64,000 bases of DNA from Gammaproteobacteria bacterium (GTDB lineage Bacteria > Pseudomonadota > Gammaproteobacteria > Pseudomonadales > Pseudohongiellaceae): contig SHZK01000004.1 in assembly GCA_009692305.1 (NCBI GenBank), positions 62,001-126,000 of the forward strand, written 5' to 3'. Shown piece by piece: positions 1-64,000 of this stretch. The notes below the pieces were generated by a model. That model had not been told where the DNA came from and searched no databases. It was given only the letters and a program-made list of their open reading frames with translations. Numbering within the stretch: position 1 is the first letter of the stretch; each line of letters opens with the position of its first letter. A program made the translations under genes and the position numbers.

Positions 1-228
1 GGTGCCGGTAAGACCGAGCTTGTAGCGCAGCGTGGAGGCCAATGTTTCCTGAGGGGCAACGTCGACGCTGCGTACCTGGCCATTAACATTAATTTGAATC
101 AAGCGCTCGACGGAGCCAGCTGGACGGTCGGCACCATTAGCGGCATACCAGATCGTCGTGGAGGTGGCCGCTGCGCCAGAGGCAATGACACCTTTGATAA
201 AGCGTCTACGGGTTAGTTTTGAATTCAC
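1..228 (-). CDS. (2Fe-2S)-binding oxidoreductase small subunit (xanthine dehydrogenase / isoquinoline oxidoreductase type), N-terminal part, truncated by window edge
   Basis: Reverse strand from GTG at 228: VNSKLTRRRFIKGVIASGAAATSTTIWYAANGADRPAGSVERLIQINVNGQVRSVDVAPQETLASTLRYKLGLTGT. It has a Tat-like RRRFIKG motif and an LRYKLGLTGT motif typical of the ferredoxin-like subunit. Not in the ORF track. Confidence 0.75.
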   Translation of the reverse strand, partial: MNSKLTRRRFIKGVIASGAAATSTTIWYAANGADRPAGSVERLIQINVNGQVRSVDVAPQETLASTLRYKLGLTGT

Positions 229-931
229 AGTTTGCTATCGCCTCCGTTCAAGGGAAAGGAACTCTTTTTTTTGAAATTCTGAATCTAAATGAGAATGGTT
301 TACGTTTAGACTACTGATTAATTTTTTGCTGCATAGATAAGTTAGTTAGAGTAATTCACCTGCTGCTTTTTATCAAGCCGCCAAAATTGCTCGCAAGACC
401 GCTATTTTTTATGGGTTCAGCTCAATCTGATACAGGTGAATTTGAGCCTGAAATAGCTCTGATTTCGCTTTGGATGTCTGCCTAGAATTGTCAATTACAG
501 AGCAAAATCGGGGTTGCTTGCAGCACACTTTTCTGGCCCATTAAGAGACCTTAAAAATTCCATGTGCTTGCACAATTATTTGCAGAACAAGTGTCGCATC
601 AGCTTCCTGCCGCTGCGCTGGCGAGGCAACTATTCAATTCCAGAATAACCCACGCCGGGGTACATTCAGCGAGCGTTGCTGATGCAATTTCCGGGTCAGT
701 CGTATATGGCTGCAGGCGGCGCCAACCTTGACATATTCTGATGCGATGATATTGTGGTCGGCTGTCTCCGGCGCAGAAATTTCGACGCCGCATTAAGCGC
801 GAGGGCAACTGATTGAATCGTCAAGCCCTGTCAAGACAAATTCAGCAGCACTCTGTATTCCACACCGTAAGGTCTAACCTCTGCGGAGGTTGCAGTAGCG
901 GGAATTAAAAATAGAGTACGAGAATTTTTAT

Positions 932-3900
932 ATGAGCAAAAAAACTCACCAGCCGTTGCGCTTTGGTTATCCCGAGAAATCTGGTTTGTATGATCCGGCT
1001 TATGAAAAAGATTCATGCGGTGTTGGGTTCGTTGCCAATATAAAAGGCAAGCCCAGTCATCAAATCATGCTGGATGCCTACCACCTGAATTCAAGAATGG
1101 ATCATCGCGGCGGTTGCGGCTTCGAGGCCAACACCGGCGATGGCGCCGGAATCCTGATGGCGCTGCCCCACGGTTTCTTCCACAAAATTGCCGAGCAGGA
1201 ACTGGGCGCCGAGTTGCCCGCTGCTGGCCAGTATGCCGTCGGTAATATTTTCCTGCCGCAACTGAAAGCTGAGCGGGAAAAATGTCGCAAGGTGATCAAT
1301 GCGATCATCATGGAAGAAGGCCAACATCTGGTGGGATGGCGCAAGGTGCCGATTGATGCCAAAGGTGCCGACGTAGGCCCGGCCGCGCTCATGGCACAAC
1401 CACAAATAGAACAACTGTTTGTTAGTGCGGCGATTGGTCTCAGTACCGAAAACTTCGAACGCAAGCTTTACATAATCCGTAAACGATTTACGCACGCGCT
1501 ACGGCTCGAATCCGGCCTGAAAGAAGCGAAACAGCTCTACGCCTGCAGCCTTTCTACCAAAGTTATCGTCTATAAAGGGATGCTCACACCGGGGCAGCTG
1601 TTTCCTTTTTACAAGGACCTGATCAATCCAGATTTCGAAACACATCTGGCAATGGTGCACTCACGTTTCAGCACCAACACATTTCCCTCGTGGGATCGTG
1701 CGCAGCCGAATCGTTTCATGAGCCACAACGGTGAAATCAACACCTTGCGCGGTAACGTCAACTCCATGGTGTCGCGCCAGGGCACAGTGCGCACCGAAGT
1801 TTTCGGCAAGAAACTGAATAGCCTGTTCCCTATCATCGATGCGGATTGCTCTGACTCTGGCAGTTTCGATGCAGTGCTCGAATTCCTGTTGCTTTCCGGG
1901 CGCTCCTTGCAGGAAGCCGTGATGATGATGATTCCGGAAGCCTGGCAGTCTGATGACAACATGGATCAGGCCAAGAAAGATTTCTATGAATTTCACTCCG
2001 CCCTGATGGAGCCCTGGGATGGTCCGGCCTCTATCGTGTTCTCCGATGGTCACTATATCGGGGCGGTACTCGATCGCAATGGCCTGCGCCCAAGCCGCTA
2101 CTATGTAACGCATGATGACAAGGTCATCATGGGCTCAGAAGTGGGCCCGGTACATGTGGATCCAGCCAACGTTAAAATGAAGGGTCGTCTGCAACCCGGC
2201 AAGATGTTCCTGATCGATTTCGAACAGGGACGCCTGATTCCAGACGAAGAATTAAAAGCGGCTATCTGCAGCAAACGTCCCTACGGTGAATGGCTCAAAC
2301 GCCAGAAAGTCACGCTTGCCAACATCGTCAGCGGCAGTGCCGCACACTCGCTCGATGGTGTCGACACACTGCAACGCATGCAGGCATTCGGCTATACCAC
2401 TGAAACCATGCAGTTCATGTTGATCCCGATGGTTACTGAGGCGCGTGATCCGCTCGGCTCCATGGGCAATGATTCCGCGCTCGCCTGTCTGTCTGACAAG
2501 CCGCGGATGATTTACGACTATTTCAAGCAGCTGTTCGCCCAGGTAACAAACCCTTCTATCGATTCCATTCGTGAAGAAGTAGTAATGTCATTACAGTGCT
2601 TTTGTGGTCCAGAAGGCAACCTGCTGGATACTACCGAAGAACAGGTGCATCGCCTGAGTCTGAAGCACCCGATCCTGTCAAACCAGGAACTCACTGATAT
2701 CAAGCTGATGGACACGAGGAAGTTCAGCTCGTGGGTAGTGGATATCACTTACGACAAATACGAAACAGACGGATTCATGAATGCCCTGGACAGAATTTGC
2801 GCAGAAACCACTGGCGCCATCAGCAATGGCTATTCCTTCGTCATCCTGTCAGATCGTGCAATCTCTGCCTCACGCATTCCACTAAGCGCACTGGTAGCCT
2901 GCGGCGCTGTGCATCATCACCTGGTGAAGGATCAGTTGCGCACGCAGATCGGCATAATAATTGAAACTGGCGAAGCGCGTGAAGTTCATCATCATTGCCT
3001 GCTGAGCGGCTTTGGAGCGGATGCAATCAATCCTTATCTTGCCTTCGAATCAATCTGGCAAGCAAACATGGACGGCTTGTTAGGAAAAGATTTCAAAGAG
3101 GAAAATCAGGTTGTTGCCGCCTACAAGAAAGGTGTGAGAAAGGGCATGCTGAAGGTGATGGCAAAAATGGGGATCTCCACTTTGCAATCCTACAAGGGTG
3201 GACAAATCTTTGAAGCCGTTGGTCTGGCCAGTGAAATCGTCAACCGTTGTTTCGTCGGCACTGCCAGTCGCGTGCAAGGGGTAAATTTTGCGGTTTTGGA
3301 AGAAGAATCGCGTCGACGGCATCGTGTTGGTTACCCGGAAGATCCGAGTCAACGCATACCCGTGCTGTCCAATCCGGGTGATTTCCATTGGCGTTCCGGT
3401 GGCGATGCCCACATGTGGAACCCCAATACAATATTCAATCTGCAAGTGGCTGCGCGCAATAATAACGCCGACGCATATCATACGTTTGCACGCTTCTCCA
3501 ATGAAGACAGCACACGCCGCTGTACGTTTCGCGGCCTGTTGAAATTCCGCAAAGACATTCAGCCCGCCATAGCTCTCGATCAGGTTGAGCCAGCGAGTGA
3601 AATCGTGAAACGTTTCGCCACCGGGGCCATGAGCTTCGGCTCTATCTCGGCCGAAAGCCATGAAACTCTGGCGATCGCCATGAACCGTATAGGCGGCAAA
3701 TCGAATACTGGCGAAGGCGGTGAAGATCCGGCGCGTTATAAACCCCTGCCAAATGGCGATTCCAAGCGCTCTGCCATCAAGCAGGTAGCTTCTGGCCGCT
3801 TCGGTGTTACTACCTGGTATCTGAGCAACGCTGATGAATTACAGATCAAGATAGCGCAGGGAGCCAAACCTGGTGAGGGGGGCGAATTGCCCGGTGGCAA

Positions 3901-5494
3901 AGTAGATGCAATGATTGCCCGCATTCGATACTCGACTCCTGGTGTAGGTCTCATCAGTCCACCGCCACACCATGACATCTATTCTATTGAAGATATCGCG
4001 CAGCTCATTCATGACTTGAAGAATGCCAATCGCGACGCGCGGATCAGTGTGAAGCTCGTGTCCGAAATTGGGATTGGCACCATCGCTGCCGGCGTTACCA
4101 AGGCAAAGGCAGATCATCTGGTTATATCCGGTCACGATGGCGGTACTGGTGCGTCTCCTTTGACTTCCATCAAACACGCGGGTCTGCCCTGGGAGCTTGG
4201 CCTGGCCGAAACCCATCAAACCCTTGTGATGAACAATTTGCGTTCACGCGTGACCTTGCAAACTGATGGTCAATTGAAGACCGGCCGAGACATTGCCATA
4301 GCAGCATTGCTTGGAGCCGAAGAATTTGGCTTCGCGACTGCGCCCCTGATCACCCTCGGCTGTATCATGATGCGCAAGTGCCATCTGAATACCTGCCCAG
4401 TGGGAATTGCGACGCAGGACCCTGAGTTGCGCAAAAAATTCAAGGGCAAACCAGAGCATGTAGTGAACTACATGTTCATGGTGGCAGAAGAGTTACGCGG
4501 CATCATGGCGGAACTTGGCGTCCGCACAATTAACGAAATGGTTGGCCGCGTTGACTTTCTGCAAGCAGACGCTGCAGTCGATCATTGGAAGGCGTCGGGT
4601 CTCGACCTCAGCGCGATCCTGGAGCCAGCGCGAGTTATTTTCAAAGGCACTCAGTTTTACAAGACGATGGATCAGGATCATGGCCTCGAGAAAGCGCTGG
4701 ATAATGAGCTGATACATTTGGCCAAACGCACTCTCGAAACCGGCGAGAAAGTCGTCATCGAACGCGCCATCATCAACACCAATCGCGTGGTTGGTACCAT
4801 GCTCTCCCATGAAATCGCGAAGTGGCACGGTATGGAAATGCTGCCGGATGACACCATCAAGATTAATTTGCATGGTTCGGCCGGACAAAGTCTGGGCGCC
4901 TGGCTGGCGAAAGGCATTACCATCAGGGTCGAAGGCGATGCCAATGACTATGTCGGCAAAGGCCTGTCCGGGGGCAAGATAATTCTGTACCCGCCCCAGG
5001 CAAGTACTTTCAAGGCAGAAGAAAATGTTATCGCGGGCAACGTGATACTTTACGGAGCTACCAGCGGCGAAGCCTATATACGCGGCATCGTGGCAGAACG
5101 CTTCGCCGTGCGTAACAGCGGTGCCAGTGCAGTCGTTGAAGGTATCGGTGATCACGGCTGTGAATATATGACCGGCGGACGGGTGGTGATACTTGGCGCC
5201 ACCGGTCGCAACTTCGGTGCCGGCATGAGTGGCGGTATTGCCTATGTGCTGGATCGTGATGGTGACTTCCACACACGCTGTAATCTGGAAACGTTTGAGC
5301 TGGAGCCAATGAGTGCGGCTGAGGATATTCAAGAGTTGCAAACTCTGATCAAGAATCATCATCAGTACACAAACTCACCAGTTGCCGGGGAATTACTCGC
5401 AAACTGGCAGCAGTCATTGCAAGCTTTCGTCAAAGTGATGCCGACCGACTACAAGCGAGTCCTGGTGGAAAAAGCGCGCGCCAACGCTGCATAA
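932..5494 (+). CDS. gltB: Glutamate synthase (NADPH) large subunit
   Basis: 1520 aa; CGVGFVANIKG N-terminal Gln amidotransferase, FMN/3Fe-4S domain (CHLNTCPVGIATQ), GXGXG C-terminal domain; followed by gltD. Confidence 0.97.
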   Translation: MSKKTHQPLRFGYPEKSGLYDPAYEKDSCGVGFVANIKGKPSHQIMLDAYHLNSRMDHRGGCGFEANTGDGAGILMALPHGFFHKIAEQELGAELPAAGQYAVGNIFLPQLKAEREKCRKVINAIIMEEGQHLVGWRKVPIDAKGADVGPAALMAQPQIEQLFVSAAIGLSTENFERKLYIIRKRFTHALRLESGLKEAKQLYACSLSTKVIVYKGMLTPGQLFPFYKDLINPDFETHLAMVHSRFSTNTFPSWDRAQPNRFMSHNGEINTLRGNVNSMVSRQGTVRTEVFGKKLNSLFPIIDADCSDSGSFDAVLEFLLLSGRSLQEAVMMMIPEAWQSDDNMDQAKKDFYEFHSALMEPWDGPASIVFSDGHYIGAVLDRNGLRPSRYYVTHDDKVIMGSEVGPVHVDPANVKMKGRLQPGKMFLIDFEQGRLIPDEELKAAICSKRPYGEWLKRQKVTLANIVSGSAAHSLDGVDTLQRMQAFGYTTETMQFMLIPMVTEARDPLGSMGNDSALACLSDKPRMIYDYFKQLFAQVTNPSIDSIREEVVMSLQCFCGPEGNLLDTTEEQVHRLSLKHPILSNQELTDIKLMDTRKFSSWVVDITYDKYETDGFMNALDRICAETTGAISNGYSFVILSDRAISASRIPLSALVACGAVHHHLVKDQLRTQIGIIIETGEAREVHHHCLLSGFGADAINPYLAFESIWQANMDGLLGKDFKEENQVVAAYKKGVRKGMLKVMAKMGISTLQSYKGGQIFEAVGLASEIVNRCFVGTASRVQGVNFAVLEEESRRRHRVGYPEDPSQRIPVLSNPGDFHWRSGGDAHMWNPNTIFNLQVAARNNNADAYHTFARFSNEDSTRRCTFRGLLKFRKDIQPAIALDQVEPASEIVKRFATGAMSFGSISAESHETLAIAMNRIGGKSNTGEGGEDPARYKPLPNGDSKRSAIKQVASGRFGVTTWYLSNADELQIKIAQGAKPGEGGELPGGKVDAMIARIRYSTPGVGLISPPPHHDIYSIEDIAQLIHDLKNANRDARISVKLVSEIGIGTIAAGVTKAKADHLVISGHDGGTGASPLTSIKHAGLPWELGLAETHQTLVMNNLRSRVTLQTDGQLKTGRDIAIAALLGAEEFGFATAPLITLGCIMMRKCHLNTCPVGIATQDPELRKKFKGKPEHVVNYMFMVAEELRGIMAELGVRTINEMVGRVDFLQADAAVDHWKASGLDLSAILEPARVIFKGTQFYKTMDQDHGLEKALDNELIHLAKRTLETGEKVVIERAIINTNRVVGTMLSHEIAKWHGMEMLPDDTIKINLHGSAGQSLGAWLAKGITIRVEGDANDYVGKGLSGGKIILYPPQASTFKAEENVIAGNVILYGATSGEAYIRGIVAERFAVRNSGASAVVEGIGDHGCEYMTGGRVVILGATGRNFGAGMSGGIAYVLDRDGDFHTRCNLETFELEPMSAAEDIQELQTLIKNHHQYTNSPVAGELLANWQQSLQAFVKVMPTDYKRVLVEKARANAA

Positions 5495-5522
5495 GCGTAG
5501 CTACAATCAAGCTTCTGCGTTA

Positions 5523-5568
5523 GCAACTAAATTAATAACTAAATTAGTAACTACATTAATAACTACAG
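5523..5568. repeat. AT-rich degenerate tandem repeat in the gltB-gltD spacer
   Basis: gcaactaaattaataactaaattagtaactacattaataactacag, about 12-13 bp units. Confidence 0.7.
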
Positions 5569-5595
5569 ATCAGACATACCAGTTCAGGAATATAG

Positions 5596-7032
5596 ATGGG
5601 AAAGCCGACCGGATTTAAGGAGTTCAAGCGCAAGACAGAACCCTATCGCAATGCGATGGAGCGCTTGCTTGATTACAAGGAAATTTACACACCGCACGAG
5701 GAAACCGCACTGTCTACACAGGGTGCTCGTTGCATGGATTGTGGCGTACCTTTCTGTCAATCCGATGAAGGTTGCCCGGTATATAACCTGATTCCAGAGT
5801 GGAATGATCTGGTCTATCACGGCCGTTGGCAGGATGCGCTGGAGCGCTTGCACAAGACTAATAATTTCCCCGAATTTACCGGACGCGTATGTCCGGCGCC
5901 CTGTGAAGGTTCTTGTGTGCTCGGCATTAATGAACCGGCAGTTACCATCAAGAACATCGAATGCGCCATCATCGACAAAGGTTTCGAGAATGGCTGGGTT
6001 GTGGCGAATCCACCTACCTACCGTTCCGGGAAAAAAGTCGCTGTGGTTGGTTCCGGTCCGGCTGGTCTCGCCGCCGCCGCGCAATTGAATCTCGCTGGCC
6101 ACGATGTCACCGTTTACGAGCGTGATGATCGCATTGGCGGCTTGCTGATGTATGGCATCCCCAACATGAAACTGGAGAAGGATGTCGTGGATCGCCGCGT
6201 AGACCTGTTGCGCGCAGAAGGTGTGAAGTTCGTCGTCAATGCCGACGTCGGCGGCAAAGGTAAAAAAGCTGTATCCGTAGAGAGCTTGCTGGATACAAAT
6301 GACGCGCTGTTGCTCGCGACTGGTGCGACCACACCAAGAGATCTCAAGATCCCCAATCGAGAAGGAAACGGCATTCATTTCGCGATGGAGTTTTTGCTAA
6401 AGAATACGGAGAGCTTGTTGGACTCGGAGTTGACCGATGGCGATTACATCAGCGCCAAAGACAAGGATGTACTTGTCATCGGTGGCGGTGATACCGGCAC
6501 TGACTGTATCGGTACGTCCCTGCGCCATGGTTGCAAGTCACTGGCCAATTTCGAGATCATGCCACGTCCTGGTGCAGAGCGCCCTGCCGACAACCCCTGG
6601 CCGCTCTGGCCGAAGATCTATCGCGTTGACTATGGTCACGAGGAAGCCGCGCAAAAATTTGGCGAAGATCCGCGCGTGTATTCGATATCCGGCAAGGAAT
6701 TTGTGCGCGACGAGAGCGGCAAGCTAATGGGTATCAATACGGTCGAAGTGGACCTTCACTTTAAAGAGATACCAGGAACAGTCAAATTCTGGAAGGCAGA
6801 TTTGATTCTGCTGTCGATAGGTTTTCTCGGACCCGAACAATATGTAAGCCGCCAGCTGGATCTGGAATTGGATTCACGCTCGAACTACAAGGCTGAGCTC
6901 GGCAAGTTTGTTACGTCGAACCCGAAAGTGTTTGCCGCTGGTGATTGCCGTCGCGGCCAATCACTGGTGGTTCGCGCCATATACGAAGGGCGACTTGTAG
7001 CTGACGCAATTAATAGCTATCTGACTGCGTAA
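5596..7032 (+). CDS. gltD: Glutamate synthase small subunit
   Basis: 478 aa; Cys motifs ([21 protein letters not shown]), FAD/NAD GxGxxG motifs; adjacent to gltB. Confidence 0.96.
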
Positions 7033-7064
7033 GCGCGCACGACGCTCAATTTGGTTCTAAAATT

Positions 7065-7088
7065 TCCGGATCATTGGTTTGATCCGGA
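7065..7088 (+). terminator. Stem-loop downstream of gltD (possible terminator, no strong T-tract)
   Basis: TCCGGATCA-ttggtt-TGATCCGGA inverted repeat. Confidence 0.4.
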
Positions 7089-7188
7089 CGTTTGTTGCAA
7101 GAATTACACTTCCCCATGTGACAAGTTTCAAATCCTCACCCCTTTCTGACATACTGCCTCGCTACAGAAAATCCATAGATTGTGCACG

Positions 7189-8139
7189 ATGCAAGAATCC
7201 GTTCTCAGTCTGAGTCATGTGGTGAAGCAATACGGTGACTTCACTGCCGTTAATGATATCAGCCTGAACATTCCGAAGGGCTCGATCTATGGCTTTCTCG
7301 GACCGAATGGCGCCGGCAAGACCACTACCATTCGCATGATTCTGGATATCATCAAACCCACGCGCGGCGAAATTACAATCCTCGGTCATTCCTCAGCGCT
7401 CGATGTCCGCACTGGCATTGGCTATTTACCGGAAGAGAAGGGCCTGTATAAGAAGATGAAAGTGTGGGCCATTATCCAATACTTCGCCATGTTGAAAGGT
7501 ATGGAGAAGAAGGCGGCGAAACAGCGGGCCTGGACCGTTTTGGAAAAATACGGGCTGAAGGATTTCGCCGAAGCCAAAGTTGAAACCCTGTCTAAAGGCC
7601 TGGGTCAGAAAGTGCAGGTCTTGTCAGCCGTTGCGCATGCACCGGAACTGGTGATTCTCGATGAACCTTTTTCCGGATTGGATCCGGTGAATCAGGGTGT
7701 ATTGGAAGAACTGATACGGGATATGGCGGCTGCGGGACAAACCGTCATTTTCTCTACTCATGTGATGCAACACGCCGAACGCCTGTGCGATCAGATTCTG
7801 CTCATAGCAAAAGGCCGCAAAATTTTTGATGGCAGCGTTGCGCAAGCCAAAGCCACTATTCCACGACGCATTCTGATCGAGACCAACAGTGATATTTCCA
7901 GCTTGCGCGATATTGACGGCATCCGGGAGATTCTCATACTTGCAGCCAATCCCGTTACCGGCAATGCGGGTCAGCTTTGGCAATTGCAAATTCAGCAACA
8001 GGTCAATCCGCAACTAATCCTGAAAACCTGCTTTGATAAAGGCATAGCATTGAGCCGATTCGAGTTTACCGAGCCAAGCCTGCACGATGTATTCGTACAT
8101 CTGGTCGGTGATGATGCGAGGGAGCGCGCCGCCCGATGA
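7189..8139 (+). CDS. ABC-2 type transporter ATP-binding protein (NatA-like)
   Basis: Walker A GPNGAGKTT, signature LSKGLGQKVQ, Walker B LVILDEPFSGLDP; likely ATG at 7189; 4-bp overlap with the downstream permease. Confidence 0.9.
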   Translation: MQESVLSLSHVVKQYGDFTAVNDISLNIPKGSIYGFLGPNGAGKTTTIRMILDIIKPTRGEITILGHSSALDVRTGIGYLPEEKGLYKKMKVWAIIQYFAMLKGMEKKAAKQRAWTVLEKYGLKDFAEAKVETLSKGLGQKVQVLSAVAHAPELVILDEPFSGLDPVNQGVLEELIRDMAAAGQTVIFSTHVMQHAERLCDQILLIAKGRKIFDGSVAQAKATIPRRILIETNSDISSLRDIDGIREILILAANPVTGNAGQLWQLQIQQQVNPQLILKTCFDKGIALSRFEFTEPSLHDVFVHLVGDDARERAAR

Positions 8140-9716
8140 ACATGATCCGTTTGATTGCCTGGCGCGAATTTATGGAGAATGTGCGCACCAAAGGTTTCTG
8201 GGTGGGCATATTGTTATTTCCTGTCATGCTCATCGGAGTGGTGTTTCTGCAAACGACACTGTCACGCGCCACGCCCACGCGTTACTACCTGCTTATTGAC
8301 CAGTCTGGTCAGTATGAGCAGGCGGTAGCCACCGCGATTGAACGTGAGCATCAACGACGCCTGCTGCAGGAATTCGTCAATTACCTTTTAGAGAATCGCA
8401 AGGAAGTCAATTTCGAGCAGACTCCTGTGAATGCATCTTCAGCCGTGGATACACTGATTGAAGATGTAGATGCAGATGAAGTGGCGGCTCTTGATCAGTG
8501 GCTCGACGCCGGCGGACTCAACTTCGCACTCACCATGGCCAGCCCGTATCTGCGCGAAAACGCGCCAGCATTCACTCCTCCAGCATATCAGTTTGTCGAA
8601 GCGCCGCTGCCGGCGGCAGTAAACCGCGACGGAACTCCGACAGAAATCGTCGAAGCCCTGCGTCCCTACCTCACCGGCGCGCAACAGATCAGCGTGAATG
8701 GCAGATCGGAGGATTTATTTGCGCTGATTCTGATTCCAGAAAATGTCGATGAATTCATCGCCCGGCCCGGGCCCGTACCGACGACGGGCTCGGTATCAGC
8801 GGGAATCCAATACTGGGCGCGCAATCTCACCGACAGTCGTCTGCCAGATGCGATTGCAGCCAGCATCAATAGTGAAATTCGTAATAGTGAATACATCAAG
8901 CTCGGTATCAATGCGGAACAGGTGCGCACGGTGCAGCGCACGCGCTTGCCAGTCACACAGCTGGACCCGAGTGCCGCTGCGGGTGAGGAAGCCGTGAGTA
9001 TGGCGGACACTTTTCGGCAATATGCGCCGATGGGATTTGTCTACCTGATGTTTGTATCACTCATGCAAAGCGTGCAATACCTGCTCAGCAATACTATTGA
9101 GGAGAAATCCAACCGCATCATAGAAGTTCTCCTCGCCTCGGTTACTGCAGGGGAGCTGATGATGGGCAAATTGCTTGGTATCGGCCTGTCAGGATTAACT
9201 ACAATAGCTGTGTGGCTGCTGTCTTTCTATTTGTTTATAAATTTTTACCAGAGCGCTCAAACCGAATTGATTGGCGAGATCGTTGGGGTGATTTTGGGTT
9301 CAGAATTGATTCCATGGTTTGTGTTTTATTACTTTGCTGGTTACGCGCTGTATTCTGGTGTGTTTCTCGCTATCGGTAGTTTGTGTAATACCCTGAAAGA
9401 AGCGCAGGCGTTGATGATGCCAATGATTCTGATTCAGATTGTGCCCATCGCAATGATGGCCTTCGTGGTGCTGGACCCGAACAACACCATCGTTCGCATC
9501 TTGTCCTAGTTTCCCCTGTTCACTCCTTATTTGATGATGAATCGAGCCGCAGCAGACCCACCGATGATTGATGTCGTAGGCACAACGATTGTGCTGGTGC
9601 TGTCTATCGTGCTGGTCTTGTGGCTATCCGGAAAAGTATTTCGACTTGGGGTACTGCGCACGGGTCAACCACCCAGGCTGCTGGAACTGCTGCAGTTGTT
9701 ACGCAGCAAGACGTAA
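8136..9716 (+). pseudogene. ABC-2 type transporter permease (NatB-like) interrupted by an in-frame TAG at 9507-9509
   Basis: ORF 8136-9509 ends ...NTIVRILS*. The same frame continues FPLFTPYLMMNRAAADPPMIDVVGTTIVLVLSIVLVLWLSGKVFRLGVLRTGQPPRLLELLQLLRSKT and stops at 9716, matching the expected C-terminal end of this permease type. Confidence 0.8.
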
Positions 9717-9720
9717 ACGA

Positions 9721-10104
9721 TCAGTTGTCGCTGGATGTATCGGTTGGTTTCAATGCCTGTTGGCAGTGGACGCAATTATGGGTGACCAGATTCAGCAGAA
9801 TAGTTTTCACGAAGAATTGTTGCTTGCACCGGGGACAACGTCTTCGCACCATATCTATCGCAAAAAGTGCATAAACCCCTATGTAGATCCACATGAAGGC
9901 GTCAACATTGCGGCCATTATTCAACAACATCCAAACGGCAACTACATAGACTGGTAGCGTCCAGAAACACACTAGCAGTCGCGTACGGGCGCGACTGATA
10001 TTGCGCAGAGACTGCTGCCACAACGCTGTATTCGCGCGCGCTGCTTTTTCCTTCAGACTCATGCTATTACCTGCTTCCTGATCTTTGCCCGTGGAATGAT
10101 TCAC
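9721..10104 (-). CDS. Small membrane protein with C-terminal zinc-ribbon-like CxxC...CxxC
   Basis: 127 aa; two hydrophobic segments then RRRCPRCKQQFF...HNCVHCQQ. Confidence 0.6.
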   Translation of the reverse strand: MNHSTGKDQEAGNSMSLKEKAARANTALWQQSLRNISRARTRLLVCFWTLPVYVVAVWMLLNNGRNVDAFMWIYIGVYALFAIDMVRRRCPRCKQQFFVKTILLNLVTHNCVHCQQALKPTDTSSDN

Positions 10105-10224
10105 GTTTTTCCTGAATAAATGTACTGGGAGCGATTGTTACGCGGGCAATGTAACGGATGTCACCGTTGATGTACATCGCAGTAGTGCGCGGATTAACCG
10201 CACAATTTGCTGCAATCAATTTTG

Positions 10225-12093
10225 CTACTGATAGCCTCGCGCCTGGAGCTTGAACAAGGTTGCATACTGACCGTTGGCAGCGAGTAGTTCCGTATGGCTG
10301 CCTTGTTCGTGAATCTCGCCTTTTTCCAGCACGATAATGTGATCTGCCATGCGCACCGTAGAGAAGCGGTGTGAAATGATTATCGAAATCCTGTTCGTGG
10401 TGATTTCCTTGAAATGCGCGAATATTTCCGCTTCTGCCCGCGCATCGATCGCCGCTGTAGGTTCGTCGAGGATCAGTACGTCGGCTTTGGTGCGCATAAA
10501 AGCTCGCGACAAGGCGATCTTCTGCCACTGGCCACCGGAAAGTTCCTTGCCGTCCTTGAACCAGGTGCCCAACTGCGTGTTGTAACCATCAGGCAGCTCA
10601 CTGATAAAGGTGTCAGCCATGCCTTTGCTGGCAGCTTCTGCGATGCGCTTTTCTTCAGACAGGTCTGCCACATCGCCAATGCCGATGTTCTCACCCACGA
10701 TTAGCTGGTAGCGGGCGAAATCCTGGAAGATAACCCCGATCTTCTGCCGCAAGCTGTGGATATCCCACTCTCCCAGTTCCAGTCCGTCCAGAAATATTTT
10801 GCCCTCGGTAGGTGCATACAATCGAGTCAGCAATTTGATCAATGTAGTTTTGCCGCCGCCGTTTTCACCGACGATGGCAAGACTCTCACCAGGCTTGATA
10901 TGCAGGGTCACGTTCTTTAATGCGGCTGTGTTACTGCCGGGATAGTAAAAACTGACATTTTCGAAACGAATTCCATTGCGGGGATCTGGACCTGCCAATT
11001 TGACACCGGTTTGTTCCGGCACCTTGTGCTCGAGATACTCGATCAAGTTGGACAGGTACAAATTGTCTTCATACATGCCATTGACCGAAGTGAGGCTGCT
11101 CATCACCGCATTCTGACCGATACGGAACTGGGCAATGTACATGGTCATTTGTCCTATCGTGATCGCGCCGGCAATTGCTGCAAAGCCGACCCAACCATAG
11201 GCAAAGTAGAATGCAGCACTGGCGAGCAAACCAAGCACGTATCCCCAAAATCCACGACGCAGTACCAGGTCTCTGTCTTCCTTATAGATATTGGCAAATA
11301 TATCGATGTAGCGCTGCAGAAAGAGTTTGCCCAGCTGCAACAGCTTGACCTCTTTTACGCCATCTTCCCGCGTGAGCACCATTTCGAGATATATCTGCAT
11401 GCGACGTTCAGCCGACCGGCGGCGCTGAATACGAAATGCTTCACCAGAGAACTTTGCCTCCGCCAAAAATGCCGGCACACCCGCCAAACCAAGCAATAAC
11501 ACGGCGAAGGCTGAGAACTGGAATAGCCATATTCCAATTGTGACAAGAGTGATAATGTCCCGCAGCAAGTCGAACGTCTTGATTACCAGGCTTAACGGTC
11601 TGCTTGATGCCTCTCGTCGCGCCCTCACCAACTTGTCGTAATACTCTGCGTCTTCAAAATGCGCCAGTTCCAGAGTAAGGGCTTTTTCAAGAATCATGAC
11701 ATTGATCTTGTTGCCAAGTAGCACCCGCAATATGGACTGACATACCGAGTTCAGTCGTTGTGCTCCGGTCATAACCACAACCAATCCAGCCTCTACCAGC
11801 ACGAAATAAAGCACATCGCTGCACGCAGCTTCAGCGACGGCTCCGGTTGACTCGAATGCAGTCACAACTGCATCCACGAATAAACCACCGATGGAGGCGA
11901 TTGCTGCTGGTAATACGCCAGTGAGCAAGGTCGCGAGCGCCATGGTGATGGTCAGTCCCGCACTGGTGCTCCAGACGATATCGAGAGCTACGCCGCTATA
12001 TTGAAATACCGCTGCGAATTTCTTGACCGAATTGCCTGATGATGGAGAGTCCAATCTTTTCCTGTATTTATTCTGGGGTGGATGGCGCGACAA
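10225..12093 (-). CDS. ABC exporter, fused TMD-NBD (lantibiotic/peptide-exporter-like, no peptidase domain seen)
   Basis: Walker A GENGGGKTT, signature LSGGQWQK, Walker B LILDEPTAAID; AHFEDAEYYDKLVRARREAS segment of the exporter TMD. Confidence 0.85.
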   Translation of the reverse strand: MSRHPPQNKYRKRLDSPSSGNSVKKFAAVFQYSGVALDIVWSTSAGLTITMALATLLTGVLPAAIASIGGLFVDAVVTAFESTGAVAEAACSDVLYFVLVEAGLVVVMTGAQRLNSVCQSILRVLLGNKINVMILEKALTLELAHFEDAEYYDKLVRARREASSRPLSLVIKTFDLLRDIITLVTIGIWLFQFSAFAVLLLGLAGVPAFLAEAKFSGEAFRIQRRRSAERRMQIYLEMVLTREDGVKEVKLLQLGKLFLQRYIDIFANIYKEDRDLVLRRGFWGYVLGLLASAAFYFAYGWVGFAAIAGAITIGQMTMYIAQFRIGQNAVMSSLTSVNGMYEDNLYLSNLIEYLEHKVPEQTGVKLAGPDPRNGIRFENVSFYYPGSNTAALKNVTLHIKPGESLAIVGENGGGKTTLIKLLTRLYAPTEGKIFLDGLELGEWDIHSLRQKIGVIFQDFARYQLIVGENIGIGDVADLSEEKRIAEAASKGMADTFISELPDGYNTQLGTWFKDGKELSGGQWQKIALSRAFMRTKADVLILDEPTAAIDARAEAEIFAHFKEITTNRISIIISHRFSTVRMADHIIVLEKGEIHEQGSHTELLAANGQYATLFKLQARGYQ

Positions 12094-12135
12094 ACACTGT
12101 ATGACGTGAGGTATGCCTGCGCGGATTCTAGCACG

Positions 12136-12173
12136 AAAAAAAAGGGACCCTGACTCGCGTCAAGGTCCCTTTT
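12136..12173 (-). terminator. Rho-independent terminator of the methyltransferase gene
   Basis: Minus strand AAAAGGGACCTTGAC-gcga-GTCAGGGTCCCTTTTTTTT. Confidence 0.8.
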
Positions 12174-12203
12174 CTGATTATTACTTTTAGCGATTGAAAC
12201 TTT

Positions 12204-12950
12204 TTACGGTTTTACGAATTTCAATACGATGCGATCAGTGTCCCGGCCCAGTGCTGGGTCGAATGGGGCTGCTGTGTGATCATCATCATCGTTGCGCAGT
12301 ACTTCACTGGAGCCTTCCAGAACAAAGCCTGCAGCTGTTACCGCAGCAACTGCGTCATCATAGGCAATGCGGTGCAGAGTCGCATTATCCGCACCCTTGG
12401 TGCCTTCGTGGTCTTCGACGCCCAAAATACCGCCAGATTTCAGCGCGGCAAACACCTGGCCCAGTATGCCCTGTGCTACAGCCGGGTCGGAATTGTGGAA
12501 ATCGTGGAGATTCATGGCAGTGATGGCGAAATCTATGGAAGCGGCTGGCAAGGTTCCCATGTCATCCAATTCTTGCACATTGCCAAGGCGTGTGGCGCGA
12601 TCAGCACGTGCAGCTTCGCGAGCAACACGGGCATCGCGAGCAGCAGCATCTTCCCCGGGACGAGCTCCAGCACGGTTCTGCATGTAAACCTTGCCGCTTG
12701 GTCCGGTAGCATAGGACAGCACTTCGGTGTACCAACCAGCAGAGGCATTGATATCCAGTACCGTCATACCAGCTTCAAGCCCGAAGAAACTCAATACCTG
12801 AGGTCCTTTGCGGCTGGCATCACGAGCCTTATCTTCAGCCGGACGATCAGGATTGGCCATGGCGCTTTCAAGGGCAGCAATGTCCAGCGCAGCTGAAGCT
12901 GAACCAGCTGCCAGCAAGCAAATTGCGAACAAACTTATCATGGATTTCAT
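12204..12950 (-). CDS. Exported SAM-dependent methyltransferase-like protein
   Basis: 248 aa; signal peptide MKSMISLFAICLLAAGSASA; GLEAGMTVLDINASAGWYTEVLS motif I-like. Confidence 0.75.
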   Translation of the reverse strand: MKSMISLFAICLLAAGSASAALDIAALESAMANPDRPAEDKARDASRKGPQVLSFFGLEAGMTVLDINASAGWYTEVLSYATGPSGKVYMQNRAGARPGEDAAARDARVAREAARADRATRLGNVQELDDMGTLPAASIDFAITAMNLHDFHNSDPAVAQGILGQVFAALKSGGILGVEDHEGTKGADNATLHRIAYDDAVAAVTAAGFVLEGSSEVLRNDDDDHTAAPFDPALGRDTDRIVLKFVKP

Positions 12951-13132
12951 AGTAGTAACCTTTGTATGGGAGGGAATGAACTGAAATGAAATTGGGTTGC
13001 GTTGCCACTAATTCCTGAGAATCGCGGCACAGCAGCATAAACCAAGCTAGTACGGGAATACAACGAGAATACGCCGAAATCTGGGCCGATTACGGGCAGT
13101 TGCGCGGCTGGATAAGAGCCCAAACTACGGCA

Positions 13133-13321
13133 TTAATGCAGTCGGCGCGCCGCTTTCAATTCGTCTTCAAAAAAGGCTTTGACTTGCAGGAGTTGGCTGA
13201 AATCGCCTTCGCTTTCCATAAGTGGCAAGTGCAGCTCAATATCACTGAGAATATTCGTGATACTGCCTGTATCCAGGGCACTGAGGTCCAGATCGAATGG
13301 AAATTTCGATTCCTTAGACAT
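13133..13321 (-). CDS. Small acidic hypothetical protein
   Basis: 62 aa MSKESKFPFDLDLSALDTGSITNILSDIELHLPLMESEGDFSQLLQVKAFFEDELKAARRLH; AGGAG upstream of the ATG. Confidence 0.45.
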   Translation of the reverse strand: MSKESKFPFDLDLSALDTGSITNILSDIELHLPLMESEGDFSQLLQVKAFFEDELKAARRLH

Positions 13322-13619
13322 GAGAAATACAACTCCTGGCTCATTAATACACCCCGAACTGAAGGGCAGAAACTTGCACAGAATGGGTATCGACTGACAT
13401 TAAGAAATCTTCATAAGAAATTCTATTATATGAAGTTTTTAACTTTAAACAGGGGCTCTATTTATATATACGATGTTAACTTTACGCGGTATACATCACG
13501 TATTACACTAGCCCCCGAAGTTGGGGAATCCTGCAGCACCGGGCCCACGGTGTAGACCAATAACAATAGCAAATAAAAGACTCAGTACAGGGATGTCGCG
13601 CTCAGTCAGGAGTTTCAGG

Positions 13620-15981
13620 ATGAATGCTCTCATACGTGCCTGGGCGAATTTCGTCATAACGCAGCGCGCCGGGGTCCTGCTTACGGTCGCCATCTTACTG
13701 TTGATCGCTCTGCTCATCGGCCCAACCATTCCATTTGATAACAGTACCGAACGCTACTTTGTCGCCGGTGATCCGACCATAGCGGATTATGATCGCCTAC
13801 TGGAACTGTTCGGCGATAACGAATATCTGGTCATCGGCTTTGAAGCGAGCGCTAGCGCTGAGGATATTTTTGCCGAAGATACGCTGCATGACCTGGTCAA
13901 AGTTTCCGAATTTCTGGAATTCCACCCGTACATCACCCAGCTTCGCTCGCTCAGCAATTATCAATACATACATGCTGACGGCGACACTCTCAGCACTGAC
14001 TACCTGATTGAAGATGCGACCACGCTGGCCAATGACCCGGCGGCTATTGCCAGGGTCAAAGCCATCCTAAGCGATGAAGATCTCGCGATGGGCGTGCTCG
14101 TTACTGACGACTTTCGCCACACTCGCATAGCCGCGCGCGTTGAATATCACGATGGAGCGTCACCTCACAAGATTGAGTTAGTGCAAGATCTGTATCGGTT
14201 CGTTGAAGAGGAATCGATTTCTTCAGATGATTATATTTTGCACCTGTCCGGCTACCCACTAGTTAACGAGCGTTATGAAACTGTATCCGCCGAAGACCTG
14301 GATATTCTCATACCCATCATGGTGTTATTAATGATGGTGATGCTGTTCCTGAGTTTTTGCTCATTGCCTGGCACCTTGTTGCCCTAGGTTGTGATCCTCA
14401 GTGGCGTCCTGTTCGTCACTGAAATTCAGAGCTATTTGCAACTACCCCATTCCACTGTCGACTCGGCACTATTGCCAAGCCTGATTATCATCGGCATCGG
14501 CAGTGCCGTTCACGTGATTGTGGAATATTTTCACCATCGCCATCTTGGTTTATCTGGACCCGAAGCGGCACATGCGTGTGTCATTCATATGGCGTCCTTC
14601 GCTGTTTACAGCACTTACAACCTCGGCCGGATTCTATGCCCTGTCAGTCACCAAGATTCTACCTGTTCGCGACTTCGCACTGCTCGGCGCGATTGGCCCG
14701 ATGGCGCTATTCTTTTTTTCGTTGACAGTGTTGCCTGCATTACTGAGCTACGTGAAGCAATTGCCACAAGGTACGCAGGATATTCTGGATGAAGGATACA
14801 TCTCCAGACTCACCCGGCGTGTGCCCTCTTTCACTCTCAAGCACCGTAATTCGATCCTGACCTGCAGCGCGCTGTTGCTGCTATTTTCTGTTTTCTATAT
14901 TCCCAACATCAAGATCGACACGAACTATGTAACCCTGTTCAAGGCAAGCAGTCCCACCAGACAAGATATTCACTATTTTGATGCTGTCTTCAGAGGCACC
15001 ATGACGCTGGATATAATTCTTGATTCGAGCCGGATTGACGGAGTAAAAGATTCGGCGTTCCCACGCGAACTGGAGGCCATAGAACAATAGTTGGAATTAC
15101 GTGAACCGCTCGGCCAGATCAATTCACTGGCAGACTTTCTGAAGGATATTTCGCAAGCTCTCAATGCTAATGATCCGGACTTTTACCAGTTACCGGATAC
15201 AGCGGAGTTGGCTGCGCAGTTTCTGTTGCTGTATGACAGTGCTGGCCCGAATGAAGATTTGTCTGACATCAAGGATTTCGAGGATCGGTATGCGCGCCTG
15301 AATGTACCTCTTGCGAACATGGTAGCGTCGGCAACGAAAATTAAACTGGACGCGATTACTGCCTACATGAATGACAATCACGGCAGCCTGAATCCCTTGC
15401 TGACTAGCACCATGGTCTTATTTACCGTGCAGGACATTTATACGTCGCAAGGCATGTTTGCATCATTACTGGTGTCATTGGGTGTAATCAGCGGTTTCTT
15501 CATCTTGCTACTCAGATCTTTCAAGTACGGCATTCTGTGTATGATTCCCAGCGTGTTGCCGATAATATTGACAGCCAGTATTGCCAGCATGCTTGGCATT
15601 TATCTGGATTTGAGCATATTAATTTTCGGTGCCATGACAATGGGTATCGCGGTAGATGACTCAATTCATGTGATAACCCGCTATCTCGCGTCCCGTGAAG
15701 CCGGGGCAACGACACAGCAAGCCATTGCTCGAGCGATGCGCGAATCGGGTCGCGGTGTGGTATTCAGCTCGTTGGTCCTGGTATTGGGTTTCGGCGTTTT
15801 ATGCTTTGGATCGTTCACCACAATCATATATGTTGGAATGTTCGGGTCCATAATCATGGCGCTGGCTCTGCTGGGAGACCTCCTGTTCCTGCCTGCCCTG
15901 CTCTATCTGGTCGATGGCAATGGCAAAGAGTCTGATCCGGCGACCACCGACCAGATCACAACCAATACCACTTCCAGTTGA
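13620..15981 (+). pseudogene. MMPL/RND-family transporter, disrupted (two in-frame TAGs and one frameshift)
   Basis: ORF pieces 13521-14387, 14391-14792, 14518-15090 and 15091-15981 together read as one RND protein. TAG at 14385-14387 and 15088-15090; frame change near 14590-14600 (...HACVIHMA / ...SLFTALTTSAGF). Confidence 0.85.
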
Positions 15982-16011
15982 TCTAGACTGCTTATCAGGA
16001 AAATATTTTGT

Positions 16012-16830
16012 ATGCGCTATGCTTGTTCAATTGCTGTCTCGATGCTTGCCATTTTCAGCATACCCACTCAGTTGTACGCTGCCGAATTCACTGCTGCTGA
16101 GATTATGCAGCGTGTAGATGATCGAGAAGATGGCAGCTCTATGGTTGCCGAATATACGATGGTGCTCATTGATCGGCGCGACCGGCAACGTGTACGCGAT
16201 CTGAAATTGTATTCAAAGGACTACGGCGCGGATACGCGAGTACTATCGCCGTTCGAGTCACCGGCTGATATTCGTGACACCGCTTATCTGAACATGGATT
16301 GGGACGATCCGGCGCGTGATGATGATTCCTGGCTGTATCTGCCGGCACTGCAACGGGTAAAGCGCCTCGCCAGCAGCGATACATCCGATTCATTTCTTGG
16401 CAGAGACTTTACCTATGCTGATATCAACGGCTTTGATTTGGCTTGGTATAACTACGAATTGGTGAACTCCTCTGAATTGATCGATGGACATGACACCTGC
16501 GTAATTGAGGCAATTCCCAAACCTGAATTTAAAACACTCGCGGAGAACGCAACCAGTTACTCCAAATTGCAGAGTTGGATACGGAAAGATAATTTCCTGC
16601 AGCTGCGTGGGCAGGCGTGGGAATTGCGCGGAAATCGCATCAAGTATTTTACCGCTTCAGAAATTGAGCTGATTGATGATATATGGACAGTGGGCAAGTT
16701 GCAGGCTGTCACCACCCGCAACGGAAGCCAGGAACACGCCAGCGTATTACAGGTCAAATCCATCCAGTACAACACTGAGTTGGGTGATGAAATATTTACT
16801 ACTGAATACATGGAAAGAGGTCTGGACTAA
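16012..16830 (+). CDS. Outer membrane lipoprotein-sorting (LolA-like) protein
   Basis: 272 aa with signal peptide; AAEIMQRVDDREDGSSMVAEYTMVLIDRRDRQRVRDLKLYSKDYG; next to the MMPL gene, a common arrangement. Confidence 0.8.
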   Translation: MRYACSIAVSMLAIFSIPTQLYAAEFTAAEIMQRVDDREDGSSMVAEYTMVLIDRRDRQRVRDLKLYSKDYGADTRVLSPFESPADIRDTAYLNMDWDDPARDDDSWLYLPALQRVKRLASSDTSDSFLGRDFTYADINGFDLAWYNYELVNSSELIDGHDTCVIEAIPKPEFKTLAENATSYSKLQSWIRKDNFLQLRGQAWELRGNRIKYFTASEIELIDDIWTVGKLQAVTTRNGSQEHASVLQVKSIQYNTELGDEIFTTEYMERGLD

Positions 16831-16865
16831 GTCCTATCGCAGCGCGATTGAAGGAGTATCTTGGA

Positions 16866-18260
16866 ATGCGATTCGGCAGAGGGCACAAAGGGCATCGGAC
16901 ATTGATGCGCGGCTGTGCCGCATTCTGCTTGTCGACCATTGCCAGTGGAGGACTCGCGCAGGACAATTTCTTTAATTCAGTGAATGTGCAAATTCCCCGC
17001 ACCTCTGCGGCGTCATCGGCCTATTCATTGTTCGGTTGGTTAAATCAGAAAATCGGCTATGGATTGGAAGCACCAGGTGTCCCTTTCAGTCGTCAGGACA
17101 GCGAACTGACCAAGGTTGAAACCAGTCTGTTTATGCAATTCGATACCGCGGTAAACGACTCGCTGCAGTTGCGATTCAGCGGCAAGGCTTATCGCGATAC
17201 TATTTATTCACTCAACGACAATCCGCAATTTTCCACAGATGAACCTAACAAGTTTCGCAGTCGATTCGAGGTAAAGGATTTCTTTCTTGAGCGTCAGTAT
17301 GACAATGGCGTCTATCTCAAAGTGGGAAACCAGTTGTTTGCATGGGGACTCTCAGAATATTCCCGAGTGACTGACCTGATCAACACTGAGGACCAGTTTA
17401 CATTTGGCCAACAGGATCTGGAGGATATTCGCCTGCAGGTTCCAGCGACTCTTTTAAGTTTTCAGCTTGGCGACTGGACGCTGAACAGTGTGCTTACCTA
17501 TGAGGCCGGCAGGAATGATACCGCTCCGTTGCGGGATGAATTCGACCAGTTTTTGCGTCTGCGCGACAGCGGCCTCAATCTGGAGCGCGAGCAGCCTGAT
17601 AACCAGTATGAAGGCTTCTTGCGTGCTTCCACAAACTGGGCCAGAGGCGACTTGCAGTTGATCGCTGGTGAATTCAATGACAACAACCTGAGCGTCGAGC
17701 GAATCGAAACCATCGGCTCTATCCAGCCCCGTCTCATTTATTCCCAGAACCGAATGCGCATGCCGGGGATCGCCGGTAATTGGGTGAATGGTGCCTGGCT
17801 TATGTTCGTCGAACTGGGCATGCATCAGGACAAGGCAGTACGCCCCACTGCCGAGACCTTTTTCGGACAGAGCCAGGGTTGGGCTCAAAAGGATCAGGTG
17901 CTCAGTGCATTCGGTCTCGAATACAACGGGTTCCGCAATCTGCTGCTGACAATTGAACTGGATAATACCCATAGCAGAGACCATGATGAATTTATGGCAG
18001 ACCAGCGGGACCAGACCAGTTTCGGCACCCGCGTATACTGGACTGCATTAAATGAGCGTCTGGAACTGATTGCGGTGTGGAACAATTTGATAGATGCCGA
18101 TATAGAAATAGGTCGGTTGTCCGTAAACTACAACTGGTCTGATCAAATCGCCCTTGGCTTGCTGTGGATGAACTACAGCAGCTAGCGTGAAAGTCTGTTT
18201 TACGACTATCGCAACAACGACATGCTGCAGTTGCAGCTGCAATTTAACTTTCAAATCTGA
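16866..18260 (+). pseudogene. DUF1302-like outer membrane barrel protein with an in-frame TAG at 18183-18185
   Basis: ORF 16848-18185 ends ...LLWMNYSS*. The same frame continues RESLFYDYRNNDMLQLQLQFNFQI and stops at TGA 18258-18260; the tail resembles a terminal barrel strand. Confidence 0.7.
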
Positions 18261-18288
18261 GGATACCCTGCATTGGAGGTATCAAACT

Positions 18289-18975
18289 ATGCTGCCAGAC
18301 CACACCAATCCTGAACAACCGTATCACCATGGCAACGTCAAGGAGGCATTGGTGGACACCGCCATGAAGCTGATTGAGAAGCATGACGTTGGCACGCTAT
18401 CTTTGCGCAAACTGTCCAAGGAGGTCGGCATTACACCGTCGGCTGTGTACAACCACTTCGCCGACAAGAATGCGCTGCTATTAGCGATCAAGACTCGCAT
18501 CTATGCTGAAATGAACGAGTATTTCGAGTCCTGTCGTTCTACTACCACTGATCCTGAGCAGGCCTTACTGGAAATTTGCACGGCGTATTACCATTATTCC
18601 AATGAATACTCCTCGCAGTTTCAATTCCTCTTTAGTTCCACGCTGCCATTGGAATGGCTAACACCAGAAACGGTGGCGATTTCCTGTCGCAGTCTTTTAC
18701 GAGTACGCAAACTTGTGTGGCAAATTTATGAGAAGCACCAGATTGCCTGTTCTGAGAGCGATGTCGTGAATGTTGCCTTGCTAGTGTGGTCGCAATTACA
18801 TGGAATTGTGACACTCCGAAATTCCGGTTCTATCAAAGCGGCGGTAGCTCACATGGGGTGGCCGTCAAGTTGCGGCTTGACCAATGACGCGGCAGTAGAA
18901 CAACTAATCAAGAATCATGTAGAGCTGATGGTGAACGGTATCGTCAACAGTAAACACAGCGGCAGTCATCATTAG
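18289..18975 (+). CDS. TetR/AcrR family transcriptional regulator
   Basis: TLSLRKLSKEVGITPSAVYNHFADKNALLLAI helix-turn-helix; GGAGG before ATG 18289. Confidence 0.88.
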   Translation: MLPDHTNPEQPYHHGNVKEALVDTAMKLIEKHDVGTLSLRKLSKEVGITPSAVYNHFADKNALLLAIKTRIYAEMNEYFESCRSTTTDPEQALLEICTAYYHYSNEYSSQFQFLFSSTLPLEWLTPETVAISCRSLLRVRKLVWQIYEKHQIACSESDVVNVALLVWSQLHGIVTLRNSGSIKAAVAHMGWPSSCGLTNDAAVEQLIKNHVELMVNGIVNSKHSGSHH

Positions 18976-18982
18976 CCCTAGT

Positions 18983-19036
18983 TTATTGGTCGAATCCCTT
19001 TTAATCCCCACCCTATTGGTCTAGACCCATTTAATC
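18983..19036. repeat. Degenerate tandem direct repeat
   Basis: ttattggtcgaatcccttttaatc / ctattggtctagacccatttaatc, about 30-bp period. Confidence 0.5.
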
Positions 19037-20272
19037 TAAACCCATCGCCCTGCGCGCCAATTGCTTCTTTACCAATGCAAGGTTATTGATATTTTTCATA
19101 CCAAAATTCCGTAGCCAGCGAACCGGTAAAGCCTCCGCAGCAAACAGTTGTTTGAAGCCTTCCATCAGCCACATCATGCCCAGATTGTGCCCCCGCCGCT
19201 GGCGCTGGTAACGTTGCAGCAAAATCGGGTCAGTCAGACTGCGGCCGGCAGCGAGACCATGTAGCAACTCGGCAGCAAGCGCCCTCACATCCAGCAAGCC
19301 CAGATTTACTCCCTGCCCAGCCAGAGGATGAATGGTATGGGCTGCGTCGCCTACGAGTACGATACCTGCATTGGCATAGCTGGTTGCGTGACGCTGAGTA
19401 AGGGGAAACGCAAAGCGGACATCACTCCACTCAATGGCGCCGAGGCGTTGTTCAATAGCGGCTCCCAGTTCCTTGCGGAATTGCTCATCGGGCAACGCCA
19501 TCAAGTGGGCCGTTTTCTCTGGCACCGAAGACCACACAATTGAACAATAGTGCCGATCCTCAGCGTCCGCTGCGGGCAGCAGAGGCAGGAAGGCCAATGG
19601 ACCGGTGGTCATGAATCGCTGCAAAGCAATGTGCTGGTGTGGCCGCTCAGTGCGCACTGTTGTTACCAGCGCCTGATGGTCGTAGTTCCATTCCTTGCAG
19701 GAAAAGTTGGCCAGTTCACGCACTCGCGAATTGCCACCATCAGCGGCAATTACCAGTTTTGCGACCAATTTACTGCCTTCACTGCTCAGCAATTGAATAT
19801 GTTGTTCGCCATCAATCTGAATTCGATCCAGCGCTGCAATGGTGAATGGAGCCAGCAGTCGCAACGAATCCTGTTGGGCGATTCTCTTATAGAGCGCGTG
19901 CAGGATTACCGAATTTTCCACGATCGCGCCTAGCGCAGGTTGACCGATTTCCGTCGCGGAGAATTGAATGGAACCGGTGCCATCGGCATCCCATACTTCC
20001 ATATTCTGATAACTGCAAGTGCGCGTGCGCGCAATGTCCTGCCATATTCCCAAATCGGAGAATAACGCCATTGATGCCGAGGTAAGCGCACTTACTCTGG
20101 GATCGAATTTTAATGGTTGCTGTTGGAACGCTAGTTGTTCCGCATTGAATGGAGTCTGGTCTACCAGAGCCAGGCGCAGTCCGGTTTGTGCTAACAGGCA
20201 GGCCATGGAGGCACCTACTATGCCACCACCTGCAATCACGATATCAAAATTGAATTCATCTGCCTTTTTCAT
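19031..20272 (-). CDS. UbiH/UbiF/VisC/COQ6-family FAD-dependent hydroxylase
   Basis: GGGIVGASMACLLAQTGL N-terminal FAD motif; VLVGDAAHTIHPLAGQGVNLGLLD. Confidence 0.9.
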   Translation of the reverse strand: MKKADEFNFDIVIAGGGIVGASMACLLAQTGLRLALVDQTPFNAEQLAFQQQPLKFDPRVSALTSASMALFSDLGIWQDIARTRTCSYQNMEVWDADGTGSIQFSATEIGQPALGAIVENSVILHALYKRIAQQDSLRLLAPFTIAALDRIQIDGEQHIQLLSSEGSKLVAKLVIAADGGNSRVRELANFSCKEWNYDHQALVTTVRTERPHQHIALQRFMTTGPLAFLPLLPAADAEDRHYCSIVWSSVPEKTAHLMALPDEQFRKELGAAIEQRLGAIEWSDVRFAFPLTQRHATSYANAGIVLVGDAAHTIHPLAGQGVNLGLLDVRALAAELLHGLAAGRSLTDPILLQRYQRQRRGHNLGMMWLMEGFKQLFAAEALPVRWLRNFGMKNINNLALVKKQLARRAMGLD

Positions 20273-20389
20273 GTCGACTATTATAAGTGGGCCTTCGATG
20301 ATTTGCTAATTATGCGTTATTCCGCCAATCCGCAATTGCTGCTAGACTCGATCGATCGCCGCAATTGTTTGTCAGGCATGGAGCAAAAT

Positions 20390-20854
20390 ATGAGTAACGT
20401 TGTCACCCCAAACCAGTTGCCGAATTATATTGGCAAGGAAGTCGGGGTTACCGACTGGATTGAAATCGACCAGCAGCGCATTAATCAGTTTGCCGAAGCG
20501 ACTGGCGATCATCAGTACATTCATGTTGATCCGCAACGAGCCGCGCAAACTCCCTTTGGCTCCACCATTGCACATGGCTTCCTCACTCTATCCATGATGA
20601 GCATATTGAGTGCGAAAAATGGCGGCATCAAACTGGACAATGCCGTCATGGGTATCAACTACGGTTTGGATAAAGTCAGGTTCATCACTCCGGTAAAAGT
20701 CGGCAATCGAATCCGCGCCCGCTTTCAATTGGTAAGCGCCGAAGAGAAAAAGCCGAAGCACTATCTAATGAAACATAATGTCACTATCGAAATTGATGGA
20801 GCCGACAAGCCAGCACTGATTGCAGAATGGCTGGGCATGACAGTTGTTAAATAG
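20390..20854 (+). CDS. MaoC family dehydratase
   Basis: INQFAEATGDHQYIHVDPQRAAQTPFGSTIAHGFLTLSM hot-dog hydratase motif. Confidence 0.9.
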   Translation: MSNVVTPNQLPNYIGKEVGVTDWIEIDQQRINQFAEATGDHQYIHVDPQRAAQTPFGSTIAHGFLTLSMMSILSAKNGGIKLDNAVMGINYGLDKVRFITPVKVGNRIRARFQLVSAEEKKPKHYLMKHNVTIEIDGADKPALIAEWLGMTVVK

Positions 20855-20936
20855 GGGTCAGAGTAAAAATACAGTGGTTTGCAGGAATTTAACGTCGCAC
20901 TCCAGGATGAAACCACTGTATTTTTACTCTGACCCC
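20854..20936. repeat. REP-like inverted repeat, 27-bp arms and 29-nt loop
   Basis: GGGGTCAGAGTAAAAATACAGTGGTTT (20854-20880) / AAACCACTGTATTTTTACTCTGACCCC (20910-20936). Confidence 0.9.
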
Positions 20937-20965
20937 ATAAATCACCCCATAAATCAGAGAATCAC

Positions 20966-21385
20966 ATGAGAAAAGCCCTAATAGCATTTATTCCTTTCCT
21001 GACCGCCTGTGCCGGAGAACCACCACAAAACATCGGCATGAATAATGGCCGACTCGCTGCCTGCCCGGAGTCACCGAATTGTGTGTCCAGTTACGCGACC
21101 GATGAGGCGCATGGCATTCAACCATTGGCTGCAAATCTGGCGCAGATAGAACAAGTGCTGGTGGGTAATGATGCGGCGAATATTGTGCATGCCGCCGACA
21201 ATTATCTATATGCTGAATTCACCAGTCGCATCATGGGATATGTGGATGATGTTGAATTCCTGTTCGATCAGACCAGCGGCCTCACCCACGTCCGCTCTGC
21301 CTCCCGGCTCGGTTACAGCGACATGGGCGCGAATCGCAAGCGCATCGAGGCTATTCGCAGCGCTTTAGCCAATTCGCCGAACTAA
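20966..21385 (+). CDS. DUF1499-like lipoprotein
   Basis: CPESPNCVSSYATDEAHGIQPL...EFLFDQTSGLTHVRSASRLGYSDMGANRKRIEAI. Confidence 0.85.
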   Translation: MRKALIAFIPFLTACAGEPPQNIGMNNGRLAACPESPNCVSSYATDEAHGIQPLAANLAQIEQVLVGNDAANIVHAADNYLYAEFTSRIMGYVDDVEFLFDQTSGLTHVRSASRLGYSDMGANRKRIEAIRSALANSPN

Positions 21386-22608
21386 ATTCCCATCGCCTGC
21401 CGTGCAAACTCGCGCCGCAGGGATGGCACCAGGTCGATTGCCAGCAGACCAAATTTCCTTGCCAATATCTTGCCACTGTTATTGCTGGAAAAAAGCCGCG
21501 TAGTGTAATCCGTGAAATTCACGGCTCGATCCTGATCCGCTTGTTGCGCTTGCAGATAACGCTGCAATACCGGCATCGACCCGAGCATGGCTGTCGTACC
21601 ATTCGCCTCCACCAGGATTTGCACCAGCGTCTGCGCATCGCGCAGAGCCAGGTTCAGGCCCTGCCCTGCCACCGGATGTAATGTATGTGCGACGTTGCCC
21701 AGCAGCACCAGACCCGGCCTGGCTTGTTCTGTCGCAATGGAGAGACTCAGCGGGTAGCAGAAGCGCTCACCGATATGCTGTATCTGCCCGAGTCGGTTGC
21801 CAAATCGTTCCTGCAAGCGTGCCCGCAGTTCGCTTTCGGAAGCGGCGAGATGTTCTGCAACTTGATTATCACGCAGCGTCCAAACCAGTGCTCCACGATG
21901 TCGCTCATTGTTATCTGCCAGTGGCAATACTGCGAGGGGGCCGCTATCAGTAAATCGTTCAAACGCTATATTCTTGTGTGGCTGCTCAAAAGCGATGTTG
22001 GCTATCAGCGCCTGCTGTTCATACGACTCTCTGCGATGCGAAATACCTAACTTTTCGCATATGGGAGAATTGCCCCCATCGGCAAGCACCACCAGTTTTG
22101 CCGACAGCGCATGGGACTTGCCAGCCATATCAATTTGCAGCGACATGCCCGCAGTATTCGGTGTGATTGCTGTGATTGCAGCCGGGCAGAAAAATTGTAC
22201 GCCTGCAGAGTTGTCCAGCACGGCATTGAGACAATTGCCGATTTCGTGATTTTCTATCACATATCCCAATGCTTCGACTTGCTGTTCAGCACTGGTAATG
22301 CGCGCCGATCCAAAGCGTCCCTTATCAGAAATCTGAATTTCATGAATCGCTGTGGCGACACCTTGCAGGTGTTGCCACAGGCCCATGCGGGAATAAATCT
22401 GGCTGGAACCGAGAGACAGCGCAGTGGAGCGCGCATCGAAACTCGGCGACTTGCCTGGTGAAGTACTGGGCGCAATGGACTCGACCACCAGTATGGAAAT
22501 GTCTGCAGCAGTTAGCCCATGGCTGAGCGCACAAGCGAAACTTGCGCCAACCATACCGCCACCTACTATGACAACATCATATGCCGTTGCCGGTGTCTGG
22601 ATTCGCAT
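21382..22608 (-). CDS. ubiH: UbiH-family 2-octaprenyl-6-methoxyphenol hydroxylase-like FAD monooxygenase
   Basis: GGGMVGASFACALS; LGNVAHTLHPVAGQGLNLALRD; immediately downstream of pepP on the same strand. Confidence 0.85.
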   Translation of the reverse strand: MRIQTPATAYDVVIVGGGMVGASFACALSHGLTAADISILVVESIAPSTSPGKSPSFDARSTALSLGSSQIYSRMGLWQHLQGVATAIHEIQISDKGRFGSARITSAEQQVEALGYVIENHEIGNCLNAVLDNSAGVQFFCPAAITAITPNTAGMSLQIDMAGKSHALSAKLVVLADGGNSPICEKLGISHRRESYEQQALIANIAFEQPHKNIAFERFTDSGPLAVLPLADNNERHRGALVWTLRDNQVAEHLAASESELRARLQERFGNRLGQIQHIGERFCYPLSLSIATEQARPGLVLLGNVAHTLHPVAGQGLNLALRDAQTLVQILVEANGTTAMLGSMPVLQRYLQAQQADQDRAVNFTDYTTRLFSSNNSGKILARKFGLLAIDLVPSLRREFARQAMGI

Positions 22609-22611
22609 GAA

Positions 22612-23934
22612 TTAATGCGCGCTTGCAGCCATGAATGATTCGATCTCCGGTACGGTCTTCGGGATACCCGTGCTGAGCACCCTGCGCCCATTGCGGGTTA
22701 CCAGCACATCGTCTTCAATGCGCACGCCGATGCCACGCCATTTCTTCGCCACTTTTTTATTGTCAGGAGCAATATAAATTCCTGGCTCGATGGTAGTGAC
22801 CATGCCCGGCTCGAGCAGGCGCCACTTGTTGCCTATTTTGTAATCACCGACATCATGCACATCCATTCCGATCCAGTGCCCGACGCGGTGCATGTAGAAC
22901 TCCCGATAGGCGCTACTCTTTATCAATTCGCTGGGGCGACCTTTCAACAAGCCCAGTTTGACCAGACCCTGGGTGATGATTTTGATCGAGGTATTGTGCG
23001 GTTCATCCCATGCAGCGCCAGGTCGCACAGCATCGATTGCCGCCAGTTGCGCCTGTAGCACAATTTCATAAATTGCTTTCTGTTCTGGACTGAACTTGCC
23101 ATTCGCAGGAAATGTACGCGTGATATCAGAGGCGTAGTATTCGTATTCGCAACCGGCATCGTTGAGCACCAGGTCGCCATCCTTAATCATTGCTGCATTG
23201 CTGTTGTAGTGCAGAATACAGGCATTATCACCTGCGGCAACAATGGAACTGTATGCAGGTGCGCGACTGCCGCCGCGCGTGAACGCATATAAGAACTCCG
23301 CTTCCAGTTCGTACTCTTTTATACCCGGTCGACAAAATGCCATTGCGCGGCGATGACCGTCAGCTGAAATCTTTGCCGCCTGTTCCATCAAGGTGATTTC
23401 TGCAGAACTCTTGGTTAATCTAAGTTCGTGCAGCAAATGATCCAGCACCAGAAATTCACCCAGTGGCTGTGCGCCCTGCTTCGACTTGCCGCGAATGACT
23501 TTGACCCAGTCCATGACCCGGTTGTCAAAATCGTGGTCTTTGCCCATCGAGTAATACACACGCACACGGCCTTCGATCAACCCGGGCAGAATGTCATCGA
23601 TATCACTGATTGGAAAAGCATCATCTACTTGCAGTTCTGAACAAGCTGCCTCCGGCCCCAGTAATACACCTGACCACAATTCTTTTTCTTTATTCTTCTC
23701 CTGACAGAACAATACAGTTTCGCCGTGCTTGCGTCCGGGAATCAGCGCCAGCACGGCATCGTGTTCATGCAATCCTGTCAGATAATAGAAGTCACTATTT
23801 TGGCGGTAGAGATATTCAGCATCATTGTTGCGAATACGAGGCGTCGCCGCAGTCAACAACGCAATACTGTTCGATTCCATTTGCGCCATCAACTCCTTGC
23901 GACGTTGTTGCATTTCCCGATAACGACTGCTCAT
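22612..23934 (-). CDS. pepP: Xaa-Pro aminopeptidase (aminopeptidase P)
   Basis: SSIVAAGDNACILHY, DAGCEYEYYASDITRTFPANGKF, HRVGHWIGMDVHDVG; start MSSRYREMQQRRKELM at 23934. Confidence 0.93.
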   Translation of the reverse strand: MSSRYREMQQRRKELMAQMESNSIALLTAATPRIRNNDAEYLYRQNSDFYYLTGLHEHDAVLALIPGRKHGETVLFCQEKNKEKELWSGVLLGPEAACSELQVDDAFPISDIDDILPGLIEGRVRVYYSMGKDHDFDNRVMDWVKVIRGKSKQGAQPLGEFLVLDHLLHELRLTKSSAEITLMEQAAKISADGHRRAMAFCRPGIKEYELEAEFLYAFTRGGSRAPAYSSIVAAGDNACILHYNSNAAMIKDGDLVLNDAGCEYEYYASDITRTFPANGKFSPEQKAIYEIVLQAQLAAIDAVRPGAAWDEPHNTSIKIITQGLVKLGLLKGRPSELIKSSAYREFYMHRVGHWIGMDVHDVGDYKIGNKWRLLEPGMVTTIEPGIYIAPDNKKVAKKWRGIGVRIEDDVLVTRNGRRVLSTGIPKTVPEIESFMAASAH

Positions 23935-24278
23935 GCTGCTCTCTGTCTGCTTTGATATATCTGCTTTGATATAAGTGTGGATAGGGCGGGGTGAATGGGG
24001 TGTTAAATCGTAGCGGCCAAGCATATAGAGGTCTGAAACTGGAACCAAGTCCCAAATTTTCCCAATCCATTATTGACCCGTTTCCAACTCGGCTCTATAG
24101 TTACCAGACTGTTAATGTAAATCCTAAACTAATGCCATTAGTGCATTGCGCTTATTGATAAATAGCCATAGTTAATAGCGCGCTAGTTGGATTGTGCCCT
24201 GGCCAAACGCAGCATCGGCAATACAACATTAGACAAAGGTTCTATAGTCAAAATAGAAAAAACAAAGAAGACCTGACA

Positions 24279-24485
24279 ATGAGCGAAGACAGTTTCCAGT
24301 CCCTGAGTGACAAAGTCGATGAATTAATCGACCTGTGCGCTGATATGAAGCGTGAAAACCAATTGCTCAAAGCCGGTGCAGGCTCTTGGGTGTCCGAGCG
24401 CAAGCAGTTGATGGATAAGAATAAAACGGCTAAAACGAAACTGGAGTCAATTCTTGTGCGTTTAAAAGCAATGGATCAGTCGTAG
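24279..24485 (+). CDS. TIGR02449-like coiled-coil small protein
   Basis: MSEDSFQSLSDKVDELIDLCADMKRENQLLKAGAGSWVSERKQL...; directly upstream of zapA. Confidence 0.8.
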   Translation: MSEDSFQSLSDKVDELIDLCADMKRENQLLKAGAGSWVSERKQLMDKNKTAKTKLESILVRLKAMDQS

Positions 24486-24507
24486 GATTTCTCCCAGGTA
24501 AGTCACC

Positions 24508-24822
24508 ATGAATGAACAGAGTGCTGCGGTACAGGTAAAGATCCTTGATAAGGAATATCAGGTTAACTGCCCACCGTCTGATCAAGAAGCTTTGATAAAG
24601 TCCGCCCGCTATCTTGATGAAAACATGCGCAAGATCAAAGACCGCGGCAATATACATGGTATTGAAAAAATTGCGGTAATGGCCGCGCTGAACATAACCC
24701 ACGATATGTTGCGCAAGAATCGCCTGATTAATGAGACTCGCCACACGACTGCACAACAAGTTAAAACCCTGGAAGACAAGATCGATTTTGCGCTCTCTGC
24801 CAATCGACAACTGGAGATTTAG
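24508..24822 (+). CDS. zapA: Cell division protein ZapA
   Basis: VQVKILDKEYQVNCPPSDQEALIKSARYLDENMRKI...IAVMAALNITHDML; followed by 6S RNA and fau. Confidence 0.92.
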   Translation: MNEQSAAVQVKILDKEYQVNCPPSDQEALIKSARYLDENMRKIKDRGNIHGIEKIAVMAALNITHDMLRKNRLINETRHTTAQQVKTLEDKIDFALSANRQLEI

Positions 24823-24885
24823 GTTACAGCCTTCAACCTGATTTTCTTTACCTTTCTTAGTACTCCTGTGCGATATATACTTGCC

Positions 24886-25070
24886 AAAGAGTCTCCTGGG
24901 ACATTTGCCAACCAAAAGTGTTCTTGAGCCGATATCTGTATCACCGGAGGCAACTCGTTAGATGTTGTTGTGCACGTCCGCAAGTCGGAAAGCCTTATGC
25001 ATCTCGAGTGCCACCACCTGAGCCATTGGGTTCAGGGCAACTTTGGTAGCGGTGTTCCCGGGGGCTTGCC
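24886..25070 (+). ncRNA. ssrS: 6S RNA
   Basis: Located zapA-ssrS-fau; TTGAGCCGATATCTGT, GTCCGCAAGTCGGAAAGCCTTA and TGAGCC..GGGTTCAGGGCAAC elements; closing stem CCTGGGAC / GTTCCCGGG. Boundaries approximate. Confidence 0.85.
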
Positions 25071-25088
25071 TTAAAGTTGGGATATTGA

Positions 25089-25694
25089 TTGTATTTTATG
25101 AATGAAGAAAGCCGCCAAGCGCTACGCGATTCTCTCAGACAGGCTCGGCAGGCATTAACCCCCAAACTCCAGAATCAGGCCAATCAGGCCGTTTGCGATT
25201 TGCTGCAGCAGCAGGATTTCTTTCGCGCGGCGGAACACATTGCTTTCTATCAAGCGTTTGATGGCGAAATTGATCCGAAGCCATTGCTGGATCTGGCCTT
25301 AAGTCAGGGCAAACACTGCTATTTGCCGATTATTGCGGCAGGAAATCCGGACATGTTGTCCTTTGCCCCGTTCGATAAGAATACCATTCTGGTGAAAAAC
25401 AACTGGGGCATTCCCGAACCGCTGCAACCAACTGAGCTGGTTCCCCCGACTCATTTCGATCTGGTGCTGGTGCCATTGGTGGGGTTTGACCAGAATTGTT
25501 TCCGCCTCGGTATGGGCAAGGGTTTCTACGATCGTACTTTCAGTTTCAAAATTTTTAACCGCAGCAGCAACCCATTACTGATCGGGTTGGCCCATGCCAA
25601 TCAGCTGCTGGACGCGTTTCCTACACAAAGCTGGGATGTGCGACTGGATGCGGTGATTACCGCCGAGAAAATATTCCGCCCCGATGCTGCATAG
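25089..25694 (+). CDS. fau: 5-formyltetrahydrofolate cyclo-ligase
   Basis: LVLVPLVGFDQNCFRLGMGKGFYDRTF motif; downstream of 6S RNA. Confidence 0.92.
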   Translation: MYFMNEESRQALRDSLRQARQALTPKLQNQANQAVCDLLQQQDFFRAAEHIAFYQAFDGEIDPKPLLDLALSQGKHCYLPIIAAGNPDMLSFAPFDKNTILVKNNWGIPEPLQPTELVPPTHFDLVLVPLVGFDQNCFRLGMGKGFYDRTFSFKIFNRSSNPLLIGLAHANQLLDAFPTQSWDVRLDAVITAEKIFRPDAA

Positions 25695-25786
25695 GGCGGA
25701 GCACTGAGCTAACTACCTGTCCCTGGCTACACTTCCGTTTTCGTTATCGTAAAATTCTTTACTGCTACGGACCAAGCGTCCGTTGC

Positions 25787-25879
25787 CTACATCAACGCGC
25801 TCTGGGCGACGCTGCTGGCTAATACACTCACTATAAACAGGGTGATGACCACTATGACCATGTCCGGTTTCTTGCTCAT
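25787..25879 (-). CDS. Putative 30-aa single-pass membrane peptide
   Basis: MSKKPDMVIVVITLFIVSVLASSVAQSALM, preceded by GGAGATAAAA; below the ORF-track length cutoff. Confidence 0.4.
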   Translation of the reverse strand: MSKKPDMVIVVITLFIVSVLASSVAQSALM

Positions 25880-26023
25880 TTTTATCTCCGGGGCAGAGTT
25901 AACGTACATGGGGTTTAACGGTTTATATTGGGAAAGCTTTAATTTTTGTCTAAAAAACAACTGATTACTGGCTTATTGTGTCAGGTTACTTGATTCAATC
26001 GCTGCATCTTGTTGGGTACATGG

Positions 26024-26087
26024 AATAAATGGGGTTAGAGTAAAAATACAGTAGAACTACTGTATTTTTACTCTAACCCCATTTATT
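26024..26087. repeat. REP-like perfect palindrome, 31-bp arms and 2-nt loop
   Basis: AATAAATGGGGTTAGAGTAAAAATACAGTAG-aa-CTACTGTATTTTTACTCTAACCCCATTTATT; same family as 20854-20936. Confidence 0.92.
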
Positions 26088-26109
26088 TTCGGGAAATTGC
26101 TGTCTATAA

Positions 26110-26129
26110 TACTGTATAAAAACACAGTA
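26110..26129. promoter_or_regulatory. LexA-like SOS box upstream of imuA
   Basis: TACTGTATAAAAACACAGTA (CTG-N10-CAG) about 20 bp before the imuA ATG. Confidence 0.8.
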
Positions 26130-26150
26130 CAAGAACAGGCGGCATGCCCA

Positions 26151-26903
26151 ATGATTATCAGCAGAGATTCTTCGCAAGACCTGAACCCCCCGTCTAACAA
26201 GGTTTACAGCGATATCGCACGAGTCAGTCACCCGCTGGGTGAAGGGCGCGGCAAAGGGCACATTGAGCACCTGCTGCACACCAATCCGCACCTGTGGCGC
26301 GGCTGCAACTTGGCCGGCCAGGGCTCCCATGGTCGCAGCACCGGCTTTCCGCAACTGGACGCGATTCTGCCGGGACAGGGCTGGCCGACCAAAGGTCTGA
26401 TGGAAATCGTCAGTCCATACTGGGGCATGGGCGAATTGCAGCTGCTGATTCCACTCATGCGTTCAATCGTTGAACTGGGGCAGTGGATACTGTGGATCTC
26501 CCCTCCTTACCTGCTTTATGCCCCCGCCCTGGTACAGGCTGGCATCAACACCGAGCAGGTGTTGGTAGTGCGTCTGGACACCTCCTGCAAGGATGCTTTG
26601 TGGAGCATGGAGAAAGCATTGCAGACCGAAACCTGTGGCCTGGTGCTGGCCTGGCAGAACTGGTTGCCGAGCAAGGTATTGCGTCGCCTGCAACTGGCGG
26701 CAGACACTGGCAATACTCTTGGGGTCATATTCAAGCATCATGATAGCAAACACTCACCCTCGCCAATTCGCCTGCAAATAAAGGATTCTCCACATGCTAC
26801 AGGCTTTAATGAAGCGGAAATTACCCTCGTTAAAGCCCGCGGTAATTTCCGCCCCTTAAGCACCCAGCTCAATCTCTACCAGCATTTCCAGCAGCCAGCC
26901 TGA
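26151..26903 (+). CDS. imuA: ImuA (SulA/RecA-like translesion synthesis accessory protein)
   Basis: HLWRGCNLAG...STGFPQLDAILPGQGWPTKGLMEIVSPYWGMGELQLLIPLM; SOS box upstream; imuB downstream. Confidence 0.88.
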   Translation: MIISRDSSQDLNPPSNKVYSDIARVSHPLGEGRGKGHIEHLLHTNPHLWRGCNLAGQGSHGRSTGFPQLDAILPGQGWPTKGLMEIVSPYWGMGELQLLIPLMRSIVELGQWILWISPPYLLYAPALVQAGINTEQVLVVRLDTSCKDALWSMEKALQTETCGLVLAWQNWLPSKVLRRLQLAADTGNTLGVIFKHHDSKHSPSPIRLQIKDSPHATGFNEAEITLVKARGNFRPLSTQLNLYQHFQQPA

Positions 26904-26922
26904 GGCTGGCTGGAGCAATCCC

Positions 26923-28449
26923 GTGGAAGATCCAGACAGCCTCAACCAGCTCTCCCTGCCCGCGCTGCCACCGGCAACCAGTGCCCGGATTATCCCGTTA
27001 CCGAAGTCAGCGCTGGCCACGGCATCTGTCGGTACGCGACTGCCTGCAGTAGCGCCGGGCAGCAAGCTGGCCGCGATCACTGCTCTCAATAAACTCAGAC
27101 CCACCCTGTGGTATGCACTGCAGTTCCCACAACTTGCCGACTGTCCGCAACCCCGACAACAGAAGATTCTTAACGAGCTGGCAGCACTGGCGCTGGCAGT
27201 CAGTGCCACGGTAAGTTTTCACCCCCTTGCCCTGGTGTGCGAGATTCGCAGCAGCCTGAACTACTTCGGGGGCATTGATGCGATACACGACAAACTCAAA
27301 CAATCGATTACCCTGCATCTGGTCGAATCGGGCTTGCCGGACAGTTTCCTGTATGCAGCCAGTCCCACCGTTACCGGCAGTCTGTTGCTGGCGAGGTCGG
27401 GGCATAACGCCGTGGTATATCGGAAAGACAACCTGCGCTCTGCACTGGGGCAATTACCCACCTCAGTGCTCGAACTGAACAAGGAGCAGAATCGTCGTCT
27501 GTACAACATGGGCGTGCGCCATTTGCGGGACATTTGGCGCTTACCGGGCGACGGCCTGCGCAAGCGCTTCGGCAGTGAGTTCATCAATTTACTGCACAAG
27601 GCTGTGGGCACAGCGCCAGAGCCAACCTTCAACTATTTGCCACCACCGGCCTTTGTTACTTGTTATGACTTGCCGTTTGAAATAGAAAATCTGGATCGAC
27701 TATTACCTGTGACGGATGAAATGCTGGCACAGCTTTGTGATTTTTTGCGGCGTCGCGATCTCAGCACCAGCCAGCTGTTGTTCTCCCTGCTCCATGAAAA
27801 ACGCGCAAGCACTCCCGTCGCCATCGGTTTGCGCCAACCGAGTCGCAGCCGGGAACACTTGCTGATGCTTCTGGAAACTCACTTTACTCATTTGAGTATT
27901 CCGGCACCGGTTACTGCGGTAAGACTCGAGGTGAAAAAGTTTGATGCCTGCATGAGCCATAGCGATGCATTGTTGTTAGCGGACAATTCAATCAGTAGTA
28001 GTAGTAGTAGTAGTTGCAACAATTACAACGATTCCCATCTCAACCAGTTCATCGAACAACTACAAGCCAGGTTGGGCGAGCACCACGTGAAACGCATTAC
28101 CAGCGTGGCAGAACACTGTCCGGAATATGCCTGCGAGCACCTGGATTACACAGAAGCAACCACGCCGGGGAATCATCGCACTTCCCGCAATCATCCCGTC
28201 GCTTTGAATCCAAGGCCATTGTGGTTGCTCATCGAGCCCCTGCGCTTAATCGTAAAGGCTGGCAAGCTGTATCACCGCAAACCTGTCACCATCGTACATG
28301 GGCCGGAGCGTATCGAGACTCACTGGTGGTCTGGTCATGATGTGCGGCGTGACTACTATATTGCCCGGGAGAGCACCGGCAGCCGTCTCTGGATTTATCG
28401 CGAAAAAACCGGTGTGCGCAACTGGTACCTGCACGGATTCTTTGCGTGA
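26923..28449 (+). CDS. imuB: ImuB (Y-family DNA polymerase-like protein)
   Basis: LWYALQFPQLADCPQPRQQKILNELAALALAVSATVSFHPLALVCEIRSSLNYFGG; C-terminal WWSGHDVRRDYYIARESTGSRLWIYREKTGVRNWYLHGFFA; GTG start; follows imuA. Confidence 0.9.
   Translation: MEDPDSLNQLSLPALPPATSARIIPLPKSALATASVGTRLPAVAPGSKLAAITALNKLRPTLWYALQFPQLADCPQPRQQKILNELAALALAVSATVSFHPLALVCEIRSSLNYFGGIDAIHDKLKQSITLHLVESGLPDSFLYAASPTVTGSLLLARSGHNAVVYRKDNLRSALGQLPTSVLELNKEQNRRLYNMGVRHLRDIWRLPGDGLRKRFGSEFINLLHKAVGTAPEPTFNYLPPPAFVTCYDLPFEIENLDRLLPVTDEMLAQLCDFLRRRDLSTSQLLFSLLHEKRASTPVAIGLRQPSRSREHLLMLLETHFTHLSIPAPVTAVRLEVKKFDACMSHSDALLLADNSISSSSSSSCNNYNDSHLNQFIEQLQARLGEHHVKRITSVAEHCPEYACEHLDYTEATTPGNHRTSRNHPVALNPRPLWLLIEPLRLIVKAGKLYHRKPVTIVHGPERIETHWWSGHDVRRDYYIARESTGSRLWIYREKTGVRNWYLHGFFA
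27994..28014 (+). repeat. (AGT)7 trinucleotide microsatellite inside imuB
   Basis: agtagtagtagtagtagtagt, encoding a Ser run. Confidence 0.95.
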
Positions 28450-28524
28450 AGCCAGCCCATTAATGGCTTACACTAATCAGACGAATCGCGGGCATGGCCC
28501 TGCCCGCCACCACCGATTAACGCT

Positions 28525-29526
28525 ATGCCACATCAAATAAGCTATAAGATCAGCAATCTGCAAAGCGCACTGTACAAGCAGGTATTAGCGCCGGCAGTTG
28601 CTGTGTTCATACTGTTCAGCAGTGGCGTCAGTACCGTAATGGCCGCCGACGCAGCGGCCGAGCCAGATCCTCAACTCAATCGGTGGCAATGGTTGGAAGG
28701 CAGAAGAGATCAGGTATCACGGGGAGTAACAGCGCTCGGAAGTAATATTGATGACTGGCTCGCAGGTGAAATTATTGGCGATGAGACCAACGAAACCTTT
28801 CTGCGCTTGCGCCTGCACCAGCAACTAGGCTCACTGGACGGTTATCACTCCAAGGCAAAAATTGGTGGCAGTCTGGATTTGCCCCGTACCTCGGAACGCT
28901 GGAAGCTGATCTTTGAATCTGACAACAACGAACTGAACTCATTGCTGGACACTGTACTTGGCGAAGAAAAGTCGAGCGGGGCCATTGGTGGTTTCCGGTA
29001 TTTACAGGATCTGGGTGACGAGTGGGAAATAACTCACGATATCGGACTGCGCGGTCGTCTCCCGGTTGATCCTTATTACCGATTCCGCGCCCGCTTCCAG
29101 CAGCCTCTCGGCGATATCTGGTCATTGGGGATAAGCCAGAAAATCTGGTATTACCGTACCGATGGCTGGGGCTACAACACCGATGTCATGTTCTCCCGGC
29201 CGCTGGCGTCGGGCATGGTGCTGGATGTTTCGTCAGAAGTAAAATACCAGCAGCATCGCAAGCAAACAGAATTCGCCCAGGCAGTTTCCCTGCACGAGAC
29301 ATTGGGTGACCTGGAAACACTCAGTTACACCATTGGCTTGCTGGGGTTCAGTAAACCGAATCCGCGCATCAATGACTACTATATCGAGACCCGCTATCGA
29401 CGTGCTATTCGCGAGAACTGGCTATTCCTTGAAGCGGCACCACAGATAATTGTTTCACGCTCTGAGAACTGGCGCCCGGAACCACGCTTGATCATCAATC
29501 TGGAACTCTTGTTTTTTGACTTCTAA
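28525..29526 (+). CDS. Hypothetical outer membrane protein
   Basis: 333 aa, signal-like hydrophobic N-terminus, alternating beta-like C-terminal half ending in F. Confidence 0.55.
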   Translation: MPHQISYKISNLQSALYKQVLAPAVAVFILFSSGVSTVMAADAAAEPDPQLNRWQWLEGRRDQVSRGVTALGSNIDDWLAGEIIGDETNETFLRLRLHQQLGSLDGYHSKAKIGGSLDLPRTSERWKLIFESDNNELNSLLDTVLGEEKSSGAIGGFRYLQDLGDEWEITHDIGLRGRLPVDPYYRFRARFQQPLGDIWSLGISQKIWYYRTDGWGYNTDVMFSRPLASGMVLDVSSEVKYQQHRKQTEFAQAVSLHETLGDLETLSYTIGLLGFSKPNPRINDYYIETRYRRAIRENWLFLEAAPQIIVSRSENWRPEPRLIINLELLFFDF

Positions 29527-29560
29527 CTCATAACTCTACAATTGGTAAACAGGTGCTTAT

Positions 29561-29931
29561 ATGGCAAATAACCCCGTTAACTGGTTTGAAATTTATGTGC
29601 AGGACATCACAGGGCCAAGCGGTTTTACGAAGCTGTGTTGCAAGTGAAACTGGAAAGTCTGTGCAATCCGGAGCTTCCCATGTGGTCGTTCCCCGGTAAT
29701 CAGGCAAGCTTTGGTACCTCTGGTGCGCTCGTGCAATTTCTTGGGAAGCCATCCGGTATTAACAGCACTGTCGTCTATTTTCACTGCAAGGACTGTGCGC
29801 AGGAAGCTACGCGGGTCGTGCCTGCCGGTGGCAAAATTCATCGCGATAAAATTTCTATTGGTCCATTTGGTTTTATCGTGTTGGCGCTGGATACCGAAGG
29901 CAATATGATCGGTTTGCACTCGATGGCTTAA
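29561..29931 (+). pseudogene. VOC/glyoxalase-family protein with single-base frameshift
   Basis: MANNPVNWFEIYVQDIT then frame change near 29608-29612; other frame reads (R)AKRFYEAVLQVKLESLCNPELPMWSFPGNQASFGTSGALVQF...GPFGFIVLALDTEGNMIGLHSMA. Confidence 0.85.
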
Positions 29932-32900
29932 GTAAAATCACGAGAGTGCAATTCCATGGTTCCCAGCCAGTGACTCAGGTCCACCAGATGATGGGCGATG
30001 AGATGAATAACACCTTCACTCTTCTGCACATGCCCGACCACACCCAGCATCATCGCCTGACACACGACCGGTCGCTGTTTCTCGCCAAGACTTGGCCACA
30101 CGACGACGTTAATGAAACCGCTCTCATCTTCCAGCGTTAGAAATGTCACCCCTGCTGCCGTCATGGGCCGCTGCCGGCAGGTGACCAGTCCGGTTACCTT
30201 CGCGCTGGCCTCGTTATCGATATTTGCCAGCTGGCTCGCGGTGGACACCTGAAAGCTGTTCAGGTGTTCCCGAAACAAAGCCAGCGGATGCCGGCGCAAC
30301 GTAAAGCCAGTAGCTGAGTAGTCGCCGACGATGTTCTGGCTTTCACTCGCAACCGGCAACAATACATCTACACCGAAATCAATATCGGTCAGTCTTGGGT
30401 CCGAGTAGAAATCTGTTTGACTCCAGCTGTCCTGCTCCTTGCCCGAGGATCGGCCATTGATCTCAACACCCGAGGCCTGCCAGTAAGCGCGATGTCGGTC
30501 GCCGCTTAATCCACGCAGAGCATCAGCTGCCGCCAGCGCCTCCAGATCCTGCTTGTTAATGCCGCTGCGAAACACCAGATCCTGTAGCGTGGCAAAAGGT
30601 CCAGCCTGTCGCGCTGCAAGGATGGCATTGGCACCGGCCTCTGAAATGCCTTTGACCAGCCGCAGGCCGATACGCAATTGCGGTTGCACATAAGGTTTGG
30701 TGGCGCTCTTCCAGTCATGCAACTTCTCAGGCTGGCTATGCAGTTTTTTCGTTGCCGCCGGTTTCTTTTCAAACTCCAGCGTGCAATCGTAACTACTCTG
30801 ATTCGCCTCAACCGGCAGTATCTTTACCCCATGCTGCCGCGCATCTTTAATCAGTTGTGCCGGCGCATAGAATCCCATAGGTTGGCTGTTAAGCAAGGCA
30901 CAGCAGAACGCGGCCGGGTGGTACAACTTGAACCAGGAAGAGATGTAAGCGATCAACGCGAAGCTGGCCGAATGCGACTCGGGAAAGCCGTAGTCACCAA
31001 AACCCTTGATCTGCCTAAACAGGTTCTCGGCAAATTCCTTTTCATAGCCGCGTATCAACATGCCACCCACCAGCTTCTCCCGATACGGTTCGAGGCCGCC
31101 CTTGCGTTTCCATGCCGCCATGGCGCGACGCAACTGATCCGCCTCACCACCGCTGAACCCGGCGGCCACCATAGCCAGTTGCATCACCTGTTCCTGGAAG
31201 ATGGGCACGCCCAGCGTACGCTCCAATGCGTGACGTACGGCATCGCTGGGATACGACACGGCCTCTTTACCGCTGCGTCGATTCAGGTATGGATGCACCA
31301 TATCACCCTGTATAGGGCCCGGGCGCACGATTGCTATCTGGATAACCAGATCGTAATAGCAACGTGGTTTCAATCGCAGCAACATGCTCATCTGGGCACG
31401 AGATTCAATCTGGAATACACCGACAGTATCTGCCTTACCCATCATGTCATACACGCGCGGATCTTCTGGAGGAATCTGTTGCATCGTCAGCGGTTCGCTG
31501 CTGTATTTACTGACCAGATCCAGACATTTCTGCACAGCGGTTAACATGCCCAGTGCCAGCACATCAATCTTCAGCAACCCCAATGATTCCAGATCATCTT
31601 TTTCCCACTGGATTACTGTGCGATCAGGCATCGTGGCGTTTTCAATTGGCACCAGATGCGACAGCGGCCCCTCGCTGATGATAAAACCACCCACGTGCTG
31701 TGACAGATGGCGGGGAAAGCCAATCAGGGTCTGACTCAGGTGCATCAGTTTTGCAATCGTGGGATCAGTGTGGTCAACGTTGGCATCGCTGAGCTGTTCT
31801 TGCAGATCTGTTCCCCACCAGTAGATCGACTTGGCGAGATGCTCCAACAGGGCATCTTCCAGTTCCAGCGCCTTGCCCACATCGCGAATCACACTACGCG
31901 AGCGATAGGTAATCACCGTGGCCGCAATCGCCGCACGCCCTCTACTATATTTGTTATAAATATATTGAATGACTTCTTCACGTCTGGCATTTTCAAAATC
32001 CACGTCGATGTCCGGTGGTTCATTGCGCTCTCGCGAGATGAACCGTTCAAACAATACCTCGATACGCGCCGGATCCACCTCGGTAATGCCCAGGCAGTAG
32101 CACACGGCCGAGTTCGCCGCCGAGCCACGCCCCTGACACAGAATGTGCTGACTGCGAGCAAACGCCACCATGTCGTGCACTGTCAGGAAGTAATGCTCGT
32201 AGCCCAGCTCCTTGATCAGTTCCAGTTCATGCTCAATCAGGTTGCGGACCTTGGGCACCGCGCCTGCGGGCCAGCGCTGGCGAATACCTGCTTCAGTTAA
32301 CTCCCGCAGCCACCCATGGGGTGTGTATCCAGCCGGCACCAGTTCCCGGGGATACTCATAACGCAATTCATCCAGGGAAAACTCACAGCGGCTGGCAATG
32401 TCTATGGTGGCCTCCAACAGTGCTGTCGGAAATAATTTCGCCAGTTGTTCAATCTTGCGCAGGTGCCTCTGGCCATTACATTCTGCGTCTAGGCCAAGTT
32501 GCGCAATCGGTCTGCCCAGACGGATCGCGCTGAGCGTGTCCTGCAGAGCGCGCCGCTCGGGACAGTGCATATACACACCGCCGGCAGCGCACAAGGGAAT
32601 TGCGAACTGCGCACCCAGTTTTTGCAATTGAACCAGCTTGATACGGTCGTTGCCGCGCAACAACAATTCCACCGCCAGCCATAATCGGGAGGGAAATACG
32701 CGCTGCAACCACGCCGCCTGCGAAGCCACATGCTCCGGTGGCTGCTGCAAATCAGGCACCCACAGTGCGAGGCAATCCTGCGGCAGGTTAGCCTCCACCA
32801 TCTGCCGGTTTATTGCATAACTACCCTTTTTTGTTTCCCGGCGCGCACAGGTAATCAGGTGACTCAGCTCACCATAGCCTTTGCGATTACGGGCCAGGAG

Positions 32901-33200
32901 TATGAGGTGAGGATCTGCCCCGGTAGCCGCCTGCAGCCGAAATTCGCTGCCAATAATCAGCTTGAGTGTTTGCGCTCTGGCCGCCACATGGGCGCGCACC
33001 ACTCCTGACAGTGAACATTCATCAGTAATGGCGATGGCTCGATAGCCCAGCAGCGCCGCCGTCTCTACCAGTTCTTCCGGAAACGAGGCACCGCGCAGGA
33101 ACGTGAAATTGGAAATGCAGTGCAACTCGGCGTACGACAAAACCAGGGGAGGCCTGACCTCCGGGGCTGGGAGCTTTTCTGCAAGGGACTTTTCGGCCAT
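29928..33200 (-). CDS. dnaE2: Error-prone DNA polymerase DnaE2 (ImuC)
   Basis: 1090 aa; PHP domain YAELHCISNFTFLRGASFPEELVETAALLGYRAIAITDECSLSGVVRAH; polymerase core PPDIDVDFENARREEVIQYIY; GFGDYGFPESHSASFALIAY. Confidence 0.96.
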   Translation of the reverse strand: MAEKSLAEKLPAPEVRPPLVLSYAELHCISNFTFLRGASFPEELVETAALLGYRAIAITDECSLSGVVRAHVAARAQTLKLIIGSEFRLQAATGADPHLILLARNRKGYGELSHLITCARRETKKGSYAINRQMVEANLPQDCLALWVPDLQQPPEHVASQAAWLQRVFPSRLWLAVELLLRGNDRIKLVQLQKLGAQFAIPLCAAGGVYMHCPERRALQDTLSAIRLGRPIAQLGLDAECNGQRHLRKIEQLAKLFPTALLEATIDIASRCEFSLDELRYEYPRELVPAGYTPHGWLRELTEAGIRQRWPAGAVPKVRNLIEHELELIKELGYEHYFLTVHDMVAFARSQHILCQGRGSAANSAVCYCLGITEVDPARIEVLFERFISRERNEPPDIDVDFENARREEVIQYIYNKYSRGRAAIAATVITYRSRSVIRDVGKALELEDALLEHLAKSIYWWGTDLQEQLSDANVDHTDPTIAKLMHLSQTLIGFPRHLSQHVGGFIISEGPLSHLVPIENATMPDRTVIQWEKDDLESLGLLKIDVLALGMLTAVQKCLDLVSKYSSEPLTMQQIPPEDPRVYDMMGKADTVGVFQIESRAQMSMLLRLKPRCYYDLVIQIAIVRPGPIQGDMVHPYLNRRSGKEAVSYPSDAVRHALERTLGVPIFQEQVMQLAMVAAGFSGGEADQLRRAMAAWKRKGGLEPYREKLVGGMLIRGYEKEFAENLFRQIKGFGDYGFPESHSASFALIAYISSWFKLYHPAAFCCALLNSQPMGFYAPAQLIKDARQHGVKILPVEANQSSYDCTLEFEKKPAATKKLHSQPEKLHDWKSATKPYVQPQLRIGLRLVKGISEAGANAILAARQAGPFATLQDLVFRSGINKQDLEALAAADALRGLSGDRHRAYWQASGVEINGRSSGKEQDSWSQTDFYSDPRLTDIDFGVDVLLPVASESQNIVGDYSATGFTLRRHPLALFREHLNSFQVSTASQLANIDNEASAKVTGLVTCRQRPMTAAGVTFLTLEDESGFINVVVWPSLGEKQRPVVCQAMMLGVVGHVQKSEGVIHLIAHHLVDLSHWLGTMELHSRDFT

Positions 33201-33218
33201 GATGACATAGTTCTAAAA

Positions 33219-33238
33219 TACTGTATTAATATACAGTA
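33219..33238. promoter_or_regulatory. LexA-like SOS box upstream of dnaE2
   Basis: Perfect palindrome TACTGTATTAATATACAGTA (CTG-N10-CAG) just upstream of the dnaE2 start. Confidence 0.88.
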
Positions 33239-33280
33239 TTTTTATATGCACAGAATGTCAACGGCCAAACTCCAGACATA

Positions 33281-33310
33281 AAAAAACCGGAGCTTGTGGC
33301 CCCGGTTTTC
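33281..33310 (-). terminator. Terminator downstream of the 33327-34313 gene
   Basis: Inverted repeat aaaaccgg...ccggtttt, T/A-rich flanks. Confidence 0.6.
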
Positions 33311-33326
33311 ATGGCAAGCGACCAGC

Positions 33327-34313
33327 TTAACGTGCAGTTTCGGCTGTGCGTTCTTCCGCAATACGTTCACCGCGCAAAATGTTGGTCATGCCGTAGTTGC
33401 CTTCGTGGCAGGCATACTCATACATCAAGCCATCGACTTTCGACATGGGCACACGGGCAACGATCTTGTCCTTGAACGTGGCTGGGTCATCAACAGTGAA
33501 CTCATAGTTCACGGTGTATGGATTGACCCGAGTGAATTTCTCCGTGAGCAGCTTGTCTTTGGCGCTGCCAAATACACTGAAGCTCTGGGTGAGGTCGTTA
33601 AAGTTACGGGTTTCGACTACCAGGGTATCGCCTTCCCAATAACCTCTGGAGTCGCCGGTCCACAAACGGATGGCATCATCCACGTGGGGACGATTGTCCA
33701 TGGGCACAATGCGGGCATCGTGAATCATCTCGGTGATGATGACGACATGGTCCTGGTTCTGGATAATTTGTATGTTGTTGTTGTACATACTCGGAGTGAA
33801 AGGAGGACCGGAATTGAACCCTACGATGCAGCGTTCGGAAATGCCGCGATCTTCAGGGCCATCCTTGCCGATACCACCAACCGGTGTGCGCACTGGCCGC
33901 TGGCCTTTGAAATCAGGACCCAGACCACCGATCTGAATGTCCGTACCTTCTACCATGGGTGGCAGCTGGCCGTTAGTTGGATACGTTATCAATGATGTCC
34001 GCAGGTTTTCGCCGAGGCCAGCACTCTCCACCCAGAACGTGTTATAGCCGCCGACACCATCATTATTAAGTGCTTCATAACCGGCCTCGGACATGGCGGC
34101 AATTGCCGCGGCTTCTTCCTCGGTCATGTATTCACGGTCACCGAACTGGCGCGGTCGGGTCATGGGTACGGTGGACGCAAAGTTCCACACACCTTCCAGA
34201 TCCGGTTGGCCCCACTCTGTGCGCGGAGCCTGATAATCATCTGCCGCGTGCACTGCAGAAAAAGCAGCAGTCGCAGCCAATGTAAGCAGTAATTTCATTT
34301 TGGTATTCATCAA
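33327..34313 (-). CDS. Exported hypothetical protein
   Basis: 328 aa with signal peptide; DYQAPRTEWGQPDLEGVWNFASTVPMTRPRQFGDREYMTEEEAAAI. Confidence 0.65.
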   Translation of the reverse strand: MMNTKMKLLLTLAATAAFSAVHAADDYQAPRTEWGQPDLEGVWNFASTVPMTRPRQFGDREYMTEEEAAAIAAMSEAGYEALNNDGVGGYNTFWVESAGLGENLRTSLITYPTNGQLPPMVEGTDIQIGGLGPDFKGQRPVRTPVGGIGKDGPEDRGISERCIVGFNSGPPFTPSMYNNNIQIIQNQDHVVIITEMIHDARIVPMDNRPHVDDAIRLWTGDSRGYWEGDTLVVETRNFNDLTQSFSVFGSAKDKLLTEKFTRVNPYTVNYEFTVDDPATFKDKIVARVPMSKVDGLMYEYACHEGNYGMTNILRGERIAEERTAETAR

Positions 34314-34436
34314 TCATTCCCCCAATTACGACTCAATGCGTGCTGGCTCGCTGTCCCATCCCTGCCAACTAAGTCGGCAGCGGCACTATACCCCAGATGA
34401 TCAGGCAAATCCGAGTCTGGCCGCGACGGGGGGAAT

Positions 34437-34463
34437 GAAAAAGGCTCCCGCAGGAGCCTTTTC
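34437..34463 (-). terminator. Rho-independent terminator of the porin gene
   Basis: AAAAGGCTCC-tgcg-GGAGCCTTTTT on the minus strand. Confidence 0.8.
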
Positions 34464-34484
34464 GTCATGGTCCAATCCAGCGAA

Positions 34485-35132
34485 TTACCAGGTTTTGCTG
34501 ATACTGAATACCAGTGCTTCGCTCTCGGTGGGAGAGCCGGAAGAGCTGGTCTGGTCGGACAACTCATCGCTGCTGAAAATAGCTGCTATACCGAAATCGA
34601 TCTCGGAGATCGTGGTGCCCCAGCCCAGTTCCACATAGTCACCGTCGATCTCATCACCGAAAGTGCCATAGGTACCGTAAAGGCCATTTTCACCAGTAAC
34701 GGTAAGTTCGAGGAAATCGTAATCAGCGCCGGCACCAAAACCATCCCATTCGCCGACCGAGTAGCCAAGACTGAACATGCCGTAACCCACACCAAAATTT
34801 ACTTCTTCGTAGGTGTCGTCGAACTCACCGGTATAGTAGTAACCGGTAAAACCGAGGCTTGCGGTAAAGCCGGTTTCAGTTTCGATGCCGTAACCAAAAT
34901 AGCCATCAACTTCCAGGCCATCACCTACATCAGCTGTCCAGGCGCCAGCGTAAAATCCGCTTTCCTCGTAATCGATACCTGCGCTGCCTGAAGAAGACTT
35001 CTGCAAGATACCGCGATAGTAATATTCGGACGTGTAGCCAACGTTATAAGAAACTTCTGCCGAAGCCGTGGTGGCAAACAAGCCACTGGAAGCCAGAGCC
35101 AGGCCAGCGGCGATGCGGGATAAATTATTCAT
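34485..35132 (-). CDS. TorF-like putative porin
   Basis: Signal peptide then EVSYNVGYTSEYYYRGILQKSSSGSAGIDYEESGFYAGAWTADVGDGLEVDGYFGYGIE; C-terminal FSISKTW. Confidence 0.8.
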   Translation of the reverse strand: MNNLSRIAAGLALASSGLFATTASAEVSYNVGYTSEYYYRGILQKSSSGSAGIDYEESGFYAGAWTADVGDGLEVDGYFGYGIETETGFTASLGFTGYYYTGEFDDTYEEVNFGVGYGMFSLGYSVGEWDGFGAGADYDFLELTVTGENGLYGTYGTFGDEIDGDYVELGWGTTISEIDFGIAAIFSSDELSDQTSSSGSPTESEALVFSISKTW

Positions 35133-35363
35133 GTGTTCCTCCAAAGATAGGTTTTAACATCGCAATTGCAACGTGCATGTGAAAGCAAAAATACTTCCTG
35201 CACAGGTGATAGCAAAGATTGAGCCAACATGGAGCAAGACCCGTAAATTCTGGGCTGCAACGTGATACAGCAGCAAACGGCAATTGCTGGCGCTGCAAGT
35301 TGGTGCATTAATGCCCTCCCCTTAAGCACATGCACCAAAAAGCAGCAGTTGCTGCGCAGGGAA

Positions 35364-35621
35364 TCAAGATTCTTTAAGAGCGGGCTCGATTGGACTTTGA
35401 GCGCCTGGACCTGCTGTCAGCTGCTTCCGATTTACCACCATGCGCTCATGCAACTGCTGCACGATGGCACTGCCACGCCGTTCAAATAAGCATGGAATGA
35501 ATGCATGAATCAGGCAGCAGCTGGCTGCGTAAAACATCGCCAGCGTGAAACTGAGCGCTTGTTGCATGTGTTGAAAATAGCTCTCATTCACACTCTGCAG
35601 GTGGGCTTTGGTGCGTAACAT
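35364..35621 (-). CDS. DUF6356-like small membrane protein
   Basis: NESYFQHMQQALSFTLAMFYAASCCLIHAFIPCLFERRGSAIVQQLHERMVVNR. Confidence 0.6.
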   Translation of the reverse strand: MLRTKAHLQSVNESYFQHMQQALSFTLAMFYAASCCLIHAFIPCLFERRGSAIVQQLHERMVVNRKQLTAGPGAQSPIEPALKES

Positions 35622-35768
35622 CGCGCGATCTCCAGCTTGGAAACAATTGGTATTGAGGAGATAAACAATAGCAAAAGGGTATTAGTCAGTGTTTGCAAAT
35701 ATGCTACTATTAACGATGTTTTATAGAATTAAATTCTACTAAATCTAATTTATAAGTAGATTCATCCT

Positions 35769-36239
35769 ATGGATAAGATAGATCGTAAAATACTGAGCCT
35801 GCTGCAACAGGATGCAACCATGGCTACCGCAGACATTGCGGCAGCGGTTGGTCTGTCATCTACGCCCTGCTGGCGCCGTATTCAGCGGCTGCAAGAGAAA
35901 GGCGTGATTCGCAAACGCGTTGCCCTGCTGTCACGGGACCAACTGAATCTGGGGGTGGATGTTTTCGTCGCCGTGAAATCCAATCACCACAACTGGGAAT
36001 GGCTGGAAGAGTTTTCGAACACGGTGAGCCAGTTTCCGGAAGTAGTGGAGTTCTATCGCATGGCGGGCGAGTCAGATTATCTGTTGCGGGTGGTAGTACC
36101 CGACATTCCTGCCTTCGACAAATTCTACAAGAAGCTAGTGCAATCATCGGATTTGGCAGACGTCTCTTCCAGTTTCGCGATGGAACAGATCAAATACACC
36201 ACTGCCCTGCCGCTGGATTACGCCGTTACAGACAAGTAA
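35769..36239 (+). CDS. Lrp/AsnC family transcriptional regulator
   Basis: MDKIDRKILSLLQQDATMATADIAAAVGLSSTPCWRRIQRLQEKGVI. Confidence 0.95.
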   Translation: MDKIDRKILSLLQQDATMATADIAAAVGLSSTPCWRRIQRLQEKGVIRKRVALLSRDQLNLGVDVFVAVKSNHHNWEWLEEFSNTVSQFPEVVEFYRMAGESDYLLRVVVPDIPAFDKFYKKLVQSSDLADVSSSFAMEQIKYTTALPLDYAVTDK

Positions 36240-36364
36240 AGCGCGCCTACTCAACCAGGTATGGGAAAGCGCAATGGGTTAGTGTCTGGCTAAAATCGTT
36301 CTCGGCGCGTACCATCAGCCGTTCTTTTGCGTGAAATCCCAATAATAATCGTGGAGCACACACC

Positions 36365-37690
36365 ATGAATTACCGTACTACTCTCTCCAAATATTTTTCG
36401 ATGCCTGCTATTGGCTCGCTGCTGCTGGCACTCTGTCTGGCACCGCTTGCAAGCGCCGATACTGACTGGCCAACACAGGAAGTTGGCGCCACTGCTGCAG
36501 GGTTTTCCGAGGAAGGCATCGCCGCTCTGGACGCGGCCATGAAAAAAATAGTCGCCGATCAGGACGTGGCCGGCATGGTGTGGCTGCTGGCAAAAAATGG
36601 TCAGGTTGCCACATTCGAAACATCCGGTCTTAACTCCGTTGCTACTCAAGCCCCTATGACCATGGATAGTCTGTTCCGTATCTATTCAATGACCAAGCCA
36701 GTAACTGGTGTGGCCTTAATGATGTTATATGAACAAGGTCTGTGGCAATTCGATGACCCGGTGAGCAAATATGTGCCTGAGCTCGCAAACTTGCAAATCA
36801 TGCGCAGCTACAACGAAAATGGCGAAATGGAGCTGGTGTCTCCCGCGCGCGGTCCTACCATGCGCGAATTGCTGAATCATTCGGCCGGATTTGGATACGG
36901 TCTTGGCGGTGATGATCCGGTGAATACGAAGTACCGTGATACTGGCGTGCTCGCTTCGGCAGATCTGGATGAATTGGTGAAAAAAGTTGCTGACATCCCT
37001 TTACTGTTTGAACCAGGCGAACAATGGTCTTACTCAGTCGCCGTGGACATTCAGGGTTACATCGTGCAGAAACTATCCGGAATGAGTTTTGGTGAATTCC
37101 TCAATCAACGCATATTTCAACCACTTGGCATGACTGACACACGTTTCTATGTGCAGGCAGCAGATATAAGTCGCTTCGCAGATGTGCATAGCTGGGATAC
37201 TGAGCGCAGTCGTCTGGTGGTGCAACCAGAACGAACTGATCGCCCCAGTTATATGGATGCAGATCGGCTGGAATCAGGTGGTGGCGGACTGGTTTCTTCC
37301 ACCCACGACTATGCTCGTTTTCTGCAGATGCTCGTCAACGAAGGCGAACTGGATAACGCCCGCTTGTTGTCTCCAGAATCAATCCGCATTATGGCTACCA
37401 ACAGTTTGCGCGATGAATTGAACCTGCGCGGCAGCGCAACTTCAAGTGGCGCCCCGGGGCAGGGCTTCGGCGTCGACTTCGCCGTAATTATCGATCCAGA
37501 GCAAGCAAATTCACCGCAAAGCCCTGGCACTTATTACTGGAGCGGCGCCGCGGGCACCTGGTTCTGGGTAGATCCGGTTGAAGATATGTTCTGGATTGGC
37601 ATGATCCAGGCACAGGGAGCCACTCGACCGGGTGCGGCGAATATGCGCGAAGTTGCGAACAACATCATTTACGAGAGCCGGGTACAGTAA
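36365..37690 (+). CDS. Beta-lactamase-fold serine hydrolase (class C-like)
   Basis: Signal peptide; SMTK (FRIYSMTKPVTG) and YSVAVD motifs; LLNHSAGFGYG. Confidence 0.92.
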   Translation: MNYRTTLSKYFSMPAIGSLLLALCLAPLASADTDWPTQEVGATAAGFSEEGIAALDAAMKKIVADQDVAGMVWLLAKNGQVATFETSGLNSVATQAPMTMDSLFRIYSMTKPVTGVALMMLYEQGLWQFDDPVSKYVPELANLQIMRSYNENGEMELVSPARGPTMRELLNHSAGFGYGLGGDDPVNTKYRDTGVLASADLDELVKKVADIPLLFEPGEQWSYSVAVDIQGYIVQKLSGMSFGEFLNQRIFQPLGMTDTRFYVQAADISRFADVHSWDTERSRLVVQPERTDRPSYMDADRLESGGGGLVSSTHDYARFLQMLVNEGELDNARLLSPESIRIMATNSLRDELNLRGSATSSGAPGQGFGVDFAVIIDPEQANSPQSPGTYYWSGAAGTWFWVDPVEDMFWIGMIQAQGATRPGAANMREVANNIIYESRVQ

Positions 37691-37739
37691 GCAGACCAGT
37701 TGCTGCAACCAGCGCAATGCTGGCGCTGCAGAAATCTGC

Positions 37740-37773
37740 ACGCCGAAGCCGTGTAGTGCAGCTTCGGCGTTTT
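37740..37773 (+). terminator. Rho-independent terminator of the serine hydrolase gene
   Basis: ACGCCGAAGC ... GCTTCGGCGTTTT. Confidence 0.75.
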
Positions 37774-37794
37774 CAGTTGGGGCCTTAGCACTTT

Positions 37795-38448
37795 CTAGGA
37801 TGGCAAGGGTACATCCAACTGCTGCGGCACTGCATACCCTCTCTGTACTGCGGGTCGGGCTGCGATCCGCAAGTACCACTGCTTCAATTTCGGAAAGTCA
37901 CTCAAATTCATCTGCTGCCATTCAAAGCGCGAAATCCATGGCCAGGTGGCAATATCAACGATTGAATACTCTTCATTTATATAGTCACGATCCTGCAGCC
38001 GTTTCTCAAGCACCTGATACAGACGCGCATTCTCCTTGCTATAGCGCTCTTCGGCATAGGTCGACTTGCCGGGGTTGAATTTCAGGAAATGATGCGTTTG
38101 TCCTAACATCGGACCTATGTGCGCCATCTGGAACATGAGCCATTCCAGCTGCTGCCAATATTTTGGGCCCGATGGACTCATCAGTTTTCCGGTCCTGTTT
38201 GCCAGATACATCAATATGGCGCCCGACTCCATCAGTTGCATGCCGGTTGCATGATCGACAATGGCGGGAATTTTATTATTCAGGCTTAGCTTGCTGTACT
38301 CGGGTTTATTCTGGTCACCCTTGGTGATATCAATGGGGAACACTCTATACGGGAGGCCCAGCTCTTCGAGCATGATGGAAACTTTGCGGCCATTCGGCGT
38401 ACTCCAGGTGTAGAGATCAATAAGGTTTTCATTTGCTGGTATTGTCAC
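37795..38448 (-). CDS. Glutathione S-transferase family protein
   Basis: IDLYTWSTPNGRKVSIMLEELGLPYRVFPIDITKGDQ...NNKIPAIVDHATGMQLMESGAILMYLA. Confidence 0.92.
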   Translation of the reverse strand: MTIPANENLIDLYTWSTPNGRKVSIMLEELGLPYRVFPIDITKGDQNKPEYSKLSLNNKIPAIVDHATGMQLMESGAILMYLANRTGKLMSPSGPKYWQQLEWLMFQMAHIGPMLGQTHHFLKFNPGKSTYAEERYSKENARLYQVLEKRLQDRDYINEEYSIVDIATWPWISRFEWQQMNLSDFPKLKQWYLRIAARPAVQRGYAVPQQLDVPLPS

Positions 38449-38735
38449 TTTTGCTCCTTGTGCAATTCATTTCAATGCAAAATCTGTTTGGCTTGATAAG
38501 TCATTCCTGCAGTGACTCGCACAAGCGCTCGGGCTGGGACGCACGCCGCGCAACATAATGCTCTCCGAATCCTGGCGACTGGCATGACGGCAATGATTTA
38601 ATCGGGGCAAGGTTTGCAGCGGCCGAGCCACCGTTTCCAGGTCTTCTGCTTGCGCGCATGCTGAACCCCTGTCAATTGCCCGCCACAGAAATTGAGCGTA
38701 AGCTGAATTTGCCGTGATTCCCGTTCTGATCTGTC

Positions 38736-40085
38736 ATGCGAAAACCAACCCATCGAATTCTGTTACTGCTTACTGCGGCTTCTCTTGCCTGCGGAATCAG
38801 TGTTGCATTTGCGCAAACTGCTATTCCAGGCAACTCGCAAGACTCCTTCGATAATTTTCGGCCCATCGACTATCAGCGCTTGCTGGAGGCTGCGCTGGTT
38901 GCAATCGAATCCGGCGAGTTTGAGAGTGCCAGACAATCCATTTCTGACTCGCTGCAAATTATCAAAGTAAATCACGGTCTGCTTTCAGTCGAACAGTTTC
39001 CCGCCTTGCAACTGATGACCCAGACTGCAATTGCACAGCATGATTGGCCAGCACTCGATCAACATCTCGCGTATTTTGAATGGTTGCTTGGCAAACTTGA
39101 GCCCACTGCTATCGAATCGTACCTTTCTGGTGCGGAAATTCTAAATAATTTGTATCTCAGCGCTGCGGCTGACAGCAACAATCCGCAGAATGCACATTAC
39201 CTGATTGCCGCCAAGCAATTGAACTGGCGCGCAGTAACCGCGATGGAGCAGCGCTTCGGCAAAACCAGTCTGCGTCTCGCTCCCTGGCTCTATGACATCG
39301 TGTTAACCCATTATTACCAGACCACTCTGACGCGCCGCAAAGGCATGACCAGCTATGACTACAAGAGCACTACTCCAGTTATAGTGAGCGGCTGGAGCCT
39401 GAGCAAAAATGAGTCGCTTGAACAGAGCTATAGTATCGGCCAGGAATTACTGCAACGAATTCGCACGCTTTATGCCGATTCGACTGCAGCTTCTGCGAGC
39501 ACCGACGCGCAGATATTACTGCTCATCGCCGACTGGGAATTGTTGTTCGGTAAAGGCAGCTCTGCAGAAGCGCTTTACCGGACGGCCTATGCATCGTTAC
39601 AGCAGGCCAACGTGGACAAGGAAACGCTGCTGGCCTGGTTTGCCCAGCCGCTAATCATTCCGCAGCGGGAATTCATCGCTACCGGACCAGTGCCGCCGCA
39701 ACCCAGCAACGCAACTCTGAATTTAATTGCCTGGTCTGCTGTATTTCCAGGCACACTGCAGCCCCCTGGTCTGGCCGGCAACCTGCCGCTGCCTGCCGCG
39801 AAATTTTCCGCCACTGCCCGGCTGAATCTGGTATCGAACAATGTCAGCACGTTAAGCAGCAATGCCATTGCACCCAACGTCTTTTCCTACGGAATCAGCA
39901 ATCTGAGCATTGAATCCATGACACCAGATAATGAACTGGTAGCAAGCATGGCACGTAGCCAAATTGCCGAACTGCAATTCAGGCCGCTCTTGATCGATGC
40001 CACGGTAACAGCGGCCAGTGATATTCGGTTACATTACGTGTTCACTGCCGACACTGGTTTTTCCATGCTTACCGATGCCAAATAA
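38736..40085 (+). CDS. Exported hypothetical protein
   Basis: 449 aa with signal peptide; helical N-terminal half. Confidence 0.55.
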   Translation: MRKPTHRILLLLTAASLACGISVAFAQTAIPGNSQDSFDNFRPIDYQRLLEAALVAIESGEFESARQSISDSLQIIKVNHGLLSVEQFPALQLMTQTAIAQHDWPALDQHLAYFEWLLGKLEPTAIESYLSGAEILNNLYLSAAADSNNPQNAHYLIAAKQLNWRAVTAMEQRFGKTSLRLAPWLYDIVLTHYYQTTLTRRKGMTSYDYKSTTPVIVSGWSLSKNESLEQSYSIGQELLQRIRTLYADSTAASASTDAQILLLIADWELLFGKGSSAEALYRTAYASLQQANVDKETLLAWFAQPLIIPQREFIATGPVPPQPSNATLNLIAWSAVFPGTLQPPGLAGNLPLPAAKFSATARLNLVSNNVSTLSSNAIAPNVFSYGISNLSIESMTPDNELVASMARSQIAELQFRPLLIDATVTAASDIRLHYVFTADTGFSMLTDAK

Positions 40086-40131
40086 GATTACTTTGAAAAC
40101 TACTTTCCAATCCACCGAGGTTGTTATATCC

Positions 40132-40407
40132 ATGTTCAAGCTGTTGCGATTGTTGGTAATGGTACTTCTGGTACCTGTGCTGCTCGCGGGCTGTTTGGCG
40201 CCGGGCGCAGAATCAGTCGAGCCTCGTGTCCCAACTGATGCCGAGGTTGAACAATACAATGCTTCTGTGGCGCCGGCAGAACGCATCGTTTGTCGGCGGG
40301 AAATTCCGGTAGGTAGCAATATTCCCAAGCGCCTGTGTCGCCTGGTCAAGGACGTGGAGGAGACGTCGACATTCCACCGGGAACAATTGCGGCGATCACT
40401 GCATTAG
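40132..40407 (+). CDS. Small hypothetical lipoprotein
   Basis: MFKLLRLLVMVLLVPVLLAGCLAPG lipobox; CRREIPVGSNIPKRLCR. Confidence 0.6.
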   Translation: MFKLLRLLVMVLLVPVLLAGCLAPGAESVEPRVPTDAEVEQYNASVAPAERIVCRREIPVGSNIPKRLCRLVKDVEETSTFHREQLRRSLH

Positions 40408-40727
40408 TGCAGTCAAGATTGATACCTGATCCTGCCTGACCAAGGGCCACATTTCGCCTCTAATTGCAGAATAATTCAGGAAAAAGCTGTTTGTAACTCT
40501 AAATGTTACCAGCCTGCTCAGTATTTATCTTATATCAAGGATTTCATCGGACCAGCGCTCGAATAGCCTTGCGCAGGGCTTTCCAGCCCCTCTATACTTA
40601 CCGGGTTATGCGAAATCTGGCTGCGTTTTGGTAACAGTAAACCCACTAGCCAGCAGTTGGTTTTATTCCGCAATAACAAAGCAAACCCATAGCTAGAATA
40701 ATTATCCTTACATAAGGGAGAAGTCCA

Positions 40728-43700
40728 ATGCGCAAAACCTTCCCCGGTCATCGCAAGGCAATCACGCTTGCTGTACTGACCGCAATCTCATTGCCTGTGG
40801 CAGCACAGGATGACGCTGATATCGAAGAAGTCTTGGTTACAGGGTCCTACATCCGAGGGGCAGCTCTGAATGCACCTTCGCCGGTTCAAGTAATAGACCG
40901 GGCCAGTATCGAAGCCCAGGGCGCATCCGCGATTTGGGATGTGATCAGAAACCTGGAAGTGAATCAGGGTTCCGATACCAGTGTCCGGGGCTCGGAAGAT
41001 GCTGGACAATTGGCAGGTACAGCATCAGTAAACCTGCGAAATTTAGGCGGCAACTCTACATTAACTCTGATCAATGGCAAGCGCTTCACTCCGGTCGCGG
41101 TAGTTAGCAGCTCCGGTCAGGAAACCGTTGACTTGAACAGTATCCCGCTGGTGATGACCGAGCGGGTGGAAGTGTTGACCGATGGTGGCTCTGCACTATA
41201 CGGCTCCGACGCAGTGGCCGGTGTGGTAAACGTAATCATGCGTACCAATTTTGAAGGCTTTGAACTTTACGCGGATACGCAGGGAATTGAAGAAGCTGGA
41301 GATATTTACGAAAACACCTTCAGTGCTATTTGGGGCAGCAGTTTTAACGACGGCGCTACCAATCTGGTTATTTCCGGAGAACATTTCGACAGAGATCCGG
41401 TAAGCGTTGAATATGCCAGTTATTATGACCCGGATCGTGCAGCTTACTCTGATCGAGTCGGCTCCTTTGGAGTTTTTACGTTACTAGGCGCTGGCTTCAA
41501 CCCAGCTTACATCAATGGCCCATTGACCGCACAAAATCGCGCTGAGCGAGTTCAATTGGGCGAGTCCATATCTGGTACCAACGGCATTGTGTGGTCAGAC
41601 CCCCTTTGCACCACACAATCAGGACCGAATGGAGCTTTCTTCATTGACAATCGGTTTAGCGGTAAAGGTCGCCTGAACGGAACCTGTCAGGAAGATACGC
41701 TTGACGAGCAGTTTATTACTATTGGGCAGACCCGTTCCAGTTTGGCAGGCTCGCTTGAGCATACCTTCAATGAAAATGTGGAGTTTTATTCATTTTTCCA
41801 ATACTCCGATACCGAAACTGCCAGAGAAGGCAGCGGATACACATTCTCACGCTCACAACATGCCATTCCTTCTCCATCACTATTAGGCGCATTTTCGCAG
41901 CTGGTTGGCAATCCCGCCGCAGTAGCGCCAACTAACAATCCCCACACCATAGCAAACGGTGGTTTTGGTGTGGGATACATGACTTCTGGAAACGCAATTT
42001 CCACTGGCTGGCCCAGAACTGGTGAAGATCGTATCACTGACAATATCACCTCAGGCGCACAGCTCGGCTTACGCGGGGAATTTGATTTTGCCGATCGAAC
42101 CTTGAACTATGATCTGTCTTATTCTTACAGCGAGTCTAGCGTTGAGCAGCAATACGAGACATTGATCCGCGATAGAACTGAAATGGCTCTGATGGGATTG
42201 GGCGGGGAAAATTGCAAGCCAAACGGCACACCAAACTTAAATTTCCTTGCTGGTCCAGGTCTGGGTGCATTGAGCGGACTATTCGCTATTGTCTTCCCAG
42301 GTTATATCCTGAATACCCGTGAGTCCTGGTCGCAGGCGCTTACCAGCACCAACCAGGGCAGGGGTGGCTGTGAATTTTTCAATCCCTACCTGACTTCCCT
42401 GACTAATCCAGCGCTGGCGAATTCACCGGCATTGCTGGATTGGATGACAGACAGTGACATTCTCCGCGCCGACAAGCGCAATAATATGGGGGTTGTTGAT
42501 CTCGTAGTATCTGGCGAATTGTTTGAGATTGAAGGTGGTATGGCGCAGTTCGCTATGGGCTATCAAGGTCGCAACCAGCGTGTATCCAGCCGGGCGCCGT
42601 TAATTAATCTGCCAGGTCTGACAGTTATAACAGGTTATGGACCAGGTGGACTGGCGGCACAACCAAACCGATTCGCGAGCGAGATTACCAACAATCTGGA
42701 ATGTTCGGGCTGTATTGCGAATTTTGATGATGAACGCGATGTTGATGCGGTGTTCCTGGAATTGTCACTGCCCTTCCTGGAGAATGTAGAATCACAGGTT
42801 GCGCTGCGCTGGGAAGACTACGGTGGAAATATCGGTAGCGATATTTCTCCAAAAGTTGCGCTTAGCTGGCGGCCTTTCGACGAACTGTTGCTGAGGACGT
42901 CGTACTCTCAGTCCTTCCGGGCTCCAAATATCGGTGTAGTCAATCAGTCTTTTGAGTCTTTCGGCACCACTGTGCTCGATCCTATACGCAATCAAAGTGT
43001 GCGCGCCGGCTTGTTGCCAGCAGTCAACGCCAATGGCATTGCGAATGGTTCGTTTACTATTGGAGCGCCGAATCCGAATTTGGAAAACGAGACTGCGGAT
43101 ACTTACAATATCGGTTTCCAATGGACTCCTTCCGGGGATTTGGAAGGCTTTTCGGTAGGTGTCGATGTGTGGCGTTTCGAGGTTGAAGGCCGCGTACTGC
43201 CAAAGATACCTCGATCAGCGCTGGATCCGGAAATAGCGAATTTCAATCTTGCGGCTCAGAATCCCGCTAACTATATTTTGAATAACACTATTCCCATCGA
43301 TGCTCGCGGTCCCAATGGCCTGCCGGTTCCTTGTACTCCGGCTTCCTTTCCGGATCAAGCCTCCGCTGCGCGCCGTAATTGTGTAGTAAACCCACAGGCG
43401 TATGTGACGGATGGCGTGCAACGCAATATGACTGATACCAATGCTTCTCTTATTACGCTCGTATTGCCGGCCGTCAATGCAGGTTTATTCGAAGTGCAGG
43501 GAATCGACTTGCGTGCCGGCTACAGCTGGGAAAATAACTGGGGTAGCTTCCGCGTTGGGTTTGATTACACGCACGTGGATGAGTTTCTGGTTAGCGATGT
43601 ACCGGGTCTTGAAGCAGGTTTTCAATCAACTGGTGAGTTCGATGCTGCTGGCGTCGATGGGGAACAAAATATCGTACGCGAAGTACCGGATAACAAAGGC

Positions 43701-44048
43701 ACCCTCAGCTTTAGCTGGGCATCCGGCAACCATCGAGTATCGTTATTTAATCGTCACATTGGCTCGTATCAGGTGCTTAGCCACCGGCAATTCCTGGCTA
43801 ACCCACAAACCACGCCTCTGGACGCGGCTTACGCCAAATCCAGTGTGGCCAGTTATGATACCTGGGATGTTCAGTACAATTATAACCATGAGTGGGCAAA
43901 TTCAGCCTTGGGTACTACCGGATTCACCGTGGGTGTAATAGACGCCCTGAATGCGGATCTCCCCTTGTTTAGACGTAGTACTTTTGATGCGTCTGTGTTT
44001 GACGGTCGTGGACGACGCTTGTACGCCAGAGCGTTGTGGCAGTTCTGA
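40728..44048 (+). CDS. TonB-dependent receptor (copy 1 of tandem pair)
   Basis: IEEVLVTGSYIRGAALNAPSPVQVIDRASIEAQG plug; ERVEVLTDGGSALYGSDAVAGVVNVIM; C-terminal RALWQF. Confidence 0.95.
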   Translation: MRKTFPGHRKAITLAVLTAISLPVAAQDDADIEEVLVTGSYIRGAALNAPSPVQVIDRASIEAQGASAIWDVIRNLEVNQGSDTSVRGSEDAGQLAGTASVNLRNLGGNSTLTLINGKRFTPVAVVSSSGQETVDLNSIPLVMTERVEVLTDGGSALYGSDAVAGVVNVIMRTNFEGFELYADTQGIEEAGDIYENTFSAIWGSSFNDGATNLVISGEHFDRDPVSVEYASYYDPDRAAYSDRVGSFGVFTLLGAGFNPAYINGPLTAQNRAERVQLGESISGTNGIVWSDPLCTTQSGPNGAFFIDNRFSGKGRLNGTCQEDTLDEQFITIGQTRSSLAGSLEHTFNENVEFYSFFQYSDTETAREGSGYTFSRSQHAIPSPSLLGAFSQLVGNPAAVAPTNNPHTIANGGFGVGYMTSGNAISTGWPRTGEDRITDNITSGAQLGLRGEFDFADRTLNYDLSYSYSESSVEQQYETLIRDRTEMALMGLGGENCKPNGTPNLNFLAGPGLGALSGLFAIVFPGYILNTRESWSQALTSTNQGRGGCEFFNPYLTSLTNPALANSPALLDWMTDSDILRADKRNNMGVVDLVVSGELFEIEGGMAQFAMGYQGRNQRVSSRAPLINLPGLTVITGYGPGGLAAQPNRFASEITNNLECSGCIANFDDERDVDAVFLELSLPFLENVESQVALRWEDYGGNIGSDISPKVALSWRPFDELLLRTSYSQSFRAPNIGVVNQSFESFGTTVLDPIRNQSVRAGLLPAVNANGIANGSFTIGAPNPNLENETADTYNIGFQWTPSGDLEGFSVGVDVWRFEVEGRVLPKIPRSALDPEIANFNLAAQNPANYILNNTIPIDARGPNGLPVPCTPASFPDQASAARRNCVVNPQAYVTDGVQRNMTDTNASLITLVLPAVNAGLFEVQGIDLRAGYSWENNWGSFRVGFDYTHVDEFLVSDVPGLEAGFQSTGEFDAAGVDGEQNIVREVPDNKGTLSFSWASGNHRVSLFNRHIGSYQVLSHRQFLANPQTTPLDAAYAKSSVASYDTWDVQYNYNHEWANSALGTTGFTVGVIDALNADLPLFRRSTFDASVFDGRGRRLYARALWQF

Positions 44049-44072
44049 TCAAGAGCTGATTTGAAATAAAGA

Positions 44073-44103
44073 AACGGCGATGAGCAATCATCGCCGTTTT
44101 TTT
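44073..44103 (+). terminator. Rho-independent terminator of TonB receptor 1
   Basis: AACGGCGATGA-gcaa-TCATCGCCGTTTTTTTA. Confidence 0.9.
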
Positions 44104-44497
44104 ATGCATGGGTTTTTTCAAAATATCAGGTACCGAACCACGGCTGCAAAATAGTGAGGTGACGAGCTGTCCCAAAAAACGCAGCGCACCATAAATAGTG
44201 CTAGTTACTACCTCTCTAATAGTCATCATCCGGGATCTTCCCAGGAACAGGTCCTCCTTATTATTCAAAATGTTACCCGCCTACTCAAGATTCGTCTCAG
44301 CTCCAAGGTTTGCTTGGAATTAGGGCTGGAATAGCATTGCGCGGGGCTTTCCAATCGCTCTATACTGACCCAGTTATGTGAAATTCCGCTGCGTATTAGC
44401 AAATCTAAACTCACTCGCCAATATGCTGTCTTATTCCGCAATAACTCAAAGCAATCCCATAGCTAGAATAATTATCCTTAAATAAGGGGGAAGTCCA

Positions 44498-47400
44498 ATG
44501 CGCAGATCCTTCCCCGGTCGTCGCAAGGCAATCACGCTTGCTGTACTGGCCGGAATCTCATTTCCTGTGGTAGCACAGGATGACCCAGAAGCCGAAATCG
44601 AAGAAGTCTTGGTTACAGGGTCCTACATCCGGGGCACGCCTCTGGATGCACCTTCACCGGTTCAAGTGGTAGACCGAGCAAGTATTGAGGCCCAGGGGGC
44701 AGCAATTATTTGGGACGTCATCAAGAACCTGGAAGTGAACTCAGGTTCAGTCACTAACCCTGGATCTGGCGACAATAGCCAGGTAGAAGGCACGGCTAAC
44801 GTCAACCTTCGTAACCTGGGTGAAAACTCAACTCTGACTTTGATCAATGGCAAGCGCCAGGTCGGCGCAGCTGCCAATACCCGCAGTGGTGGCGAATTCG
44901 TAGACTTGAACGCCATACCGTTGGTTATGACTGAGCGCGTTGAAGTACTCACCGACGGCGGTTCAGCACTGTATGGTGCGGACGCGGTAGCGGGTGTGGT
45001 CAACATCATCATGCGTACTGACTTCGAAGGTCTGGAAGTGTACGGTGACCTGCAAGGTGTCGAAGCAGCCGGTAGTCAATTTGACGCCACGGTCAGCGCC
45101 ATCTGGGGCTGGGGTAGCGACGATGGCAATACTCACCTGGTATTGTCCGCCGAGCGCTTCGAGCGCGACCCGGTATCGGTGCAAGACGGCAACTTCTTCG
45201 ATGAGAATTCCCAGTTTCTGGGCACCGTCGGTACTGCCGGAAGCTTGGTCTCCAGCACAGCCTTGGGTGCGCGGGTGAGTCCCGGTTGGCTTAACAACGA
45301 AGTCAGAGATTGGAACGTTGCCAATGGTGGCCTAGCCACAGCGGTCTATACCGATCCTGGCTGTTATACGTTGAAGTCTCAAGACGGTTCGCCTTTAATA
45401 ATCGGCGCCTTGCGTGAAATACGTGGCGAGCGTGGCGGGACCTGTCGCGAAGACGTCTCCGAGTGGAACTATATTTCCCAGCAAGCCGCTCGTGACAGCT
45501 TTGCGGGTGCTTTTAATCACACCTTCGGCAACGGCACTGAGTTCTATTCATTTGCCCAGTATTCGGATTCGAACACTGTGCGGGCCGACGACGGCTACAA
45601 TCAATCCCGTGGACCAACCGTATTCCTGGCCGCGCCAGGTAGCACCGCAGGCAATCCCGCGTATGGCGGTTACGGCATTGGGATGTCAGCCGAGCTTGGT
45701 TATTTTGCACCCAGCGTAGGCCTGACCCGTCCAACCGCAGCCACCATTACCAATTCACCGCTGTCTGCTGCCAATGGTGGACCGAACGTGACCTTGTGGC
45801 AGGGTCTGCGTTATGGCCTGCCGCGACAAGGGGCCGACGATAACACCACCTGGACCAATACTTCTGGTATACAAGCCGGCTTACGCGGCGAATTCGAAGT
45901 GGCGGATCGGGTGCTGAACTACGACGTGAGCTACGCCTGGAGTGGATCATCACTGGAACAGACTTATCGCACCTTTGACCGCGATCGTTCCGAGCTGGCC
46001 GCGAATGGTTTGGGCGGACCAAACTGCAAACCTAATGGACGACCAGATTTCAATTTCCAGGGTGCGACAGTTCTGGGTAGCAATGCCTTGAATATGTGGA
46101 ATCCGAAATTGTACGGGCTAGGGTTGACCCAGACCTTCTTCCCGGGCTTCGTGTTCACCACCCGTGAAAACATGTCCTATGGCCTCACCAGTAACAACCA
46201 GGGCCAGGGCGGTTGTCAGTTCTACAATCCGTTCCTCAGTGCCTTGACCAATCCGGCGCTGAGGAATAGCGAAGAGTTGATGGAATGGATTAACGTCAAG
46301 ACCAACGTGCGCGACAAGCGCAATAAGATGGCGGTATTCGATGCTGTCGTCTCCGGTGAACTGTTCGAGATGCGCGGTGGTACCGCACAATTCGCAGCCG
46401 GTGGCCAGTATCGTTCATCCAATAACCACTCGCGCGCTTCCCTGCTTAACCTGCCTGGCTTGACCAATCGCATCCTCGGTTACGATGCTGCTGGCAAACC
46501 GAATAACTTCCATTACGTCAGTAATAACTTTGACTGTTCACTGTGTGCGTATAACTACGACCACGAACGTAATGTTAGCGCGGTGTTTATGGAATTGTCC
46601 CTGCCGTTCATTGAGAACGTAGAGACCCAGATTGCACTGCGTTACGAAGACTACGGTGGCCAAATCGGCAGCGAACTATCACCCAAGTTGGCGGTGAGCT
46701 GGCGGCCTATTGATACGTTGTTGGTGCGCGGTTCCTTCTCACAATCTTTCCGTGCCCCTAACGTCACCATCATTGAGACAGGTCTGGAATCATCCGGTGC
46801 AACTTTCCGCGATCCGATTCGTAACCAGTCAGTGCGTGCCGGTATTCTGCCAGCTACCAACGAGAATGCGATTCCAGGCTTTACCTATACCCTGGGCGTT
46901 CCAGCGCCGGATGTGGGTAACGAGTATGCTGACACCTTCAGTACCGGTTTCCTGTGGACCCCTGCTGGTAAACTCGACGGCCTGTCGGTCGGTGCCGATT
47001 TCTGGCGCTTCGAAGTCAGCGACCGCGTGCTGCCACAACCGCCAATCTCTGCATTACAACCTGAGATTACAGCCTTTGAAGCGGCCGCCAAGAATCCAGC
47101 GAATTATGTCCTGAATGACACTATTCCTGCCGATTCTCCAACTCCCTACGCAGCTTGCAATCCAGCCGCTCTGACGGCCCAGTTTGGTAACTCTGCTAAG
47201 GAGCGTATCAACTGCGTGGTTGACCCGCGCAGCTACGTGGTGCCTGGTATTTCGCGCGCCTTCGGTGTGACTACTGCTTCCTTGATCACCCTGACTTTGA
47301 GCGCGGTCAACGCTGGCACCATCACATCCGACGGTGTGGACTTGACTACTGGTTATCGCTGGAGCAACGACTGGGGTAGCTGGGGCGTGGGTCTCGATTA

Positions 47401-47884
47401 CACCTACGTGCGTCAGTACATACTGGCCGACGTTCCTGGTTTCGAACGGGGTCTGCTGGAACTTGGTGTATTTGATGCCGCAGGTACAACCGGTGACGGC
47501 AACCTGGTGCGTTCACTGCCTGACAACAAGGGTCACATCACTTTCAACTGGCAGCGCGATCAGCAGGGTGTAACGCTGGTTAATCGTCATATCGGTTCCT
47601 ATCGGGATCTGGCATATGACGCTACGTACCAGAATGGCAGTGACTTTACCCGCTCATTGTTGACGAAAAACGTTGCGAGCTACGATACCTGGGATATACA
47701 GTATCGCTACAGCTACGAATGGGCCAACAACAATCTGGGTTCAACTATCTTCACTGCGGGCTTGTTGGATGCCTTCAATGAAGAACTGCCTTATCGTGAA
47801 AGCAGCGGCCTGCACTACGACGCCGGCGTGTTCGACGGTCGTGGACGACGTTTCTACCTTCGTGCCCTGTGGCAATTCCGCTAG
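44498..47884 (+). CDS. TonB-dependent receptor (copy 2 of tandem pair)
   Basis: EIEEVLVTGSYIRGTPLDAPSPVQVVDRASIEAQGAAIIWDVIKNLEVNSGS; paralog of 40728-44048. Confidence 0.95.
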   Translation: MRRSFPGRRKAITLAVLAGISFPVVAQDDPEAEIEEVLVTGSYIRGTPLDAPSPVQVVDRASIEAQGAAIIWDVIKNLEVNSGSVTNPGSGDNSQVEGTANVNLRNLGENSTLTLINGKRQVGAAANTRSGGEFVDLNAIPLVMTERVEVLTDGGSALYGADAVAGVVNIIMRTDFEGLEVYGDLQGVEAAGSQFDATVSAIWGWGSDDGNTHLVLSAERFERDPVSVQDGNFFDENSQFLGTVGTAGSLVSSTALGARVSPGWLNNEVRDWNVANGGLATAVYTDPGCYTLKSQDGSPLIIGALREIRGERGGTCREDVSEWNYISQQAARDSFAGAFNHTFGNGTEFYSFAQYSDSNTVRADDGYNQSRGPTVFLAAPGSTAGNPAYGGYGIGMSAELGYFAPSVGLTRPTAATITNSPLSAANGGPNVTLWQGLRYGLPRQGADDNTTWTNTSGIQAGLRGEFEVADRVLNYDVSYAWSGSSLEQTYRTFDRDRSELAANGLGGPNCKPNGRPDFNFQGATVLGSNALNMWNPKLYGLGLTQTFFPGFVFTTRENMSYGLTSNNQGQGGCQFYNPFLSALTNPALRNSEELMEWINVKTNVRDKRNKMAVFDAVVSGELFEMRGGTAQFAAGGQYRSSNNHSRASLLNLPGLTNRILGYDAAGKPNNFHYVSNNFDCSLCAYNYDHERNVSAVFMELSLPFIENVETQIALRYEDYGGQIGSELSPKLAVSWRPIDTLLVRGSFSQSFRAPNVTIIETGLESSGATFRDPIRNQSVRAGILPATNENAIPGFTYTLGVPAPDVGNEYADTFSTGFLWTPAGKLDGLSVGADFWRFEVSDRVLPQPPISALQPEITAFEAAAKNPANYVLNDTIPADSPTPYAACNPAALTAQFGNSAKERINCVVDPRSYVVPGISRAFGVTTASLITLTLSAVNAGTITSDGVDLTTGYRWSNDWGSWGVGLDYTYVRQYILADVPGFERGLLELGVFDAAGTTGDGNLVRSLPDNKGHITFNWQRDQQGVTLVNRHIGSYRDLAYDATYQNGSDFTRSLLTKNVASYDTWDIQYRYSYEWANNNLGSTIFTAGLLDAFNEELPYRESSGLHYDAGVFDGRGRRFYLRALWQFR

Positions 47885-47913
47885 CACGCGCTTGTTAACA
47901 AGTGTTGGCAAGG

Positions 47914-47947
47914 AAAACGGCGATGAGCGATCATCGCCGTTTTTTTA
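47914..47947 (+). terminator. Rho-independent terminator of TonB receptor 2
   Basis: AACGGCGATGA-gcga-TCATCGCCGTTTTTTTA, nearly identical to the 44073 terminator. Confidence 0.9.
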
Positions 47948-48238
47948 TGTGAGCCAGAAGTAAAGAATCACTGTCAGGGTTAGCACATAGAACAGGGGAA
48001 ACCCGTGCAGGAATTTCGTATCCCTGCTCCTGTCGAATATTTTACCGAACTCATCCATGTTTTTTGTAAGTAGCATCTCCGGGTTTCTATACACCCAATA
48101 CAATACGGATGCCGATGAAATCCCCGTCATTGCCCCAGCGAAATCCGGGTGAATGAAAGTTCGACCGATTGCCAGTATGACTGCGGCAAGCACCATCCCC
48201 AGCACAATATTCTTTGCAGTCTTCTGTGAAATTTGCAT
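47945..48238 (-). CDS. Small membrane protein downstream of a double-glycine peptide; candidate immunity/accessory protein
   Basis: About 97-100 aa with three hydrophobic stretches; starts about 10-20 bp after 48256-48474 on the same strand. Confidence 0.5.
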   Translation of the reverse strand: MQISQKTAKNIVLGMVLAAVILAIGRTFIHPDFAGAMTGISSASVLYWVYRNPEMLLTKNMDEFGKIFDRSRDTKFLHGFPLFYVLTLTVILYFWLT

Positions 48239-48255
48239 ACGCTGCATTTTTCCTT

Positions 48256-48474
48256 TTAGGAATATTCATCCAGTGCCCAGCTGGTCACACCAAAACTGAT
48301 CCCGAATACGCCCCCTAGTACCGCGCCTTGAGCACCAAATCGCGCGGCACCCATTAACGTGCACTCATATGCTGCGCCAAAGATAGTCCCTAGCGCACTG
48401 CCCTCGCCCATGTATTCAGTCATCGCTGAACCGCCGCCGACCCGATCAACTTCTATTGCTGTAAGTTCTCTCAT
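48256..48474 (-). CDS. Double-glycine-leader peptide precursor, candidate class II microcin
   Basis: MRELTAIEVDRVGGG leader + SAMTEYMGEGSALGTIFGAAYECTLMGAARFGAQGAVLGGVFGISFGVTSWALDEYS core; AGGAG upstream of ATG. Confidence 0.7.
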   Translation of the reverse strand: MRELTAIEVDRVGGGSAMTEYMGEGSALGTIFGAAYECTLMGAARFGAQGAVLGGVFGISFGVTSWALDEYS

Positions 48475-48717
48475 CGTCTGTCTCCTGTATGGTCATTGCA
48501 GATGTTGATACCAGTTGTTGATAGAACAAGTCCGCTGCCTATTGCGGACTAACTATCAGCCTAGACTGCGATGTGGGAATTGGCGAATTTACGCTGAATT
48601 TTGTAGAACAGTATCGAAGTGCATGCTGTTTGCGCTAGTTTACTTTTGGTTTACAGGGCCGCGAAAGCAGCCCTTGCAGGGAAATTGCGGACCACCGGGA
48701 AGTCGTTCAGCAGAATT

Positions 48718-49947
48718 CTAACAATTCCGAATAAAATCAAAATCCAGTGGCTGTTGCAGATCAATCCTGTAGTGCGTGGATGGCATTGGATATTTCAGGC
48801 CCGTGGCACAATTGAACAGCATCACCTGTTCATCTGACTTGATGCGACCACTGCGCAATTCCTGTTTCAGCGCGGCCAGTGTTGCTGCACCTTCCGGACA
48901 CAGCAAGATGCCTTCCTTGCGTGCACATTCCTGATGCGCCTGCTGTATGTCCGCATCACTCACGGCCACTGCGAAGCCGTTACTCGCTCGCACCGCATCA
49001 AGGATCAGGAAATCACCGACTGCCGCCGGCACCCGAATCCCGGATGCTATGGTGCTGGCATTTTGCCAGGGCTCGGCATGACGCGCTCCAGCTTCGAAGG
49101 CTTTTACAATCGGTGCACAGCCACTAGCCTGCACCGCCACCATGCGCGGCCGTTTCGCACCGATCCAGCCAATCGCCTCCAACTCAGCAAATGCTTTCCA
49201 CATGCCAATCAGGCCGGTACCGCCACCGGTAGGATAGAGAATAACGTCGGGCAGCTGCCAGTTCAGCTGCTCGGCCAGCTCCAGACCCATCGTCTTCTTG
49301 CCTTCGATACGGTACGGCTCCTTCAAGGTCGATGTATCAAACCACTGCATTATTTCCTTGCCTGCCCCAACGATGCGACCACAATCATTAATGTAGCCGT
49401 TGGCCAGAAAAGTCTTCGCGCCTTGAAAGGCTATCTCTTCTATATTTACCCGCGGCGTGTCTTCCGGACAGAATACAAACGTTTCAATGTCGGCCGCTGA
49501 ACAATACGCAGCCAGTGCTGCTCCGGCATTGCCATTGGTTGGCATTGCCATACGCTTTACTCCCAATTCCTTCGCCATCGCCACTGCCAGCGCCAGACCA
49601 CGGGCCTTGAACGACCCGGTTGGTAATCTGCCCTCATCCTTAATCAGTATTTCCCCAGATCCATATGCTTGCTGTAATTTTGTTGCTGGCAGAATTGGCG
49701 TCATGACTTCACCGAGCCGCACCACGTTCGCGGAGTGACGCACTGGCAGGAATTCCCGATAACGCCAGAACTCCGGCAAGCGTTCCTTCAAATCAGATTT
49801 GGATACGGCTTTCCCCAGCGCAGCGAGGTCGTATTTGACGAGCAGCGGTTTGCCGGCTTCCGACAGACCATGTAATTGCTGTGCAGGATAGTGCTTGCCG
49901 GTATAGCTGCACTCGAGGTGGGTTACGAAATTTGGATATTCTTTCAT
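48718..49947 (-). CDS. thrC: Threonine synthase-like PLP enzyme
   Basis: LIKDEGRLPTGSFKARGLALAV PLP-Lys motif; YPTGGGTGLIGMWKAF. Confidence 0.85.
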   Translation of the reverse strand: MKEYPNFVTHLECSYTGKHYPAQQLHGLSEAGKPLLVKYDLAALGKAVSKSDLKERLPEFWRYREFLPVRHSANVVRLGEVMTPILPATKLQQAYGSGEILIKDEGRLPTGSFKARGLALAVAMAKELGVKRMAMPTNGNAGAALAAYCSAADIETFVFCPEDTPRVNIEEIAFQGAKTFLANGYINDCGRIVGAGKEIMQWFDTSTLKEPYRIEGKKTMGLELAEQLNWQLPDVILYPTGGGTGLIGMWKAFAELEAIGWIGAKRPRMVAVQASGCAPIVKAFEAGARHAEPWQNASTIASGIRVPAAVGDFLILDAVRASNGFAVAVSDADIQQAHQECARKEGILLCPEGAATLAALKQELRSGRIKSDEQVMLFNCATGLKYPMPSTHYRIDLQQPLDFDFIRNC

Positions 49948-49983
49948 AAAAGTCTCAGCATCCTGGATTGTATAACTGGATAA

Positions 49984-50523
49984 TTATGGAAACATTTTGG
50001 GAAGCAGCGCATCATCGCGCAAGCCATGATAAATCGCAGCAGCAATATGCAGCACGATTGCTAGCAGCAGTAACCAGCACGACCATTGGTGCAGGTCCGA
50101 GAATAGGATATTGAGCCCATCGTTCTCGCGCGCCCACGCTGGCAGTTGTATGAGCCACCAGAATTCGGTATTCCATCCGCTGTAGGAGGAAGACAAATAG
50201 CCACTGCTGCAGCATGCAGCCACCAACGCGTAAATCAGCCATTGATCAATGTCGGCCAGTGTCTGCAGCGCACTGCGCGCTGCTGCATTTTGTTGCAAGC
50301 GGCGTACCCAGCGCAAGCAGATCATAACAAGTATAATCAGTAACAGAGTGATGCCGATATTTTTGTGCAACTGAAATGGAACTACCCGATAAGTGTGGTC
50401 ATCCGAGGGCAGGGGTAATGACAGCATCCACCAGCTGGAGACAAACAGGAACAGGATTGCTGCTGCCAGGGTCCAGTGCAAGACCATCTGCAGAATTGCA
50501 TGACTATTCGAAGGCTTCACCAT
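49984..50523 (-). CDS. Cytochrome b561-like protein
   Basis: Start MVKPSNSHAILQMVLHWTLAAAILFLF; FQLHKNIGITLLLIIL; SDLHQWSCWLLLLAIVLHIAAAIYH. Confidence 0.8.
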   Translation of the reverse strand: MVKPSNSHAILQMVLHWTLAAAILFLFVSSWWMLSLPLPSDDHTYRVVPFQLHKNIGITLLLIILVMICLRWVRRLQQNAAARSALQTLADIDQWLIYALVAACCSSGYLSSSYSGWNTEFWWLIQLPAWARENDGLNILFSDLHQWSCWLLLLAIVLHIAAAIYHGLRDDALLPKMFP

Positions 50524-50533
50524 GGGCGCAGAT

Positions 50534-51088
50534 TCAGTTGTTCTGCTCAAGTGAGTCCCCGCGCACATAGTGCCAATTCGCCAACAACAGACAGAGATGA
50601 ATATTGAGCCACAGGAACAACGGCCACAGGTACTGTGCGCGTAATAATGGCCCGGTACTGGCGGCGCCAATCAGTCCGATCAAATCCAGCGCCAACAACA
50701 GACCAAAGCAGGCGATACCAGATTTAATCATCGGCAACCGGTTATGCACAAACGCAAAGCCCACCAGCAGTGACCCCAGCGCTGCTACCATGCCAACACC
50801 AGAGAGCAACAGTTGCACGATTCGAAACCAGTGCGGGCTCGACGCCAGTTGCATCTGCACATTACTCACCAGCAGCTGGCATTCCAAAACCGTGAGATTC
50901 TCCTCATCCAGTTCGTCTGCACGACAATCTGGAGCGATACCGAGCTCAGCGCTGGATCCCGGAGCAAGTACTACTTGCTTCAGAAATTCATTGCCGTGCC
51001 CCGCAAAGGCCAACAAGCCAAACAGCACAATGATCGCGCCGAAGCCGGCACCCGAAACTGGCGCGTGCTGCATTATCTTGGTCACCAA
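50534..51088 (-). CDS. Hypothetical multi-pass membrane protein
   Basis: 184 aa with four hydrophobic segments; adjacent to the b561 gene. Confidence 0.55.
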   Translation of the reverse strand: MVTKIMQHAPVSGAGFGAIIVLFGLLAFAGHGNEFLKQVVLAPGSSAELGIAPDCRADELDEENLTVLECQLLVSNVQMQLASSPHWFRIVQLLLSGVGMVAALGSLLVGFAFVHNRLPMIKSGIACFGLLLALDLIGLIGAASTGPLLRAQYLWPLFLWLNIHLCLLLANWHYVRGDSLEQNN

Positions 51089-51365
51089 TCAGCCTGGATC
51101 GACACTTATGGGTGTTGATACTGTTATAAAAAGTACCGCTGCAGATGCAGCGGGAATAGAACCAGAAGCGATAGCTGGCATGAGGTGCCGTCTCACTTGA
51201 AACACAGTTTTCTTGGGTCAGCTTGCCATACCTGCCGCATCTTACCGTCATCTTTTTACGATTATAAGAGCTGGACTATTTCTGGAGGCTGCGGCGCATA
51301 GGAGCAATTGGCAATTCGGGTATACTGCCAGCAGCCATCGAACTGATTTGTACCTTGAGGTAACC

Positions 51366-53459
51366 ATGTCCACTTACTTTAAGCCCGCCTGCGTGCTTGT
51401 CTCTCTTTGCCTGATTGGCTGTGACTCCGGTGAAAATTCACCTGCTGTCACTGCACCAGAGCCTGCTGCAACTATCGCCATTATTGCAGCTGCGCCCGAG
51501 CTCGGCGCATTCGGGATCGACTTGGACAATCAGGATACTGCGGTCAAACCCGGCGACGATTTCTTTCGTTATGCCAATGGTAAGTGGCTGGATACCTATG
51601 AGCTGCCAGCAGACCGCAACCGGCATGGTAATTTTGACGTGCTCACCGACCGTGCTGATGCCAGAGTGCGAACCGTGGTTGATGACCTCACCAACATGGA
51701 ACCACCCCAGGGTTCGATTGAGCAGAAGATCAGCGACTACTATCTAAGTTACATGAATACCGAAGCGCTCAATGCTCTCGGTATTAGCCCGCTTCGACCC
51801 GGGCTGGCGCAACTGGCAGAGATTGATTCCATGGCACAACTGGTCGCTGCGTTTGGCCGCTCGCGCCTGAACGGCACCGCCAGCCCATTCAGTTTTGGCA
51901 TTGGTCCAGACCGCAGCAATCCCGATGTGCACCAATTGAGTCTGTCGATCGGCGGTATCGGTCTGCCCGACAGGGACTACTACCTGCTGGATACTGACCG
52001 CTTCGAGAAGATACGCCAAGAGTACACGAGTCATATCACGAGAATGCTGAACTTCGCCAACATTGCCGATGCTGCCACGAAAGCAGCAGCGATCCTGCAA
52101 CTGGAGACGCAAATTGCCGAGCGCATGTGGCCGCGGGCAGACCGGCGCAATCGCGATCTGACTTACAATCCGATGAGCTATGAACAGTTTGTAGCCGCCT
52201 ATCCAGGATTCGACTGGGGCGTTTATTTCAATGCTGCTGGTATCCCACAATTGGATGCATTGAATATTTCTTTTCCCAGTGCCATGTCACCCGTAATCGA
52301 GTTGATCGCTGCGGTGCCGCTGGACGATTGGAAGAGCTATATGACCTACCACTACATTTCCAGTAATGCGAGCGTGCTTGCAGAAGAGATCGACAACGAG
52401 AATTATTATTTTTACTCCACCGTGTTGAATGGCGTGCCTGAACAACGTCCGCGCTGGGAACGGGGTATCGCGCGCGTTGGCGCATCAAATGGTGTCGGCG
52501 AGGCCATAGGACAGGTGTATGTAGAAAGACATTTTCCTGCAGCAGCCAAAGAGCAAATGCTGGTGTTGGTAGAAAATCTTCGGTCTGCCCTTGCGCAAAG
52601 CATCGCGGAAATAGACTGGATGGGTGCAGATACAAAAATAGAAGCGAATCTCAAACTGAACGCGTTCCGGCCCAAAATCGCCTACCCGGATGAATGGAAG
52701 GATTTTACAGCGCTCGACCTGACGCGTGATGACCTGTTCGCGAATACGCAGAGTGTGCGCGAATTCAATTACGCGGACGAACTGGCCGATCTCGGCCGAC
52801 CTACGAACCGGGAAGAATGGGGCATGACTCCGCAAACAGTGAATGCTTATTACAATGCGTCTTTCAATGAGATCGTGTTTCCGGCAGGCATTCTGCAACC
52901 ACCATTTTTCGATCCGGCGGCTGATCTGGCAGTGAATTATGGTGGTATTGCTGCCGTTATTGGACACGAAATGGGTCATGGATTTGATGACCAGGGTTCG
53001 AAAGTAGATTCATTGGGTGTCCAGCGTAACTGGTGGACCGATGCCGACCGCGCCAACTTTGACCGGCTGACGACGGCGTTGGCCGCGCAATATTCCCAAT
53101 TCGAACCAGTACCGGGAAATTTTGTCGACGGCAATTTTACGCTGGGTGAAAACATTGGTGACGTTGGTGGCTTGTCGCTGGCGTATCGCGCCTACAAGAT
53201 GGCGCTGGGTGGCGAAGAAGCCCCGATATTGGCCGGCCTTACCGGTGACCAACGCTTCTTCCTGTCCTGGGCGCAAGTGTGGCAATCGAAATCCCGGGAA
53301 GAATCTACCGTGCAGAGACTGACATCTGATCCTCATTCTCCGCCGGAATTTCGTGTTAACGGTGTAGTACGGAATTTCGATGAATGGTACGAAGCCTTTG
53401 ATGTACAACCCGGAGACGCGTTGTACCTGCCTCCCGAAGCAAGAATCAGAATCTGGTGA
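51366..53459 (+). CDS. M13 family metallopeptidase (lipoprotein)
   Basis: Lipobox CLIGC; VIGHEMGHGFDDQGSKVD zinc motif; NASFNEIVFPAGILQPPFF. Confidence 0.94.
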   Translation: MSTYFKPACVLVSLCLIGCDSGENSPAVTAPEPAATIAIIAAAPELGAFGIDLDNQDTAVKPGDDFFRYANGKWLDTYELPADRNRHGNFDVLTDRADARVRTVVDDLTNMEPPQGSIEQKISDYYLSYMNTEALNALGISPLRPGLAQLAEIDSMAQLVAAFGRSRLNGTASPFSFGIGPDRSNPDVHQLSLSIGGIGLPDRDYYLLDTDRFEKIRQEYTSHITRMLNFANIADAATKAAAILQLETQIAERMWPRADRRNRDLTYNPMSYEQFVAAYPGFDWGVYFNAAGIPQLDALNISFPSAMSPVIELIAAVPLDDWKSYMTYHYISSNASVLAEEIDNENYYFYSTVLNGVPEQRPRWERGIARVGASNGVGEAIGQVYVERHFPAAAKEQMLVLVENLRSALAQSIAEIDWMGADTKIEANLKLNAFRPKIAYPDEWKDFTALDLTRDDLFANTQSVREFNYADELADLGRPTNREEWGMTPQTVNAYYNASFNEIVFPAGILQPPFFDPAADLAVNYGGIAAVIGHEMGHGFDDQGSKVDSLGVQRNWWTDADRANFDRLTTALAAQYSQFEPVPGNFVDGNFTLGENIGDVGGLSLAYRAYKMALGGEEAPILAGLTGDQRFFLSWAQVWQSKSREESTVQRLTSDPHSPPEFRVNGVVRNFDEWYEAFDVQPGDALYLPPEARIRIW

Positions 53460-53467
53460 TAACTGCC

Positions 53468-55081
53468 ATGTCCATACCAAACCTCACAAAAGTTCTATTA
53501 CTGGGTTTCCTGTGCACGCTGCCTCTGACACAGGCTCAGGTTGCCACTCCAGATCAATTCGATCTGATCATCCGCAATGGTAAGATTGTCGATGGCTCGG
53601 GTAATCCGTGGTACGAAGCCGATGTGGGCATCGTCGATGATCGTATCGTGCAAATCGGTAATCTCGCGAATGCACAGGCTGACGCAAGCATCGATGCCAC
53701 TGGTTTGATTGTCGCTCCGGGATTTATCGATCCCCACACGCACGCGCTGCGTGGCATCTTCGATGTGCCTACCGCCGAGAGTTCGCTGCTGCAAGGCGTC
53801 ACGACGTTAACCGAAGGCAACGATGGCAGCTCACCGTGGCCGATCGATGCGCACTACCGTGAGATCGAGGCCTTGGGTATCAGTCCGAACTGGAGTGTGT
53901 TCGTCGGTCAGGGCACGATTCGCGAACAGGTGATCGGCACTGAAGACAGGGACGCAACTGCCGCGGAGTTGCAGCGCATGCGCACCATGGTTGCTGAAGC
54001 CATGCAGCAAGGTGCGCTGGGAATATCCACTGGTTTGTTTTACGTGCCGGGCAGTTTTACCCCTACCGAAGAAGTCGTGGAGCTGTCTCGTATCGCGGCG
54101 CAATACAATGGCATTTATATCTCGCACATGCGTGAGGAAGCGGCGCAGTTACTCGACTCCGTCGCTGAGACCATCCGCATCGGTGAGCAGGCAAAAATCC
54201 CCGTACAGATTACCCATCATAAAGTCATCGGTGCCGGTAACTGGGGAACTTCAGTGGCTAGTTTAAGGTTAGTCGACGAGGCACGGTCCCGCGGTGTAGA
54301 TGTAACGATTGACCAATATCCATATACTGCCTCGCAAACCAGTATCACCGCATTGGTTCCGCAATGGGCGCAGGAAGGCGGTAACGCACAATTGCTTGCG
54401 CGTATCGACAGCCAGGAGACGCGCCCCGCTCTGAAAGCTGCGGTCGTTGAAAGAATTCTGTTCGATCGCGGCGGCGGCGATCCGAAAAATGTTTTCATAT
54501 CACGCAGCACATGGAATCGAAATTTGGAGGGCAAGAACCTGGCGGAGTTGGCTATCGAGAATGGTCTGGAGCCGAGCGCTGAAAACGCCGCGGAAGTGGT
54601 GTTCGACATAATCAAGGGCGGCGGTGCCACGGCGGTGTATCACGCCATCGACAGTGCGGACATCGATCGCATCATGCGGCATCCAACTACCGCGATAGGC
54701 TCCGATGGTCCAGTGGGTGTATTCGGGGAAGGTGCGCCGCATCCACGCCAATATGGCACGTTCGCAAGAGTGCTCGGTCACTATGTGCGCGAGCGTGGCG
54801 TGCTGACTTTGGAAGAGGCGGTACGCAAGATGAGCAGCCAGACTGCGCAGCGCTTAAGCATTCGTGATCGTGGTCTGCTCGTGCAAGGCTATTACGCAGA
54901 CATTGCCATCTTCGATGCGCAGGCAATCAGCGACATGTCCACTTTTGAGAATCCGCACCAGTACGCCGTGGGCATGAAATATGTGCTGGTCAATGGTGAA
55001 CTGGTAGTCGCTGCCGGACAGCACACCGGTCGCAGACCTGGCAGGATTCTCCACGGGCCAGGCTATAGCGGTAGCCGCTAG
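53468..55081 (+). CDS. D-aminoacylase-like amidohydrolase, exported
   Basis: DLIIRNGKIVDGSGNPWYEADVGI; APGFIDPHTH; VQITHHKVIG; TAIGSDG. Confidence 0.9.
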   Translation: MSIPNLTKVLLLGFLCTLPLTQAQVATPDQFDLIIRNGKIVDGSGNPWYEADVGIVDDRIVQIGNLANAQADASIDATGLIVAPGFIDPHTHALRGIFDVPTAESSLLQGVTTLTEGNDGSSPWPIDAHYREIEALGISPNWSVFVGQGTIREQVIGTEDRDATAAELQRMRTMVAEAMQQGALGISTGLFYVPGSFTPTEEVVELSRIAAQYNGIYISHMREEAAQLLDSVAETIRIGEQAKIPVQITHHKVIGAGNWGTSVASLRLVDEARSRGVDVTIDQYPYTASQTSITALVPQWAQEGGNAQLLARIDSQETRPALKAAVVERILFDRGGGDPKNVFISRSTWNRNLEGKNLAELAIENGLEPSAENAAEVVFDIIKGGGATAVYHAIDSADIDRIMRHPTTAIGSDGPVGVFGEGAPHPRQYGTFARVLGHYVRERGVLTLEEAVRKMSSQTAQRLSIRDRGLLVQGYYADIAIFDAQAISDMSTFENPHQYAVGMKYVLVNGELVVAAGQHTGRRPGRILHGPGYSGSR

Positions 55082-55354
55082 AATTTCGCAAGGTCACCCT
55101 GCTCTGGCAGCCAACACTGCTGCCAGCGCTCACTTTTCACCGCCCTTGATTGCTGCCTCTTGCCAGCCTCGGAGCAGGCCCGAGCAAGCATTGGCGAATT
55201 TCACTACAATTTGCGAAAAGTGCCCACCCCGCAGCTCTCTTCATAACGTATCTTATTGTTTTATAATAATTTAATTATTGGCACGCTATTCGCAATATCC
55301 CTCCTAAAGTAGCCAATGCATTGACCTTGGCGCGCACTGAGTGAGGAGTGAATT

Positions 55355-55627
55355 ATGCGAATATTGTCCAATCTGCTGGTAATCGGTCTGGTTTGTCTTG
55401 GCCTGTTGGCACTGCTGCCACTTATTTCCATCAGCATCGCCGTGGTGTGCGCGGTCTTCGTATTCGCGCTCTGGTTGCTGCCGATCTGGATTATCGCCAC
55501 CTCGGATGTTACTACCGGTTTTGAAAAGATCGCCTGGTTGCTGGCCATGTTCTGTCTGTCCTGGTTCGCCTGGGTATTCTATTTCTTCCTGGCTCCGCTG
55601 AAATCAAAGCAACAGTATTACTATTGA
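55355..55627 (+). CDS. Small two-helix membrane protein
   Basis: 90 aa, strongly hydrophobic; GAGG upstream of ATG. Confidence 0.55.
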   Translation: MRILSNLLVIGLVCLGLLALLPLISISIAVVCAVFVFALWLLPIWIIATSDVTTGFEKIAWLLAMFCLSWFAWVFYFFLAPLKSKQQYYY

Positions 55628-55744
55628 TTGCCGTGACCAGTAATTCCGCAAACCAGCACGCTGGCCAAGCCATGGTCTGATTCTCGATATACGGTGTTAT
55701 GCTTGGAGAGTTATGCTTGGACGCTCGCAGAACAGGACGTCGTG

Positions 55745-56509
55745 ATGCCGATTATTGAGCTGAACAATCTCACCAAGAAATATCCACTCCCAGGCAACAA
55801 GTCTGAATCATTCCTTGCCGTTGCTGGCATCTCGCTGCGTATCGAGGCTGGCGAGATCTATGGCATTCTCGGCCCGAATGGTGCCGGCAAGACCACCACT
55901 CTGGAAATGCTGGAAGGATTGAATGACATAGACGGCGGTACCGCGACCATTGATGGTATCGACGTGCAAACCAATCCCTACAAGATAAAAGAACTTATTG
56001 GCGTGCAGCTGCAAGCCAATGAGTATTTCGATAATTTATCGCTGGTGGAATTGCTCAGCCTGTTTGGAGCGCTGTACGGTCGCAGCATTGATCCAGACGA
56101 ATTGCTTGGAAAGGTAAACCTGCGGGAAAAGGCCAAAGCGAAACCTGGTAATCTTTCCGGTGGCCAGAAGCAACGCTTCTCGATTGCCTGTGCTCTGGTC
56201 AACTCACCCAAAGTATTATTCCTGGATGAGCCAACTACGGGTCTCGATCCGCAAGCCAAGCGCAACCTGTGGGACCTGGTACTGCAATTGAATAGATCCG
56301 GCATGACAATTGTGCTGACTACTCACAACATGGAAGAAGCAGAGTCTCTATGCCATCGTATCGCCATCATGGACCACGGCAAAATTGTTGCCGAGGGCAC
56401 GCCACAGAATCTCATCATGCAACACGCTCCGGAACCACCCCAGGCTCCACTGCACGGCAATATTGAAGACGTGTTTCTGGCCTTAACTGGCCATGAGTTG
56501 AGAGAATAA
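55745..56509 (+). CDS. ABC-2 type transporter ATP-binding protein
   Basis: GPNGAGKTT; LSGGQKQRFSIACAL; LFLDEPTTGLDP. Confidence 0.93.
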   Translation: MPIIELNNLTKKYPLPGNKSESFLAVAGISLRIEAGEIYGILGPNGAGKTTTLEMLEGLNDIDGGTATIDGIDVQTNPYKIKELIGVQLQANEYFDNLSLVELLSLFGALYGRSIDPDELLGKVNLREKAKAKPGNLSGGQKQRFSIACALVNSPKVLFLDEPTTGLDPQAKRNLWDLVLQLNRSGMTIVLTTHNMEEAESLCHRIAIMDHGKIVAEGTPQNLIMQHAPEPPQAPLHGNIEDVFLALTGHELRE

Positions 56510-56510
56510 T

Positions 56511-57602
56511 ATGCTCACCAAATTACAACTGCATTTAACCAGAGTATTTCTGCTGATTTTCCTGCGCGATCGTCAATCCATATTCTTCAGTTTGTTCTTT
56601 CCGGTCATATTCATGACAGTGTTTGGCTTCATCAACAATGGTGAACAGGATGCAGTCAAGATTGGAATTGTGAATAAATCGAACAGTTCTGCTGCAACCA
56701 ATTTTATTGAACTGTTGCACGGCAATCCGTTGTTTGCAGTTACCGAGGGAACTGAGGCCGTGCTGCGCTCCGCGTTGATTACAGGCGACCAGACACTGGT
56801 GCTGGTGCTACCTGTCTCCTTTGATGAGTCGAGCGAAGGCACCGAGCTGCGACTGCTGGTTGATGCTGCGCAAGTACAACAGCTTGGCTTGATCATACCG
56901 GTGCTTGAACAAACCCTGATTAGCATTGAGCGGGAGTTTCGTAACATTGCGCCTATGTTTTCGCTTGCTATTGAAGACGTGCAAGCGCGCTCGCAACGCT
57001 ACATTGATTTTCTGTTGCCCGGTCTGATGGCTTTCACGCTGATGCAACTCAGCATCGCTGGCAGCGGCTTCAATATCGTCGAATATCGACGCAAGGGCAT
57101 ACTTAAACGCTTGTTTGTTACGCCGATCAAACCGAAGGATTTCATCACGGCTATAGTACTGGCGCGCATGTTGATCATACTGATTCAGTTGACCGTATTG
57201 ATCGCGTTTGCCGTATTCCTGCTGGATGTCACCATTGTGGGAAGTTTCGCTTCCTTCTACCTTCTGGTAATGCTCGGAACATTTATTTTCCTCTGTCTGG
57301 GATTCTGTCTCGGCAGCATTGCCAAAACCCAGCAAGCGGTAATGGCCGTTGGCAACATAGTAATATTCCCGCAAATATTTCTTTCCGGAATTTTTTATCC
57401 AATCGAGTCCATGCCGGCATTGATGCAACCAATCGCCAAGATCCTGCCATTGAGCTTCGTCTCTACCGGCATGCGCGAGATTGCCAACAACGGAGCGTCA
57501 CTGCTGGAAATCACTCCGAGCCTGATTGGAATAGCTGTGTGGTTCGTCATCGCCTTCGTGCTGGCGACACGACTGTTTGTCTGGAAGGAAGTGGCACATT
57601 AG
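56511..57602 (+). CDS. ABC-2 type transporter permease
   Basis: YIDFLLPGLMAFTLMQLSIAGSGFNIVEYRRKGILKRLFVTPI; paired with the upstream ATPase. Confidence 0.92.
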   Translation: MLTKLQLHLTRVFLLIFLRDRQSIFFSLFFPVIFMTVFGFINNGEQDAVKIGIVNKSNSSAATNFIELLHGNPLFAVTEGTEAVLRSALITGDQTLVLVLPVSFDESSEGTELRLLVDAAQVQQLGLIIPVLEQTLISIEREFRNIAPMFSLAIEDVQARSQRYIDFLLPGLMAFTLMQLSIAGSGFNIVEYRRKGILKRLFVTPIKPKDFITAIVLARMLIILIQLTVLIAFAVFLLDVTIVGSFASFYLLVMLGTFIFLCLGFCLGSIAKTQQAVMAVGNIVIFPQIFLSGIFYPIESMPALMQPIAKILPLSFVSTGMREIANNGASLLEITPSLIGIAVWFVIAFVLATRLFVWKEVAH

Positions 57603-57756
57603 TAATGCTTGCAGTCGGATAACCGTGACAAAATGGAAGCTGATGTACTATAGTGCGACACGATTATCTGGTGGTAACACCGGTAATCGGCCATCACTCC
57701 CAAAATCACCTTAATTAATTTGAAGTCTGACCCTTCAGGGTCATCTGGAGATAGCA

Positions 57757-58251
57757 ATGCTGAAACGAAGTTTGATTCTGGTCTCTGCTTTGACGCTGTT
57801 ATGCTCGAGTCTGCTGTTTAACGTGTCTGCGCAAGACGCGCCGCCACCCACCCCGGAAGAAGTTGCAGCGGCTGCGGCTGACACACGGCAAGCGCTATTC
57901 AAGCTGTTACGGCACAACCTCGGCCCCATTGCTGGCATGGCTCGCGGTGCGCCGTTTGATGCTGCCATCGCCGAACGCAATGCGCGTCGCATCGCGGCCA
58001 TCGCACCGATGATCCCCGAATTGCTCACACCAGACACACGCGGCTTCGATCTTGAAACTGAAGCGCTGAACAAGATCTGGGAAGGCAACCTGGAAGATAT
58101 CGGCGTCAAGGCGCAAGCCTTGGTTGATGCCGCTAATACCTTTGCCGGTATTGCTGCAGCCGGCGACATGGCCGCTACACTGGGAGCATTTCGCTCGCTG
58201 GGCGGTGCCTGTGCCAACTGTCATGATGTGTATCGCGTCGATAACAACTAG
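57757..58251 (+). CDS. Cytochrome c prime-like protein
   Basis: Signal peptide, four-helix-like body, C-terminal GGACANCHDVYRV heme site. Confidence 0.85.
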   Translation: MLKRSLILVSALTLLCSSLLFNVSAQDAPPPTPEEVAAAAADTRQALFKLLRHNLGPIAGMARGAPFDAAIAERNARRIAAIAPMIPELLTPDTRGFDLETEALNKIWEGNLEDIGVKAQALVDAANTFAGIAAAGDMAATLGAFRSLGGACANCHDVYRVDNN

Positions 58252-58274
58252 GTTCACGCTACCGGAATACCAAA

Positions 58275-58299
58275 GGGCAGCTACGGCTGCCTTTTTTTT
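58275..58299 (+). terminator. Rho-independent terminator of cytochrome c prime gene
   Basis: GGCAGC-tacg-GCTGCCTTTTTTTT. Confidence 0.88.
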
Positions 58300-58373
58300 G
58301 CGCTGATATATTTATAGTTTGGTCATGATTTGGTCGTTTGTCCGCGTTGCAGTAAACCACACGCTATATCGCC

Positions 58374-58550
58374 TTACGAACATACCCGCACGCTATCCTG
58401 TAGTTCTTTAACTACTTTCTCCATCTGTAATCGTATTTCCGCCTGCAGTGACCGCTGCCGGGAAAGGTCAAATTCAGTAGTGATCCACTGATGTTCGATG
58501 GCTGTCCCGCCACAGACATGACTGATTTCCGCTGTTGTTAATTCACGCAT
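58374..58550 (-). CDS. Double-glycine-leader peptide precursor (second copy of the leader type)
   Basis: MRELTTAEISHVCGG leader + TAIEHQWITTEFDLSRQRSLQAEIRLQMEKVVKELQDSVRVCS; leader aligns without gaps to 48474. Confidence 0.6.
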   Translation of the reverse strand: MRELTTAEISHVCGGTAIEHQWITTEFDLSRQRSLQAEIRLQMEKVVKELQDSVRVCS

Positions 58551-58639
58551 GACGAATTCCCTATTGATTGTTGAAATGAAAAGACAATTAAAAGGGTAGT
58601 CCAATTTCCGGTAAATGCCAGTTGCTGCAGATATAACGC

Positions 58640-59533
58640 TCAGGGAGCCACTGGCGCATGCTGCTGTCTGGTGAAGAACGCAGCCAGAGCATCGCGATCT
58701 GCATCCGTTAACTTGCTGGTATTGTGCTCGATCACTTCGTTCATATCACCGCCAGCAAACTCTTCGTCTGGTTTCAGTCCGATCAGAAGGAACAGATCGA
58801 AACTATCGACAGTCCAGTCCGCCAAAGCCTCTGCATTAATCGGCTCGATCACCTCATCGCCAAGTTCGGCACCAGCAAATTCTCGGGACATATCAGGAAT
58901 TCCCAGACTGTTACGCGGCGTGTGACATTCACCGCAATGACCCAGATGATATGCGAGATGAGCGCCACGGGCCGTTAGTTCATCAGCATATTCTTCACCA
59001 TTTCCTGGTTGTGGTTGTAGATCAGCGAGCCGGTTCCAGCCGGCCATTACCCAGCGTGTCAGCCACCAGGGCACTTCGGGTACAGGGACAACATTGACCA
59101 CGGGTTGCAGGCTCATCAGGTACGCGGCAATGTCGAGCACTTCGCCTTCGCTAAGCCCAGCGTATGCCCGATAAGGAAATGCAGGATAATAGAAACTGCC
59201 AGAAGGGGTTCTGCCGTGTTGCAGTGCTTGCAAAAAATCCTGCGCCGTCCAGGTACCGATGCCAGTGTCCGCATCCGGTGTAATATTCGGCGCGTAAAAA
59301 TTACCATAATCCGTCTCCACGGCGAGGCCGCCTGAGATTTCAGTTTCTCGCTCAATACCATGATGGCAACTTATACAACCACCCGCAGTTACCAGATATT
59401 GGCCGCGGGCAATCGCGTCCGCAGTGGTGGGCACGACAGCGGCGGAATTCACCGCCGGTGGCAGCAACAACCACAACATGATGCCCAGCAGCACGATGCT
59501 GCAGACGACTAACACTATTTTGCGGGGTTGCAT
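58640..59533 (-). CDS. Diheme c-type cytochrome
   Basis: CISCH and CGECH heme motifs; FYAPNITPDADTGIGTWTAQDFLQALQHGRTPSG. Confidence 0.93.
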   Translation of the reverse strand: MQPRKIVLVVCSIVLLGIMLWLLLPPAVNSAAVVPTTADAIARGQYLVTAGGCISCHHGIERETEISGGLAVETDYGNFYAPNITPDADTGIGTWTAQDFLQALQHGRTPSGSFYYPAFPYRAYAGLSEGEVLDIAAYLMSLQPVVNVVPVPEVPWWLTRWVMAGWNRLADLQPQPGNGEEYADELTARGAHLAYHLGHCGECHTPRNSLGIPDMSREFAGAELGDEVIEPINAEALADWTVDSFDLFLLIGLKPDEEFAGGDMNEVIEHNTSKLTDADRDALAAFFTRQQHAPVAP

Positions 59534-59557
59534 GTCTGCATCCTGTTGATCAACAAT

Positions 59558-59593
59558 TGTAGTTACTAATGTAGTTCCTAATTTATTTACTAC
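59558..59593. repeat. AT-rich short repeat matching the gltB-gltD spacer
   Basis: Minus strand GTAGTAAATAAATTAGGAACTACATTAGTAACTACAATT; shares AACTACATTARTAAC with 5523-5568. Confidence 0.5.
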
Positions 59594-60684
59594 ACCAGTT
59601 CAGCAAGTTGATCTTTGCTGAACGTGCGCAGTGATTGCATGGCACCACTCTGCACTTTGCTCGCCCAATCCGTATTAGCGAGCAAGGCGCGGCCGACAGC
59701 GATCAAATCAAATTCATCTGCTTCCATGCGTTTGATCAGCTCATCCAGGCCTGCAAGCTCGGCAGTGCCCTCACGATAGGTCGCAATGAATTCCTCGGTA
59801 AGTCCCACGCTACCAACGCTGATCGTAGCCTTGCTCGTGAGCTGCTTGACCCAGCCGGCAAGGTTCAAGTCAGAGCCATCAAACTCCGGCTCCCAGAACT
59901 TGCGCGTACTGCAATGGAATATATCCACGCCAGCCGTAGAGAGCGGCGCCAGAAATTGTTCAAGCTCGGCTGGTGTCTGCGCCAGTTTCGAAGCAAAGTC
60001 CTGTTGCTTCCATTGCGAAAATCGCAGGATGATCGGGAAATCCTCCCCCACCCTATGACGAATGTTTTGCACGATCTTCGCAGCGAACCGCGTGCGCTTC
60101 ACCAGCGAACCGCCATATTCGTCCGTGCGCTGATTAGTGCCTTCCCAGAAAAAGTTGTCAATGAGGTAGCCATGGGCACCGTGCAGTTCCACTGCATCAA
60201 AGCCCAGACGCTGGGCATCCACCGCCGCTTGGGTAAACGCGGCGATAATTTCATCTATCTCCGTGGTGGATAAGGGTTCAAGTACTTGCTTACCAGGAGC
60301 AATCAATCCAGATGGTGTGGCCGACGGATACTCCGGGTACGGTCCCTGGCCAGGCTTGCGAATACCACCAACATGCCAGAGCTGGGGCGCAATCTTGCCA
60401 CCAGCCCCATGCACGGCATCGACTACCTGTTGCCAACCATCCAGTGCCGCACCATGAAAGCAGGGAATCCTGGCATCGCTGGATGCCGCCTTGTGCGCGA
60501 TAGTGGTGCCTTCGGTGATAATCAAGCCAACACCACCTTCAGCCCGGCGCCGATAATAATCTCTGACATTTTCATCCGGAATGCCATTAGGCGAGAACTG
60601 GCGCGTCATGGGCGCCATCACAATCCGGTTTTTCAGTGTAAGTTTGGGGTGATTGAACGGCTTAAACAGGATATCTGGTTGCAT
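59590..60684 (-). CDS. Old yellow enzyme-family NADH:flavin oxidoreductase
   Basis: LKNRIVMAPMTRQFSPNGIP; APQLWHVGG; GFDAVELHGAHGYLIDNFFWEGTNQRTDEYGGS. Confidence 0.95.
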   Translation of the reverse strand: MQPDILFKPFNHPKLTLKNRIVMAPMTRQFSPNGIPDENVRDYYRRRAEGGVGLIITEGTTIAHKAASSDARIPCFHGAALDGWQQVVDAVHGAGGKIAPQLWHVGGIRKPGQGPYPEYPSATPSGLIAPGKQVLEPLSTTEIDEIIAAFTQAAVDAQRLGFDAVELHGAHGYLIDNFFWEGTNQRTDEYGGSLVKRTRFAAKIVQNIRHRVGEDFPIILRFSQWKQQDFASKLAQTPAELEQFLAPLSTAGVDIFHCSTRKFWEPEFDGSDLNLAGWVKQLTSKATISVGSVGLTEEFIATYREGTAELAGLDELIKRMEADEFDLIAVGRALLANTDWASKVQSGAMQSLRTFSKDQLAELV

Positions 60685-60737
60685 AGGGTGCTGCTTCTCC
60701 AAAATGTGTCAGCATTCTAGAGAAATTGCCTATAAGG

Positions 60738-61595
60738 TCAACCTGAAGGCACCCAGGCTCTCAGAGTCGCGGCCGCTTTCAGGATTGTGCGATTTTGTGC
60801 GGACGCAATCGGTTCAGACTCACCGAAGATTGCACGTATCCAATGACCATCGGTTGGATTGGGAAAAATAATGTAATCCTGACCGAATCGTGCCTGCTCG
60901 CCATGTACCAGATTTTTGCGCTCAGACACATCCGTTACATAGAATTTGCGACTGAAATCATTGAGGTTGTCACCCAGCATCACAACCACTTTATGGTTTT
61001 CACGAATTGAGTCCTGCACCGCTTCCTTGTTCGATGTTTCGCGCAGCACTGTCAGATGTTCAGCGTCGGCGTAGGGAAAACCGGCGGTTTGAAGGCTTTG
61101 TAATGCGAGGTCGAATGTAATGTCTCCCTGATCGCGATTCGTGACATAAAATACCTCGATGCCATTGCTCGCGCAGTAGCGCAGAAACTCCAATGCGCCC
61201 GGACTTGGAAATACGCCTTGCTCCGCTATCCAGCGATCCCAGGCAATATCGTCAAAAAAATCCCGGTCAGCGTTGATCAGATAACCCCAGTAATCATGCG
61301 CAAGCAACAATGTATCATCAAGATCGCTGATCACTGCCAGCGGTTTATCGGTGGAGTTCCGGTTGGCCAGTGCTTGCTGTACTTGCAAACGCGCCATATT
61401 GAAGCCTTGCAGGTAGAGCGCTTCGTATTCGGCGGCGGTTTGTTTCCAGGCCACTGCGTAAAGCAGGTTATTACTCGAGTCTGAAGCCGCTGGATCATTG
61501 TTTTCAGTCAATGGGGCGGGAGCGCATGCTGCCAACCAACAACTTAGTGTTATTGACAAGTACCCTGCTATACGCATTCGCTTTCCTGTTCGCAT
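60738..61595 (-). CDS. 5'-nucleotidase, lipoprotein e(P4)-like acid phosphatase
   Basis: Lipobox LAAC; AVISDLDDTLLLAHDYWGYLI; VFYVTNRDQ; VVMLGDNLNDF. Confidence 0.92.
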   Translation of the reverse strand: MRTGKRMRIAGYLSITLSCWLAACAPAPLTENNDPAASDSSNNLLYAVAWKQTAAEYEALYLQGFNMARLQVQQALANRNSTDKPLAVISDLDDTLLLAHDYWGYLINADRDFFDDIAWDRWIAEQGVFPSPGALEFLRYCASNGIEVFYVTNRDQGDITFDLALQSLQTAGFPYADAEHLTVLRETSNKEAVQDSIRENHKVVVMLGDNLNDFSRKFYVTDVSERKNLVHGEQARFGQDYIIFPNPTDGHWIRAIFGESEPIASAQNRTILKAAATLRAWVPSG

Positions 61596-61707
61596 AAGTC
61601 ACCACCAGAATTTGCCCTGACACGTAGAATTTCGTGTTCAACCTGTACTATATTGCTTTTGTTCAGTGTCAATCCAATAGAAAAAGTGACAATAGAAAGA
61701 GACTTCC

Positions 61708-62541
61708 ATGAAATCGAATTGCATTCGCTCTGTATTTTTGATCGGTTTGATGTTTACCAGCAATCTCGTCTCCGCGCAAAATTATCGAATACTGATATCC
61801 AATGACGACGGCATTGAATCACCGCTATTGGCAATCCTGGCGCAAGAACTGGCGGCGATTCCGAATGTCGAAATAGTTGTGTCGGCGCCACATGAGAATA
61901 TGTCAGGCAGCGCCCACTCCAGCAATGCGCCGCCGCTGGTGGTAGATCAGGTCTTTCGCGACGGCACCCTGTTTGGCTACGCAGTGCATGGCACGCCAGC
62001 GGATGCAGTTCGTTTTGGCATTATCGAACTTGGCAAAATAGCGCCATTTGATCTGGTAGTTTCCGGTATTAATCTGGGCGCCAACGTGGGCGACGTGTCC
62101 CATCTATCCGGTACCATTGGCGCGGCCATGGAGGGTATTTACCTCGGGGTCCCGGCAATTGCCGTTTCCCAGGAAGTCAACGATGTGAATACTGTCGCCT
62201 CCGCCAGATTTGCGGCACAGATCGTGCGCCGCTATCAAGCCCAGGGCGCACCGGAAGGAATCCTGGTTTCTATTAACGTCCCCGGCGGTGCGCTGCAGGG
62301 AATTGCCGTGCGCCCCATGGCTGACTCTTATCTGCAGACCGCTGCCTACACACTGGTAGGGCGGTCGGGCGATAGCTCCACTTATGACCGGGAACGGGTC
62401 ATTGTCCAATCTACAGATACGAGCAGCGATACTTTCGCGTACCAGCAGGGTTATGTCACCCTCACGCCGCTCAAATTTGACTGGACAGCTTTTGAATTCA
62501 TCGACGATGTTGAATCCTGGAATTTGCAATTGATCAATTGA
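61708..62541 (+). CDS. SurE-like 5'/3'-nucleotidase with signal peptide
   Basis: N-terminal signal peptide then YRILISNDDGIESPLLAILAQEL; GTPADAVRFGI; VSGINLGANVG; LSGTIGAAMEG. Confidence 0.93.
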   Translation: MKSNCIRSVFLIGLMFTSNLVSAQNYRILISNDDGIESPLLAILAQELAAIPNVEIVVSAPHENMSGSAHSSNAPPLVVDQVFRDGTLFGYAVHGTPADAVRFGIIELGKIAPFDLVVSGINLGANVGDVSHLSGTIGAAMEGIYLGVPAIAVSQEVNDVNTVASARFAAQIVRRYQAQGAPEGILVSINVPGGALQGIAVRPMADSYLQTAAYTLVGRSGDSSTYDRERVIVQSTDTSSDTFAYQQGYVTLTPLKFDWTAFEFIDDVESWNLQLIN

Positions 62542-62548
62542 TGAGAAC

Positions 62549-63040
62549 TTGTTACACGGATTACGAGTGTTAGAATTTCAGCATATTGTACTGGTCAATG
62601 ACCTGAAGAATTCAAGATGGAGTGTGTTGACTCGCCGCCAATTGTGGCAGGGATTGGTGATGCGGGCGCGCTTCCCCGACAAATTCAATGAGAACATGCA
62701 GTGCCGCACTGAACAAGTCGAAAATGACAGCTTTATCCGTACTATAGAAGTGGGGAAAAGTAGTTTCTGCGAGCGCGTAGTGCTGACTGCGGAAATGCAG
62801 ATCAACACGCGTTCGGTCAACAACGCACAGTTGCACTTTGAGAGTATAACCAGCATCGAAGAACCCGAATCAGGTTATCTGTGCGTACGTTTCGCCTACA
62901 GGCGTGAACTGGAACAGCACGATGAGCGGGTGGACGTAGGTGGGCATTTAAAGGCTGCCTATGTGCAAGTTGATCGTGACGCGATTGCCATGATCCGGAT
63001 GCTGGCCACATCGGGACTTTTCGACGAAACCATCAATTAG
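62549..63040 (+). CDS. DUF1857/AtaL-like SRPBCC-fold protein
   Basis: LEFQHIVLVND...LTRRQLWQGLVMRARFPDKF; non-ATG start, exact start uncertain. Confidence 0.65.
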   Translation: MLHGLRVLEFQHIVLVNDLKNSRWSVLTRRQLWQGLVMRARFPDKFNENMQCRTEQVENDSFIRTIEVGKSSFCERVVLTAEMQINTRSVNNAQLHFESITSIEEPESGYLCVRFAYRRELEQHDERVDVGGHLKAAYVQVDRDAIAMIRMLATSGLFDETIN

Positions 63041-63092
63041 TCGATCGAATTTGCGCAGGGCTTGTGCAACCATTTATGAAAGGAGATTACAC

Positions 63093-63887
63093 ATGAGCAA
63101 GACCTGGCTGAGAATCCTCTGTCTGCTGCCTCTCTCTCTGTATTGCATCGGTGCAGCTGCGGATCGAGATGTTACTGACGACGAAAAATTAATCGACGAT
63201 CCCCGCGTGCAGCATCGTAGTTATGTTTTTCCAGACACCGGAGAAACGATTCCCTACGCGTTGTTTGTGCCGAGTACTTATAACAGCAACAACATGGCCC
63301 CGTTAATGATTTCATTGCATGGACTTGGCAGAAGTTATGATTGGCTAATGGGCTATCACGGTTTACTCGACCAGGCGGAAGCCAATGGTTTCATAGTAGT
63401 GACACCGCTGGGCTACATTCGTCGTGGCTGGTACGGTTCGCGCGCAGTTGAAGACAACGAAGATGCCAACTATAGCGAGCAGGATGTGATGAACGTGCTG
63501 CAACTGGTGCGCGATGAATTCGCCGTAGACCCCAATCGCATCTACTTATGGGGGCACTCCATGGGGGGTGCCGGTACCTATCACATCGCTGCCAGACATC
63601 CCGATCTGTTCGCCGGTCTCGGTGTAGCTGCCCCGGCCCCGGAAGAAGATGCTCCGATTCGGGAAACTTTGGAAAAAATCAAACATCTCCCTATCCTGGT
63701 ACTGCAAGGCGATGAAGACAGCCTTGTTACATTGACTCGCCGCTGGGTGGAGCAAATGCGGGTGCTTGGTATGCAGCATGTCTATATCGAGATCCCCGGC
63801 GGTGATCATTCGCTGGTCATTTCCCAGAACAAGGAACACATGCAGATATTTACCGATTTTTTCCAGATAGTACGCAAGCAATACTGA
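63093..63887 (+). CDS. Exported alpha/beta hydrolase (esterase/depolymerase-like)
   Basis: Signal peptide; MISLHGLGRSYDWLM; IYLWGHSMGGAGTYHIAARHPDLFAGLG. Confidence 0.9.
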   Translation: MSKTWLRILCLLPLSLYCIGAAADRDVTDDEKLIDDPRVQHRSYVFPDTGETIPYALFVPSTYNSNNMAPLMISLHGLGRSYDWLMGYHGLLDQAEANGFIVVTPLGYIRRGWYGSRAVEDNEDANYSEQDVMNVLQLVRDEFAVDPNRIYLWGHSMGGAGTYHIAARHPDLFAGLGVAAPAPEEDAPIRETLEKIKHLPILVLQGDEDSLVTLTRRWVEQMRVLGMQHVYIEIPGGDHSLVISQNKEHMQIFTDFFQIVRKQY

Positions 63888-63908
63888 TTTATCGAATGGA
63901 GTATGGAT

Positions 63909-64000
63909 ATGAACACTCGTAGATACACCCAACTGATGCTGCTGGCTATTTGCAGCCTGCTTGCAAACTGCAGTCTGGCAGCAGAAGCGGATGCATTCGA
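63909..64000 (+). CDS. Exported protein, N-terminal fragment (truncated by window edge)
   Basis: MNTRRYTQLMLLAICSLLANCSLAAEADAF signal-peptide-like start. Confidence 0.5.
   Translation, partial: MNTRRYTQLMLLAICSLLANCSLAAEADAF

What the first reader, a model, noticed from the sequence alone, without database searches (positions are those of the whole stretch)
48256..48474. Candidate class II microcin with an MccV-type double-glycine leader
Seen: 72-aa minus-strand ORF with AGGAG RBS, MRELTAIEVDRVGGG | SAMTEYMGEGSALGTIFGAAYECTLMGAARFGAQGAVLGGVFGISFGVTSWALDEYS. Known: the colicin V (MccV) leader is MRTLTLNELDSVSGG, also 15 aa ending in GG, and class II microcin cores are Gly/Ala-rich and small. 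Inference: this is an unannotated secreted antibacterial or signalling peptide processed by a C39-peptidase ABC transporter. No such transporter lies in this window, so export would depend on one elsewhere in the genome.
Basis: partly seen in the sequence, partly recalled or inferred. Interest (0 to 1): 0.8.

Follow-up and report, generated by a model that had tools for sequence, protein, structure and literature searches.

The report
Orphaned microcin gene pair, exporter lost
This is a real gene for a small secreted-toxin-like peptide (a microcin) with its likely self-protection gene beside it, conserved across a group of uncultured gammaproteobacteria, but this particular genome has lost the machine needed to cut and export the peptide, so it is probably a stranded relic rather than a working weapon.

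Summary
The ORF is real. 48256-48474(-) encodes a 72-aa precursor with a 15-aa double-glycine leader and an RBS. It encodes a 100-aa helical membrane protein, the likely immunity partner, and a strong hairpin follows it.

A profile finds this peptide in 22 of 84 genomes of the genus. The partner is adjacent in 21 of them, and a contig-end case adds one more genome. Most relatives match Pfam Bacteriocin_IIc and MccV; the window copy matches neither.

The window genome (94% complete) has no C39 peptidase. Relatives keep a C39 exporter between gcvTHP and a Xaa-Pro-peptidase-like gene ('pepQ'). The window genome has both flanks on one contig, with only a 99-aa, stop-interrupted fragment between them, so the exporter was deleted. 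Four other carriers show similar losses. The window core has also drifted more than its host distance predicts. I therefore read it as an orphaned class II microcin cassette, not an active secreted bacteriocin.

In relatives, the exporter operon also encodes a lipid-A-type acyltransferase (24 of 24 loci) and an acyl carrier protein (21 of 24), raising the untested possibility of fatty-acylated microcins.

The parts
48256..48474 (-). 72-aa class II microcin-like precursor gene (stop included)
   Evidence: homologues in 21 other genomes of the genus
48430..48474 (-). 15-aa double-glycine leader MRELTAIEVDRVGGG; family consensus MRELTxxEIEQVSGG
   Evidence: Alignment A4
48259..48429 (-). 57-aa Gly/Ala-rich core; no Lys, net charge -4, one Cys not shared by most relatives
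   Evidence: predicted helices 17-37 and 40-71, mean pLDDT 77.6
48482..48486 (-). AGGAG ribosome-binding site of the peptide gene
   Evidence: Read directly from the sequence
47945..48247 (-). 100-aa helical membrane protein, candidate immunity protein; start may be the ATG at 48247 or at 48238
   Evidence: AlphaFold2 mean pLDDT 89.6 with helices 8-32, 36-54 and 84-99; adjacent to the peptide gene in 21 of 22 peptide-bearing genomes
47914..47943 (-). 13-bp hairpin ending in T residues directly after the immunity gene; probable end of the transcription unit, and shared with the convergent TonB-receptor gene
   Evidence: Fold of 47905-47950: -19.3 kcal/mol, z = -5.2; the consensus scanner did not list it
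48718..49947 (-). Threonine synthase gene (NF006050) upstream; marks the shared genomic location of the cassette in seven relatives but is not part of it

Best explanation
The locus is a two-gene class II microcin cassette (precursor plus putative membrane immunity protein) inherited from an ancestor whose C39-peptidase ABC exporter and HlyD-type membrane fusion protein sat elsewhere in the chromosome, between gcvTHP and pepQ. In carriers that keep the exporter, the peptidase would cut after the double glycine and export the core, and the neighbouring membrane protein would protect the producer. In the window's lineage the exporter operon was deleted fairly recently. The peptide can therefore probably no longer be processed or exported and is drifting; the immunity gene is probably still useful, or simply not yet lost, as protection against exporter-bearing kin. 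Shown: the conserved pair, the exporter operon in relatives, its absence and the deletion scar here. Inferred: antibacterial activity, the immunity role, substrate-exporter pairing, and loss of secretion.
For: Conserved pair: the peptide profile hits 22 of 84 genomes and the partner profile 22 of 84; 21 genomes share both on the same strand and adjacent, and in a 22nd partner genome (G100) the peptide is cut by the contig end. Family-level matches to Bacteriocin_IIc and MccV. C39 is found in 16 of 23 carriers against 22 of 61 non-carriers, Fisher p = 0.007 (phylogeny not corrected for). All six relatives first opened have the exporter at the same gcvP-pepQ site, and further carriers show it there too. 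The window genome has no C39 peptidase; gcvT-gcvH-gcvP and pepQ-kdtA sit on one 330-kb contig with only residues 222-320 of the p325 gene, broken by one stop, between them. That remnant is still 66% identical to an intact copy, against 60% for intact copies at similar host distance, so the loss looks recent. At equal host distance (gcvP 74-77%) the window peptide is 38-46% identical to relatives, other pairs 47-56%, while its immunity protein (44-49% to the main clade) is not accelerated.
Against: The peptide ORF is intact, with start, RBS and double glycine retained, which an old pseudogene would not be. About 6% of the genome is missing and could hold another exporter. The codon branch test is only suggestive: peptide omega 0.149 on the window branch against 0.087 elsewhere (2dlnL 6.15), immunity 0.100 against 0.104, but the window branch length was at its upper bound because synonymous change is saturated. 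No activity, expression or processing was tested. The carriers are mostly metagenome-assembled genomes.
Confidence: 0.7

Rival explanations
1. The microcin is still secreted, by a C39 exporter in the unassembled part of the genome or by another ABC/type I exporter together with a separate protease.
For: The assembly is 94% complete in 60 contigs. Some relatives have several C39 matches; G103 and G104 have six each. The genome keeps six other ABC exporters, one resembling a PrtD-type secretion ATPase by eye.
Against: The ancestral exporter site is visibly deleted. None of the six ABC proteins carries an N-terminal peptidase domain. A second exporter lying exactly in the missing part is improbable.
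Confidence: 0.15
2. The pair does something other than kill competitors: for example the peptide acts as a signal or in self-lysis, as the microcin-like Nap peptides of Neisseria do, or acts inside the cell as a membrane peptide restrained by its partner.
For: Microcin-like double-glycine peptides without detectable antibacterial activity are documented (PMC11798529). Cores here are nearly Lys-free and mostly anionic. The pair persists in several genomes without an exporter.
Against: G092 keeps an intact peptide while its partner gene is broken and its exporter is gone, so an unexported peptide does not seem to need the partner. Carriage is associated with C39 presence.
Confidence: 0.12
3. The ORF is a chance open frame.
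For: The window copy alone matches no family model.
Against: Full-length homologues with invariant leader and glycine positions, adjacent partner gene, RBS, low dN/dS in relatives.
Confidence: 0.01

Closest known systems
Class II microcins of the MccV (colicin V) type
   Same: Small precursor with a 15-aa double-glycine leader starting MR-L; Gly/Ala-rich core; small membrane immunity candidate beside it; in relatives a C39 ABC exporter plus HlyD protein in the genome.
   Different: The window copy gives no match to the MccV model; the immunity protein matches no family; the exporter is remote from the cassette, carries acyltransferase and ACP genes, and is missing here.
Bacteriocin_IIc (PF10439) double-glycine bacteriocins
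   Same: 14 of 22 family members match, best E 1.1e-5.
   Different: The window copy does not match; the organism is gammaproteobacterial and the partner is unrelated to any family in Pfam.
Microcin hits without a PCAT in E. coli assemblies (PMC9746304)
   Same: About 18% of microcin hits there had no PCAT in the same assembly, as here.
   Different: Here the loss is demonstrated at the ancestral locus on one contig, with a gene remnant left behind.
Neisseria autolysis peptides, nap island (PMC11798529)
   Same: Microcin-like double-glycine peptides, C39 peptidase, putative immunity protein.
   Different: There the peptidase is part of a compact island with a FapF-type channel; no ACP or acyltransferase is mentioned in the passages read.

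Membership tests
[quoted passage not shown]
Class II microcin | Adjacent small immunity protein | tested here: inconclusive
   A conserved adjacent membrane protein is present, but its protective function is not tested
Class II microcin | C39-peptidase ABC transporter (PCAT) in the same genome | tested here: not met
   None in the window genome, site deleted; present in 16 of 23 carriers. The window copy is therefore filed only as an orphaned relative of such a system
Class II microcin | Membrane fusion protein paired with the transporter | tested here: not met
   The orthologous MFP is absent from the window genome; unrelated HlyD proteins and TolC were not searched for
Class II microcin | Antibacterial activity of the mature core | not testable with these tools
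   No experiment possible
Pfam Bacteriocin_IIc PF10439 | HMM match | tested here: inconclusive
   14 of 22 family members match at E <= 0.1, best 1.1e-5; window copy no match
Pfam MccV PF17508 | HMM match | tested here: inconclusive
   14 of 22 family members match at E <= 0.1, best 1.3e-4; window copy no match

The most novel reading that the evidence does not exclude
The exporter operon that served this cassette defines a family-specific microcin system in which a dedicated acyl carrier protein and a lipid-A-acyltransferase-like enzyme attach a fatty acyl group to the peptide before or during C39 export. That would be a lipidated class II microcin, of which the window carries a stranded precursor.
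Probability: 0.25. Interest if true: 0.75.

Novelty: new variant of a known kind. Interest (0 to 1): 0.5.

Why it matters
The ten validated class II microcins come mainly from E. coli (PMC9746304); this documents a conserved microcin-like family with an immunity partner in uncultured gammaproteobacteria that the family libraries searched here do not name. It gives a clear case of exporter loss with the cassette left behind, repeated in several relatives, which bears on how bacteriocin systems decay and on when precursor genes should not be counted as active bacteriocins. The ACP plus acyltransferase genes conserved in the exporter operon suggest an unrecognised modification that can be tested directly in the relatives.

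Tried and rejected
Pfam and NCBIfam on the window peptide and partner: no usable match. Partner on plasmids: no match. Fold search of the partner model in the PDB: nothing below E = 1. Partner profile in 392 genomes of the order: only the same genus. Small ORFs near the exporter in six relatives: none had a clear MREL-type GG leader, so the exporter is remote from its presumed substrate. I first read G100's short peptide hit as a pseudogene; it is cut by the contig end. Codon branch test: saturated, treated as suggestive only. The profile scan for organism names failed once because the alignment was too diverse and worked with a narrower one. Laying out the whole genome was not available.

Full report
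The observation. The 72-aa ORF is present at 48256-48474 on the minus strand, with AGGAG seven bases before the ATG and the leader MRELTAIEVDRVGGG. Neither Pfam nor NCBIfam matches it. Directly after that gene lies a 13-bp hairpin (fold -19.3 kcal/mol, z = -5.2). The pair therefore looks like a short transcription unit between the threonine synthase gene and a convergent TonB-receptor gene.

Conservation. A search of 58 relatives with each protein found both in the same genus, always adjacent and on the same strand in the clear cases; G016 has two tandem copies. A profile of the peptide hits 22 of the 84 genomes held for the genus at E <= 1e-17, and a profile of the partner hits 22. 21 genomes have both. 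G101 has a shortened peptide and no partner. G100 has the partner, with its peptide cut by the contig end. In the alignment of 22 peptides the leader RELT, E8 and several glycines are invariant. Close pairs of relatives show dN/dS of about 0.15-0.18 for the peptide and 0.13-0.15 for the partner. This is not a chance ORF.

Class. Scanned one by one, 14 of 22 family members match Pfam Bacteriocin_IIc (best E 1.1e-5) and 14 match MccV (best 1.3e-4); nine match the NCBIfam E492 microcin model weakly. The window copy itself is the outlier and matches none. The partner protein is predicted with good confidence as a helical protein with three long helices (pLDDT 89.6). It has no fold match below E = 1 in the PDB, no family, no plasmid match, and was not found outside the genus in 392 genomes of the order. 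Its position, size and co-inheritance make it the likely immunity protein; that is inference. Named public records for relatives are metagenome-assembled Gammaproteobacteria / Pseudomonadales, two of them labelled SAR86 cluster; I do not name the genus.

The exporter. The window genome (94.1% complete, 60 contigs) has no C39 peptidase, while the same search finds it in 38 of 84 genomes of the genus. Of 23 carriers 16 have C39, against 22 of 61 non-carriers (Fisher p = 0.007, not corrected for relatedness). In the six carriers first opened, the C39 ABC gene sits between gcvT-gcvH-gcvP and pepQ-kdtA (names here are by resemblance), in the order: acyltransferase, ACP, HlyD protein, C39 ABC, a 226-aa protein, a 325-aa protein. 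The peptidase of L053 has the Cys, His and Asp expected for activity, with the His-Asp spacing of 16 reported for CvaB (sequence; CvaB residues).

The scar. A composite search and then a local comparison show that the window genome keeps gcvTHP and pepQ-kdtA on one contig (G000:C6). Between them is only residues 222-320 of the 325-aa protein, interrupted by one stop codon. No Ns occur in the stretch. The fragment is 66% identical to an intact copy, where intact copies at similar host distance are 60% identical, so it has hardly decayed and the deletion is probably recent. Four more carriers without C39 show comparable losses with other leftovers: G022, G092, G097 and G101. G069 and G096 cannot be judged there because of a contig end and of rearranged, transposase-bearing sequence. 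Exporter loss with cassette persistence is therefore recurrent. G092 has also lost its partner gene and G101 has a damaged peptide and no partner. G034, which keeps the exporter, has a stop codon in its partner gene; in a metagenome assembly this may be an error.

Drift. At equal host distance (gcvP identity 74-77%), other pairs of genomes share 47-56% of the peptide, whereas the window peptide shares 38-46% with any relative. Its partner shares 44-49% with the main clade, no less than expected. A codon branch test points the same way for the peptide (2dlnL 6.15) and not for the partner (0.13), but the window branch is saturated and at its bound, so I count it as a hint only.

Interpretation. 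Relatives have the precursor, immunity candidate, C39 exporter and membrane fusion protein of a class II microcin system. The window has the precursor and the putative immunity gene, and has lost the processing and export machinery. Six other ABC exporters exist, none with an N-terminal peptidase; one is in the window at 10225-12093. The most likely state is an orphaned, recently silenced microcin whose immunity gene may still protect against kin. E. coli surveys also find microcin genes without a PCAT in the assembly in about 18% of hits (PMC9746304), so the orphan state is not unheard of; what is added here is a visible deletion at the ancestral site.

A broader lead. In 24 exporter loci of the genus the operon carries a protein of the lipid A acyltransferase family (PF03279, above cut-off in both copies scanned), and in 21 of them an ACP (PF00550, above cut-off in both scanned, invariant LDSL serine) next to the HlyD and C39 genes. 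Five genomes of a sister genus have the same four genes together. Ten of the 24 loci are in genomes without this cassette, so the operon presumably also serves other double-glycine peptides. Searches of the open literature with microcin, acyl carrier protein, acyltransferase and C39 returned nothing that looked relevant from titles and abstracts. A fatty-acylated microcin is therefore possible but untested. The near absence of Lys in the cores would leave the new N-terminus or hydroxyl groups as sites. From memory, the H-x4-E motif of LpxL enzymes appears altered here (FH-x-GDF), so activity cannot be assumed.

Noticed in passing
L053-L058, L125-L142; L146-L150 in a sister genus: Exporter operon with lipid-A-type acyltransferase and ACP genes beside HlyD and C39 ABC genes, conserved across the family; possible lipid modification of exported peptides.
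   Followed up: partly
L052:5311-5592 and 6200-6487; L084:1501-1782; L085:267-548: A second family of longer double-glycine peptides (MRELTYEEMEQVDGG...) in other genomes of the genus, two copies in G020; genomes G020, G029 and G073 have no copy of this immunity family.
   Followed up: no
window 13521-15981 (+): An MMPL/RND-type transporter gene appears split by a frameshift and an in-frame stop into three ORFs; the first and last match PF03176. Either a pseudogene or assembly errors.
   Followed up: partly
window 24890-25068 (+): 6S RNA (RF00013, 71.5 bits).
   Followed up: no
window 40728-44048 and 44498-47884 (+): Two tandem large TonB-dependent-receptor-like genes with very similar N-terminal regions just beyond the cassette.
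   Followed up: no
L053:10898-11575 and equivalents: The 226-aa protein conserved after the C39 gene looks by eye like a REP-associated transposase that has lost its HxH motif; no Pfam match.
   Followed up: no
L062:10773-11069 and L100:576-872: The remnants of the 325-aa gene in G000 and G097 begin at nearly the same residue (222 and 224) although the rest of the site differs; a shared breakpoint or a deletion hot spot.
   Followed up: no
L046:8894-9112 and L073:1501-1716: Two exporter-bearing relatives (G011, G088) have lost the double glycine at the leader end (VSRAG, VRGRG).
   Followed up: no
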